A DNA stretch of 37,271 bases, taken from IMG/VR virus record IMGVR_UViG_3300036826_000113, positions 1-37,271 of that record. One strand, written 5' to 3'. Shown one piece after another: positions 1 to 37,271 of this stretch (its first letter is position 1; every line of letters begins with the position of its first letter). The notes under the pieces were generated by a model, which was given only the letters and a program-made list of their open reading frames with translations, was not told the origin of the DNA and did not search any database. The stretch is from a virus. A program made the translations under genes and the position numbers.

Positions 1-177
1 TGTAAGGACAGAAGCCGATGAGTGAGGAACAGACGCCGGCCGAGGCGCCGGCCGAGGATACGCCGGTCGAACGGGCGAGCGCGCTCTACTACATCGGCGA
101 AACCGATCCGGTCACGGGCGAGCCGATTCAATACGTGCTCGGCGTGCCGTCGCGCGATCTCGACGAGGTCGATATCG
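1..177. repeat. Terminal redundancy, left copy
   Basis: These bases recur at the right end of the window with three substitutions (positions 128, 169 and 172 here). The repeat begins with the last bases of the tail terminator gene (stop at 3-5) and runs into the next gene. It is most simply the overlap where a circular or circularly permuted genome was opened. The mismatches suggest population variants or read errors near the contig end. Confidence 0.9.
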
Positions 178-326
178 CCCAGCTCTCCGACGGCGAGTAC
201 ACCACCGCCGTTGGCGCCGGCATTTTCACGACGACCAAACCAAAACAGAGCAAGGCGAAAACCACGCCGACGCCCGAGCCCGAACCTGAAGCCCCGCCGG
301 CGCCGGCGGAGGGAGGCGGTCGCTAA
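18..326 (+). CDS. Small acidic tail-module protein of unknown function
   Basis: This is a 102-residue protein between the tail terminator and tail tube genes. The middle (about residues 22-72) looks folded, with a YYIGETDPVTGEP segment and an LGVPSRDLDE segment. The ends are low-complexity: an Ala/Glu/Pro-rich N terminus and a Pro/Glu-rich C-terminal tail. The start follows an AGGACAG ribosome-binding stretch, and the stop overlaps the tube gene start by one base. I do not recognise the family. Its place among tail genes suggests a minor virion or tail-assembly role, by inference only. Its first part is repeated at the right end of the window. Confidence 0.8.
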   Translation: MSEEQTPAEAPAEDTPVERASALYYIGETDPVTGEPIQYVLGVPSRDLDEVDIAQLSDGEYTTAVGAGIFTTTKPKQSKAKTTPTPEPEPEAPPAPAEGGGR

Positions 327-1354
327 TGGCGCCGATGACCAATATCCAGATCCTGCAGGGGGCCGAGGCGAAGATCGAGGCGGTGCGTTGTACGCCCGAG
401 ACCACGATGACGCGCTGGCTTTATTTCACGCAGGGTAATTTCCGCTGGACCTTCGCCCAAGACATTCTCGACGTCCCGACCCAATCGCGCAGCTTTCACG
501 CGCACAAGGATTTCGCCCTCGGGCGCTATCACAACACCTTCAGTTATGAAGAAATCATGACCTTCGAGGATCTGCCCTGGTGGCTGCGCATGATCCTCAA
601 AGGCGGATCCGCGCAAGGCACCGGCACCACCACCGGCAGCACGCCGCCCGGTTACACCTATCAATCGACGCCGAGCTCGACCGTCGACGATCTCGACTCA
701 TTCACCATGAAATATTGGGAGCCGAGCAATATCTACAAGATCGACCGCTGCATGGTCGATACCGCGACCCTCGCCTTCGATGCCGTCAACAACCCGGCCT
801 GGATCATGACCCTCGATCTCGTTGGCCGGACGATGATCCCTGGCTCGACCTACGACGCCGTCGCCGATCGCAACCGGAACACGATCCGGGCGCCGGGGAC
901 CAAGCTCTACATCGACGAGCCCGCGGGGACGATCGGCACAACACTGGTCACCGGCAAGCTCCGCTCCGGCAGCATCACCATCGATAACCAGCTCGAGATG
1001 AAGCAATTCAGTGAGGACGCCGCCACCGATTCCTGCGACGTCGGCCGCGGCGAGCAGCTCGTCACCGGCGAGGTCGTGCTCGAGTTCAAGGACGACGTCG
1101 AATTCGCCAAGATGCGCGCAGGCACCAGCCGGAAACTGCGCTTCGAAGTCACCGGGCCGCAGATTGGGACCACGCCGACGACGACCTACCTCCTGCAGAT
1201 CGATATCCCCGTCGCCTACTGGATGGCGCCGACGATGGATTACGCCGGCAACAACAAGATCCAAACCTTCGGCTTCATGGGCTTTACCAACGCGACGAGC
1301 CCACAACCAATCTCGATCAAGGTCGTCAACGCGCTGGCGACGATCGCAGCCTGA
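326..1354 (+). CDS. Major tail tube protein (putative)
   Basis: This 342-residue protein would polymerise as hexameric rings to form the siphovirus tail tube. The assignment rests mainly on position: it follows the tail terminator region and directly precedes the frameshifted tail chaperone and tape measure genes, the conserved siphovirus order. The sequence is beta-rich with few charged helices. Segments such as LRSGSITIDNQLEMKQF and RKLRFEVTGPQIG alternate as expected for the tail-tube beta-sandwich fold. It is longer than many tube proteins (about 200-300 residues), so an extra surface domain is possible. The start overlaps the previous stop by one base. Confidence 0.72.
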   Translation: MAPMTNIQILQGAEAKIEAVRCTPETTMTRWLYFTQGNFRWTFAQDILDVPTQSRSFHAHKDFALGRYHNTFSYEEIMTFEDLPWWLRMILKGGSAQGTGTTTGSTPPGYTYQSTPSSTVDDLDSFTMKYWEPSNIYKIDRCMVDTATLAFDAVNNPAWIMTLDLVGRTMIPGSTYDAVADRNRNTIRAPGTKLYIDEPAGTIGTTLVTGKLRSGSITIDNQLEMKQFSEDAATDSCDVGRGEQLVTGEVVLEFKDDVEFAKMRAGTSRKLRFEVTGPQIGTTPTTTYLLQIDIPVAYWMAPTMDYAGNNKIQTFGFMGFTNATSPQPISIKVVNALATIAA

Positions 1355-1394
1355 GCTGACGTTCGCGCGCAATGCATCGGCGAAAGGGAGAGCC

Positions 1395-1940
1395 ATGCCT
1401 ACGCAAACGAAGAGTGAAAACGGCGTCGCCGGCTTTCTCTTTACGCCGGTCTGGGCCTGGATTGACTATCCCGCACTCGAGCTCGTTGGCGACGATCTGC
1501 CCGACGATCCCGCCTATCACGGATTCAAGATCGAGGTGATCACCAACATCAACGGCTTCAAGGCGCGCGAGCACGATGTGGCGCTGCGTGAGTTTGTCGC
1601 GGCGAGCACGGTGTTCGCCGAATCGGGCGATATGGAAGCCCTGAACGAGGCCGAGGAACGCTATCTCGCCGCGATCGCCTGGCGGGTCCGCGCCTGGAAT
1701 TGGCGCGAACCGAATGTGGATGGCGACATCGTCGATCTGCCGGCGCCGGGAAACACCGTCGAAGAGAACGGATGGCGGGCTTTTTTCTATCTCCCACCGG
1801 ATCTGCGGACGTGGGTCGTACGCGTCATCCGGCAGGCCGTGCGCCCAAAAGTGATGACCCTGCCCTCGCCGCATGTTGGGACTACGGTCGGGCCAACCCC
1901 ACCGCCGATCAGCCCAGAGGCGACGCCCCCGGACTCCTGA
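1395..1940 (+). CDS. Tail assembly chaperone, unshifted product (gpG-like)
   Basis: This 181-residue protein occupies the position of lambda gpG, between tail tube and tape measure. Such chaperones coat the tape measure during tail assembly and are absent from the virion. The chosen ATG at 1395 follows GAAAGGGAGAG; the reading frame stays open upstream only as a shadow of the tube gene. Residues 50-105 are predicted helical and charged, and the C-terminal 30 residues are Pro-rich. A CCCAAAA heptamer in the shift-prone phase at 1844-1850 lets part of the ribosomes move to the -1 frame and make the longer product listed separately. The function is inferred from synteny and the frameshift. Confidence 0.8.
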   Translation: MPTQTKSENGVAGFLFTPVWAWIDYPALELVGDDLPDDPAYHGFKIEVITNINGFKAREHDVALREFVAASTVFAESGDMEALNEAEERYLAAIAWRVRAWNWREPNVDGDIVDLPAPGNTVEENGWRAFFYLPPDLRTWVVRVIRQAVRPKVMTLPSPHVGTTVGPTPPPISPEATPPDS

Positions 1941-2128
1941 TCGAAGCCTGGCTGCTGGCTGGTGGACGGATGAACCTGGCGGAGTACGCCCACATCGACA
2001 CGCGCTGGTACTGGGAGCTCCGCGCCGCGTTGGCCGCGTTTCGCGATGGCCAGAGCCAGGGCGGTGACGTTCGCCGGCGGATGGCTGAGGAGTTGGCGCG
2101 ACGGCAGGGGATCGGCGTCGCGGGTTAG
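1395..2128 (+). CDS. Tail assembly chaperone, -1 frameshift fusion (gpGT-like)
   Basis: The predicted fusion has 152 residues in the first frame up to the AAA codon at 1848-1850, then 92 residues read from 1850 in the -1 frame, 244 in all. The second part reads SDDPALAACWDYGR and then a charged helical region with IDTRWYWELRAAL, ending at TAG 2126-2128. It lacks its own convincing start and ribosome-binding site, as expected for a T-type extension. In lambda the GT fusion links the tape measure to tube subunits. This frame overlaps the Pro-rich tail of the unshifted product. Its stop overlaps the stop of the convergent reverse-strand gene. Confidence 0.82.
1844..1850 (+). promoter_or_regulatory. 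Programmed -1 ribosomal slippery site
   Basis: The heptamer C CCA AAA is in the correct X XXY YYZ phase for the upstream frame (codons CCA at 1845 and AAA at 1848). After slippage both tRNAs can re-pair with CCC and AAA. The -1 frame is open well before this point and on to 2128, while the zero frame stops at 1938-1940. No clear downstream pseudoknot was seen by eye. Confidence 0.85.
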
Positions 2129-2466
2129 GCGCGAACGGAAGGATCGAGGCGAATGGCGATCAACGCCAACAGCGCAAGAGCGAGCGTGACCGCGGCGACG
2201 ATCCCGGCGACCGCGATCCGATTGTCGCCGTACCAGTCGTCCCGTCCTTGCACGACCAGAAACGCGACGACGCCGAGCATGGCGGAGAGCAGCGCGGCGC
2301 CGGCCGGCGCTTCCCACGATGCGGCGGACGCCCGATGGTTCACGCCTTCATTCTGGCCAAGGCCACAGGACGAGCAGAAGAGATCCGACTGGGTGTTGCG
2401 CGTGCCGCACTGGGCGCACGTCCACGAGTACGCGCCGATGGCCGGTTGGTCGATGGCTTTTGCCAA
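2125..2466 (-). CDS. Zinc-ribbon two-helix membrane protein (moron)
   Basis: This 113-residue protein is encoded against all its tail-gene neighbours. The N terminus holds a zinc ribbon (CAQCG, then 8 residues, then CSSCG) at about residues 15-34. Two hydrophobic helices follow, around residues 55-75 and 83-108, separated by a short polar loop. The preferred start is TTG at 2466-2464, which follows AAAGGA by six bases; an in-frame ATG at 2523 would add 19 basic residues. The stop TAA shares bases with the TAG of the frameshifted chaperone. A lone reverse gene between chaperone and tape measure fits a moron expressed from the prophage. A regulatory or envelope role is a guess. The plus-strand frame here is a shadow. 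Confidence 0.75.
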   Translation of the reverse strand: MAKAIDQPAIGAYSWTCAQCGTRNTQSDLFCSSCGLGQNEGVNHRASAASWEAPAGAALLSAMLGVVAFLVVQGRDDWYGDNRIAVAGIVAAVTLALALLALIAIRLDPSVRA

Positions 2467-2558
2467 GAGTGTTCCTTTGCGTGGTCGCGGCGCCAATCGC
2501 CGCACGGCCGCAAACGATACCACAACTACGACATTCGTGACACTATCGAGGGATCCCC

Positions 2559-5204
2559 ATGGCGAGCAGTGAAGTCGTCACCATTACCCTCACCGCCAAA
2601 GACGGCGCCTCCCAAACCTTTAAAGCGGTCGGCAAATCGGCCCAGGACATGGGCAAACAGATCGACGACGCCGGCAAGCAGGCGAGCAGCATTAGCGATC
2701 GCTTTAACGCCGCCGGCGCTCGTATCGGGCTCGCCTTTTCTGCCGCGCAAGGGGCGCTCACCGATTTCGCTCGCGCCGCCGCCGAAAGTGAGGCCAGTCA
2801 AGCCCGGCTCGATTCCGCGATTGAGAACACCGGGCACACGACCCTCGAATATACCGACGCCCTCAACCGGGCTAGTGCCGCCGCGATCCAGCTCGGCTTT
2901 GACGACGAGGACGCGGCCGATAGCATCGCCAGCTTAACGACGGCGACCGGCGACGCCGCGACCGCGATCGACGATCTGTCGCTGGCCGAGGACATCGCCC
3001 GAGCGCGCAAGATTTCGCTGTCGCAGGCGACCAATATCGTCATCGCCGCCGAGCAAGGGCGGATGGGGGCGCTGCAACGCCTCGGGATCCAACTCGACGA
3101 CAACGCCAGCCGTGAGGAACGGATGGCGGCGCTGCAGCAGAAATTCGGCGGCCAGGCCGAGGCCTATAGCAAAACGACCGCTGGTGCGATCGACCGATTG
3201 CGCGTTGAATTCGGGAACCTCGAGGAGCAGGCCGGGGCCACGTTCGGCAGTCTGCAGCCCTTCATTGCGCTGCTGCCCGGGCTCTCGGTCGCCTACTCAA
3301 GCACGGCGACCGCGGTCGGGGCGCTGATCCCGCAATTCAACAACGCTGAGGAAGCGGCGACCCTGTTCGGGGTCGCCCTCGGCCCGGCCGGTCTGGTCGC
3401 CGGCGCCGTGGCCGCGACCGCCGCCCTGACCTACTTGATCGCCACGAGTGAAAACACCTCGCACGCCATCGACGCCGCGAACGCCTCCACCGAAAGCCTG
3501 AGCGGCACCATCGCCCAGCTCGCGGCAAGCGGGCAGCCGACTGATTGGGCGAAGCAGGTCGAGACGAATTGGGCGCGGGTTGCCGCCGAAGGCGCCGAGC
3601 TCAACGACATCATGACCGAGATCAGCAACTTGCCGCCCTTTGCCGATCCCCAATTGCCGGAAGTCAAAGAGCTGCAAGATCGACTCTCGGCGCTGAATAC
3701 GCACTTTCAATTGACGGATGACCAGATCAATCAGGTCAGCGGCGACCTGGAAACGCTCTTTAAGAAACCGGGGCTCGACACGCGCGCCCTCGGCGAGGAT
3801 CTTGATTTTTACTTTCAGCAATTGGAATCGGGTCAGGCGACGAGCGAGCAGTTTGTCGACTGGCTCGATACCACCGTCGCCAAGTGGTATGAGTACGCCA
3901 AGGGTGGCGACCGGGCGCGCTACATCGGTGATCAGGTCGCGGCCTCGGCCAAAGGCATCACCCAGGCATTCTTCGGGCTGAACGCCCAGATCGCCGACTA
4001 TGCCGCGGTCCAGGCGCAAGCAGACATCGCCGCCGCCCGCTTCCTCAATACCGTCGGTGGCTCGGCGTTCGACCAGCTCAATACCCAGGCGACCGAATAC
4101 GCCACCATTCAGGCCCTGATCGCCAGTCAAGCCGCCCATAACGCCGATGTGGTCGGGCGCAATGCTGAAGCCCAGCTCACGGCGCAGACCGACGAGCTTG
4201 CCAACATCCAGGCGATGATCCTGGCCCAAAAAGAACTGAATGCGGAGAAAGCCAACTACGCCGCGTTTGCCGGGATGCAGGTCCAGGCCGGCGATCTGAA
4301 CGACCTGATCGCCCACAACCAGAAGATCAAAGAGCAGCAGGGCGCTTATTACGCCCTCGCCGACGGGATCACCACCGCCAACGAAGCCCAGGCCGCGTTT
4401 AAGCAAACCCAAGACGGCATCATCGATTCGCAGGAGCCCTACACCCACCAGCTCAGCGAATACCAGACGCAGCTCGGCTATATCACCGACGCCGTCGATC
4501 TCCTCAATCAGCGCCAGGAAGAGGGGCAAACGCTCACCAAAGATCAGCAGCAATTCCTCGACGACGCCACCGCGGCGCAACAACGCCTCCAAGGTGGGAC
4601 CGAGGACGCCACCCTGGCCCTCGGCGAGCAGGCGTTGCAGTACGCCGAGAACATGAAGATCGGCGATCAACTGAACCAAAACATGAGCGATAGCACCGGC
4701 GCGACCACAGCCCTGACCTCGACGATCAACGACCTGATCGCGGCGCTGCAAGGCATCCCCGGCTACGTCAAATCCTATATCGAGGTCGATTCGACCCAAG
4801 CGGCAAATAACGCCGCCTACATCAAGCAGCAACTCGACGCGCTCAACGGCCGCACCTCTTACGCCAGCGTCGTGATTCAGAGCTACTACACCGGACCAGG
4901 CGTCGGCTTTACCACGGGTGAGCAGAAGCTCGGCGGGATCATCCCGAGCCCACGCGAGATCGGTCGCGCCCAGCACGGTGCGGCGCTCACCGGGTACTCG
5001 TGGGTCGGCGAGGGCGGGCCGGAACTGATCTATGCGCCCGGGGCGCGCGTGCTCCCCCATACGGCGAGCGTGATGAGCAACAAGGGGCGCGCGGCCGACG
5101 CGCAGCCGGCCTTCATCAATCGCGGCACGATGAATATCTACCCGCGTGATTTCGACGACTTTTGGAACAAGATGCGGGCCTATCAATTCGGGGTGAACCG
5201 GTAA
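2559..5204 (+). CDS. Tail tape measure protein
   Basis: This 881-residue protein is the longest in the head-to-tube part of the tail module and directly follows the chaperone region. It is Ala/Gln-rich with long helical stretches. Near its C terminus (about residues 813-835) it has the WVGEGGPELIYAPG signature typical of siphovirus tape measures. It sets tail length and is probably passed into the cell at infection. At roughly 0.15 nm per residue the tail would be about 130 nm. The N terminus shows a coiled-coil pattern. The start is preceded by GAGGGA at 2548-2553. The stop overlaps the next ATG (TAATG). No soluble peptidase or transglycosylase motif was recognised inside it. Confidence 0.93.
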   Translation: MASSEVVTITLTAKDGASQTFKAVGKSAQDMGKQIDDAGKQASSISDRFNAAGARIGLAFSAAQGALTDFARAAAESEASQARLDSAIENTGHTTLEYTDALNRASAAAIQLGFDDEDAADSIASLTTATGDAATAIDDLSLAEDIARARKISLSQATNIVIAAEQGRMGALQRLGIQLDDNASREERMAALQQKFGGQAEAYSKTTAGAIDRLRVEFGNLEEQAGATFGSLQPFIALLPGLSVAYSSTATAVGALIPQFNNAEEAATLFGVALGPAGLVAGAVAATAALTYLIATSENTSHAIDAANASTESLSGTIAQLAASGQPTDWAKQVETNWARVAAEGAELNDIMTEISNLPPFADPQLPEVKELQDRLSALNTHFQLTDDQINQVSGDLETLFKKPGLDTRALGEDLDFYFQQLESGQATSEQFVDWLDTTVAKWYEYAKGGDRARYIGDQVAASAKGITQAFFGLNAQIADYAAVQAQADIAAARFLNTVGGSAFDQLNTQATEYATIQALIASQAAHNADVVGRNAEAQLTAQTDELANIQAMILAQKELNAEKANYAAFAGMQVQAGDLNDLIAHNQKIKEQQGAYYALADGITTANEAQAAFKQTQDGIIDSQEPYTHQLSEYQTQLGYITDAVDLLNQRQEEGQTLTKDQQQFLDDATAAQQRLQGGTEDATLALGEQALQYAENMKIGDQLNQNMSDSTGATTALTSTINDLIAALQGIPGYVKSYIEVDSTQAANNAAYIKQQLDALNGRTSYASVVIQSYYTGPGVGFTTGEQKLGGIIPSPREIGRAQHGAALTGYSWVGEGGPELIYAPGARVLPHTASVMSNKGRAADAQPAFINRGTMNIYPRDFDDFWNKMRAYQFGVNR

Positions 5205-7495
5205 TGCTGGTTACCCGCTACAACGGGATCCTTTTCGCCAATCTCGGCCTCGGCGGCGGCACACCCGACGGCGCGTATCAAGGCCCGGATATTCAGCCGA
5301 TCGATCTCGAGCGCCGCGGCTACAACCCCGTGCACGTCGGCGTCAGCCGCGGGCCCAAACCCTACACGGTGATCTTTACCGTCAAGCCGGGCAACAACCT
5401 CGAGCAGGCGATCCTGAATCTGCTCGGCGCCTTCGATCCGCTCGACGAGACTGAGCGGATTCTCGCCGGCAACCTCAACGACGGCACGCCGGTCAACGCC
5501 TACGCCACATTGGGCACCTATCGCGGCGACAACGACAATCAAGTCGCGATCGATTTCACCCTGGCCGACCCGGTCTGGTTTGCCAATAGCGCGACGCAGC
5601 TCGCGCCGGCGACGTGGACACCGACCGCGTCGTTGATCATGCCGGTCGTGAACTCCGGCAAGGCGCGGACGAATCTGCTCGTCATCTTGCGCCCGACCGC
5701 GGTCACGGCCGCCGGCCGGTTTCGGTTCCGTCGCCAATTCACAATTACGAACAACGGCGACACGCCGCTGCGGCGCTTCCCGCTCGAGGTCGATCTCGGC
5801 AATACGACGAGCTGGAGCGGCAATCCGCTCCCCGGGCAGGTCTGGCTCTTCCTCGACGGACTGGCGCAGCCGGCGACCTTCATCGGCGTGGGCCAGGCGA
5901 AATGTTTCGTCTGGTTCCTGATCAACGAATGCGCGCCGGGCCAATCGTTGACCTACGACGTCGCCTGGAATGCACCGGGCGCGAAAGCGCTTAGTGCCGG
6001 CGACGCCCCCGCCTTTGATCTGACCAATGAAGTCTCCGCGGCGAATGGGTTCACCAGCACGACGATGACCCGCACCGGCGCCGGCTGGGAGCCCGGGCAA
6101 TGGGCGCGGGGCAAAGTCACGATCCTCTCGGGACCGACGGCGTTTCAAGAGCGCTACATCCAGAGCAACACGATCGACACGATCACGCTGGCCAATTCGT
6201 GGGGCACGATCCCCGCGGCGGGCGTGACCTATCTCCTGCGAACCTCCCATAACGATCGCTGGATCTACAGCGTCCGCCAGACCGAGCGCTCGGGCACGAA
6301 CGACAAGCGCGGGATCTGGTACATCAACCGCGGGCAGACCAAGCCGAGCCGGGCGCTCTTCGACGTCCCCGGCGGTTGGTTCCGCATGCTCTACCTCGAC
6401 AACAACGACGAGAAGAACCAAAGTCGCTGGTGCCCGGTCATTCCCCCGAGTGGCGGCACCGCCGACTACTTCGCGATTCTCGACGCCGACCGCACCGCCC
6501 AAGGCTGGGCGTCCTTGCAGGAAGAGGGGCAGGCCGATAGCGTCGCCTTCTCGTCGCCGATCCCGATCCTCGGTTGGCGCTGGCGGTATCAATTCAAGAA
6601 TCCGAACGGCATCGGCCGCGCCTGGTTTGGCTGCCGCGAAAGTGGCGCCGAGGATTACGAGACGTGCCTGGAGGATGTCTCGGCGAGCAACAGCCTCGTC
6701 GTTTCCTCCGTCGTCGACATGACCTACCCCGACGATATGCGACACCTGATCGCCCATCTCGGTCCGGCCAACCAAGAAGAGATCCCGGTCTCCTGGATTC
6801 GCGACACCGGTTCGCGCACCGCCGGCGGCACCGTCACCTTTTTCGACGACTCGAAGTCGTGGGCGCCGGGGCAATGGGTCGGCGGCACGCTCCGGATCGT
6901 GTCCGGCACCGGCGCCGGGCAAAGCCGCGCGGTCACCGCGAGCGATGTCAATAGCGTCACGATCTCGCCGGCCTGGACGCGGATCCCGAGCGATGACTCG
7001 CGCTACGAGCTCCGCAACAAGGTGCTCGTCGCGATCCTGCGCTCCGACGATACGTGGGAGGTCCGGCTCGATACCACCAAGATCGCGGTCTCGGCGATCT
7101 CAGCCGAGCTCACCACCTTCGCGCTCGAGGCCGATTTTCGCCTCGGCGGCGGCACGGCCGACGTCGGCGTGATTCCCTATCAACGGATCCGCCTGGGGCT
7201 CGACGGACGTGAGGTCCTGGTCAGTGCGGGCGAGGAGGTGCGCATCGACGGCAAGCGCCGGCGCTGCTCGATCTACAACAACGCGACCGGCGTGTTGCTG
7301 CGCGATGTGACGAGCGGGATCCGGCTGGATGACATCACCACGAACGGGGCGTTTTATTCGCCCGATTGGCTGCTCATTCCCCCCGATCAATCGCCGGCGC
7401 TCAATCCCTCGCTCGTCTTCCCGCTGCTCGACGCGAGCGAAAATCCGGTCACGGTCGCGGTCACGGCGAGCTATCTCGCCGGCTGGCACGGATAG
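5204..7495 (+). CDS. Distal tail protein (Dit-like), enlarged
   Basis: This 763-residue baseplate protein sits directly after the tape measure. Residues 1-130 resemble the Dit/siphovirus tail-component N-terminal domain, with PYTVIFTVKPG and a later DFTLADPVWF segment. The rest is a long beta-rich extension. It contains two copies of a roughly 55-residue repeat (about residues 294-345 and 538-605) sharing W-PGQW-G, I-SG, TIT/TIS and IP-Y-LR positions. Dit hexamers form the hub joining tail tube and receptor-binding parts, and enlarged Dits often carry carbohydrate-binding modules. The true start is taken as the ATG in the TAATG overlap at 5204. Receptor binding by the extension is inference. 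Confidence 0.75.
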   Translation: MLVTRYNGILFANLGLGGGTPDGAYQGPDIQPIDLERRGYNPVHVGVSRGPKPYTVIFTVKPGNNLEQAILNLLGAFDPLDETERILAGNLNDGTPVNAYATLGTYRGDNDNQVAIDFTLADPVWFANSATQLAPATWTPTASLIMPVVNSGKARTNLLVILRPTAVTAAGRFRFRRQFTITNNGDTPLRRFPLEVDLGNTTSWSGNPLPGQVWLFLDGLAQPATFIGVGQAKCFVWFLINECAPGQSLTYDVAWNAPGAKALSAGDAPAFDLTNEVSAANGFTSTTMTRTGAGWEPGQWARGKVTILSGPTAFQERYIQSNTIDTITLANSWGTIPAAGVTYLLRTSHNDRWIYSVRQTERSGTNDKRGIWYINRGQTKPSRALFDVPGGWFRMLYLDNNDEKNQSRWCPVIPPSGGTADYFAILDADRTAQGWASLQEEGQADSVAFSSPIPILGWRWRYQFKNPNGIGRAWFGCRESGAEDYETCLEDVSASNSLVVSSVVDMTYPDDMRHLIAHLGPANQEEIPVSWIRDTGSRTAGGTVTFFDDSKSWAPGQWVGGTLRIVSGTGAGQSRAVTASDVNSVTISPAWTRIPSDDSRYELRNKVLVAILRSDDTWEVRLDTTKIAVSAISAELTTFALEADFRLGGGTADVGVIPYQRIRLGLDGREVLVSAGEEVRIDGKRRRCSIYNNATGVLLRDVTSGIRLDDITTNGAFYSPDWLLIPPDQSPALNPSLVFPLLDASENPVTVAVTASYLAGWHG

Positions 7496-7501
7496 CGCAT
7501 C

Positions 7502-10357
7502 ATGGCGCGGCGCGGCGGCAAGAACGTCATCCGGAATCCCTCAACCGAAACCAATACCTCGTTTTGGAATGTCACCGCCGGCGCCGCGATCACCCGCGAT
7601 ACCGCCGAGTTGCTCTTTGGCGCGGCGAGCCTGCGGGTCGATCTGCCGATCACCAACGCCGCCGCCTGCTACCAATTCATCGACATGACCGGGGTCACCA
7701 CGACCGGCGTGCCGCATACGATCGCATGCAAAACGCGCCTCAAAGCGCCGGCGGGGCAAGTGATCAGTCGCCTGCAACTGCGGGTCCAATACAGTGACGC
7801 GACCGTCGCGACGAGCGTGATCGACAACATCGTCGCCACGGGCGCGTGGCAAGAGGTCGTGCTTCCGACTTACGCCACGGATCCGACGAAGACCCTGACC
7901 TCATCGACCGCCTTCTATGTCGCCCTCAACAACGGCGCGATCGCCGCGCCCTGCTCGGTCTGGATCGACGGCGTCGACGTGCGCATCGACGAACCCGACG
8001 TCGATGACTATATCGACGGCAGCTTGGGCGCGGGCTATGCCTGGACCGGCGCGGCGCACGGGTCGACGAGCACCCGCGCGGCAATCAACGATCCCTATGT
8101 CCCGGCGCCAAGCAACCGGGCGGGCACGAACTGGATGCCGAATCCGAGCGCCGAGACGGCGACAACCAGCGTCGCCGCCAATGGAGGCGTCGCCTTAAGC
8201 GTGACCAGCGAGGCCGCGGTCGTCGGCTCGGCCTCCCTCAAAGCGGTGACGAGTCCGACGGTGGCGCAGTCAGGACCGGCCTTTCAGTCGGTCGCGACAC
8301 CGATGGGGACGAGCGCCGGCAGCCATTACGTCACGGCGCGCGCGCGCTTTTGGCTCGCCGCCGGAATCGCGCCGCCGACGGTCGTCCTGCGCGCGATCTA
8401 CACGACCGCGACCGGCGGGAATGCGGATCAGATCACGACGCCGGTTGCGACGCCCGGCGCCGGCGCCTGGCAAACGGTGCAGCTCACGGCGCTCGTCACC
8501 GATCCGGCCAAAGCCATTCAGGCGATCCAGGTCCAGCTGCTCTCTGGTCCAACGGCGCGCTCCATCGTCATCTACGTTGATGCGGTCGATATCCGGATCG
8601 ACGAGCCCGACTGCGACGATTACATCGACGGCTCGCTCGGCAGTCGCTACGCCTGGACCGGGGCGGCAAACAATTCGGCGAGCACCCGGAGTCTGGTCAC
8701 CGTCCCGATCCCACGCGACCCGTGGGCGATCGGCGCGGGCTGGAACCGCTGCACGAATCCCTCGGCCGAAGTCTCGACCGCGAACCTGACCACGCGCCTC
8801 GGCGCGACCGTCGCCGTCTCGACTGAGGCCGCCTGGGTCGGGGCGCAGAGTTTTAAGGTCGTGATCGATCCGCAAGCCGGCTCGGCGGTTCGCTGGCCCT
8901 GTGATCTGACCGGGCTCGATCTCACCATCCCGCACAAGGTTCGGGCGAAAGTCCGGATGTGGCTGGCCGCCGGGCAACAGCTCGACGCCGTCCGCCTGAT
9001 GGAGACCGTCACCGCCTTCGGCGCGACCACCGAATTCGTCACCGTCGCATTCCTCGCCGGGACCGGTGGCTGGCAGGAGGTCCTGCTCGAGGGGACGACG
9101 AAGGCGTCGAGCCCGACCACCGCAATCTTGCTACAGATCGATATGGGCACGAGCCTCAGCGGACGCCTGCTCTACGTCGATGGGGTCGATATCCGGATCG
9201 ACGAGCAGCTCGACGAGGAATACATCGACGGCGATCAAACGAGCCGCTATAGCTGGACCGGCACGGCCGGGCTCTCGAGCTCGAAGCGGGCCGCGGTCGA
9301 GGGACCGCTCTTTCCGCTCGTCTCGCCCAATCCCGACGCGCCGTGGCGCGACGGTCCGCTGCTCGATCAGATCGAGATCTCGCGGGTCGGCGGCGGTGAC
9401 CCGCGCCTGATCCGTTCGACCGGCCTCTCCGTCTCGTGGCCGGTCATCGAGCAAGGACAACTCTCGGCCGAGGTGGCCACGAAAGACCTGATGCAGATCT
9501 TCGGGGTCTTTGATCTGCGCGGGCGCTGGATCCGCTGGGAGCATCCCACGCTGGGGGTCTGGGCCGGGATTATTGTCGACGTCGAGCACGATGACGGCAC
9601 GCAAACCACCGAGCTCGCGGCCAAAGACTTTTCGGCGCTGCTCTCGGCGATGGCGCTGGTCAAGATCTATACAGTGACGGCGAGCCCGGCGGCGGGCTTG
9701 GCCAAACGAGTGGTCCGCGACGCCAACCGCGAAGGCTCCGGCTACGGGTGGATCACGGCCTTCTACGGCGAGGAGATGGGTCCGCCGGTGACCTTGACCT
9801 TACGCGGCGGCAAGGTTGAGGCGGCCTTACGCACGATCGCCAATCAATCAGGCGACGAATGGTGGGTCGACGATCAGCGGATCTTGCGCTGGTGGCAGAA
9901 GCGGGGGCGAGATCTGACCGGACGGGTCCAGCTCGTCACCGGCCGGCATGTGATCGGAATGCGCTACACCCTCGATCTCGAGCCCGTCGTCAACGATCTG
10001 CTCGCCGTGCCGGCCGATGAGCAGTACGCGCTCTCCCAGGCGTTCCGGGTCGACAACGACGCGAGTATCCGCGCGATTGGCCGGCGCCAGGATCAGATCA
10101 ACTACACCGGATTCGTCACCGAGTCGACCCTGCGGCCGCTCGCCGAGAAAGATCTCAAACGCTTGCTCAATATGGGCAAGACGATTCAATTCGATGTCGT
10201 CAACGTTGACGGCTGTTATGCCTGGTTCCGCGAGGGCGATACCGTCGCCCTGCTGGCGCCGGCGGTGAATGTGCGCCTGGCGGCGCGCGTGATGGTCCGC
10301 ACGTTCGACTCCGACCGCGGTGTGCTGACCGTCTCGGCCGATGCGGAGGTGATGTAG
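7502..10357 (+). CDS. Baseplate hub / tail protein with three CBM-like repeats
   Basis: This 951-residue protein has two parts. Residues 1 to about 600 hold three tandem beta-sandwich-like modules. Each starts with an N-PS-E motif (NPSTE, NPSAE, NPSAE) and ends with VD-VD-RIDE, YIDG and YAWTG or YSWTG motifs. This is the layout of carbohydrate-binding modules of the CBM4/9/22 type. Residues from about 610 on (LLDQIEISRVGG onward, with WVDDQRILRWWQKRG and a late EGDTVALLAP) resemble the tail hub region of Tal/gp37-like siphovirus proteins. The N-terminal modules probably bind host surface sugar. It follows the Dit-like gene by six bases and abuts the next gene. Confidence 0.78.
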   Translation: MARRGGKNVIRNPSTETNTSFWNVTAGAAITRDTAELLFGAASLRVDLPITNAAACYQFIDMTGVTTTGVPHTIACKTRLKAPAGQVISRLQLRVQYSDATVATSVIDNIVATGAWQEVVLPTYATDPTKTLTSSTAFYVALNNGAIAAPCSVWIDGVDVRIDEPDVDDYIDGSLGAGYAWTGAAHGSTSTRAAINDPYVPAPSNRAGTNWMPNPSAETATTSVAANGGVALSVTSEAAVVGSASLKAVTSPTVAQSGPAFQSVATPMGTSAGSHYVTARARFWLAAGIAPPTVVLRAIYTTATGGNADQITTPVATPGAGAWQTVQLTALVTDPAKAIQAIQVQLLSGPTARSIVIYVDAVDIRIDEPDCDDYIDGSLGSRYAWTGAANNSASTRSLVTVPIPRDPWAIGAGWNRCTNPSAEVSTANLTTRLGATVAVSTEAAWVGAQSFKVVIDPQAGSAVRWPCDLTGLDLTIPHKVRAKVRMWLAAGQQLDAVRLMETVTAFGATTEFVTVAFLAGTGGWQEVLLEGTTKASSPTTAILLQIDMGTSLSGRLLYVDGVDIRIDEQLDEEYIDGDQTSRYSWTGTAGLSSSKRAAVEGPLFPLVSPNPDAPWRDGPLLDQIEISRVGGGDPRLIRSTGLSVSWPVIEQGQLSAEVATKDLMQIFGVFDLRGRWIRWEHPTLGVWAGIIVDVEHDDGTQTTELAAKDFSALLSAMALVKIYTVTASPAAGLAKRVVRDANREGSGYGWITAFYGEEMGPPVTLTLRGGKVEAALRTIANQSGDEWWVDDQRILRWWQKRGRDLTGRVQLVTGRHVIGMRYTLDLEPVVNDLLAVPADEQYALSQAFRVDNDASIRAIGRRQDQINYTGFVTESTLRPLAEKDLKRLLNMGKTIQFDVVNVDGCYAWFREGDTVALLAPAVNVRLAARVMVRTFDSDRGVLTVSADAEVM

Positions 10358-11098
10358 ATGGCCCGCCGGAACAAACCGCGCCTGGTCGAGCCGGGGACGG
10401 CCCATATCGAATACGGGCTCTCGCGGGTGGCGATCAGCGCCCTGAAGGATCTCCGCGAGACCGACAGCAATCTGGCGAGCGATAAAGAGCGCGGCCGCAA
10501 GACGCCGGTCCTCTCGGGCTCATGGCAGGACGGTTCGGCCGGCAGCAATTTGGCGATCATCCTGCAACAAAGCGGGCAAGTGAATAATCAGACCGAGCTC
10601 GGCCCGCTCGATCAGGGCGCGATCAGTGACTACTTCCGGGTCGATCCGACGTCGACGCCGCCCGAGATCGCGATCATGAACGGCGCCGATCTCGTGATCT
10701 ACCGCGATCTCGGGGTGACGCCGGTCTTTCGCTTTCGCGGCAACGACGGCGCCCTGATCACCGGATCGGCGGCGACACCGACCATCGCGCCGGGCGCCGC
10801 CCTGGGCTCGGGCGGCAGCGTGGGCGCAGCGATCGCCTGGGGCAATGACTTCGTGTTCATGATCGCCCTCACCGTCGGCACGTCGGGCTTTGGCCCCGGT
10901 GTGGCGGCGACGGTGACCTTCAACCAGGCACGAGCCAATACGTCGTACGGCGTCGTCCTCGCGCCGCATAGCGCGGCCGCGTTCGACATCCAGGCCTATG
11001 CCTCGTCGACGTTGGCGGCGGGGCCGGTGATTACGTTTCGTCAAGCGCCGGCGAGCGGGGCGTCGATTCGGCTGCTCGCGATCGTCGGCGGCACGTAG
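10358..11098 (+). CDS. Tail protein of unknown function (fibre-like)
   Basis: This 246-residue protein starts directly after the hub gene stop (TAGATG). The N-terminal third is polar and helical. The C-terminal 110 residues (from about GNDGALITGSAATP) are Gly/Ala/Thr-rich with repeated beta strands (VTFNQARANTSYGVVLAP, ASGASIRLLAIVGGT), as in C-terminal domains of short tail fibres. I recognise no named family. The position between hub and endolysin suggests an external baseplate or receptor-contact protein, by inference. Confidence 0.65.
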   Translation: MARRNKPRLVEPGTAHIEYGLSRVAISALKDLRETDSNLASDKERGRKTPVLSGSWQDGSAGSNLAIILQQSGQVNNQTELGPLDQGAISDYFRVDPTSTPPEIAIMNGADLVIYRDLGVTPVFRFRGNDGALITGSAATPTIAPGAALGSGGSVGAAIAWGNDFVFMIALTVGTSGFGPGVAATVTFNQARANTSYGVVLAPHSAAAFDIQAYASSTLAAGPVITFRQAPASGASIRLLAIVGGT

Positions 11099-11111
11099 CG
11101 GGAGGTTTCCC

Positions 11112-11399
11112 ATGGTCAACGAGCCACTCGAGCCGGAATACGACGCCGAGCATGGTCGCGTCGTCGCGATCGAAAGCGAAGATGATTTCCATCGGTTTCT
11201 GATCGATGTCCTCTATCGCGTCGGCCAGTTCGCCGACTTCGGTCCGCATGACGCCCAGCGTCCGGCGATCCTCGAGGACATCGCCATCCTCCGCGGCTGG
11301 ACCGATCAGCTGCCGACCGCGGTCGGCGCGATCTGGGCGCCGGAGGAGCCGGGTCCGGAGGATGACTCCGGCGCCGCGGCGACCGAGGAGGATGACTGA
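11112..11399 (+). CDS. Small acidic protein upstream of endolysin
   Basis: This 95-residue protein has an AT-free, strongly acidic C-terminal tail (EEPGPEDDSG, then TEEDD). The start follows GGGAGGTTTCCC, a good ribosome-binding site. The stop overlaps the endolysin ATG by one base, so translation of the two is probably coupled. The middle is predicted helical. No family was recognised; it may be a minor baseplate or lysis-associated protein. Confidence 0.75.
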   Translation: MVNEPLEPEYDAEHGRVVAIESEDDFHRFLIDVLYRVGQFADFGPHDAQRPAILEDIAILRGWTDQLPTAVGAIWAPEEPGPEDDSGAAATEEDD

Positions 11400-12382
11400 T
11401 GGCACCGACCTATGGGCTTGTGCCGCATCCGCCCTATCAGGACCGGCTGATTACCGACGCCGAAAACGGAGCCTGGGACAACCTTGGGCAACGGCAGGTT
11501 CTCGGCGTCCGCTGGCACCGCATGGTCGGCACCCTCTGGGGCACCGACGCCTGGTTCCGCCGGGGCGCGGCGTCGAATGGCCTGACCGATTACGGCGTCG
11601 GCGTCGGCAGCGTTGATGGCAGCGCCAGCGCCGGGCTGATCCTGCGCTGGAACGATCCCACCGGGGCGGCCCATCCCGGTTGTTCGCCCAACCGTTCGCC
11701 ATGGGCGAGTGGCCCCTATACGTCCTGTAGTTATGGCGACGGCCGCCGCAACGTCGAGGAGCGCGGAGTCAACGCGGTAAACCGCGATGGCGTCAGTATC
11801 GAGTGGTCGGGCCAGTACGATACCCCGATTGACGACGCGAGCCGGGACGCGGTGATCGCCTTGACCGCCTATTGGGCTGATCAGGCGCATGTGCCGTGGT
11901 CGAGTTTCCCGATCGATCCGAAGCGCGGGTACTCATTCGTCAAATACCACAAGGAATATTGCGGCAATCCCTATCCGCCTGAATCCTGTGCGGCCGGGGT
12001 GAAGGCCTGTCCGGGCATGGTGATCGTCAACGAGACGCCGGGTCTGTATGTCGCCATTGCCGCCTATCTCAAACGCTATCAGGAGCCGGATGGAGTCGCC
12101 CCGACACCGCCGGCGCCGGAGGAGGATGATCCCTTGGCTGACATCGCGAAGAGCGGCTACAAGTTCGATCCGAAAACGGTCTGGCCGAATTACAACCCGG
12201 GCTCGGCAGTCTCTGATTGCTGGGCGCAGTACGGCGAAGCGACTGGGATCTGGAATCCGCCCGGCAAGCCCTGGAATGTCGACGGTGGTCAGGGCTGCAC
12301 GCTCTTTCAATTTGACGGTGGTCCCCTCATCTCGAAAACCAATTCGAGCGGGCGCGCCGGGATCGTGGTGGTGACCAAGTAA
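11399..12382 (+). CDS. Endolysin: N-acetylmuramoyl-L-alanine amidase
   Basis: This 327-residue enzyme would cut the bond between N-acetylmuramate and L-alanine in peptidoglycan. Residues 30-225 look like an Amidase_2/PGRP domain. H40 (in RWHRMVG), H184 (in VKYHKEYCG) and C204 (in KACPG) are the likely zinc ligands, and E135 sits in an SIEWSG motif usual for the fold. A Pro/acidic linker near residues 231-245 leads to a C-terminal region (about 246-327) rich in Trp and Gly, possibly a cell-wall-binding domain. There is no signal peptide, so it needs a holin. Candidate holin genes follow at once, the first overlapping by one base. Confidence 0.87.
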   Translation: MAPTYGLVPHPPYQDRLITDAENGAWDNLGQRQVLGVRWHRMVGTLWGTDAWFRRGAASNGLTDYGVGVGSVDGSASAGLILRWNDPTGAAHPGCSPNRSPWASGPYTSCSYGDGRRNVEERGVNAVNRDGVSIEWSGQYDTPIDDASRDAVIALTAYWADQAHVPWSSFPIDPKRGYSFVKYHKEYCGNPYPPESCAAGVKACPGMVIVNETPGLYVAIAAYLKRYQEPDGVAPTPPAPEEDDPLADIAKSGYKFDPKTVWPNYNPGSAVSDCWAQYGEATGIWNPPGKPWNVDGGQGCTLFQFDGGPLISKTNSSGRAGIVVVTK

Positions 12383-12561
12383 TGCTCGATTCCCTGTCCG
12401 GCACGACGGCGGCGATCATCGACGGTGGGGCGTTGGCGATGGTGATCGGCGGCGGGCTGTTCGTGATCCGCTGGTTGAATCGCCGCTTGGAGGCGGCCGA
12501 GGCAGAAATCCGGGAGATGCACGGCGAGATTCGCGACATCATCCAAAGGGCGGAGTCATGA
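12382..12561 (+). CDS. Single-pass membrane protein with coiled-coil tail (holin candidate)
   Basis: This 59-residue protein is below the usual ORF cutoff. The ATG overlaps the endolysin stop (TAATG) and its own stop overlaps the next ATG (ATGA). Residues 10-32 form one hydrophobic helix (IIDGGALAMVIGGG onward). The remainder is a charged amphipathic helix (RLEAAEAEIREMHGEI). This resembles small phage lysis-associated proteins with one membrane helix and a coiled coil. A role as holin component or antiholin is inferred from its position. Confidence 0.75.
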   Translation: MLDSLSGTTAAIIDGGALAMVIGGGLFVIRWLNRRLEAAEAEIREMHGEIRDIIQRAES

Positions 12562-12830
12562 CCTGGATCGGGACGTGGACCATCCGCCTCGTCGCGGTCT
12601 TCGTCGGCATCTTCTGTCTGATGCTGGCGATGGACATCCTCGGCCTCAATAAGGCTGACAACCCCTTCACCTCATGGAGCGGATTCTTTCAGTGTCTCGC
12701 GCTGGCCCTTGGGGTCGGCCTGCTCCTGGGCATCGAGGCGTTGGTTGAACATATGGGGTGGCAGATCGGCCCCCCGTTCCATGTGTCGGGGGCCGGGCCG
12801 GATCGCCCGCCGAAGGAGCCACCGGCATGA
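12558..12830 (+). CDS. Two-helix membrane protein (holin candidate)
   Basis: This 90-residue protein has hydrophobic helices near residues 8-28 and 45-65 and a Pro-rich polar C terminus. The size and two-helix layout match class II holins. It starts in an ATGA overlap with the 59-residue gene and ends in an ATGA overlap with a 24-codon ORF. Directly behind the endolysin gene, it is the best holin candidate in the window. No specific holin family signature was recognised. Confidence 0.7.
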   Translation: MTWIGTWTIRLVAVFVGIFCLMLAMDILGLNKADNPFTSWSGFFQCLALALGVGLLLGIEALVEHMGWQIGPPFHVSGAGPDRPPKEPPA

Positions 12831-12901
12831 CGACCGACCAGAATTGGCGGCCGATCGGGATCATCATGCTGATCCTGGGCGCCGCGACCACCCCGGCTTG
12901 A
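12827..12901 (+). CDS. 24-residue hydrophobic peptide
   Basis: This tiny ORF starts in an ATGA overlap with the holin candidate and encodes MTTDQNWRP followed by one short hydrophobic stretch (IGIIMLILGAAT). Translational coupling is plausible because upstream ribosomes end on its start codon. It could be a real micropeptide of the lysis cluster or a decayed remnant of a third membrane gene. The support is only positional. Confidence 0.35.
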   Translation: MTTDQNWRPIGIIMLILGAATTPA

Positions 12902-12931
12902 TGCCGCCACCCGAGTGCTAGGAGATCTCCG

Positions 12932-13054
12932 ATGCTCAGCCCACTCGACGTCAATGTCAACGATTCGACCCTCTGGACGATCGCGCTCGTCGTGGTCATC
13001 ATCTGTGGCTGCCTCTGGATCCTGAGCTGGATTCTCGGCCGCTGGCGACCGTAA
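12932..13054 (+). CDS. 40-residue single-pass membrane protein
   Basis: A strong AGGAG at 12920-12924 lies seven bases before the ATG. The product has a short polar N terminus (MLSPLDVNVND) and one long hydrophobic helix (about residues 13-35) containing a CGC motif, and ends in basic GRWRP. The ribosome-binding site and clean helix support a real gene. It is the last gene of the late cluster before a strong hairpin. A lysis role (holin helper or lipid-anchored pore part) is inferred. Confidence 0.65.
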   Translation: MLSPLDVNVNDSTLWTIALVVVIICGCLWILSWILGRWRP

Positions 13055-13243
13055 GCCGGCAAGTTCCACTCTGGAATGATCTTTGCGTTGCATGCGACAA
13101 CACCGTACGGTGATGCGTCCGTACAGTGATTGGCGTTACACTCAAGACAGCCCTTTCCCTGAAGGGTGAGCCGAGCCGGCGGCACAGTACGCGGGGCTGC
13201 GCCGCCACGCTCGGCTCGTTTCCCGCCCGAGGCACGTCGTTCC
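13055..13243. other. Non-coding junction between lysis and lysogeny modules
   Basis: No convincing gene is present here. It holds a perfect 12-bp palindrome CACCGTACGGTG (13101-13112), a related half-site TCCGTACAGTG at 13118-13128, and a large hairpin at 13168-13217. The CCGTAC element recurs in the early promoter region at 16412-16417, so this may be an operator region. Confidence 0.5.
13168..13217 (+). terminator. Strong hairpin, possible end of the late operon
   Basis: Nine perfect outer pairs (GAGCCGAGC at 13168-13176 with 13209-13217) and six inner pairs (GGCGGC at 13178-13183 with 13201-13206) flank a 17-base loop. A GTTTCCC follows rather than a long T run, so it may be a weak terminator or a structured leader for the next gene. 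Confidence 0.5.
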
Positions 13244-13456
13244 ATGGATCACCACGGCTTGCGGCTCTATGTGCTCGATCGCGATGAATCCATCCGGTGG
13301 GAGCGGCGCTTCGGCGAAGTCGAGCAGACAACGGCGCTGCTCGCCTTTGGCGAGGCGATCCAGCTCTTTCCGGGGCGCGTGATCGTGCTCTGCGATCTCA
13401 AGCACAACCGCGTGATCTGCACCCACGATCCCGCTCGGGATTGCGTGCCGGCATAA
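13244..13456 (+). CDS. Small protein of unknown function
   Basis: This 70-residue protein starts MDHHGLRLYVLDRDESI. The sequence alternates strands and turns, with GRVIVLCDLKHNRVICTHD near the end, suggesting a small mixed beta fold. The ATG at 13244 is preferred because the longer frame runs through the hairpin. The ribosome-binding site is weak. Codon use matches the neighbours. I recognise no family. It lies between the late-operon hairpin and the promoter of the Cro-like gene. Confidence 0.5.
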   Translation: MDHHGLRLYVLDRDESIRWERRFGEVEQTTALLAFGEAIQLFPGRVIVLCDLKHNRVICTHDPARDCVPA

Positions 13457-13468
13457 CGTCGCCCAGCA

Positions 13469-13496
13469 TTGACACCCACTAAACAAATGCTAAGCT
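13469..13496 (+). promoter_or_regulatory. Promoter of the Cro-like gene
   Basis: A perfect -35 TTGACA at 13469-13474 and a weaker -10 TAAGCT at 13491-13496 are 16 bases apart. The predicted start of transcription falls just before the palindrome at 13507-13522, as expected for a repressible promoter. Confidence 0.55.
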
Positions 13497-13506
13497 AGCA
13501 CCCTAT

Positions 13507-13534
13507 TTCGCTTCTGAGCGAATACTCAAGCGAA
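13507..13534. promoter_or_regulatory. Palindromic operator, copy 1 (TTCGCT-N4-AGCGAA)
   Basis: A perfect 6+6 palindrome with a four-base spacer is followed by an extra half-site AAGCGAA at 13528-13534. The same arrangement appears at 17434-17470, and the palindrome recurs at 26835-26850. It lies between the promoter and the start codon of an XRE-family gene, so autoregulation by that protein is a reasonable inference. Confidence 0.6.
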
Positions 13535-13544
13535 GGGGGTCACC

Positions 13545-13775
13545 GTGTTGATTGAGCCGAAACTCGGGCGCGTGGTGCTCCCGTGGCCGGCGGCGGTGCG
13601 CGAGTATCGCCGCCGGTATGGCGCCACGCAGACCGAGCTCGCGCAGGAGCTCGGCATCCACACGCAAACGGTAAGCCGGTTTGAGCGCGGCGCCTACGTG
13701 CCGCGCTCGGGCAGCATGCTCGACAAGCAGCTGCGCGGCCGGCTGAACAAGATGGGGATCGAGGTCGAAGCATGA
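13545..13775 (+). CDS. Cro/XRE-family DNA-binding protein
   Basis: This 76-residue protein is almost entirely one helix-turn-helix domain. The core is ATQTELAQELGIHTQTVSRFERGAYVP (about residues 27-53), with the conserved Q, E-L-G and S/T-V-S-R-F-E-G positions of the XRE family. The start is GTG-preceded TTG at 13545, seven bases after GAAGGGGGTCACC; a promoter and a palindromic operator lie directly upstream. The size matches phage Cro-like regulators. With the leftward repressor further on, it probably forms part of the lysis/lysogeny switch or controls excisionase and integrase. The stop overlaps a 25-codon ORF (ATGA). Confidence 0.82.
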   Translation: MLIEPKLGRVVLPWPAAVREYRRRYGATQTELAQELGIHTQTVSRFERGAYVPRSGSMLDKQLRGRLNKMGIEVEA

Positions 13776-13849
13776 GCATCCCGCAACTGCTCAGGGGAGA
13801 AAACGTCGCCACTGCCTTGCGCGAGCTGGAGGCGCGGCATGGTCACTAG
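13772..13849 (+). CDS. 25-residue ORF coupled to Cro-like gene
   Basis: This short ORF starts in an ATGA overlap with the XRE gene and ends inside the start of the next gene. The peptide is helical (LLRGENVATALRELEARHGH). GAGGTCGAAGC precedes its start. Its main effect may be to carry ribosomes to the GGAGG site of the following gene. Real coding is possible but unproven. Confidence 0.4.
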   Translation: MSIPQLLRGENVATALRELEARHGH

Positions 13850-14108
13850 ACTGAAGGCCAGGCTCGTCGATCGCTGGAAAGCCGAACGCGCCGCGGCTGG
13901 GATCTTTCCACCCTACGTCAATCCGTTTGTCGTCACCGTCACACCTAAACCGGTCCCATCCGATCCGGCGCCGCTGCTCGAGGCCAATGCCGAGCGCGCG
14001 GCCGGTCGCCGGTGGCCGCCGAAACCGCGCCTTGCCAGTGCCGCTTCGATGAAGGCGAACGGCTGGCACATGGATTACCGCCGGGACAAGACCGGCCGGT
14101 TGAGGTAA
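13839..14108 (+). CDS. Basic protein of unknown function
   Basis: This 89-residue, Arg/Pro-rich protein is preceded by GGAGG seven bases before the ATG. The N terminus is a basic helix (VTRLKARLVDRWKAERAAAG). The middle is Pro-rich and the C terminus basic (YRRDKTGRLR). It lies between the Cro-like gene and the excisionase in one operon. No family was recognised; nucleic-acid contact is suggested only by charge. Confidence 0.65.
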   Translation: MVTRLKARLVDRWKAERAAAGIFPPYVNPFVVTVTPKPVPSDPAPLLEANAERAAGRRWPPKPRLASAASMKANGWHMDYRRDKTGRLR

Positions 14109-14112
14109 AGCG

Positions 14113-14466
14113 ATGGCCGAGCACATGGTTCCCCCGCGGCCAAAGCTCGTGCCGCTCGAGCAACGGCTCAAAGCCAAGATCGAACGCCGGCGCACGATTG
14201 CGGTCGCGCCGCCGGCGGGCACTCGCATGACGGTGAGCGTCGAGGAAGCGGCCGGGCTGCTCGGCATCGGTCGCGATCTCTGCTATCGGCAAGTCAAAGC
14301 CGGCACGATCCCGTCGCTGCGGTGGGGCAATACGATTGTCGTGCCGGTCCAAGGGTTACTCGATTTGATCGAGGAGGCGACAGCACGTGCCGCCTCGATT
14401 CGTCAGGGAGCGGGTAACGGATGGCGATCATCCCCAAGAAACGCGAGAACAAAGACGGTTCCATAA
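14113..14466 (+). CDS. xis: Excisionase-like HTH protein (Xis)
   Basis: This 117-residue protein carries an excisionase-type winged helix at residues 39-90, with MTVSVEEAAGLLGIG, then CYRQVKAGTIPS and a wing RWGNTIVVPV. This is the common HTH_17/MerR-like fold of phage excisionases. Such proteins bend attachment-site DNA and drive the integrase toward excision. It overlaps the integrase start by 46 bases and lies just upstream of it, the usual place for Xis. The C-terminal 25 residues are basic and may be disordered. A purely transcriptional role is the alternative. Confidence 0.75.
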   Translation: MAEHMVPPRPKLVPLEQRLKAKIERRRTIAVAPPAGTRMTVSVEEAAGLLGIGRDLCYRQVKAGTIPSLRWGNTIVVPVQGLLDLIEEATARAASIRQGAGNGWRSSPRNARTKTVP

Positions 14467-15665
14467 CGTGGTGGGTGCGGCTCGACTTCGGCGACGATCC
14501 GGCGACCGGCGTGCGCGTCCGACCATATGTGCTCGGCGAGACCGAGCGCGCATGCCGACAAAAGGCGATCGCCGAGCTCGAGAAACATCGCACCGGGCGC
14601 TATCGCAAACCGGATGGCACGACGGTGGCGAGTTTCTGCGAGCAATATTTGACCTATGCGGAGGAGTTGCTCGCGGCCTCGACCATGATCTCGTACCGCT
14701 CGGCGATCAAGTGCTACATCGTGCCCTATCTCGGGAACGTGAAATTGCAAGAGGTCACCGAACCGGTGATCGCCGAATGGAGCGACTGGATGCGGGTCGA
14801 GCGCGCGCTGTCGGTGCCGACGCGGCGGGCGGCGCGGAGCAAACTGCATCGCATCATGGAACAGGCGCGCGAATGGCAGGTGATCGAGCGCAACCCGGTG
14901 ACCGCGGTGAAACCACCCAAAGCGCTCAAGCGCGAGCGCGATTTCCTCGACGAGGAGCAAACCAGACGCCTGCTGGCCGCGACGCGCGGTCACCGCTATG
15001 AGGTCTATTTCGTGCTTGGCTTTGCCACTGGCATGCGCCGCGGCGAATTGCTCGGCGCGCGCTGGGATGATCTGCGCTTGCACGGTGACGGCACCGGCGA
15101 GATCCGCGTGGTCGAGCAGCTCAAGAAAGCCAAGACGAGTTTCGCCCGCGGTGGGCTCAAAACGCCGACGAGCTCGCGGGTGATCCCGTTGCCGCCCGGG
15201 GTCGCCGACCAGCTCAAACGCTTTCGCGCGAAGGACAAGGCCGAGCGGCTGAAACAGCCCGGCTGGAATCCCGATGGCTACATCGTGACGAACACCAAGG
15301 GCGGTCATACCTGGCCCAATGCGATCGACCAGGTGACGCCGCGGTTTCTCGCCAAAGCCGGGATCGAACGCTTTACCAATCACACGATGCGCCATACCTA
15401 CGCCACGATGCTCGAGAACGACGGAGTGCCGCAGAGCCAGATCCAGGCGCTGCTCGGGCACGCGAGCTACCGCGTCACTGAGATCTACACCCACGCCGAT
15501 CGGGCAAAGTTTGGGGCGGCGGTCGCGGTCCTCGGGCCGCTCTTTTCGCCGGCGTCATTAGGCCAAAAATGGCCCAATGAACTTTTTTGGCCTAATGACG
15601 GCCTAATGGAGCAAGAGATTGCGGACAATCGCGATGTCGTGTTGCATGAAAAAACCGCGCCATGA
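14421..15665 (+). CDS. int: Tyrosine integrase
   Basis: This 414-residue site-specific recombinase integrates the phage at attP/attB. An N-terminal arm-binding domain (about 1-65) and a SAM-like core-binding domain (68-165) precede the catalytic domain. Catalytic residues are R206 (TGMRRGEL), probably K247 (GGLKTP), H321 and R324 (HTMRH), H347 (LLGH) and the nucleophile Y356 (IYTHA). The last 45 residues are unusual: their DNA contains a 17-bp inverted repeat and copies of GGCCTAATG, so the gene end appears to overlap the attP region. A terminator hairpin contains the stop codon. Confidence 0.95.
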   Translation: MAIIPKKRENKDGSITWWVRLDFGDDPATGVRVRPYVLGETERACRQKAIAELEKHRTGRYRKPDGTTVASFCEQYLTYAEELLAASTMISYRSAIKCYIVPYLGNVKLQEVTEPVIAEWSDWMRVERALSVPTRRAARSKLHRIMEQAREWQVIERNPVTAVKPPKALKRERDFLDEEQTRRLLAATRGHRYEVYFVLGFATGMRRGELLGARWDDLRLHGDGTGEIRVVEQLKKAKTSFARGGLKTPTSSRVIPLPPGVADQLKRFRAKDKAERLKQPGWNPDGYIVTNTKGGHTWPNAIDQVTPRFLAKAGIERFTNHTMRHTYATMLENDGVPQSQIQALLGHASYRVTEIYTHADRAKFGAAVAVLGPLFSPASLGQKWPNELFWPNDGLMEQEIADNRDVVLHEKTAP

Positions 15666-15675
15666 CGCGGTTTTT
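15650..15675 (+). terminator. Rho-independent terminator of integrase
   Basis: Ten bases (AAAAACCGCG, 15650-15659) pair perfectly with CGCGGTTTTT (15666-15675) around a six-base loop. The integrase stop codon TGA (15663-15665) ends the loop. The A and T tracts allow function in both directions. Confidence 0.85.
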
Positions 15676-15743
15676 GGGAGTGAGGCGCAATGGCAAATCG
15701 ACCGAACTATGTTCTTCCGCGTCCAAAAATCACGGCAAAATCC

Positions 15744-15825
15744 TTCGCTCATTTCGCTCGGCAACAGTCCCGTCTGGTAGCTATTGCACTTCGCTTTCCG
15801 ACTGCCGAGCGAATAGCCGAGCGAA
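15744..15825. repeat. TTCGCT/AGCGAA half-site cluster
   Basis: TTCGCT occurs at 15744, 15753 and 15790, and AGCGAA at 15808 and 15820. The two outer pairs form a large imperfect inverted repeat. The half-sites are those of the palindrome seen upstream of three operons, so the same protein may bind inside the attP region. Confidence 0.5.
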
Positions 15826-15904
15826 GTGGTGGGCCATTGTCCCGAAGCGTTTGGCCTAATGGCGGCCTAATGGACCGGCCCATTAGGCCAAAACTAACAT
15901 AATG

Positions 15905-16327
15905 TTACTCGCGCATCACCCCGGGCAGTCGGTCGATAATCTTGGCGATCGTCTCGTTGGCGACGCGCTCGTCGGAGAGGGCGCGCAACATCGGGACGAG
16001 CACGATCAGGAGGATCTCATCGATCTGGTTGAGGAGGGCAGCGGCTTCGGCGCGAACGACGCCGGGCGCGAGCTCGTTACGCGGGCGGTGACCGGCGGCG
16101 GCGAGGACGAGATCGAGATCGACGTTGAGCGCCTCCGCGATCTTGGCGCATTGCTCGGCTTGCGGCCGCTGGCCCTCAGTCCAGCGATAGACCATGCTCG
16201 GATGGACGCCGGCGGTTTGCGCGAAGTGATAACGCGACCAGCCGCGGCGCTCGAGCTCGCGTGTGAACCAATCACCGAATTTGGGATCGCGGGGAGGCGG
16301 CGCGGGCGGCGGCCCGGATCTCGTCAT
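15905..16327 (-). CDS. Leftward HTH repressor (cI-like)
   Basis: This 140-residue protein is the only reverse-strand gene of the lysogeny module. Residues 15-75 form an XRE helix-turn-helix (WSRYHFAQTAGVHPSMVYRW, then AEQCAKIAEALNVDLDLVLAAAG). The C-terminal 55 residues are hydrophobic and helical (ALLNQIDEILLIVLVPML) and may dimerise. There is no LexA-type peptidase domain, so it is not RecA-cleaved in the usual way. The start follows GGGGGC. It is transcribed away from a rightward early promoter with overlapping upstream DNA, the classical immunity-region layout. The stop lies 12 bases from the attP repeats. Confidence 0.82.
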   Translation of the reverse strand: MTRSGPPPAPPPRDPKFGDWFTRELERRGWSRYHFAQTAGVHPSMVYRWTEGQRPQAEQCAKIAEALNVDLDLVLAAAGHRPRNELAPGVVRAEAAALLNQIDEILLIVLVPMLRALSDERVANETIAKIIDRLPGVMRE

Positions 16328-16348
16328 TGGATGCCCCCTGCAGCACCG

Positions 16349-16376
16349 TTGACAATTTGTTACAGATGGCTAAAGT
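16349..16376 (+). promoter_or_regulatory. Rightward early promoter (PR-like)
   Basis: TTGACA at 16349-16354 and TAAAGT at 16371-16376 are separated by 16 bases, between the divergent repressor and the early genes. A second weaker pair (TTGTCC 16395, TACAAT 16416, 15-base spacer) follows and overlaps a TCCGTAC motif shared with 13101-13128. Confidence 0.6.
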
Positions 16377-16493
16377 TTGACTCGGTGTCGCATCTTGTCC
16401 CCGGGTCACTGTCCGTACAATACCTGTCGCGCTCGACGCACGCAACCCTTGTGTTCGCTGTCCCGCAATGTTCAGTGTGTGACGAGGCCCCGC

Positions 16494-16820
16494 ATGAAGG
16501 AAGTGATCGAGACCACCGCGTCGTTCATGACCTTGACCTACGCCGCGCTCGGCCAAGCCGAGATCGTCCTCAACGAAGCGAATCAGACGCTGACCGATTT
16601 CCTGATCAACTTGCTTTATCAATGTGGATTTCACGACGAGCCCGTGACGCTCGCCGCCGGCGGCAGCGCGCACTGCTTCGAACGCGAGATCGACGGCACG
16701 ATCGAGCAGGTGATTCTCCGCTGCAAACCTCGCGTGACTACGATAAATGTGCTACAATCAACATCGTCTGAGGGTGGCTTGGACGATGGCGAATGGTGGC
16801 GGAGACAGTTTTCACGATGA
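16494..16820 (+). CDS. First early-operon protein, unknown function
   Basis: This 108-residue protein begins MKEVIETTASFMTLTYAALG after a GAGG site. The N-terminal 60 residues are helical; CGFHDEPVTLAAGG and EREIDGTIEQVILRC follow. The longer open frame to 16377 is discarded because it crosses the promoter region. The 3' end contains promoter copy P1 and its stop overlaps the ATG of the next gene (ATGA). I recognise no family. As the first gene of the rightward operon it could be an early regulator, but nothing shows this. Confidence 0.6.
   Translation: MKEVIETTASFMTLTYAALGQAEIVLNEANQTLTDFLINLLYQCGFHDEPVTLAAGGSAHCFEREIDGTIEQVILRCKPRVTTINVLQSTSSEGGLDDGEWWRRQFSR
16737..16758 (+). promoter_or_regulatory. 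Repeated promoter P1
   Basis: One of four closely matching 22-base elements (ACTACGA, then AAATGTG, then a -10 hexamer, here TACAAT) with a TG one base before the -10. It lies inside the end of the upstream gene and points at the Rad52-like gene. Confidence 0.6.
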
Positions 16821-17413
16821 CGGAACGCGCGCAATTTGATCCGAGTAAATACCTGACACGAGTCGGGAAGGGTGATAGGGCGGCCGATTACCTCGAGGTG
16901 AAATGGCGCCTCGTTTGGCTGCGCGATGTCGCGCCGGATGCAACGCTCGATACCGAGCATATCCGGCTCGATGACATCGCCGCCATTTTCAAGGCGACGG
17001 TCCAGCTGCCGAGCGGCGGCCGCGCCACCGGCTACGGCAATTGCTCGGCGGAGGAGTTCCCCGATTACATCGGTAAGGCTGAGAGCGTGGCGATCGGGCG
17101 GGCGCTGGCGGCGCTCGGCTTCGGCACCCAATTCGCCGCCGATTTCGTCGAGGGTGGCAAGCCGGCCGAGTCGCAGGTGCGGCGGTCCGGCAATGTCACG
17201 CCGATCGATCGGAACACTGGGCTGCTCGCTGGGAAAGCGTTGCATGATCTGCTCAAAGCGGCGAGTGCGAACGGGTGGGGCCGGCCGGCGGTCGAAACCG
17301 AGGCCCGGCGACGCTTCGGCGAGGCAGATCTGACCAATCTCACGATCGCGCAAGGCGACGAGCTCGTGACCTGGGCGACGGCGCCGCGGCAAGCGGCCGC
17401 CGGCAAGCGCTAG
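16817..17413 (+). CDS. Putative ssDNA-annealing protein (Rad52-like)
   Basis: This protein is 198 residues from the ATG in the ATGA overlap; an upstream in-frame ATG at 16793 would add eight residues. The N-terminal 115 residues contain KYLTRVGKGDRAADYLEVKWRL in two blocks and later AESVAIGRALAALGFGTQF, a motif pattern widespread in phage recombination genes related to Rad52/RecT-type annealing proteins. The C-terminal region (about 135-198) is a separate small helical domain. Annealing proteins support recombination and replication of phage DNA. A VRR-NUC nuclease encoded nearby would be a natural partner. Promoter P1 lies 58 bases upstream. Assignment to the Rad52 superfamily is from pattern memory and needs a profile search. 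Confidence 0.5.
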   Translation: MTERAQFDPSKYLTRVGKGDRAADYLEVKWRLVWLRDVAPDATLDTEHIRLDDIAAIFKATVQLPSGGRATGYGNCSAEEFPDYIGKAESVAIGRALAALGFGTQFAADFVEGGKPAESQVRRSGNVTPIDRNTGLLAGKALHDLLKAASANGWGRPAVETEARRRFGEADLTNLTIAQGDELVTWATAPRQAAAGKR

Positions 17414-17425
17414 CGCTTTTTATTT
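17405..17425 (+). terminator. Rho-independent terminator overlapping a stop codon
   Basis: The perfect palindrome AAGCGCTAGCGCTT (17405-17418) is followed by TTTATTT. The stop TAG of the Rad52-like gene lies at its centre. It separates that gene from the replication operon. Confidence 0.7.
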
Positions 17426-17433
17426 GGACAGAT

Positions 17434-17470
17434 TTCGCTCATAAGCGAGTATGTGATGCTGATGAGCGAA
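17434..17470. promoter_or_regulatory. Palindromic operator, copy 2
   Basis: TTCGCT-CATA-AGCGAG (17434-17449) is followed by TA and, 15 bases on, an AGCGAAGG half-site (17465-17470). The layout matches copy 1 at 13507-13534 including the trailing half-site. It would control the replication operon downstream. Confidence 0.6.
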
Positions 17471-17590
17471 GGTGTGGCCGGCGCCTGGTGTGCAGAAGCG
17501 CCGGCCGGGATCGAGGGGGAACGGGAGATCGGTCGAGGGGGACCGAGCACATCACCGAGGAAGTTGGGGCCTGATGACGTACGCGCGTAG
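17456..17590 (+). CDS. 44-residue leader ORF
   Basis: This short ORF begins within the operator region and encodes a Gly/Glu-rich peptide (MLMSEGVAGAWCAEAPAG onward). Its end overlaps the next small ORF out of frame. There is no strong ribosome-binding site. It may be a leader peptide or chance. Confidence 0.25.
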   Translation: MLMSEGVAGAWCAEAPAGIEGEREIGRGGPSTSPRKLGPDDVRA

Positions 17591-17684
17591 TGTCGCAGAT
17601 CAGTCGAGCGCTGTGAAGCAGCAGCAGGTGAAACCATCACCTGCGCGAGGCGTTCCTCCGAGCATGCGACGGCGACGACGATGA
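17574..17684 (+). CDS. 36-residue basic leader ORF before replication gene
   Basis: The ORF encodes MTYARSVADQSSAVKQQQ and a basic end (SMRRRRR); its stop overlaps the initiator gene start (ATGA). It contains the CAGGTGA-N5-TCACCTG inverted repeat. It may serve mainly to couple translation to the initiator gene. Confidence 0.4.
   Translation: MTYARSVADQSSAVKQQQVKPSPARGVPPSMRRRRR
17625..17643. promoter_or_regulatory. CAGGTGA/TCACCTG inverted repeat
   Basis: A perfect 7-bp inverted repeat with a five-base centre lies 38 bases before the replication initiator start. The same half-site is repeated inside that gene at 18055-18098, suggesting that the initiator binds both and controls its own synthesis. 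Confidence 0.6.
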
Positions 17685-18457
17685 GCAAAACCGACGAGCA
17701 TTCACAGCTCCGCGACGGACGGGGCTTTTGGTTCATCATGCTTGAAATCGAGCTCGTGCGAAACGGGTATTGGGAGGCGATCAGCCTGGCCGCCAAGGCA
17801 GTCTATGTCGTGCTGGTTTCACACGCCAATCGTGATTGGCAGGCCTTCCCCGGGGTCCCGCTGATCGCCAAGGAAGCAGGGCTCACGCAGCGCAGCGTGA
17901 TCACCGCGATCAAGGATCTCGAGGCGCATCAGCTGATCTCGGTCGAGCGCCACGCGATCAACCACAAGGGCAGCCGCTACACCATCCTGCCGATCGGCAA
18001 ACATCGCGGCAACGACAGTGACAACGACAGTGAAATAACTTCACGTGAAAATACTTCACCTGACGCTAGTTCACCTGAACAGGTGAAAATACTTCACCCT
18101 AAGCAAAACCAATTAAGTAAAGCCCAAGACGCGCTCGCGCCTCCGCTTGGGGCGCCGATGCCATTTCCGTTACCCAGCGACTTCGCGGTAACGACAGAAC
18201 TGCGCGCCGCCGTTGCCGATCTCAATCTCTCGGCGACCGTGATCGATCGCGAGACGGCGAAGTTCGTCGACCACTACACCGGCACCGGTGAGTGCTCGCT
18301 CAACTGGCCCGGCAAATGGCGGAACTGGATGCGCCGGGAAATTGATTTTCGCGGACCTCGCCGCCGCGGCCGGCGCACCGAGGCCGAAAGCGATCCGGTC
18401 GATTGGGACAAGTACAAGGGTGACGGCTACCTCAAGGTGCCGGGGAGGCGCTCATGA
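17681..18457 (+). CDS. Replication initiator (lambda O / DnaD-like layout)
   Basis: This 258-residue protein has an N-terminal winged helix (about residues 30-105: LAAKAVYVVLVSHANR, then LIAKEAGLTQRSVITAIKDLE and a wing KGSRYTIL), the common HTH_36-type domain of phage replication proteins. A low-complexity Asp/Ser linker (about 110-140) is encoded by an iteron-like repeat array. The C-terminal 110 residues contain WPGKWRNWMRREIDF, a pattern common at the end of phage O-like proteins. It would bind the origin and recruit the host helicase or its loader; no helicase or loader gene was recognised. The start is in an ATGA overlap. DNA-binding regulator is the alternative. Confidence 0.75.
   Translation: MSKTDEHSQLRDGRGFWFIMLEIELVRNGYWEAISLAAKAVYVVLVSHANRDWQAFPGVPLIAKEAGLTQRSVITAIKDLEAHQLISVERHAINHKGSRYTILPIGKHRGNDSDNDSEITSRENTSPDASSPEQVKILHPKQNQLSKAQDALAPPLGAPMPFPLPSDFAVTTELRAAVADLNLSATVIDRETAKFVDHYTGTGECSLNWPGKWRNWMRREIDFRGPRRRGRRTEAESDPVDWDKYKGDGYLKVPGRRS
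18010..18122. other. Candidate replication origin: iterons inside the initiator gene
   Basis: Two direct copies of AACGACAGTGA (from 18010 and 18022) are followed by TTCACGTGAA (18040-18049, a perfect palindrome), TTCACCTGA (18055-18063), TTCACCTG-AA-CAGGTGAA (18070-18087) and TTCACC (18093-18098). Next comes a stretch that is AT-rich for this genome (18099-18118). Iterons plus AT-rich DNA within the linker of an initiator gene is the arrangement of lambda ori in gene O. Confidence 0.65.
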
Positions 18458-18858
18458 AGGTAAGCCGCGCGCCGCGATCGGTCCCGCCGACCTCCACCCC
18501 CGCCGCCGACGGACTTGGCGCCGTGCTCCGGCGCTATCGCCAGGCGGCCGGGATCAGCCAGTCGTGCCTCGCCGACGGCGCCGACGTCGACCACGCCCAT
18601 GTCAGTCGTATCGAAGCAGGAGCTCGCCTATCGAGCCGTGAGACGCTGCTGCGCTTTGCAACGGTGCTCGGGCTTTCGGCCGACGAGCGCGATGACCTCC
18701 TGCAGGCGGCAGGCCTGGCGCCGGCGAATCAAATGGTCCACCGCTTGATCGTCCTCTTTGCCGCCTGTGGCGATCCCGCACGCCGGCGGATCGCGAATCT
18801 TCTCCTCGAGCAAGCGATCCTCACTCTGAGCCTGGAGCCGGTGCGCTATGACGACTGA
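18454..18858 (+). CDS. XRE-family HTH regulator
   Basis: This 134-residue protein has a helix-turn-helix at about residues 22-80 (LRRYRQAAGISQSCLADGADV, HAHVSRIEAGARLSS, ATVLGLSADERDDLL). This resembles the HTH_3/HTH_31 domain of bacterial regulators of the SCO4441/MmyB type, minus their ligand domain. A C-terminal helical segment follows. It starts in an ATGA overlap with the initiator gene, so it is made together with replication proteins. It is probably a transcription regulator of the early or late switch; its target is unknown. Confidence 0.75.
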   Translation: MKVSRAPRSVPPTSTPAADGLGAVLRRYRQAAGISQSCLADGADVDHAHVSRIEAGARLSSRETLLRFATVLGLSADERDDLLQAAGLAPANQMVHRLIVLFAACGDPARRRIANLLLEQAILTLSLEPVRYDD

Positions 18859-19165
18859 GCGCGGCCCGCGGCCGACGACCTATTACGCCCTCGTCTTCGA
18901 CGGTGTCGACTACGAGCTCAACGCCTACCGCGAACACGGCGTCTGGATCGGGCAGTGGCGTTGCGGCGACGGCGCGGGCGCGATCGTGGCCCATGGACAG
19001 ACCGGCCTACGGGCAACGGAACGCGGCGCACTCGCGGGTGCATTTTCGGAGCTGTTGCACTTTCACCTGGCCGATCTACCCGCCCAACTCGCCGCCCGCT
19101 CGACCGCGATCGCGAGTCCCGATCTTAGCCACGATGACGAGGAACGACCTAATGGCGAAATGTAG
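18848..19165 (+). CDS. Early-operon protein of unknown function
   Basis: This 105-residue protein overlaps the preceding HTH gene by 11 bases. The N-terminal 60 residues show a beta-rich pattern (YYALVFDGVDYELNAYREHGVW), then a helical segment (GALAGAFSELLHFHLADL) and an acidic tail. No family was recognised. It also overlaps the following zinc-finger gene by 14 bases, so the three are translationally linked. Confidence 0.65.
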   Translation: MTTERGPRPTTYYALVFDGVDYELNAYREHGVWIGQWRCGDGAGAIVAHGQTGLRATERGALAGAFSELLHFHLADLPAQLAARSTAIASPDLSHDDEERPNGEM

Positions 19166-19385
19166 GAGTTGCGGCGCGAGCATCATCTGGACGCTCACCC
19201 CGGCCGGGAAGCGCTTTCCAGTCAACGCCGAGCCCGATCGCGAAAGCGGCACGATCTTCGTCCGCGCCGGCTATATGCGCCGCCTTGACGGTGACGAGCT
19301 CGAGGAAGCGCGAGCGCGCGACGCGCCGCTCTACGTCGCGCACTGGGCGACCTGTCCACAAGCGCGCAGCTGGCAGCGGACATGA
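19152..19385 (+). CDS. Small zinc-ribbon protein
   Basis: This 77-residue protein begins MAKCRSCGASIIWTLTPAGK, a CxxC half-ribbon often found in short phage proteins; a further Cys lies near residue 69 (ATCPQ). The sequence TPAGKRFPVNAEPD resembles small phage zinc-binding proteins encoded near nucleases. The start lies within the previous gene and the stop overlaps the nuclease gene start (ATGA). The role is unknown. Confidence 0.7.
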   Translation: MAKCRSCGASIIWTLTPAGKRFPVNAEPDRESGTIFVRAGYMRRLDGDELEEARARDAPLYVAHWATCPQARSWQRT

Positions 19386-19771
19386 TCTCGGCCGAGGAGT
19401 ACCGGGCCTCGATCTCGGAAGCGGACTTTACGGAGAAAGTGATCACCCAGGCCGAGTCGGCCGGCTGGCTCGTCTATCACATCCCCGATTGGATGTGGCG
19501 CGCGGCGTTCGCCTCGTGGAAAGCGACCGGTGCGAGAGCCGGCCGGCGATGGCCGGTACGCGGGTTTCCCGATCTCGTCCTCATCCGGCCGCCAGAGCTG
19601 CTCGCGGTTGAGCTCAAAACCACCTACGGCCGGCGCTCGGTCGATCAATCGCGCTGGGAGACGGCGCTGGTGAAATGCGGGCTCAGCGTCGAGCTCTGGC
19701 GGCCGCGCGATTGGCGCTACATCGAGGCGCGGCTGGCGCCAAGGGAGGAATCACATGCCGAGGGTGTATGA
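19382..19771 (+). CDS. VRR-NUC nuclease (Holliday-junction resolvase-like)
   Basis: This 129-residue protein matches the VRR-NUC PD-(D/E)xK fold. It has an N-terminal helix with E13, a GFPDLVLIRPP motif (catalytic D near residue 64), and ELLAVELKTTYG (E and K near residues 76-78), followed by the S-V-D-Q-S-R-W-E pattern typical of the family. Stand-alone phage VRR-NUC proteins cut branched DNA. It sits in the early operon near the annealing-protein candidate and the initiator, so a role in replication or recombination intermediates is likely. It overlaps the next gene by 17 bases. Confidence 0.85.
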   Translation: MISAEEYRASISEADFTEKVITQAESAGWLVYHIPDWMWRAAFASWKATGARAGRRWPVRGFPDLVLIRPPELLAVELKTTYGRRSVDQSRWETALVKCGLSVELWRPRDWRYIEARLAPREESHAEGV

Positions 19772-20174
19772 GCATGCCGCGATCGAAATCGCCATTGAGC
19801 TGACGACGCTCGATTGCGCGCACTGTGGGATCGTGTTCGGGATCTCAACCCAATTGGAAAAACGCCGGCGCAAGGATGGCGAGGCGTTCTACTGTCCGAA
19901 CGGGCATAGCAACGTATTCACGCCGAGCGAGCTCGAGAAGGCAAAGAAAGAAGTCGAACGACTAAAGAGTTCGGTGACGTTCTTTCAAGGGCGCTTGCGC
20001 GATGAATCCAACGCGCACGACGGCACTCGACGCTCGCTCGCCGCGACCAAAGGCCAATTGACCAAAGTCAAAAACCGGGTGCACGCCGGTGTCTGCCCCT
20101 ATTGTCACCGCCATTTCACCGCGCTCGAGCGACACATGGCCAGCAAACATCCACACGAGCAGGAAACCGACTGA
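19755..20174 (+). CDS. Zinc-finger coiled-coil protein
   Basis: This 139-residue protein has three parts. A knuckle near residues 20-50 has CAHC and CPNGH. A coiled coil (about 57-100, SELEKAKKEVERLKSS onward) follows. The C-terminal C2H2-like finger (about 113-135, CPYCHRHFTALERHMASKH) ends the protein. This domain order occurs in phage proteins of unknown function encoded near recombination genes. Binding of nucleic acid or a partner protein is likely from the fingers. It starts within the nuclease gene. Confidence 0.75.
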   Translation: MPRVYEHAAIEIAIELTTLDCAHCGIVFGISTQLEKRRRKDGEAFYCPNGHSNVFTPSELEKAKKEVERLKSSVTFFQGRLRDESNAHDGTRRSLAATKGQLTKVKNRVHAGVCPYCHRHFTALERHMASKHPHEQETD

Positions 20175-20200
20175 TCGAACACGAGGAGGGGAGGGGATCG

Positions 20201-20848
20201 ATGCTGAGGGTTCTCATTGCCTGTGCGATCGTTCTGGGCGCACTCATATGCTGGCAACCGATCAAACGGGTTTCGGCGCATACCGGAACCTACCGTGTCA
20301 ACGCCGGCAACGGCCTCAATTTGCGCGACGGTCCCGGTGGATCCTTTCGCCGACTCTACACGATGCCCGACGGCACCCTGGTCAAGGCCCGTGGCCATCG
20401 CGGCAACTGGATGTATCTGACCGATCTCTCGACTGGCTCGACCGGATGGGCCTGGCTCGACTTTCTCGAGAAGGTTTCGGCCGGCGGCTCGAGCGGCGGG
20501 CTCGGATCCGGCGGTCCGTCGGGCGGTGTGTGCATGACAAACTACTGGTCGGAATATGTCTGCGCCTCGGCGAACGTCGCCAACGCGATTCGCTATTGGG
20601 CCGGGCAATACGGGATCGGCGCCTACTGGCTGTTCGCCACGGCCGCATGTGAGAGCAGCTTCAATCCCGGCGCCTACAACCCGATAAGCGGCGTCAGCGG
20701 GCTGTTTCAATTTCAGCCCACCACCTTTTTCTGGCAGGGTGGCGTCAGTCTCTGGGACGTTTGGGATCAGAGCCGGATCGCGGCCAAGATGTTTGCCGCG
20801 GGGCTCGCTCGTCATTTTTATTGCGCGGTCTTAGTGGGCTACGCGTGA
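20201..20848 (+). CDS. Secreted SH3b + lytic transglycosylase
   Basis: This 215-residue protein starts after GAGGAGGGGAGGGG. Residues 1-27 are a signal peptide (hydrophobic LIACAIVLGALICW, probable cleavage after VSA). Residues 29-93 form a bacterial SH3 domain (NGLNLRDGPGG). After a Gly/Ser linker, residues 112-200 form an SLT/lysozyme-like domain with the likely catalytic E151 in ACESSFNP and a GLFQFQPTTF motif. The enzyme would cut glycan strands outside the membrane. Its place in the early operon, far from the late endolysin, suggests a function in the prophage or early infection, such as superinfection exclusion or wall remodelling; this is inference. Confidence 0.85.
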   Translation: MLRVLIACAIVLGALICWQPIKRVSAHTGTYRVNAGNGLNLRDGPGGSFRRLYTMPDGTLVKARGHRGNWMYLTDLSTGSTGWAWLDFLEKVSAGGSSGGLGSGGPSGGVCMTNYWSEYVCASANVANAIRYWAGQYGIGAYWLFATAACESSFNPGAYNPISGVSGLFQFQPTTFFWQGGVSLWDVWDQSRIAAKMFAAGLARHFYCAVLVGYA

Positions 20849-21096
20849 TGCCAATCCGACAGCTTCCCACCGACCGCCAGGTCGCCTATCGAGACGACCT
20901 CGCGCGACGCCTCTCGATTGCGCCGGCGCAGCTCGAGGCCTTTTGCCGGGCACGCTATCACGTACCACTCGCCGAACTCAGCCGCGCCGACTGCTCGCTC
21001 CTGATCGCGCAGCTCGAGGCCTGGGCCGACGATCCGGCCGATCTCTATCGCGCCCGCGGTCAGATCGACTTGCCGGGGATGGGGGACGCCAGATGA
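20848..21096 (+). CDS. Small helical protein, early operon
   Basis: This 82-residue protein starts in a TGATG overlap with the transglycosylase gene. The core IAPAQLEAFCRARYHVPLAEL followed by SRADCSLLIAQLEAW matches a short helical motif often seen at the C terminus of phage ssDNA-annealing proteins (a Y-x(3)-L-x-x-L-x(5)-L-I-x-x-L spacing). It may be a detached copy of that module. The C terminus is short and polar. Function inferred weakly. Confidence 0.65.
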   Translation: MPIRQLPTDRQVAYRDDLARRLSIAPAQLEAFCRARYHVPLAELSRADCSLLIAQLEAWADDPADLYRARGQIDLPGMGDAR

Positions 21097-21446
21097 TCGT
21101 CGACGAGCTGAACGGCACGATCACGCTGCAGGTGATCTGTTTCGCCTACGTCCACGACGACCGCTGTGCCTGCCTGTCGATCATGGATCCGGTCGGCGTC
21201 CTGTGTGTCGACCGCGAGTACCTCGAGCGCCTCGACTTCTGGCCGCCGATCGGCGCCGCCTTCGACCTCCAGTTTCGCCGGAACGCGCTGATCTTTGCGC
21301 CAACGAAGACAACTGCTGATGGACAACTCCTCGTCGACGTCGAGTCGGTCTTGCCCGAGGCGATCGTCGGCATTGCCAATGTGGTGCTCCCGATGGTGTG
21401 GCCAAAAGACGATGCTGAATTCGACGAAGTGGGGGAGGACGGATGA
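21093..21446 (+). CDS. Unknown protein, member of a paralogous pair
   Basis: This 117-residue protein shares a spaced pattern with the 100-residue protein at 21888-22190: T-x-x-V-x-C near the start, then A-x-x-S, a D-x-x-Y/F block, DF-x-P-x-G-x-x-FDL-x-x-R, and GIAN-V near the end. The pattern is beta-rich. The start lies in an ATGA overlap and the stop overlaps the next ATG. No known family was recognised; tandem duplication followed by divergence is likely. Confidence 0.65.
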   Translation: MIVDELNGTITLQVICFAYVHDDRCACLSIMDPVGVLCVDREYLERLDFWPPIGAAFDLQFRRNALIFAPTKTTADGQLLVDVESVLPEAIVGIANVVLPMVWPKDDAEFDEVGEDG

Positions 21447-21709
21447 GCCAATCATTTCGCCTGGTCGAGCCGGACTGGCTGACGGCCGAGGTCAAACTAC
21501 GGTTTGCCGAAGCGGTCTGCGCCTTGCTCGCGATCGGCGGCACCATGTCGCGATCATCCACTTCATTCGGCGCGAGTTTCCTCTTCGATGAGTCCACCAG
21601 CGCAAGCCTCGAGCAAACGCAGGACATCGTCATGGCCGTGCTTTTTCCCGATGGTGAGCACAACATCATGGCGTGGATTGCCGGGGTGGGCGAGGAGGGC
21701 GAGCCGTGA
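21443..21709 (+). CDS. Small protein of unknown function
   Basis: This 88-residue protein starts in an ATGA overlap. The N-terminal half is helical (AEVKLRFAEAVCALLAIGG). The C-terminal half is acidic and mixed. It has no recognisable motif. It is one of the short tightly packed early genes. Confidence 0.6.
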   Translation: MSQSFRLVEPDWLTAEVKLRFAEAVCALLAIGGTMSRSSTSFGASFLFDESTSASLEQTQDIVMAVLFPDGEHNIMAWIAGVGEEGEP

Positions 21710-21891
21710 TCACGAGAGCCGAGCTGCCCGAGCGCGCGTGGTATCTGCTCGATCTGACCCGCACCGAGCTCAACGAGGTCGCCGAAGGGTGGTCGCTCAA
21801 GCACGCGCCAAGCGAGTACAACACGAAAGCCGATCTGATTCGGGCGATTGTCTTTGGCGAGGACGATCACGGCGAGGAGAGCGAGCCATGA
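21706..21891 (+). CDS. Small acidic HeH/SAP-like protein
   Basis: This 61-residue product uses GTG at 21706 in a GTGA overlap. The pattern AWYLLDLTRTELNEVAEGW, then HAPSEYNTKADLIRAIVFG resembles the helix-extension-helix fold of SAP/HeH and Rho N-terminal domains (L-x-x-L-x-x-x-A, then KADLI-x-x-I). Such folds bind nucleic acid. The resemblance is by eye only. The C terminus is acidic. Confidence 0.6.
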   Translation: MITRAELPERAWYLLDLTRTELNEVAEGWSLKHAPSEYNTKADLIRAIVFGEDDHGEESEP

Positions 21892-22190
21892 GATCCGACG
21901 TCGCCGCAGTCCGCAGGCTCGACCTCGATGGACGTACGGAGGTAACGATGCGGGTCGTCTGCATCGACGTCCTCGACGGTGAGCCCGAGCCCGCGTTCGC
22001 GTTCGTCAGCTTGCTCCCGCTCGCCAATCCCTATGCCACGCTCAATCTCGACGTCGCCTATTTCAACGCGTGCGATTTCCTGCCGACGAAGGGCGACGAG
22101 TTTGACCTCAGCTATCGCCTCGAGCGCAGCGGCCACTTGACGATTACGGGTATTGCCAACGTGGGACGGAACTGGCGCGGAGAGGAGTGA
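21888..22190 (+). CDS. Unknown protein, second member of the paralogous pair
   Basis: This 100-residue relative of the 21093-21446 product keeps V-x-C-I-D-V, a run ending DFLPTKGDEFDLSYRLE, and ITGIANV. The start overlaps the previous stop (ATGA). A second ATG after 20 residues has no better ribosome-binding site. The function is unknown. Confidence 0.62.
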   Translation: MRSDVAAVRRLDLDGRTEVTMRVVCIDVLDGEPEPAFAFVSLLPLANPYATLNLDVAYFNACDFLPTKGDEFDLSYRLERSGHLTITGIANVGRNWRGEE

Positions 22191-22193
22191 GCG

Positions 22194-22454
22194 ATGACCA
22201 AAGACGTTCGCCGCGGCGATCTCGAGCTCTTACCGCTCATCTTTCAGGCGTTCGTGATGTTTGAGCACCAGATTGCGCTCTATCGCCTGATGGAACCGAA
22301 ATCGATCGACGCTTGGAAAGACAACCGCGATCATCTGCTGGCGTCGTGGGATGGACTTGCCGGCGTCGTCGCGGGCTATGCGGCGACCTGCCCAGAGCTC
22401 GACGGCAAAATCAAAGTCGACATCGTCGGCGTCGAGCTCGAGTCGTCGGAATGA
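22194..22454 (+). CDS. Small helical protein of unknown function
   Basis: This 86-residue protein follows GGAGAGGAGTGAGCG. It is mainly helical (LIFQAFVMFEHQIALYRLM) with a C-terminal strand (KIKVDIVGVELE). No family was recognised. The stop overlaps the start of a membrane-protein gene, so the two may act together. Confidence 0.6.
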   Translation: MTKDVRRGDLELLPLIFQAFVMFEHQIALYRLMEPKSIDAWKDNRDHLLASWDGLAGVVAGYAATCPELDGKIKVDIVGVELESSE

Positions 22455-22915
22455 TCTGGATCAATCTCTTCACGCTCGTCGTCTGCGCGACGCCGATTGT
22501 CGTCTGGCGCGTGACCCACCGACCGCCGCCGCGAGCGACCATCGCGGGCTTTGTCCTGCTCGGCCTCAACGCCCTGCTCGGGCTCGCCGGCGTGACCCAA
22601 CCGATCATTCGTCTCGGTTTGCCGATCGCCGGCGTCATCCTGATCGGCAGCGACACCGTGCGTGCGCATCGTGCGCTCAAAAAGGCTGAGGCTGAGACCG
22701 AACGCGCGCGCCAGGACGGGATCGATCGCGTGCTGGCAATGCTCGTCGATCTCGAGGGCCGCTGCCTGATTCATCCTGAGCTCGCCGATCACCCGCAGAC
22801 CGTCGCGATGCGGACTGAGCTCCATGCCGCGCTCGCTGTCCTCGGCGTGACTGATCTATCGGTCACGGTTCGGCCTGGGCCGGCGCGCCGCCCGGGCCGG
22901 ATCTCGGTCAATTGA
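22451..22915 (+). CDS. Membrane protein with three helices and coiled coil
   Basis: This 154-residue protein has hydrophobic helices near residues 3-20, 30-49 and 51-68. A charged helix follows (about 72-95, RALKKAEAETERARQDG), then a soluble C-terminal part. It closes the early operon, directly upstream of the toxin-antitoxin promoter. A membrane-anchored exclusion or host-takeover role is possible, but nothing in the sequence identifies it. Confidence 0.65.
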   Translation: MIWINLFTLVVCATPIVVWRVTHRPPPRATIAGFVLLGLNALLGLAGVTQPIIRLGLPIAGVILIGSDTVRAHRALKKAEAETERARQDGIDRVLAMLVDLEGRCLIHPELADHPQTVAMRTELHAALAVLGVTDLSVTVRPGPARRPGRISVN

Positions 22916-22972
22916 TTGAGATGAGCAGGAGTGTTGAGTCCCGCACTCCGCACTAATTCCCCCCTTTCTTCC

Positions 22973-23026
22973 TTGCATAATCCTAGCTGATCTGTTAGTA
23001 TTCTCTTCATCAGGGACGTGCCCTGT
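22973..23026 (+). promoter_or_regulatory. hicAB promoter and operator-like inverted repeat
   Basis: TTGCAT at 22973-22978 and TAGTAT at 22996-23001 are 17 bases apart. Ten bases on lies CAGGG-ACGTG-CCCTG (23011-23025), a likely binding site for the HTH domain of the antitoxin. Confidence 0.6.
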
Positions 23027-23051
23027 GTTTGTCTGATCGACAAGGATCGAT

Positions 23052-23273
23052 ATGCCCAGCGCGATCACGTTGCTGGGGCGCTTACGTCGATTCCCGCCAG
23101 AAATGCGGTACCGCGAGGTCGAAGTGATTCTCACGGCATTCGGCTGGAAGCATGATCGGACCAACGGCAGCCATCACGTCTGGGTGAAACCCGACCGCGA
23201 TCCACTCGTCATCGTGGAACACGGCAAGATGGTCAAGACGGTCGATCTGAAGAAAATCGACAAGCAGCTCTAG
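23052..23273 (+). CDS. hicA: HicA-family toxin (mRNA interferase)
   Basis: This 73-residue protein matches HicA (YcfA-like): a helix with REVEVILTAFGWKHDRTNGSHHVW, a strand pair DPLVIVEHGKMVKTVDLKKI, and the conserved G-S-H segment with the likely active-site His at residue 41. HicA has a dsRNA-binding-like fold and cleaves mRNA when free of HicB. Toxin-first gene order is typical. It has its own promoter and does not overlap the early operon. The pair would stabilise the prophage or act in phage defence. Confidence 0.88.
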   Translation: MPSAITLLGRLRRFPPEMRYREVEVILTAFGWKHDRTNGSHHVWVKPDRDPLVIVEHGKMVKTVDLKKIDKQL

Positions 23274-23347
23274 GCTCGGCGGGGAGGGGGTGAGGACCTC
23301 CCCAATGAGGAACGTGCGCAGGGCAGACGACGATAGGAGGACCCGAA

Positions 23348-23848
23348 GTGCCACGCCAGGAGGTAGGACTGGAAGAGGCACTGCACAAGCAGTATCCGTT
23401 TCAGGTGATCGCCGAGACGAGCGGCGGTTGGTCAATTGTTTTTCCGGACGCGCCCGGTGCGGGCGCCTATGCTGAGAGTTGGGACGAGATCGGACCAAAG
23501 GCGCATGAAGGGCTCATGCTTTGGTTGACCGTGACCGCGGAGCTGGGTCGAGCCCTGCCTGAACCGACGAAAGGGGGCGAGATTCTGTATTCGGCGACTG
23601 GCCAAGCCAGACTCGATGCCGAATCAGCCCCGTTCGATCCGGCGACGCAGGAGCTCTTCTCGGTCCGTGATATTGCGGCTCTGGCCGGGATTAGCAGCGG
23701 TCGCGTGCGCCAGATTGCGCTCGCCAAGCACATCGGCCAGTTGATCGGCGGCGCCTTGATCTTCACGCACGAAGATCTCGCCGCGTTCATGCATCGTCGC
23801 TCTGCTGGGCGACCACCAAAGGTGACGACCTCAGCGGTCGCTGACTAA
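23348..23848 (+). CDS. hicB: HicB-family antitoxin with C-terminal HTH
   Basis: This 166-residue antitoxin starts at GTG, seven bases after a strong AGGAGG (23335-23340). Residues 14-65 form the HicB partial RNase-H fold (YPFQVIAETSGGWSIVFPD and WDEIGPKAHEGLMLWL). Residues about 105-150 form a helix-turn-helix (FSVRDIAALAGISSGRVRQIA) of the excisionase/MerR-like type, unlike the ribbon-helix-helix or XRE domains of the best-known HicBs. It would neutralise HicA and repress the hicAB promoter. The 74-base gap after hicA and the strong site suggest surplus antitoxin production. Confidence 0.85.
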   Translation: MPRQEVGLEEALHKQYPFQVIAETSGGWSIVFPDAPGAGAYAESWDEIGPKAHEGLMLWLTVTAELGRALPEPTKGGEILYSATGQARLDAESAPFDPATQELFSVRDIAALAGISSGRVRQIALAKHIGQLIGGALIFTHEDLAAFMHRRSAGRPPKVTTSAVAD

Positions 23849-23876
23849 TCTCATAGTGTTCGAATAAGTGGTGCGG

Positions 23877-23908
23877 GATCGGCGAGTCGGGCAACCGGCT
23901 CGCCGATC
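23877..23908 (+). terminator. Hairpin after hicB
   Basis: GATCGGCGAG and CTCGCCGATC form a perfect 10-bp stem with a 12-base loop. There is no T run, so it may be a 3' stabilising hairpin or a factor-dependent terminator. Confidence 0.55.
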
Positions 23909-23928
23909 TCCTATGCCGTTCGGCCAGA

Positions 23929-23950
23929 ATGACGATAAATACGCTACAAT
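23929..23950 (+). promoter_or_regulatory. Repeated promoter P2
   Basis: This copy matches P1 at 18 of 22 positions (ACGATAAAT, then GCTACAAT). It directly precedes the 23974 gene. Confidence 0.55.
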
Positions 23951-23973
23951 GGCACGGTAGGTTGATCGCTTTC

Positions 23974-24360
23974 ATGCAAATGGGCAACACGAGTCCTATG
24001 GCCCCAAAGAGCAAACTCACCCCCGATCACATCAACTGGCTCAAGGTCCAGGACGCCAAAGGCGTGCCGCGGCCGGAAATCGTGCGCCGCTTCGCCGAGG
24101 AGACCGGGATCTCGCTGTCGATCGGCCGGCTCCGGCAGATCGTCGGCACGCGCGAGCCCCGCACGAGCCGGCTCTCGGGCAAGGCTCCCGTGCGCGCGAC
24201 GATCACGGCAACCGCCGACGAGCTCGCCTGTTTGCGCGACCTGGCCGCCGAATTTGGCTATCGCAATTCCTACGGCGCCGGCGCCGGCGAGGGCAATCTG
24301 TCCGATCTGCTCGCGGCAATCGCCGCCGGCGAGCTCGTGCTGGCGCGCAAGTCGCCGTGA
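23974..24360 (+). CDS. Putative DNA-binding protein of unknown function
   Basis: This protein is about 128 residues from ATG 23974; starts at 23980 or 23998 are possible. A start further upstream is unlikely because P2 lies there. Residues 10-60 look like a helix-turn-helix (ITPD-like LTPDHINWLKVQD, RPEIVRRFAEETG, LSIGRLRQIVGTRE). The C-terminal half is helical, with LACLRDLAAEFGY and a Gly/Ala-rich loop before SDLLAAIAAGEL, similar to ribbon- or helix-type regulators. It may regulate nearby accessory genes. Confidence 0.62.
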   Translation: MQMGNTSPMAPKSKLTPDHINWLKVQDAKGVPRPEIVRRFAEETGISLSIGRLRQIVGTREPRTSRLSGKAPVRATITATADELACLRDLAAEFGYRNSYGAGAGEGNLSDLLAAIAAGELVLARKSP

Positions 24361-24375
24361 GCGTTTGGCCCTCCA

Positions 24376-24546
24376 ATGTCTGATGATGACCAGCGCGATC
24401 AGACCTATTTCGCGGCCGCAGAGCATTTCACGCTTGCGCTGAAAGCGCTTGGCCACGCCATCCTCGATGCCTCGCGGCCAATCTGCGAGCCCATCCTCAA
24501 TCGGCTAATCGCGCTGCAAAATGCCATTCGGCGCCGCTCGGCATGA
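24376..24546 (+). CDS. 56-residue helical protein
   Basis: This short gene encodes a helical protein starting MSDDDQRDQTYFAAAEHF. It lies 15 bases after the previous gene and 12 before the next, in the same direction with matching codon use. The ribosome-binding site is weak. No family was recognised. Confidence 0.5.
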   Translation: MSDDDQRDQTYFAAAEHFTLALKALGHAILDASRPICEPILNRLIALQNAIRRRSA

Positions 24547-24558
24547 AAGGATCACGGC

Positions 24559-24792
24559 ATGACCAATGAGCAAGTCGACAAACTGTGCACTGCGCTGATT
24601 GAGGGAGCCGGGATCATCGGCGAGCAAATCGGCGCCGCCATTGACCGCAATTTCTCGAGTCCAAACGTCAGCGATTCCAACGGCGAGGCTGCCGGTCTCG
24701 TCGATGTGCTCAATTACCTGGCCAACTCGGCGGCGATGTATCTGCGCTACATTGAGCACGAACACCCCGGCTCGACCAAACGACCGACATGA
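24559..24792 (+). CDS. Small acidic helical protein
   Basis: This 77-residue protein follows AAAGGATCACGGC. It is helical (KLCTALIEGAGIIGEQIGAAI, then LVDVLNYLANSAAMYLRYIE). No motif or family was recognised. It belongs to the small-gene cluster behind P2. Confidence 0.6.
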   Translation: MTNEQVDKLCTALIEGAGIIGEQIGAAIDRNFSSPNVSDSNGEAAGLVDVLNYLANSAAMYLRYIEHEHPGSTKRPT

Positions 24793-24828
24793 CCGCGCAT
24801 CGGCCTCGAGCTCTTCACAGAGGCCCAC

Positions 24829-25209
24829 ATGGATAGCGCTGGGTATCACGATTACTTCATCCTCGACGCGCACGACGAACCCCTCGCGGTCGACCTGATG
24901 ACCTGGGCCGTGTGGCGCGAGGAGCAGCGGGCGCGCCTGCGCGTCGCCTGGTGGGAGGCCGTCAATCCACGCCAGCCCGACTGCCCGATTCACGTCTCGA
25001 CCGTGTTTCTGGGGATCAACTACCGCTTTTTCGGCGACGGTCCGCCGCTCCTCTTTGAAACGATGATCTTTGCCGCTGGCTATGAGCTCGACCAGGACCA
25101 AGAGCGCGCATCGACGATCACCCAGGCGCGCGCCCTCCACGGCGAGGCCGTCGAGTGCGTGATTGCCATCTTGCTCGCTGAGCGGGAGCACGCCACCACC
25201 CAGCCATAA
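24829..25209 (+). CDS. Conserved-looking phage protein of unknown function
   Basis: This 126-residue protein has the features of a family found in many actinophages: a mixed N terminus, then VSTVFLGINYRFFGDGPPLLFETMIFAAGYE and an R-x-S-T-x-x-x-A-x-x-x-H-x-E-x-V tail pattern. The ribosome-binding site is poor (AGAGGC 11 bases upstream). Its function is not known to me. It ends just before promoter P3. Confidence 0.7.
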   Translation: MDSAGYHDYFILDAHDEPLAVDLMTWAVWREEQRARLRVAWWEAVNPRQPDCPIHVSTVFLGINYRFFGDGPPLLFETMIFAAGYELDQDQERASTITQARALHGEAVECVIAILLAEREHATTQP

Positions 25210-25232
25210 CCTTCGCCGCCTTCATTGGCACA

Positions 25233-25254
25233 ACTACGACAAATGTGCTATTAT
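25233..25254 (+). promoter_or_regulatory. Repeated promoter P3
   Basis: It matches the family consensus at 19-20 of 22 positions (ACTACGACAAATGTG and a TATTAT -10). TTGGCA at 25225-25230 gives an 18-base spacer. The -10 runs into tandem TTAG-TAATCAAT repeats. Confidence 0.65.
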
Positions 25255-25281
25255 TAGTTAATCAATGATTAGCTAATCAAT
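25254..25281. promoter_or_regulatory. Tandem 13-bp repeat and palindrome at P3 (operator)
   Basis: TTAGTTAATCAAT (25254-25266) and TTAGCTAATCAAT (25269-25281) are direct repeats with a 15-base period. Across them lies the perfect palindrome GATTAGCTAATC (25267-25278). The AT-richness stands out here. The position at the transcription start suggests a repressor site. Confidence 0.6.
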
Positions 25282-25323
25282 AGCGTGGTTGGCACGCCTG
25301 ACGGACGAGTGAGGACAGCACGA

Positions 25324-25416
25324 ATGCGCGGATGGGACGACGACAGCGATCGCGAGGCAAATCTCGATGCGGAGGAGATGGAGCGGCTCGACGATCCGGA
25401 CGAGCTGACCGACTGA
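25324..25416 (+). CDS. 30-residue highly acidic peptide
   Basis: The ORF encodes MRGWDDDSDREANLDAEEME and a further ten residues; about half of all residues are Asp or Glu. It is the only ORF between the regulated promoter P3 and the strong terminator at 25438, which supports real expression. GTGAGGA lies 10 bases upstream of the start. DNA mimicry or inhibitor action is speculative. Confidence 0.5.
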   Translation: MRGWDDDSDREANLDAEEMERLDDPDELTD

Positions 25417-25437
25417 TAACGCCTGATCCCTGACATC

Positions 25438-25471
25438 ACCGACCGGCGGAACCACTCGCCGGTCGGTTTTT
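25438..25471 (+). terminator. Rho-independent terminator
   Basis: An 11-bp perfect stem (25438-25448 with 25457-25467), an 8-base loop and a T run. It ends the short P3 transcript. Confidence 0.9.
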
Positions 25472-25499
25472 GTATGTGCACACCATCGCTCGTAGTGGT

Positions 25500-25527
25500 T
25501 TGATAACTACGATAAATGTGCTATAAT
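25500..25527 (+). promoter_or_regulatory. Repeated promoter P4 (best copy)
   Basis: TTGATA at 25500-25505 and a perfect TATAAT at 25522-25527 are 16 bases apart with an extended -10 (TGC before TATAAT). Bases 25506-25527 are the fullest match to the promoter family. Confidence 0.75.
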
Positions 25528-25579
25528 CATCGTGTTGGCAACGCACTGAGCGGAGCCGGTACACAGTGGGGCAGACACG

Positions 25580-25957
25580 ATGGAGAGTGCACAGACAACA
25601 CACGAACGGATGCTCGAGCGCGCGGTCGCTGACGCGGTCACGATCACGCTGCAGAGCAAGGGCGTCTATCGCACCCGCTCGGCGAAGACACCGGCCGGCA
25701 CGTTCTACACCACGACGGTCGACTCCTGCACCTGCCCGGCGACGGCGCACTGCAAGCACATCGCGCGCGTCCGCGCCGAAGAGGAGCGCATGGCCGAGTA
25801 CTGGGCAGGCGTCCGCGAATCGCGCCGGCAATCGGCAGCCGGCCGCACGATCATGGCTGAGGTCGAGCGCGAGCACGGCGCCTGGCGCACGGTCACCGGT
25901 AACGGTCGCATCGGTCGCCGCGCCACCTTCCACCGCGATCCCGGTTCAAACGAATAA
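25580..25957 (+). CDS. SWIM zinc-finger protein
   Basis: This 125-residue protein contains a SWIM finger, CTCPATAHCKH (CxC...CxH, about residues 50-60), after a TPAGTFYTTTVDS strand pair. SWIM domains bind DNA or protein partners. The finger is preceded by a helical N terminus and followed by a long basic helix (ARVRAEEERMAEYWAGVRE). Strong promoter P4 lies 52 bases upstream, and a hairpin follows. Short SWIM proteins recur in phage accessory regions with no assigned role. The ribosome-binding site is weak. Confidence 0.78.
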   Translation: MESAQTTHERMLERAVADAVTITLQSKGVYRTRSAKTPAGTFYTTTVDSCTCPATAHCKHIARVRAEEERMAEYWAGVRESRRQSAAGRTIMAEVEREHGAWRTVTGNGRIGRRATFHRDPGSNE

Positions 25958-25968
25958 CAAGCACCATC

Positions 25969-25992
25969 GCCGGCGGCAACTGGGCCGCCGGC
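25969..25992 (+). terminator. Hairpin after SWIM gene
   Basis: GCCGGCGGC pairs perfectly with GCCGCCGGC around a six-base loop (AACTGG). No T run follows at once (GCGCGTTT), so it is a moderate terminator candidate. Confidence 0.5.
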
Positions 25993-25996
25993 GCGC

Positions 25997-26010
25997 GTTT
26001 CACGTGAAAT
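25997..26010. promoter_or_regulatory. parS-like palindrome
   Basis: GTTTCACGTGAAAT contains the 12-bp palindrome TTTCACGTGAAA and matches the chromosomal parS consensus (TGTTTCACGTGAAACA) at about 13 of 16 positions. It is intergenic. No ParB gene was recognised in the window. Confidence 0.5.
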
Positions 26011-26024
26011 GGTCTGGTTGAGTC

Positions 26025-26225
26025 ATGGCCGATCGGTATGTCGTTGAGATCGCGCATCGCGAGCGCGGAACGCTCCATGTCACGCACCACGCCGACGAGG
26101 GCTCGGCGAAAGCGCAGTATGACCTGCAGAAGGACACCTACGGCGAGACCCCCGACACCTATGTGGTGCTGTGGGATCTCGAGCGCGCCCAGGCCGTTTA
26201 TGACACCCGACGAGATGAGGATTAA
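26025..26225 (+). CDS. Small protein of unknown function
   Basis: This 66-residue protein starts MADRYVVEIAHRERGTLHV after GGTTGAG. It shows a beta-alpha-beta pattern (TYVVLWDLERAQAVYD). The stop directly abuts the next gene. No family recognised. Confidence 0.6.
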   Translation: MADRYVVEIAHRERGTLHVTHHADEGSAKAQYDLQKDTYGETPDTYVVLWDLERAQAVYDTRRDED

Positions 26226-26606
26226 ATGAGCATCACCACGACACCGCCCGGCCGCACGTACCGCGATTGGAGCGGTCACCTGTGGCATGAAACTGCCGAC
26301 GGCTGGCGCCGCGATGACGGGGTGGAGCCGCCGAGCTCGCTCCACACCACGACCCACCGCGACGGCACCGTCACCCAGCGCCGGCTCTGCATGGAGCAGA
26401 TCGCCGCCGAGCGCGAGGCCGCGGCCGACGACGAAAGTCGCGCGATCGTCGCGCGCTTTCTCACCGCATTGCGCGATGACGATCCCGATGCGGTCAAACG
26501 CGTGTTCGAATCCGTGCGCCACGAGCACGGGAGCGTCGCCGCGATGCATCACCGTCATCTCGCCGATCGCCGCCTCGCACGGGAGCGAGGGACGCCGCCG
26601 GTGTAG
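26226..26606 (+). CDS. Protein of unknown function before packaging region
   Basis: This 126-residue protein follows GAGGATTAA. The N terminus has a short WSGHLWHETADGWRR motif with paired Trp residues. The rest is helical and charged (RLCMEQIAAEREAAAD, VARFLTALRDDDPDAVKRVF). No family was recognised. It is the last gene of the accessory region. Confidence 0.62.
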   Translation: MSITTTPPGRTYRDWSGHLWHETADGWRRDDGVEPPSSLHTTTHRDGTVTQRRLCMEQIAAEREAAADDESRAIVARFLTALRDDDPDAVKRVFESVRHEHGSVAAMHHRHLADRRLARERGTPPV

Positions 26607-26766
26607 ACTTCGCCTCGGCGATGGTTCGGCGTTACCGCCGGTGTGCGATCGGTCCGATCGTTTCCCGTCGCCCCAGCCTCCGGGACCCCAGCCAGTTCCG
26701 GAGGCGCACCCCGTGATCCGTCGTACAATTGCCGCTGCACGCCATGTGGATGCCCCACTTGTGCAC

Positions 26767-26810
26767 TGCCGGGCCCACCGAGCGAGCCGCTCTCGGGCCC
26801 GGCATTTTTT
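26767..26810 (+). terminator. Strong Rho-independent terminator before terminase
   Basis: TGCCGGGCCC (26767-26776) pairs perfectly with GGGCCCGGCA (26795-26804), followed by six Ts. It insulates the late packaging operon from accessory transcription. Confidence 0.9.
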
Positions 26811-26834
26811 CGCGCAAATGTTCGTACGATAGAA

Positions 26835-26850
26835 TTCGCCTGTGAGCGAA
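26835..26850. promoter_or_regulatory. Palindromic operator, copy 3
   Basis: TTCGCC-TGTG-AGCGAA has the same 4-base spacing as the copies at 13507 and 17434. It lies between a -10-like TACGAT (26825-26830) and the small terminase gene, so the late operon may be under the same regulator. Confidence 0.55.
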
Positions 26851-26909
26851 GTCCCACCGCGCCTTCGTTCTGCCGGCAGCTCGCGTCTCAACCTGAACAA
26901 CTTGAACAT

Positions 26910-27266
26910 ATGAACCCGACCGTCAGGACGGCAGCGCATGAGCAGCGGATCCTTGCCAAACTCGCCCGCGGGTGGAGTGTGAGCGCCGCCTGTAAAGCCG
27001 CCAGGATCGCGCGCACGACCTATTACGCCTGGCGTAACGAGGACGAGGTATTCGCTGCGCTCTGCGATGACGCGATCGAGATGGGAACGGATCAGCTCGA
27101 AGACGTCGCCACGCGCCAGGCGATCAAGGGGAACACCTCGCTGATGGTTCTGTTGCTCAAGGCGCGTCGCCCGGAGAAATACCGCGAGCGCCTGCAGACT
27201 GAGCATGTTGGCGACGGCCTCAAAGTGATCCTCGAGGTCGCCGGCATCAATGCGGACGAGATCTAG
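26910..27266 (+). CDS. terS: Terminase small subunit
   Basis: This 118-residue protein has an N-terminal helix-turn-helix (ILAKLARGWSVSAACKAARIARTTYYAWRN in two blocks, about residues 13-45), then an oligomerisation helix and a LLLKARRPEKYRER motif typical of small terminases and related phage HTH proteins. It would recognise the packaging site and stimulate the large subunit. ATG 26910 is chosen because upstream in-frame sequence crosses the terminator and operator. The ribosome-binding site is poor. The stop shares a base with the next start (TAGTG). Confidence 0.82.
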   Translation: MNPTVRTAAHEQRILAKLARGWSVSAACKAARIARTTYYAWRNEDEVFAALCDDAIEMGTDQLEDVATRQAIKGNTSLMVLLLKARRPEKYRERLQTEHVGDGLKVILEVAGINADEI

Positions 27267-28576
27267 TGGTCGCCGTCGCCACCGTTCGCTATCGACCGCG
27301 CGGCGCCGCGAAAACGCTCTTCGCCGATCGCTCGGCCGAGCTCTTGATCGAAGGCCCGGCCGGGACCGGCAAAACCTTCGCCTGTCTCTTCAAGCTCCAC
27401 GCGCAAGCCATGAAATACGCCGGCATGCGCGGGCTGATCCTGCGCAAGACCCAGGTCAGCCTTACCGCCTCGGCGCTCGTCACCTATACGACCCGTGTGC
27501 TCGGCGCCGATCCGCGTGCCTTCGGCGTGACGTTCTTCGGCGGGAGCAAGATCCGGCCGGCCCAATTCGTCTATCCCAACGGCTCGACGATCGTGATCGG
27601 TGGGCTCGACAAGGCGAGCAAGGTCATGTCGACCGAATACGACGTGATCTATGTGAATGAAGCGACTGAGCTGTCGCTCGAGGAGTGGGAGCTGATCGGC
27701 TCACGGTTGCGCGCCGGCAACATGGCCTACACCCAATTGCTCGCCGACGCCAATCCTGGTCCGCCGTCGCACTGGCTCAATCAACGCTGCGAGAGCGGGC
27801 TGACGATGCGCCTGCTGTCGCGCCATCGCGACAATCCGATTCTGTGGGACTCAGCAATTGACGCCTGGACCGATGCGGGCGAGCGCTACGTCGTCGATCG
27901 GCTGGGCAAGCTCACTGGCGTTCGGCGCTTGCGCCTGGTCGAAGGGATCTGGGCCGCGGCCGAGGGGATGATCTACGAGGAATTTGATCCGGCGATCCAC
28001 GTCGTCGATCGCTTCCCGATCCCCGCGGAGTGGCCGCGCTATTGGGTGATCGACTTCGGCTATGTCCACCCCTTTGTCTGGCAATGGTGGGCGCTGGACC
28101 CCGACGGCCGCGCCTACTGCTATCGCGAGATCTACCGGACCGAACGACTCGTCGTCGATCACGTCGCCGACGGGCTCGCGGCCTCAGGCGATGAGCCGGG
28201 ACCGCGTGTCGTCATCACCGATCACGACGCCGAGGACCGCGCCACCTTTGAGCGCGCCGCGCGGCGGAAAACGACGCCGGCGGTCAAGAACGTTTCGGCC
28301 GGGATCCAGCTCGTTGCCAACCGCCTGCGGCCCGCCGGGGACGGCCGGCCGCGCCTCTTCTATCTGCGCGACTCGGTGCTCGCCCGCGATCGTTCGCTCG
28401 TCGAGCAAGGCCTGCCGACCAGCACGATCGAGGAATATGCGAGCTACATCTGGGATACACGATCCGGCCGGCGCAAGGGCGAGGAGCCGGTCAAAGAACA
28501 CGATCACGGTATGGACACGACGCGCTATTTCGTGATGCACCTCGATGGCCCGCGCCGCGAGGTCCGATTCCTGTAG
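27266..28576 (+). CDS. terL: Terminase large subunit
   Basis: This 436-residue motor packages DNA into the prohead. The ATPase domain has Walker A GPAGTGKT (residues 30-37) and a Walker B-like DVIYVNEATE (126-135, catalytic E132). The nuclease domain has the acidic residues D263 (WVIDFGY), D319/D321 (ITDHDAED) and D417 (HGMDTTRY). Start is GTG in the TAGTG overlap. The length is normal for phage terminases of the Terminase_3/6 type. It probably cuts concatemers at cos or by headful; the sequence alone does not decide. Confidence 0.95.
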   Translation: MVAVATVRYRPRGAAKTLFADRSAELLIEGPAGTGKTFACLFKLHAQAMKYAGMRGLILRKTQVSLTASALVTYTTRVLGADPRAFGVTFFGGSKIRPAQFVYPNGSTIVIGGLDKASKVMSTEYDVIYVNEATELSLEEWELIGSRLRAGNMAYTQLLADANPGPPSHWLNQRCESGLTMRLLSRHRDNPILWDSAIDAWTDAGERYVVDRLGKLTGVRRLRLVEGIWAAAEGMIYEEFDPAIHVVDRFPIPAEWPRYWVIDFGYVHPFVWQWWALDPDGRAYCYREIYRTERLVVDHVADGLAASGDEPGPRVVITDHDAEDRATFERAARRKTTPAVKNVSAGIQLVANRLRPAGDGRPRLFYLRDSVLARDRSLVEQGLPTSTIEEYASYIWDTRSGRRKGEEPVKEHDHGMDTTRYFVMHLDGPRREVRFL

Positions 28577-28587
28577 GGAGGGAGGAG

Positions 28588-29100
28588 ATGGTCACGGTCA
28601 TCACGCCCGGGCTGGGCGCCGGTGTCGCGCTCGATATTCCGGGAGATTCGGAATTCGAGGGCGCCGACTATCTCGCCGCGCCCGATCTCGCCCACGTCGG
28701 CGCCCGGATGCGCGACGAGCACGGTCCCTTCGCCGACAAGACCGAGATCACGATCGACTACCTCGGGAAACGGAAGGGCGGCGAGACGCGCGGGCACGAC
28801 CGGCTCGGTGCGGTCCAGATCGTCGCCGGCGTGCTCTCCTATTTCTGCCAGCGCGACGTCATCCTTTGGCTCGCCGCCGATCACTGCCGCGCGCTCAAAC
28901 CGGATCAGGTCCGGGCGGCGCTCTTTCATCAGCTCTGCACGATCGACGTCGATCGCAAGACGCTCGCCCCACGACTCATCGCCCCGGACGTGGCCGTCTT
29001 CGGCGACGAGCTCGCCGCGTTCGGGCTCTGGCGGCCGGCGCTCAAACGCATTCAACCGTTCTTCGTCCAAGCCGAGCTCATCGCCGAGGAGGAGTCATGA
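28588..29100 (+). CDS. Putative phage metallopeptidase homologue with lost zinc site
   Basis: This 170-residue protein aligns by eye with the putative phage metallopeptidase family (often found near terminase genes). Shared are the N-terminal PDLAHVGARM region, the K-x-x-G core, DVILWLAADHCRALKPDQVRAAL in two blocks and the late F-x-x-E-L-x-x-F-G-L-W-R-P. In the family the active site reads HELxH with a later HD pair; here it reads HQLCT (about residues 114-118) and PD. So the catalytic Glu and two of three zinc ligands are gone. It is probably a structural or binding derivative. GGAGGGAGGAG precedes the start. Confidence 0.7.
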   Translation: MVTVITPGLGAGVALDIPGDSEFEGADYLAAPDLAHVGARMRDEHGPFADKTEITIDYLGKRKGGETRGHDRLGAVQIVAGVLSYFCQRDVILWLAADHCRALKPDQVRAALFHQLCTIDVDRKTLAPRLIAPDVAVFGDELAAFGLWRPALKRIQPFFVQAELIAEEES

Positions 29101-29411
29101 TCGCGCAGGAGCAACCCGTGATGGATGTGGTTACCGGCAGGCATTTCGCTGACGTGCAACCCGACGTCATGAACCCCCTCGAAACCATCGAAAACATGAT
29201 CGCTGCGGTTGAGCAGCAGGCAAAGGCGGCGACCGACGTGCTCTATAAGGCCCAAGCCGGCTTGCAAGACGCGGAGATCCGAAAGAGGCGATGGGATGTG
29301 TTGCTGGAAGCATTGCGTATCGCCCTGAACGACATGGAAGTCCCCGAGCTCCACGTTCCCACACGACCGCTCGAGACGACGGTAGGAGAACAACACAATG
29401 GGCGTCCTTGA
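29097..29411 (+). CDS. Coiled-coil protein upstream of portal
   Basis: This 104-residue protein starts in an ATGA overlap. Residues 28-75 form a long charged helix (ETIENMIAAVEQQAKAATD, AQAGLQDAEIRKRRWD), probably a coiled coil. It overlaps the portal gene by 14 bases. Small coiled-coil proteins between terminase and portal are common in phages of high-GC hosts, without known function. Confidence 0.65.
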   Translation: MIAQEQPVMDVVTGRHFADVQPDVMNPLETIENMIAAVEQQAKAATDVLYKAQAGLQDAEIRKRRWDVLLEALRIALNDMEVPELHVPTRPLETTVGEQHNGRP

Positions 29412-31566
29412 TCGTGTCGCCACGGCGCTGCGCACGCCGCATCCTGATAGCGCGCCATTCCATTACTTGCGCCAGCAGCCGGTCGCACGCAACGGTCACG
29501 CCCCAGCCGAACGCCGGACCGGACTGCCGACGATCGCGCTCTATCGCTATGGACGGCCGACGTGGAATCAGTACGACTACGCCGGCAGCATCACCGCATA
29601 TGACCGGGTCGTCGTCGTCTTCGCGTGCGTCAACCTGATCGCCGACGCCGCGGCCACGGCGCGCGTTGTCGTCCGCGATGAGACCCAAGGTGACCAGGCG
29701 ATTGACGGTCACCCGCTCAGGCAACTGATGCGCGCGCCGAATCCCGGGATGAGCGAGGCCGAGTGGATCAACGCGAACGTCAAGATCGCGGCTGTGACCG
29801 GGTTCTGTGTGAATCAGATTGAACGCGGCTCGGGCGGCCGGCCGGTCGCGCTTCACCCGTTGCGCTCCGACTGGCTCGTCCCGATCGTGCGCGCGGACAA
29901 CCGGGTCGATTGGGACTATAACGTGCCCGGCCGGCAGAACGAGATCCGGCTCGCGGCCGAAGATGTGGTCGCCTGGACCTATCAGGGCGGGCCGCTGCTC
30001 GGCGCCTGCGGGATCACGCCGATCGTCGCGGCCGGCAGGGAGATCGACATCGAGAACGAAGCGACCGGCTTCGTCAAAGCCTTTTTCGATTCCGGCGCCG
30101 TCCCGCAGCTCGGGCTCGTGCCGGCGGAAAATGCCAACTTCAATCAGTCTGAAGCCGACGTCCTGCGCGAGAAATTCATGCAATTCGCCGGACAGCCGTG
30201 GGTGCCGATCGTGATGGAGGCGATCGTCGACGTCAAACGGCTCGGCTTCGACCTCAATGAAATGGCCTACGCCGACCTGCGTAATCTCGACTCGACCCAG
30301 ATCTGCACGGCCTTTCGCGTGCCGCCGGTGATGATCGGCACCCTCGCCGGGCTCGAGAATTCGCCCTGGTCCAAATATGAGGAGGCACGACGCAGTTTCT
30401 ATGAGGACACGATCACGCCACTCTGGGCGCGTCTCGACGGCGCCTTGACGCGCTCGCTGTTGCCCGAATTTGAAACGAAACCCTCGGTCCAGCTCGAGTT
30501 TGATACGAGCGCCGTCCCGGCGCTGCGCGACGACGATTCCCAGGTCTGGGCGACCGTCGGCGCGGCCGTCGCGCAAGGGTGGTTCCCGGTCAACTGGGCG
30601 CTGCAAGCGGTCGGCTATCCGCCGGTCGCCGGTGGCGATGTCTTCCTGCGCACGATCGCTCAATTGGAAGAGCCGGCGATCGAGACTTCGCCGCGGCGGC
30701 GCGGAGCGCCGAGCCCGGATGAGCTGCGCGATCGCCGCGAGTGGCAGCGCCTGGTCGCCGCCGATCCGCTCGCGCTGCCGCAGAATGGGCATCACGGTCA
30801 CGTGCGCAGCCGTCTCTCGGCCGAGATTCGGGCACGTGTGGCGGTGACCAGCCGCGACACGATGCTGCGCATCGCGGAACACTCGGCGCCGGCGCTCCGC
30901 CGGTTCTGGCGCGCGCAAGGCCGCCGCTACACGGCAGCGCTCTTCGGCTCGGCGCTCTCCTATCCGGTTGAGGTCGAACGGCGCGCCCTGCAGGTCCTCG
31001 ACTGGGAGGAGGAGGATCGGCAACTCCGGGCGGTCGTGGGCAAGCTCTACCAGCTCAACGGCCAGGCCGCATTCGATGCCGCGAGCGGTGTGCTCGGCGT
31101 GAACTTGAGTTTTGACCTCGCCAATCCGCGGATCCGCGACGTCGCCGACAAACTCGGTCAGCGCGTGAGTGGAATCAACGAAACGACGCGCGAGGATCTC
31201 GCCCGGCTGGTGACCGATTCCCTCCATGACGGGCTGAGCATGAACGAGCTCGCCGACCGGATTCAGGCCCAATTCGACGGCTACGGCGAGGGTCGAGCCC
31301 TGACGACGGCGCGCAGTGAGAGTCAAGTCGCCTACAACTCGGCGAGCGTGCTCGGGTATCGCGAGAGTGGGCTCGTCAGTGACGCCGAGCTTTTCGACAA
31401 CCCCGATCACGGTGACTACGACGGTGACGGTGACGGCCTGACCTGTGCCGAACGCAACGGGAGGATCGTGCCGCTCGCGGGCGTCGAGACCCATATCACC
31501 GGCACGCACCCGAATTGCATCCTGGCCGTCGCGCCGGTGCTCTCCACCGAGCTCGGCGAGGACTAG
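29398..31566 (+). CDS. Portal protein fused to MuF-like head morphogenesis domain
   Basis: This 722-residue protein is a fusion. Residues 1 to about 425 form an HK97-type portal (AYDRVVVVFACVNLIADAAA, HPLRQLMRAPNPGMS, FRVPPVMIGTLAGLENSPW). The region from about 470 to 722 is helical and ends in a MuF/SPP1 gp7-like domain (ALTTARSESQVAYNSAS, then HITGTHPNCILAVAP). The portal forms the twelve-fold ring for DNA passage; MuF proteins are minor capsid components. Portal-MuF fusions are known but less usual than separate genes. An Asp/Gly stretch (DHGDYDGDGDGLTC) in the MuF part resembles a calcium-binding loop. Confidence 0.88.
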   Translation: MGVLDRVATALRTPHPDSAPFHYLRQQPVARNGHAPAERRTGLPTIALYRYGRPTWNQYDYAGSITAYDRVVVVFACVNLIADAAATARVVVRDETQGDQAIDGHPLRQLMRAPNPGMSEAEWINANVKIAAVTGFCVNQIERGSGGRPVALHPLRSDWLVPIVRADNRVDWDYNVPGRQNEIRLAAEDVVAWTYQGGPLLGACGITPIVAAGREIDIENEATGFVKAFFDSGAVPQLGLVPAENANFNQSEADVLREKFMQFAGQPWVPIVMEAIVDVKRLGFDLNEMAYADLRNLDSTQICTAFRVPPVMIGTLAGLENSPWSKYEEARRSFYEDTITPLWARLDGALTRSLLPEFETKPSVQLEFDTSAVPALRDDDSQVWATVGAAVAQGWFPVNWALQAVGYPPVAGGDVFLRTIAQLEEPAIETSPRRRGAPSPDELRDRREWQRLVAADPLALPQNGHHGHVRSRLSAEIRARVAVTSRDTMLRIAEHSAPALRRFWRAQGRRYTAALFGSALSYPVEVERRALQVLDWEEEDRQLRAVVGKLYQLNGQAAFDAASGVLGVNLSFDLANPRIRDVADKLGQRVSGINETTREDLARLVTDSLHDGLSMNELADRIQAQFDGYGEGRALTTARSESQVAYNSASVLGYRESGLVSDAELFDNPDHGDYDGDGDGLTCAERNGRIVPLAGVETHITGTHPNCILAVAPVLSTELGED

Positions 31567-31575
31567 GGACAGCCC

Positions 31576-31749
31576 GTGAAAGCGCCCACGGCGCCGAAGA
31601 AACCGCCGCCGCTGCTCGTTCGGCCGCAACGCTGCCCTTATTGCGGGCATCGCCTCTTCGACGCCGATCTCCCGCCGGGCGCGACCGTCGAGATCCTGTG
31701 TAAGAAGTGTCAACCGCCGCGGAAAGTGATCATCTCGACGGCCGTGTGA
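31576..31749 (+). CDS. Com-like zinc-ribbon protein
   Basis: This 57-residue protein uses GTG at 31576 after AGGGACAGCCC. A Pro/Lys-rich N terminus leads to a ribbon with RCPYCGHRLF and ILCKKCQPPRK (two CxxC pairs, 20 residues apart). The pattern is that of Mu Com-like small zinc fingers, which in Mu activate translation of mom. No mom-like modification gene was recognised. It lies between portal-MuF and protease, so it may bind virion RNA or protein instead. Confidence 0.7.
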   Translation: MKAPTAPKKPPPLLVRPQRCPYCGHRLFDADLPPGATVEILCKKCQPPRKVIISTAV

Positions 31750-31830
31750 TACGCTACGAACGTACTCTCGTACGCCAGAGACCCCGCGAGGTCCGCATCC
31801 TGAGGCCCACCGAGGCCCGAAAGCACCATC

Positions 31831-32931
31831 GTGGCCGACTGGTCTGTCGGTGCCGATCGTGGGCTCTCGGTCGATGAAGACGCCTCCTGGGATGGCGCCG
31901 AGGCCGCCGGCCGGGTCTTTACCTGGGCCGGCTGGCCGGACGACCCCAACCCCAGCAAAGCGCGCCGCGCCTTCCTCGTTCATGACCGTGACGCCGATGA
32001 CCAAAAGGGCGCCTACAAACTTCCCTTCGCCGATTACGCCGACGGCCGGCTCATCGCGATCAAGGCCGGGATCAACAACGCCGCCGGTCGCTTAAGTCAA
32101 ACTAGCATCCCGTCCGAGGTCAAAGACCGGGCGCGGGCGGTGATCGATCACTATCAGGCCAAGTGGCAAGAGAGCAAGGCCGTCGTCCCCGCGTGGATGC
32201 GGCGCCGGCCGCAGGAAGGCGAGCTCGAGTTTCGCGCCGCCGACGTCGAGGCGACCGAGGCTGGCTTTACCGGACACGCCGCGACCTTCTGGACCGCGGA
32301 CGCCTATCTCTCCTGCTTCGCCCCGGGCTGTTTCAGCAAAACACTGGCCGATCGTGGCAGCCGGTTGCCCGTGCTCTGGCAACACGATCCCGATCTCCCG
32401 ATCGGGAAGCACCTGGCCATTACGGAAGATGCCGACGGGCTCGCGGTCGACGTCGCGCTCATCGACGACGGCGCCGAGGGCTCGAGCGCGCTCAAGCGCC
32501 TGCGCGGCGGGATCCCGATCGGGCTCTCGTTCGGGTTTAACACCGTCAAGGACCGCAGCGCCGAAGACGACGATCAGATCGATGTCAGCCAGCTTCCCGG
32601 GATCGACAAGAGCGAGATCCGTGTCATCACCGAGGTCAAGCTCTGGGAAACCTCGGTCGTCACCTTCCCCGCGAACGAGCAAGCCACGATCGACGCTGTG
32701 CGCCAACTGCGTCGCGCCAGCGTGCAGTGGGCCGGCGCGGCCGCACAAAGCGGCTGGGACACCACTCACACGACCCCAATCGGACAATCCGTCGCCGCTC
32801 CTGAATCCGCCGCCGCCGCCGAGCTCTCTCACGAGGCCGCGCACGGCACGGACGCCGAGGCACGACGCCGCGAGATCGATCGCATCGTCACCCTGACGCG
32901 CTCCCGCGCGTTCCTCGGAGAGTGCTCATGA
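31831..32931 (+). CDS. Prohead protease with N-terminal extension
   Basis: This 366-residue protein contains the HK97-type prohead serine protease (U35) at about residues 130-300: GHAATFW, AYLSCFAPGCFSKTL, LPVLWQHD (likely catalytic H185), GIPIGLSFGF (likely S233) and LWETSVVTFPAN. It would trim scaffold and capsid termini. The first 115 residues form an extra domain (KGAYKLPFADYADGRLI, AAGRLSQTSIPSEVK) seen in front of some phage proteases and structural proteins. Start is GTG. The C-terminal 70 residues are Ala-rich and helical, possibly scaffold-like. The stop overlaps the capsid start. Confidence 0.9.
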   Translation: MADWSVGADRGLSVDEDASWDGAEAAGRVFTWAGWPDDPNPSKARRAFLVHDRDADDQKGAYKLPFADYADGRLIAIKAGINNAAGRLSQTSIPSEVKDRARAVIDHYQAKWQESKAVVPAWMRRRPQEGELEFRAADVEATEAGFTGHAATFWTADAYLSCFAPGCFSKTLADRGSRLPVLWQHDPDLPIGKHLAITEDADGLAVDVALIDDGAEGSSALKRLRGGIPIGLSFGFNTVKDRSAEDDDQIDVSQLPGIDKSEIRVITEVKLWETSVVTFPANEQATIDAVRQLRRASVQWAGAAAQSGWDTTHTTPIGQSVAAPESAAAAELSHEAAHGTDAEARRREIDRIVTLTRSRAFLGECS

Positions 32932-34229
32932 CCGCAAAACTGGTCGAGCTGCGTGAACTGATGACGGCCAGATTGACCGAGCTTACCGATCTCGGACAAA
33001 AGGCCGAACGCAGCGCCGACGACGATACCCGGATTGACGCCCTGATCGTCGAACTGAACGAGCTCGGCCCGAAGATCGAGCGCGAGCAACAGATCACGAC
33101 TACCGCCGGCAAGCTGGCCGGCTATACCCAATCGAACGGCGCCACGCCACCGCCGCCTCACGGCGCAGTCGATCCCGCGACCGGCAAGGAACCCGATCGC
33201 CGCAGTCTGGTCGATCGCTTCGTCGACAGCGAAGCGGTCAAGGAATATCGCCAGAATCCGGCCGGTAAGAGCCGCCCGGTCAGTGTTGAGACGTTTTTCC
33301 CCGAGCGCGGCCGCCGGAGTCGTTTGCTCGAGCAACGGTCGTTGATCTATTCAGGTGGGATCGCGGCGAGCATGACGCCGCCGCAAATCGTGCCGGGGAT
33401 CTACGGCCCGACCGACACCGGATTCCCGTCGTTACGCGATGTGCTCAACGTCGGCACGACCAACGCCGACGCGATCACGTTCGTGCAAGAAACCGCCTTT
33501 GATAACCAGGCGAAGGAAGTCGCCGAGGCGACGAGTGTCAGCACCGGGCTCAAACCCGAGTCGGGCTTGACGTTCGCCGAGAAAACGGTGCCGATCGCCA
33601 CGATCGCGCACTGGATCCCGATCACGCGCCAGGCGATGGAGGACGCGGGTCAACTGCGCTCCTACGTCGAGGGTCGCCTGCTCGACGGGCTCGAGATCCG
33701 CGAAGAGCGCGAGTTCCTCGTCGGCGACGGGACCGCGCCGAACATTCTCGGTCTCGAGAACCAGACGGGCGTGCAAAACCTCGACACCACCTATTTCACG
33801 ACGAATCCAGTTGCCGGAGCCGGGACCGGCGTCGAGAACTACAACCGGGCGCTACGCGGCATGACCGCGATCCAGTACACCGGCAAGGGCCGGCCGAGTT
33901 TCTTCGTGATCAATCCGGCCGACTGGGAAACGATGATCTCGGCGGTCAACACGGGCGGCATCTTTTATGCCGGCGGTCCGTTCGGCGTCTCCGCGCCGAC
34001 CAGGCTCTGGGGCCTGCCAGCGGTCATCACGCCGGATCAGCCGGCGAAAACGCTCTTTGTCGGCGACGGCTCGATGGCGACGATCTGGGACCGGATGAGC
34101 GCGCAAATCTTCATCGCCGATCAGCATGCCGATTTCTTCATTCGCAATATCTTCGTGCTCCTGGCCGAAGAGCGCGCGACCGTCGTCAGCTATCGGCCGT
34201 CCGCGTTCGCCAAGGTGCAGCTCGTCTAA
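32928..34229 (+). CDS. Major capsid protein (HK97 fold)
   Basis: This 433-residue protein has an N-terminal coiled-coil delta domain (about residues 1-65, KLVELRELMTARLTELTDL onward), to be removed by the protease, and an HK97-fold body. Typical segments are FPSLRDVLNVGTTNADAI, IPITRQAMEDAGQLRSY, EREFLVGDGTAPNILGL, VINPADWETMIS and FIRNIFVLLAEERATVV near the end. ATG 32928 in the ATGA overlap is preferred to a GTG six bases earlier. No separate scaffold gene is seen, as in HK97 where the delta domain serves. The stop overlaps the next start. Confidence 0.95.
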   Translation: MTAKLVELRELMTARLTELTDLGQKAERSADDDTRIDALIVELNELGPKIEREQQITTTAGKLAGYTQSNGATPPPPHGAVDPATGKEPDRRSLVDRFVDSEAVKEYRQNPAGKSRPVSVETFFPERGRRSRLLEQRSLIYSGGIAASMTPPQIVPGIYGPTDTGFPSLRDVLNVGTTNADAITFVQETAFDNQAKEVAEATSVSTGLKPESGLTFAEKTVPIATIAHWIPITRQAMEDAGQLRSYVEGRLLDGLEIREEREFLVGDGTAPNILGLENQTGVQNLDTTYFTTNPVAGAGTGVENYNRALRGMTAIQYTGKGRPSFFVINPADWETMISAVNTGGIFYAGGPFGVSAPTRLWGLPAVITPDQPAKTLFVGDGSMATIWDRMSAQIFIADQHADFFIRNIFVLLAEERATVVSYRPSAFAKVQLV

Positions 34230-34441
34230 TGGCTGCCCGGCGCGCGATCAAGTTCGTCGATGCGACGAATTTGGAGAACCTCGAATACGCGCTCAATGAC
34301 GCCCTGGCCGAGCTCTCGACGAAGGCCGCCGCCGATATTCGCCTCAACATGCACATCGGCATCGGTGTGGTGGCGCCCTACATTCTGGCGATCGACTACG
34401 AAACCGACGAACCGTGGCCGCCGGCCGAGCAGACCGAGTAA
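34229..34441 (+). CDS. Small protein downstream of capsid
   Basis: This 70-residue protein starts in a TAATG overlap with the capsid gene. It has a helical start (NLENLEYALNDALAELS) and a Pro/Glu-rich acidic end. No family was recognised. Tight coupling to the capsid suggests a minor virion role. Confidence 0.65.
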   Translation: MAARRAIKFVDATNLENLEYALNDALAELSTKAAADIRLNMHIGIGVVAPYILAIDYETDEPWPPAEQTE

Positions 34442-34480
34442 CCGGATAACCGGGGTTCCCGGTCTATCGCGGAACGGAAA

Positions 34481-34714
34481 GTGAGCGAACCCATGCCCAA
34501 AGCTGAGAAAAACGGCGTCTATGAAGTCAGCGGCATTCCTTTTCAGGTCCGGGCCGGTGACGACTATCCAGACGGCGCAACCTTTCGCGAGACCGATCTG
34601 GTGAGCCCTGACGACCCTTTGGCCTCCGACGCCTCGGCCCTGCAACCCGAGGCATCCGCTTCATCCGGAGCGGTGGTCACCAGCAAGAGCAGCAAGCCCG
34701 GATCCGGCACGTAA
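34481..34714 (+). CDS. Small protein, head module
   Basis: This 77-residue protein starts at GTG 34481 after GGAACGGAAA; ATG 34493 is an alternative. The N-terminal 35 residues look like a small beta fold (NGVYEVSGIPFQVRAGDDYPDG). The tail is Ser/Ala-rich and disordered. A 6-bp hairpin (ACCGGG-GTT-CCCGGT, 34450-34464) lies upstream. The function is unknown. Confidence 0.6.
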   Translation: MSEPMPKAEKNGVYEVSGIPFQVRAGDDYPDGATFRETDLVSPDDPLASDASALQPEASASSGAVVTSKSSKPGSGT

Positions 34715-34779
34715 AGAAACCCGGCACGGCCGAATATCGACTCGAGGGCACAGCGCCCTTTGTGAGGAGCCCAGTCGTC

Positions 34780-34983
34780 ATGAGCGACGATCCCAAGCAG
34801 CAACCGCCGGTCGAGCCGGACGCCAACGAGAACGAGCCTGAGGTCGAGGTCACCGTCCATCCGGAGGAAACGATCACGGTGCCGCCGGTGGATCCGAACG
34901 CGCCGGCGCCTGAGGATCCGGGCGAGCACCTGCCCAATCCCGCCGAGCGCCGCAAGCTCGATCAGGCGCCGGAGAATCGCTAG
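34780..34983 (+). CDS. Acidic Pro-rich disordered protein
   Basis: This 67-residue protein is about one quarter Glu/Asp and rich in Pro, with no hydrophobic core (VEPDANENEPEVEVTVHPEE). ATG 34780 is chosen because AGGAG at 34765-34769 precedes it; GTG 34762 would include that site. It resembles the disordered tails seen elsewhere in this genome. Confidence 0.6.
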   Translation: MSDDPKQQPPVEPDANENEPEVEVTVHPEETITVPPVDPNAPAPEDPGEHLPNPAERRKLDQAPENR

Positions 34984-34986
34984 GCG

Positions 34987-36159
34987 ATGAGCCCGACGCT
35001 CCGCGCCGTCGATCCGGCGCTCGGCTATGGCGACATGGATGCAATCCACGCCATGTTGACCACCACCGGCACCCTCTATGCGGCGAGCGACGACGCGCGC
35101 CTCATTGAGCTCAATCTGGTGTTGTCGCAGGCCTTCGACGAGGCCACCGGGCGGACGTTCGTGCCGCCGGCGGTGACACCGCCGGAACCGCCGGCGCCGC
35201 TTGAGCTCGCGCTGACGTTTGACGACGCCGGCGCGGTCGATGCGTGGCTGCTCATCACGCCCGACAGCGGCATCTTCGACGGCCTGGTCGGCTTTGAGAG
35301 CGACGTCTTTCACGACGCGACGGGATCGCTCGTGCTCGACGTGGTGAGCAGCTCGAGCGCGGTGGGCGACACGAGCAACTACCTGGCGACCGTCAATCAC
35401 TACGCGGTCACTCCTGGCACGAGCTACACCGTCAATGCCTACGTGCAACCGGAGGGCGGCTCGTGGCAAGCCACCGCCGGGCTCGAGTGGTTTGACGCCG
35501 GCGGGGCGAGCCTCGGTCGCGCGAGTTACGCGATCGGCAGTCAACCGACGCTCGAGTGGAGCGCCGCCGGGGGCCTCTTCACCGCACCGTCGCAGGCGGC
35601 CACCGTCGCCGTCGCGATCATCCTCACGTGCGTCGTGCCGTTTGTCGCCGATCGCCTGTGGGTGGACGACGTCACCCTCACTGAGATCACGCCGGTGGTA
35701 TTCACCGGGTTTCCGGGGGACGCCGAGGTGCGGCTCGTCTACGGCAAAGGCGGCACCATGCTCGTCTTGCCGAAACCGGTCTGGTCCGTCGTCGAGATCG
35801 CGACCGGGGGCACCGTCGTCGCCGACACCATGTCCGACGGCACCGCGCTCGACGACAGCGCCTGGCGCGTCGGGATCGAGGATCACGCCGGCCAAATCCG
35901 GGCGCTCGAGCTCCCCGGCGGCATCGGCGTCAACCAACCGTTTTCGATCATGGCCTATTGGTGCGACGAGTGGAAAACCGACTCCGTGCCGGCTGACGTC
36001 AGCTTCGCGGTCGAGCGCCTCGTCTGCGAGACGTTCAAGCTCGAGAACATTCCGATCGTCACCGAGGACGGCATTGTCGTGCCGCGCTTCGATCCGTGGC
36101 TCGACCCGACCGTGGTCAAAACGATCACCAAATATCGCTTACGGGATCTGGTCCTATGA
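34987..36159 (+). CDS. Head-tail adaptor with inserted CBM-like domain
   Basis: This 390-residue protein combines two parts. Residues 1-62 (ending in EATGRTFVPP) and about 232-390 (FPGDAEVRLVYGKGG, LVLPKPVWSVVEIATGG, W-R-V-G, TKYRLRDLVL) resemble head-tail connector/adaptor proteins of the gp6/HCP family. Residues about 70-230 form a beta-sandwich-like insertion (LTFDDAGAVDAW, GTSYTVNAYVQPEGG, RLWVDDVTLTEI), the layout of carbohydrate-binding modules and similar to the three modules of the hub protein. Adaptors are normally 100-200 residues. The insertion probably projects from the neck. It overlaps the next gene (ATGA). Confidence 0.72.
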   Translation: MSPTLRAVDPALGYGDMDAIHAMLTTTGTLYAASDDARLIELNLVLSQAFDEATGRTFVPPAVTPPEPPAPLELALTFDDAGAVDAWLLITPDSGIFDGLVGFESDVFHDATGSLVLDVVSSSSAVGDTSNYLATVNHYAVTPGTSYTVNAYVQPEGGSWQATAGLEWFDAGGASLGRASYAIGSQPTLEWSAAGGLFTAPSQAATVAVAIILTCVVPFVADRLWVDDVTLTEITPVVFTGFPGDAEVRLVYGKGGTMLVLPKPVWSVVEIATGGTVVADTMSDGTALDDSAWRVGIEDHAGQIRALELPGGIGVNQPFSIMAYWCDEWKTDSVPADVSFAVERLVCETFKLENIPIVTEDGIVVPRFDPWLDPTVVKTITKYRLRDLVL

Positions 36160-36629
36160 GCGACATGATGACGATCGACCATCACGAGGTCGACGAGCTC
36201 GGCCGCAAATACGCGGGCGCCGAACCGATCATCCGCGAGGAAATGCTGGCCGGGATGCGCCGCGTGATCCTCGGCGTCGAGCGCAGCGCGAAAGCGAATG
36301 CACCGGTCCTGAGCGGCAATCTGCGGCGCAGCATTTCGAATCAGGTGACGGCCGTTGCCGGGAACATCACGGCCACGGTCTCGGCGAAAACCCCATACGC
36401 GCGGGCGATCGAAGAGGGCCGGCCGGAAGTGACGATCCTGCCGAAACGCGGCAAGTACCTGGTCTTCGAGATCGACGGCGAGCTCATCTTTGCGCGCAAA
36501 GTCGTGCAGCCGGCCCGGGCGGCGAAACCCTATCTCAAACCGGCGCTGACCAAGAACCGGGCGGCGATCGAGCGCGAGTTTGGCGTCGCCGTGCCACGCC
36601 GGATCATTCGCCGGCTCGGAGGATCCTGA
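36156..36629 (+). CDS. Tail completion / head-tail joining protein (HK97 gp10-like)
   Basis: This 157-residue protein matches the HK97 gp10 family pattern: VERSAKANAPVLSGNLRRSIS, then TPYARAIEEG and AKPYLKPALTKN. These proteins sit at the neck joining head and tail. Start is in an ATGA overlap. The stop overlaps the next ATG (TGATG). The order adaptor, gp10, tail terminator, tube is the standard one. Confidence 0.87.
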   Translation: MSDMMTIDHHEVDELGRKYAGAEPIIREEMLAGMRRVILGVERSAKANAPVLSGNLRRSISNQVTAVAGNITATVSAKTPYARAIEEGRPEVTILPKRGKYLVFEIDGELIFARKVVQPARAAKPYLKPALTKNRAAIEREFGVAVPRRIIRRLGGS

Positions 36630-37099
36630 TGCCGTTGCCCGAGCTGCGCGATCGCCTCACCCAGGTGCTGATGCAAACGCCGCCGGTTCCCGTCGACTAC
36701 GGCACGACCCCGTCGGAGCTCAGCCTGAGGATCGTCTACCCCTATCAGCCGAAGCAACCACCGGAGATCGTGCCGGCCGCGTGGCTCGGCGATAGCACGG
36801 CGACGATCGAACAGGCGGGCTTAGAAATCTGGACCCATACCCTGCCGATCACGGTCGCCGTCCATGACGCCGGCGTCGCCGAGATGGAACGGGCCGCGGT
36901 CGAAGCCTTTCTCTACGCGATCGTCGCCCAGCTCAGGCGCCACGTCGCCTTGACGGACACCGACGTCTTTCTGGCGGTCACGGCCTATGAGGAGGGCGTG
37001 ATCGCCTTCCAGGGCAAGACCTACCGCGGATTCACCTTCACCGCCGAGCTCACCGAGAAATTCGAGGTCGCGGCCGAGTACTGGCCGCAGGCCGTGTAA
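36629..37099 (+). CDS. Tail terminator protein
   Basis: This 156-residue protein lies directly after the gp10-like gene and, on the circular map, just before the small acidic and tube genes. It has an N-terminal helix (LPELRDRLTQVLMQT), a strand-rich middle (GLEIWTHTLPITVAV), a helix (ERAAVEAFLYAIVAQL) and strands at the end, as in lambda gpU-type terminators that cap the tail tube. The family assignment rests on position and size. Confidence 0.75.
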   Translation: MPLPELRDRLTQVLMQTPPVPVDYGTTPSELSLRIVYPYQPKQPPEIVPAAWLGDSTATIEQAGLEIWTHTLPITVAVHDAGVAEMERAAVEAFLYAIVAQLRRHVALTDTDVFLAVTAYEEGVIAFQGKTYRGFTFTAELTEKFEVAAEYWPQAV

Positions 37100-37271
37100 G
37101 GACAGAAGCCGATGAGTGAGGAACAGACGCCGGCCGAGGCGCCGGCCGAGGATACGCCGGTCGAACGGGCGAGCGCGCTCTACTACATCGGCGAAACCGA
37201 TCCGGTCACGGGCGAGCCGATCCAATACGTGCTCGGCGTGCCGTCGCGCGATCTCGACGAGGCCGCTATCG
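37095..37271. repeat. Terminal redundancy, right copy
   Basis: It repeats bases 1-177 with substitutions at 37222, 37263 and 37266. It contains the stop of the tail terminator gene and the start of the small acidic gene. Confidence 0.9.
37112..37271 (+). CDS. Partial second copy of the small acidic tail-module gene
   Basis: The first 53 codons of the gene at 18-326 are repeated and run off the window end. Of three substitutions, one is silent and two change codons near the end (Val to Ala and Asp to Ala in the DEVDI segment). It is an artefact of circular opening rather than a second gene, unless the genome truly carries direct terminal repeats. Confidence 0.8.
   Translation, partial: MSEEQTPAEAPAEDTPVERASALYYIGETDPVTGEPIQYVLGVPSRDLDEAAI

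Follow-up and report, generated by a model that had tools for sequence, protein, structure and literature searches.

This locus raises the question of where a temperate-looking phage begins to replicate its DNA, and of whether its initiator limits its own expression with the same motif that it would use at the origin. We analyzed the whole record of 37,271 bp, referred to here as the window. The first 177 bases (1-177) recur as the last 177 (37095-37271) with three mismatches. Because of this imperfect terminal repeat the genome is very probably a circular assembly of ~37.1 kb, with the mismatches indicating slight strain variation. The window contains genes for a tyrosine integrase, an excisionase-like protein, terminase and portal, along with early genes, and the phage appears to be temperate. 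The gene directly after the initiator gene encodes a Cro/C1-type HTH protein. No helicase or loader family was recognized among the early-region proteins scanned; in particular, there was no P-type helicase loader beside the initiator or elsewhere among the early genes scanned.

Several other features of the genome were noted. The gene upstream of the initiator (16793-17413) is strongly conserved in the nearest relative phage (L002, described below), at ~76% nucleotide identity over 265 bp, and has PHROG matches of unknown function only; judging from its place among the early genes of the operon, it may encode a protein for recombination or single-strand annealing. Repeats (TTAGGCC / GGCCTAATG, within 15570-15660) are present at the integrase gene's 3' end, and an inverted repeat with the arm CCTAATGG lies just downstream of the gene, at about 15866-15890. 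Together these are probably attP arm or core sites. A dyad, TTCGCTCAT-N19-ATGAGCGAA, is found at 17434-17470, about 210-250 bp before the start of the initiator gene, and possibly serves the phage repressor as an operator. Positions 23052-23848 encode a probable HicA/HicB-like pair, in which the HicB-like member was assigned by a PHROG match and the small upstream protein by eye. Searches with the integrase as bait found no relatives. With the terminase as bait, bacterial genomes gave matches in Streptomyces, Singulisphaera and one Chloroflexota genome at 40-51% identity, which is too distant for naming a host, and only one ORF in these bacterial loci reached the initiator profile, weakly.

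The initiator gene and its two folded domains are as follows.

17681-18457, plus strand: replication initiator gene, 258 aa (winged helix-turn-helix, disordered linker, DnaT-like C-terminal domain), assigned from PF13730, PHROG and an AlphaFold2 model

17780-17938, plus strand: winged-helix DNA-binding domain, aa 34-86, the proposed iteron reader (PF13730 match; pLDDT >90)

18167-18349, plus strand: C-terminal helical domain, aa 163-223, DnaT-like (PF17948 in homologues; structural matches)

The N-terminus of the protein matches PF13730 (HTH_36) with 44.8 bits, against a cut-off of 25. The whole protein matches PHROG families for replication initiation proteins and for O-like proteins, the O-like matches being weak (E 1.5e-7 and 4e-5). 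Neither PF04492 (Phage_rep_O) nor PF06970 (RepA_N) gave a match at E ≤ 1, and NCBIfam returned nothing for this protein. The AlphaFold2 model has a confident winged helix (residues ~30-102), a disordered stretch of low confidence (109-150) and a confident helical domain (163-223). In comparisons of the winged-helix fold, the N-terminal domains of staphylococcal RepA proteins ranked at the top (Z 10.0), level with a number of other winged helices. The structures 4pql, 4pt7 and 5kbj were at or near the top (Z 10.0-8.9, rmsd 4.2 over 97 residues), with scores within 1 Z of those of unrelated winged helices.

The C-terminal domain in the window is too divergent to match the Pfam DnaT model (PF17948), and its likeness to DnaT is therefore inferred at the level of the family. 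PF17948 was matched by 15 of 49 homologous C-terminal domains (best 1.6e-6). In a profile search of the PDB with the C-terminal domain, DnaT structures accounted for six of eight weak matches (E 0.04-0.35). The best structural matches were the single-stranded DNA-binding domains of DnaT, with Z values of 7.5, 7.3 and 5.5 that fall below the guide value of 8 for certainty; the next unrelated structure had a Z of 4.1. Foldseek alone gave no significant match for this domain, and the link to DnaT rests on the profile matches of relatives and a second-look structural alignment. By analogy with DnaT, the domain would bind single-stranded DNA and recruit a helicase.

The DNA that encodes the linker between these two domains contains the following elements.

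18011-18098, unstranded: iteron array within the linker coding sequence, with spacings of 15, 15 and 23

18011-18021 and 18023-18033, plus strand: direct repeat of AACGACAGTGA (two copies) at the array's 5' edge

18030-18044, unstranded: iteron GTGAAATAACTTCAC

18045-18059, unstranded: iteron GTGAAAATACTTCAC

18060-18074, unstranded: degenerate iteron CTGACGCTAGTTCAC

18083-18097, unstranded: iteron GTGAAAATACTTCAC, which with the CAG before it gives CAGGTGAA at 18080

18088-18122, unstranded: AT-rich tract 3' of the iterons, proposed unwinding element, AT-rich at the same position across 44 homologues

The first-pass annotation had reported repeats and an AT-rich stretch in the linker of the initiator gene and a matching inverted repeat in its leader. 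We found each of these where it had been placed, with the repeats in excess over chance. The sequence TTCACNTGA occurs at 18040, 18055 and 18070, and the repeat unit is better, and most economically, described as a 15-bp palindrome, GTGAA-N5-TTCAC. This palindrome occurs three times in the window, always in the array (18030, 18045 and 18083), compared to an expected 0.025 occurrences. Similarly, TTCACSTGAA was found three times (0.05 expected). The repeat score within the initiator gene was 38, compared to a mean of 8.6 after shuffling of synonymous codons with protein and codon usage kept (p = 0.005, the lowest value possible in this test). AT content peaks at 18021-18120, which at 62% exceeds every other 100-bp stretch of the window. 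The assignment of the repeats to the linker was also confirmed, as residues 111-140, the segment encoded by the iterons, are disordered in the AlphaFold2 model; the putative origin thus occupies a part of the gene with a disordered protein product. As a caution, TCACCTG shows a mild excess outside these sites too, with 13 copies in the whole window and 2.6 expected.

Single-protein searches of IMG/VR and GTDB contigs found no close relatives of the initiator, and conservation was therefore tested on distant homologues. These were gathered via alignment and then by iterative search, yielding 52 non-redundant members with both domains; PF13730 was matched by 36 of 47 homologues. Using the protein-preserving shuffle, we detected a significant DNA-level repeat cluster in 45 of the 52, and the peak of the cluster was in the linker, which makes up 31% of the gene, for all but one of these (44 of 45). 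The motif itself differs widely from homologue to homologue. Because all 44 linker clusters contain repeat pairs that are out of frame or inverted, the clusters are best read as selected at the level of DNA. These pairs and the shuffle led us to reject a repetitive peptide as the sole source of the repeats. AT content rises by 9.3 ± 1.7 points at ~60 bp 3' of the center of the iteron cluster (44 homologues). The same procedure applied to lambda O, as a positive control, recovered the annotated iterons and their AT-rich flank. Among 16 other genes in the window, three passed the repeat test at p ≤ 0.01, and the test alone is therefore not specific. One of the three, the integrase 3' end, looks like a real att-type repeat cluster, and a modest false-positive rate cannot explain either the number of homologues with a cluster or the bias of the clusters toward the linker.

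From these patterns we consider it very likely that the linker holds an intragenic iteron origin, with the layout of lambda and pSK41, in the gene of an HTH_36-DnaT-like initiator. This layout is already known, and the origin, while well supported, is of an ordinary kind; the interesting parts are the leader dyad and the covariation between motif and winged helix described below. Two other readings of the array were weighed. The repeats could be regulatory operators or low-complexity coding repeats, with the origin elsewhere, such as at a turn in GC skew. The linkers are indeed low in complexity, some unrelated genes score as repetitive too, and cumulative GC skew has its minimum near 9.5 kb and its maximum near 24 kb, with significant trends and nothing at 18 kb. 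However, repeats driven by the peptide are removed by the protein-preserving shuffle, the repeat pairs are out of frame or inverted, family members have an AT-rich tract after the array, lambda O behaves alike in the same test, and the origins of pSK41, pPR9 and lambda are proven at this position (PMC5703833, PMC7466680). We regard an origin elsewhere as quite improbable. The first-pass annotation had proposed an inflection of GC skew at the origin as a check. That inflection is missing, and AT skew also has a significant trend with no turn at 18 kb. We did not take this as a refutation. Nearly all genes are on one strand, and most of them have a negative GC skew at third codon positions; skew therefore has little power in this 37-kb phage, and we judged it uninformative, neither refuting nor supporting an origin at 18 kb.

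The array could instead serve plasmid-like maintenance of the prophage, or control of its copy number, rather than lytic replication. There is precedent in a mycobacteriophage RepA that supports prophage replication and is dispensable for lytic growth (PMC7157519), and the leader dyad of the phage resembles plasmid copy-number control. Against this, the tyrosine integrase and excisionase-like gene suggest a prophage that is integrated, and the proteins that were scanned revealed no partition genes. A role confined to the prophage state seems very improbable.

Across the homologues, similarity of the motif followed identity of the winged helix when C-terminal identity was held constant (partial r 0.59, Mantel p 0.0005). 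For 29 dereplicated members, the values were 0.44 (p = 0.0002) for the winged helix and 0.11 (p = 0.058) for the C-terminal domain. Since the linker has one of these domains on either side, physical linkage alone would not favor the N-terminal one. The covariation thus supports recognition of its own iterons by each winged helix, as judged from sequence comparison. The nearest relative phage, IMGVR_UViG_3300036835_000339 (L002), is collinear with the window, has a terminase that is 90% identical, and has 73-76% nucleotide identity in the genes flanking the initiator. Its initiator, however, is undetectable by blastn and 33% identical in amino acids, with iterons of its own (GGGTGACA) in the same linker. 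The N-terminal domain and the origin appear to have been exchanged as a unit between the two phages; the difference may reflect replacement or fast divergence, both of which fit. A distant homologue (L144, positions 3100-3700) has nearly the same iteron core as the window (TTCACC/GGTGAA, about ten copies) and a winged helix that is 33% identical, making it useful for working out the recognition code.

We propose the following model for initiation. The N-terminal PF13730 winged helix would bind the palindromic 15-bp iterons at 18011-18098, and the clustered initiators would then melt the AT-rich DNA 3' of the array. The DnaT-like C-terminal domain would coat the exposed single strand and bring in the host replicative helicase, after which theta replication would follow. 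Recruitment from the host is proposed because no phage helicase or loader was recognized among the early-region proteins scanned. The first-pass annotation had expected the same on that ground, and the DnaT-like character of the C-terminal domain agrees with its expectation. In a less certain step, the initiator would also bind the dyad in its own leader, an inverted repeat of half-iterons, and would thereby lower its own expression. Two sites outside the array share the iteron core.

17624-17644, unstranded: leader inverted repeat GCAGGTGA-AACCA-TCACCTGC, which contains the iteron core and lies ~37 bp before the initiator's start codon; candidate operator for the initiator

25998-26009, unstranded: TTTCACGTGAAA, 12-bp palindrome and copy of the TTCACGTGAA iteron core, in the intergenic gap just before the ORF at 26025

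The leader repeat had been described as CAGGTGA-AACCA-TCACCTG at 17625-17643, and it extends by one base pair on each side to 8-bp arms. The suggestion that the initiator represses itself through this motif is plausible but more weakly supported than the origin. In its favor, the arms of the dyad are the iteron core, a dyad of the form AGGTGA-N3-9-TCACCT occurs once in the window, in the leader, and not at all in 40 simulated windows, and hits in the leader were above those in background windows (p = 0.003). Autorepression in the manner of plasmid F is, by this comparison, a fair reading, at about an even chance or slightly better. The competing view is that the dyad is not bound by the initiator but is an RNA hairpin or an operator for a different regulator, and that it resembles the iterons by accident or as a relic. 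Several observations fit this view. The dyad folds in the leader RNA as a hairpin with an 8-bp stem and a 5-nt loop, although the full-length leader RNA does not exceed shuffled sequences in stability (z -0.96). It also lies within a short ORF (17472 or 17574 to 17684) that ends in RRRRR and overlaps the initiator start codon by ATGA, suggesting translational coupling. Leader copies were no commoner among 43 homologues than expected (16 sites; 12.1 expected), and L002, the nearest relative, has none. The inner spacer between the GTGA/TCAC cores is 5 bp in the dyad and 7 bp in the palindromes of the array, and a scan for the sigma-70 consensus upstream of the initiator recognized no promoter. 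We place this competing view somewhat short of an even chance; if it is correct, autorepression falls and the origin reading stands. The leader copy is a mildly unusual addition to an ordinary origin layout.

The palindrome at 25998-26009 has a core identical to that of the iteron at 18040 and is a possible remote initiator site; L002 has no site of this type at the matching place. A more ambitious scheme would have one core serve in two modes, with the array starting replication and the leader palindrome, perhaps along with the palindrome at 26.0 kb, shutting off the initiator's own gene. We hold this two-mode switch to be rather unlikely. If true, it would combine a lambda-style intragenic origin and F-plasmid-style autorepression in one protein whose DnaT-like tail loads the host helicase directly.

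The analysis has several implications. Scanning the linkers of HTH_36 initiators for short repeats offers a simple and testable rule for finding origins in many uncultivated phages. Because motif and winged helix covary, sequence data can be used to test ideas on the recognition code and on compatibility. For phages that lack a helicase or loader of their own, the DnaT-like tail points to a possible way of taking over the host machinery. Should the leader copy prove to be an operator, this phage would offer an example of plasmid-style restraint by an initiator on its own supply.

We compared the locus with known replication systems. The first-pass annotation had called the origin lambda-like, which is right for the layout and wrong for the family. 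As in lambda O/ori-lambda and the Stx phages (PMC7466680), inverted-repeat iterons lie in the middle of the gene and an AT-rich tract adjoins them on the 3' side. In contrast to lambda, there is no PF04492 match and no P-type loader gene, an extra iteron-like dyad is present in the leader, and the iterons are 15 bp rather than 18-19 bp. The phage origin thus works like ori-lambda in its layout and lacks two features expected of a lambda O family member. Microbacterium phage DelaGarza gp45, the replication protein of Microcystis phage Mvi-Yong1342-1 and about 50 IMG/VR homologues have the same order of winged helix-turn-helix, linker and C-terminal domain, with iterons in the linker, but each has its own iteron motif and leader copies are not above chance. 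The initiator gene of DelaGarza, which is only distantly related, is adjoined by an annotated helicase loader gene, whereas none was recognized in this phage among the early genes scanned.

In plasmid F, RepE dimers bind inverted repeats between the promoter and the gene and thereby cause autorepression, and RepE also binds the origin iterons (PMC13028717). The phage has an inverted repeat of iteron halves before the start of its initiator gene, with no sigma-70-like promoter recognized upstream. RepE, however, is a Rep_3-type initiator with an origin outside its gene, while the phage origin is inside the gene and its operator is a candidate only. The C-terminal domain of E. coli DnaT forms filaments on single-stranded DNA and marks the site of helicase loading (PMC13377028). 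The phage domain probably resembles it in fold and, at the level of the family, in sequence; unlike E. coli DnaT, it is fused to a putative iteron-binding winged helix.

The nearest precedents are the Rep proteins of the pPR9/pSK41 type. They differ from the phage initiator in having a DnaD-like C-terminal domain that contacts DnaG, where the phage domain is DnaT-like, and in control by antisense RNA, where the phage has a candidate protein-binding dyad; the phage protein also lacks PF06970 (RepA_N). The Rep protein of pPR9 has a pfam13730 N-terminal HTH that is related to a phage replication protein, and the pPR9 mini-replicon replicates; in pSK41 the Rep boxes are located in the middle of rep, within the stretch that codes for a dispensable linker; and in pPR9 the pfam13730 N-terminus and the origin have replaced those of pSK41 as one block of ~500 bp (PMC5703833). 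The difference between this phage and L002 appears to be of the same type. The phage counterpart of that linker, residues 109-150, is predicted to be disordered, which is compatible with a dispensable segment. The phage initiator shares a PF13730 N-terminus with pPR9 Rep and iterons in the linker with pSK41, and its predicted N-terminal fold may be like that of the solved RepA domains of pSK41 and pTZ2162, which scored close to unrelated winged helices.
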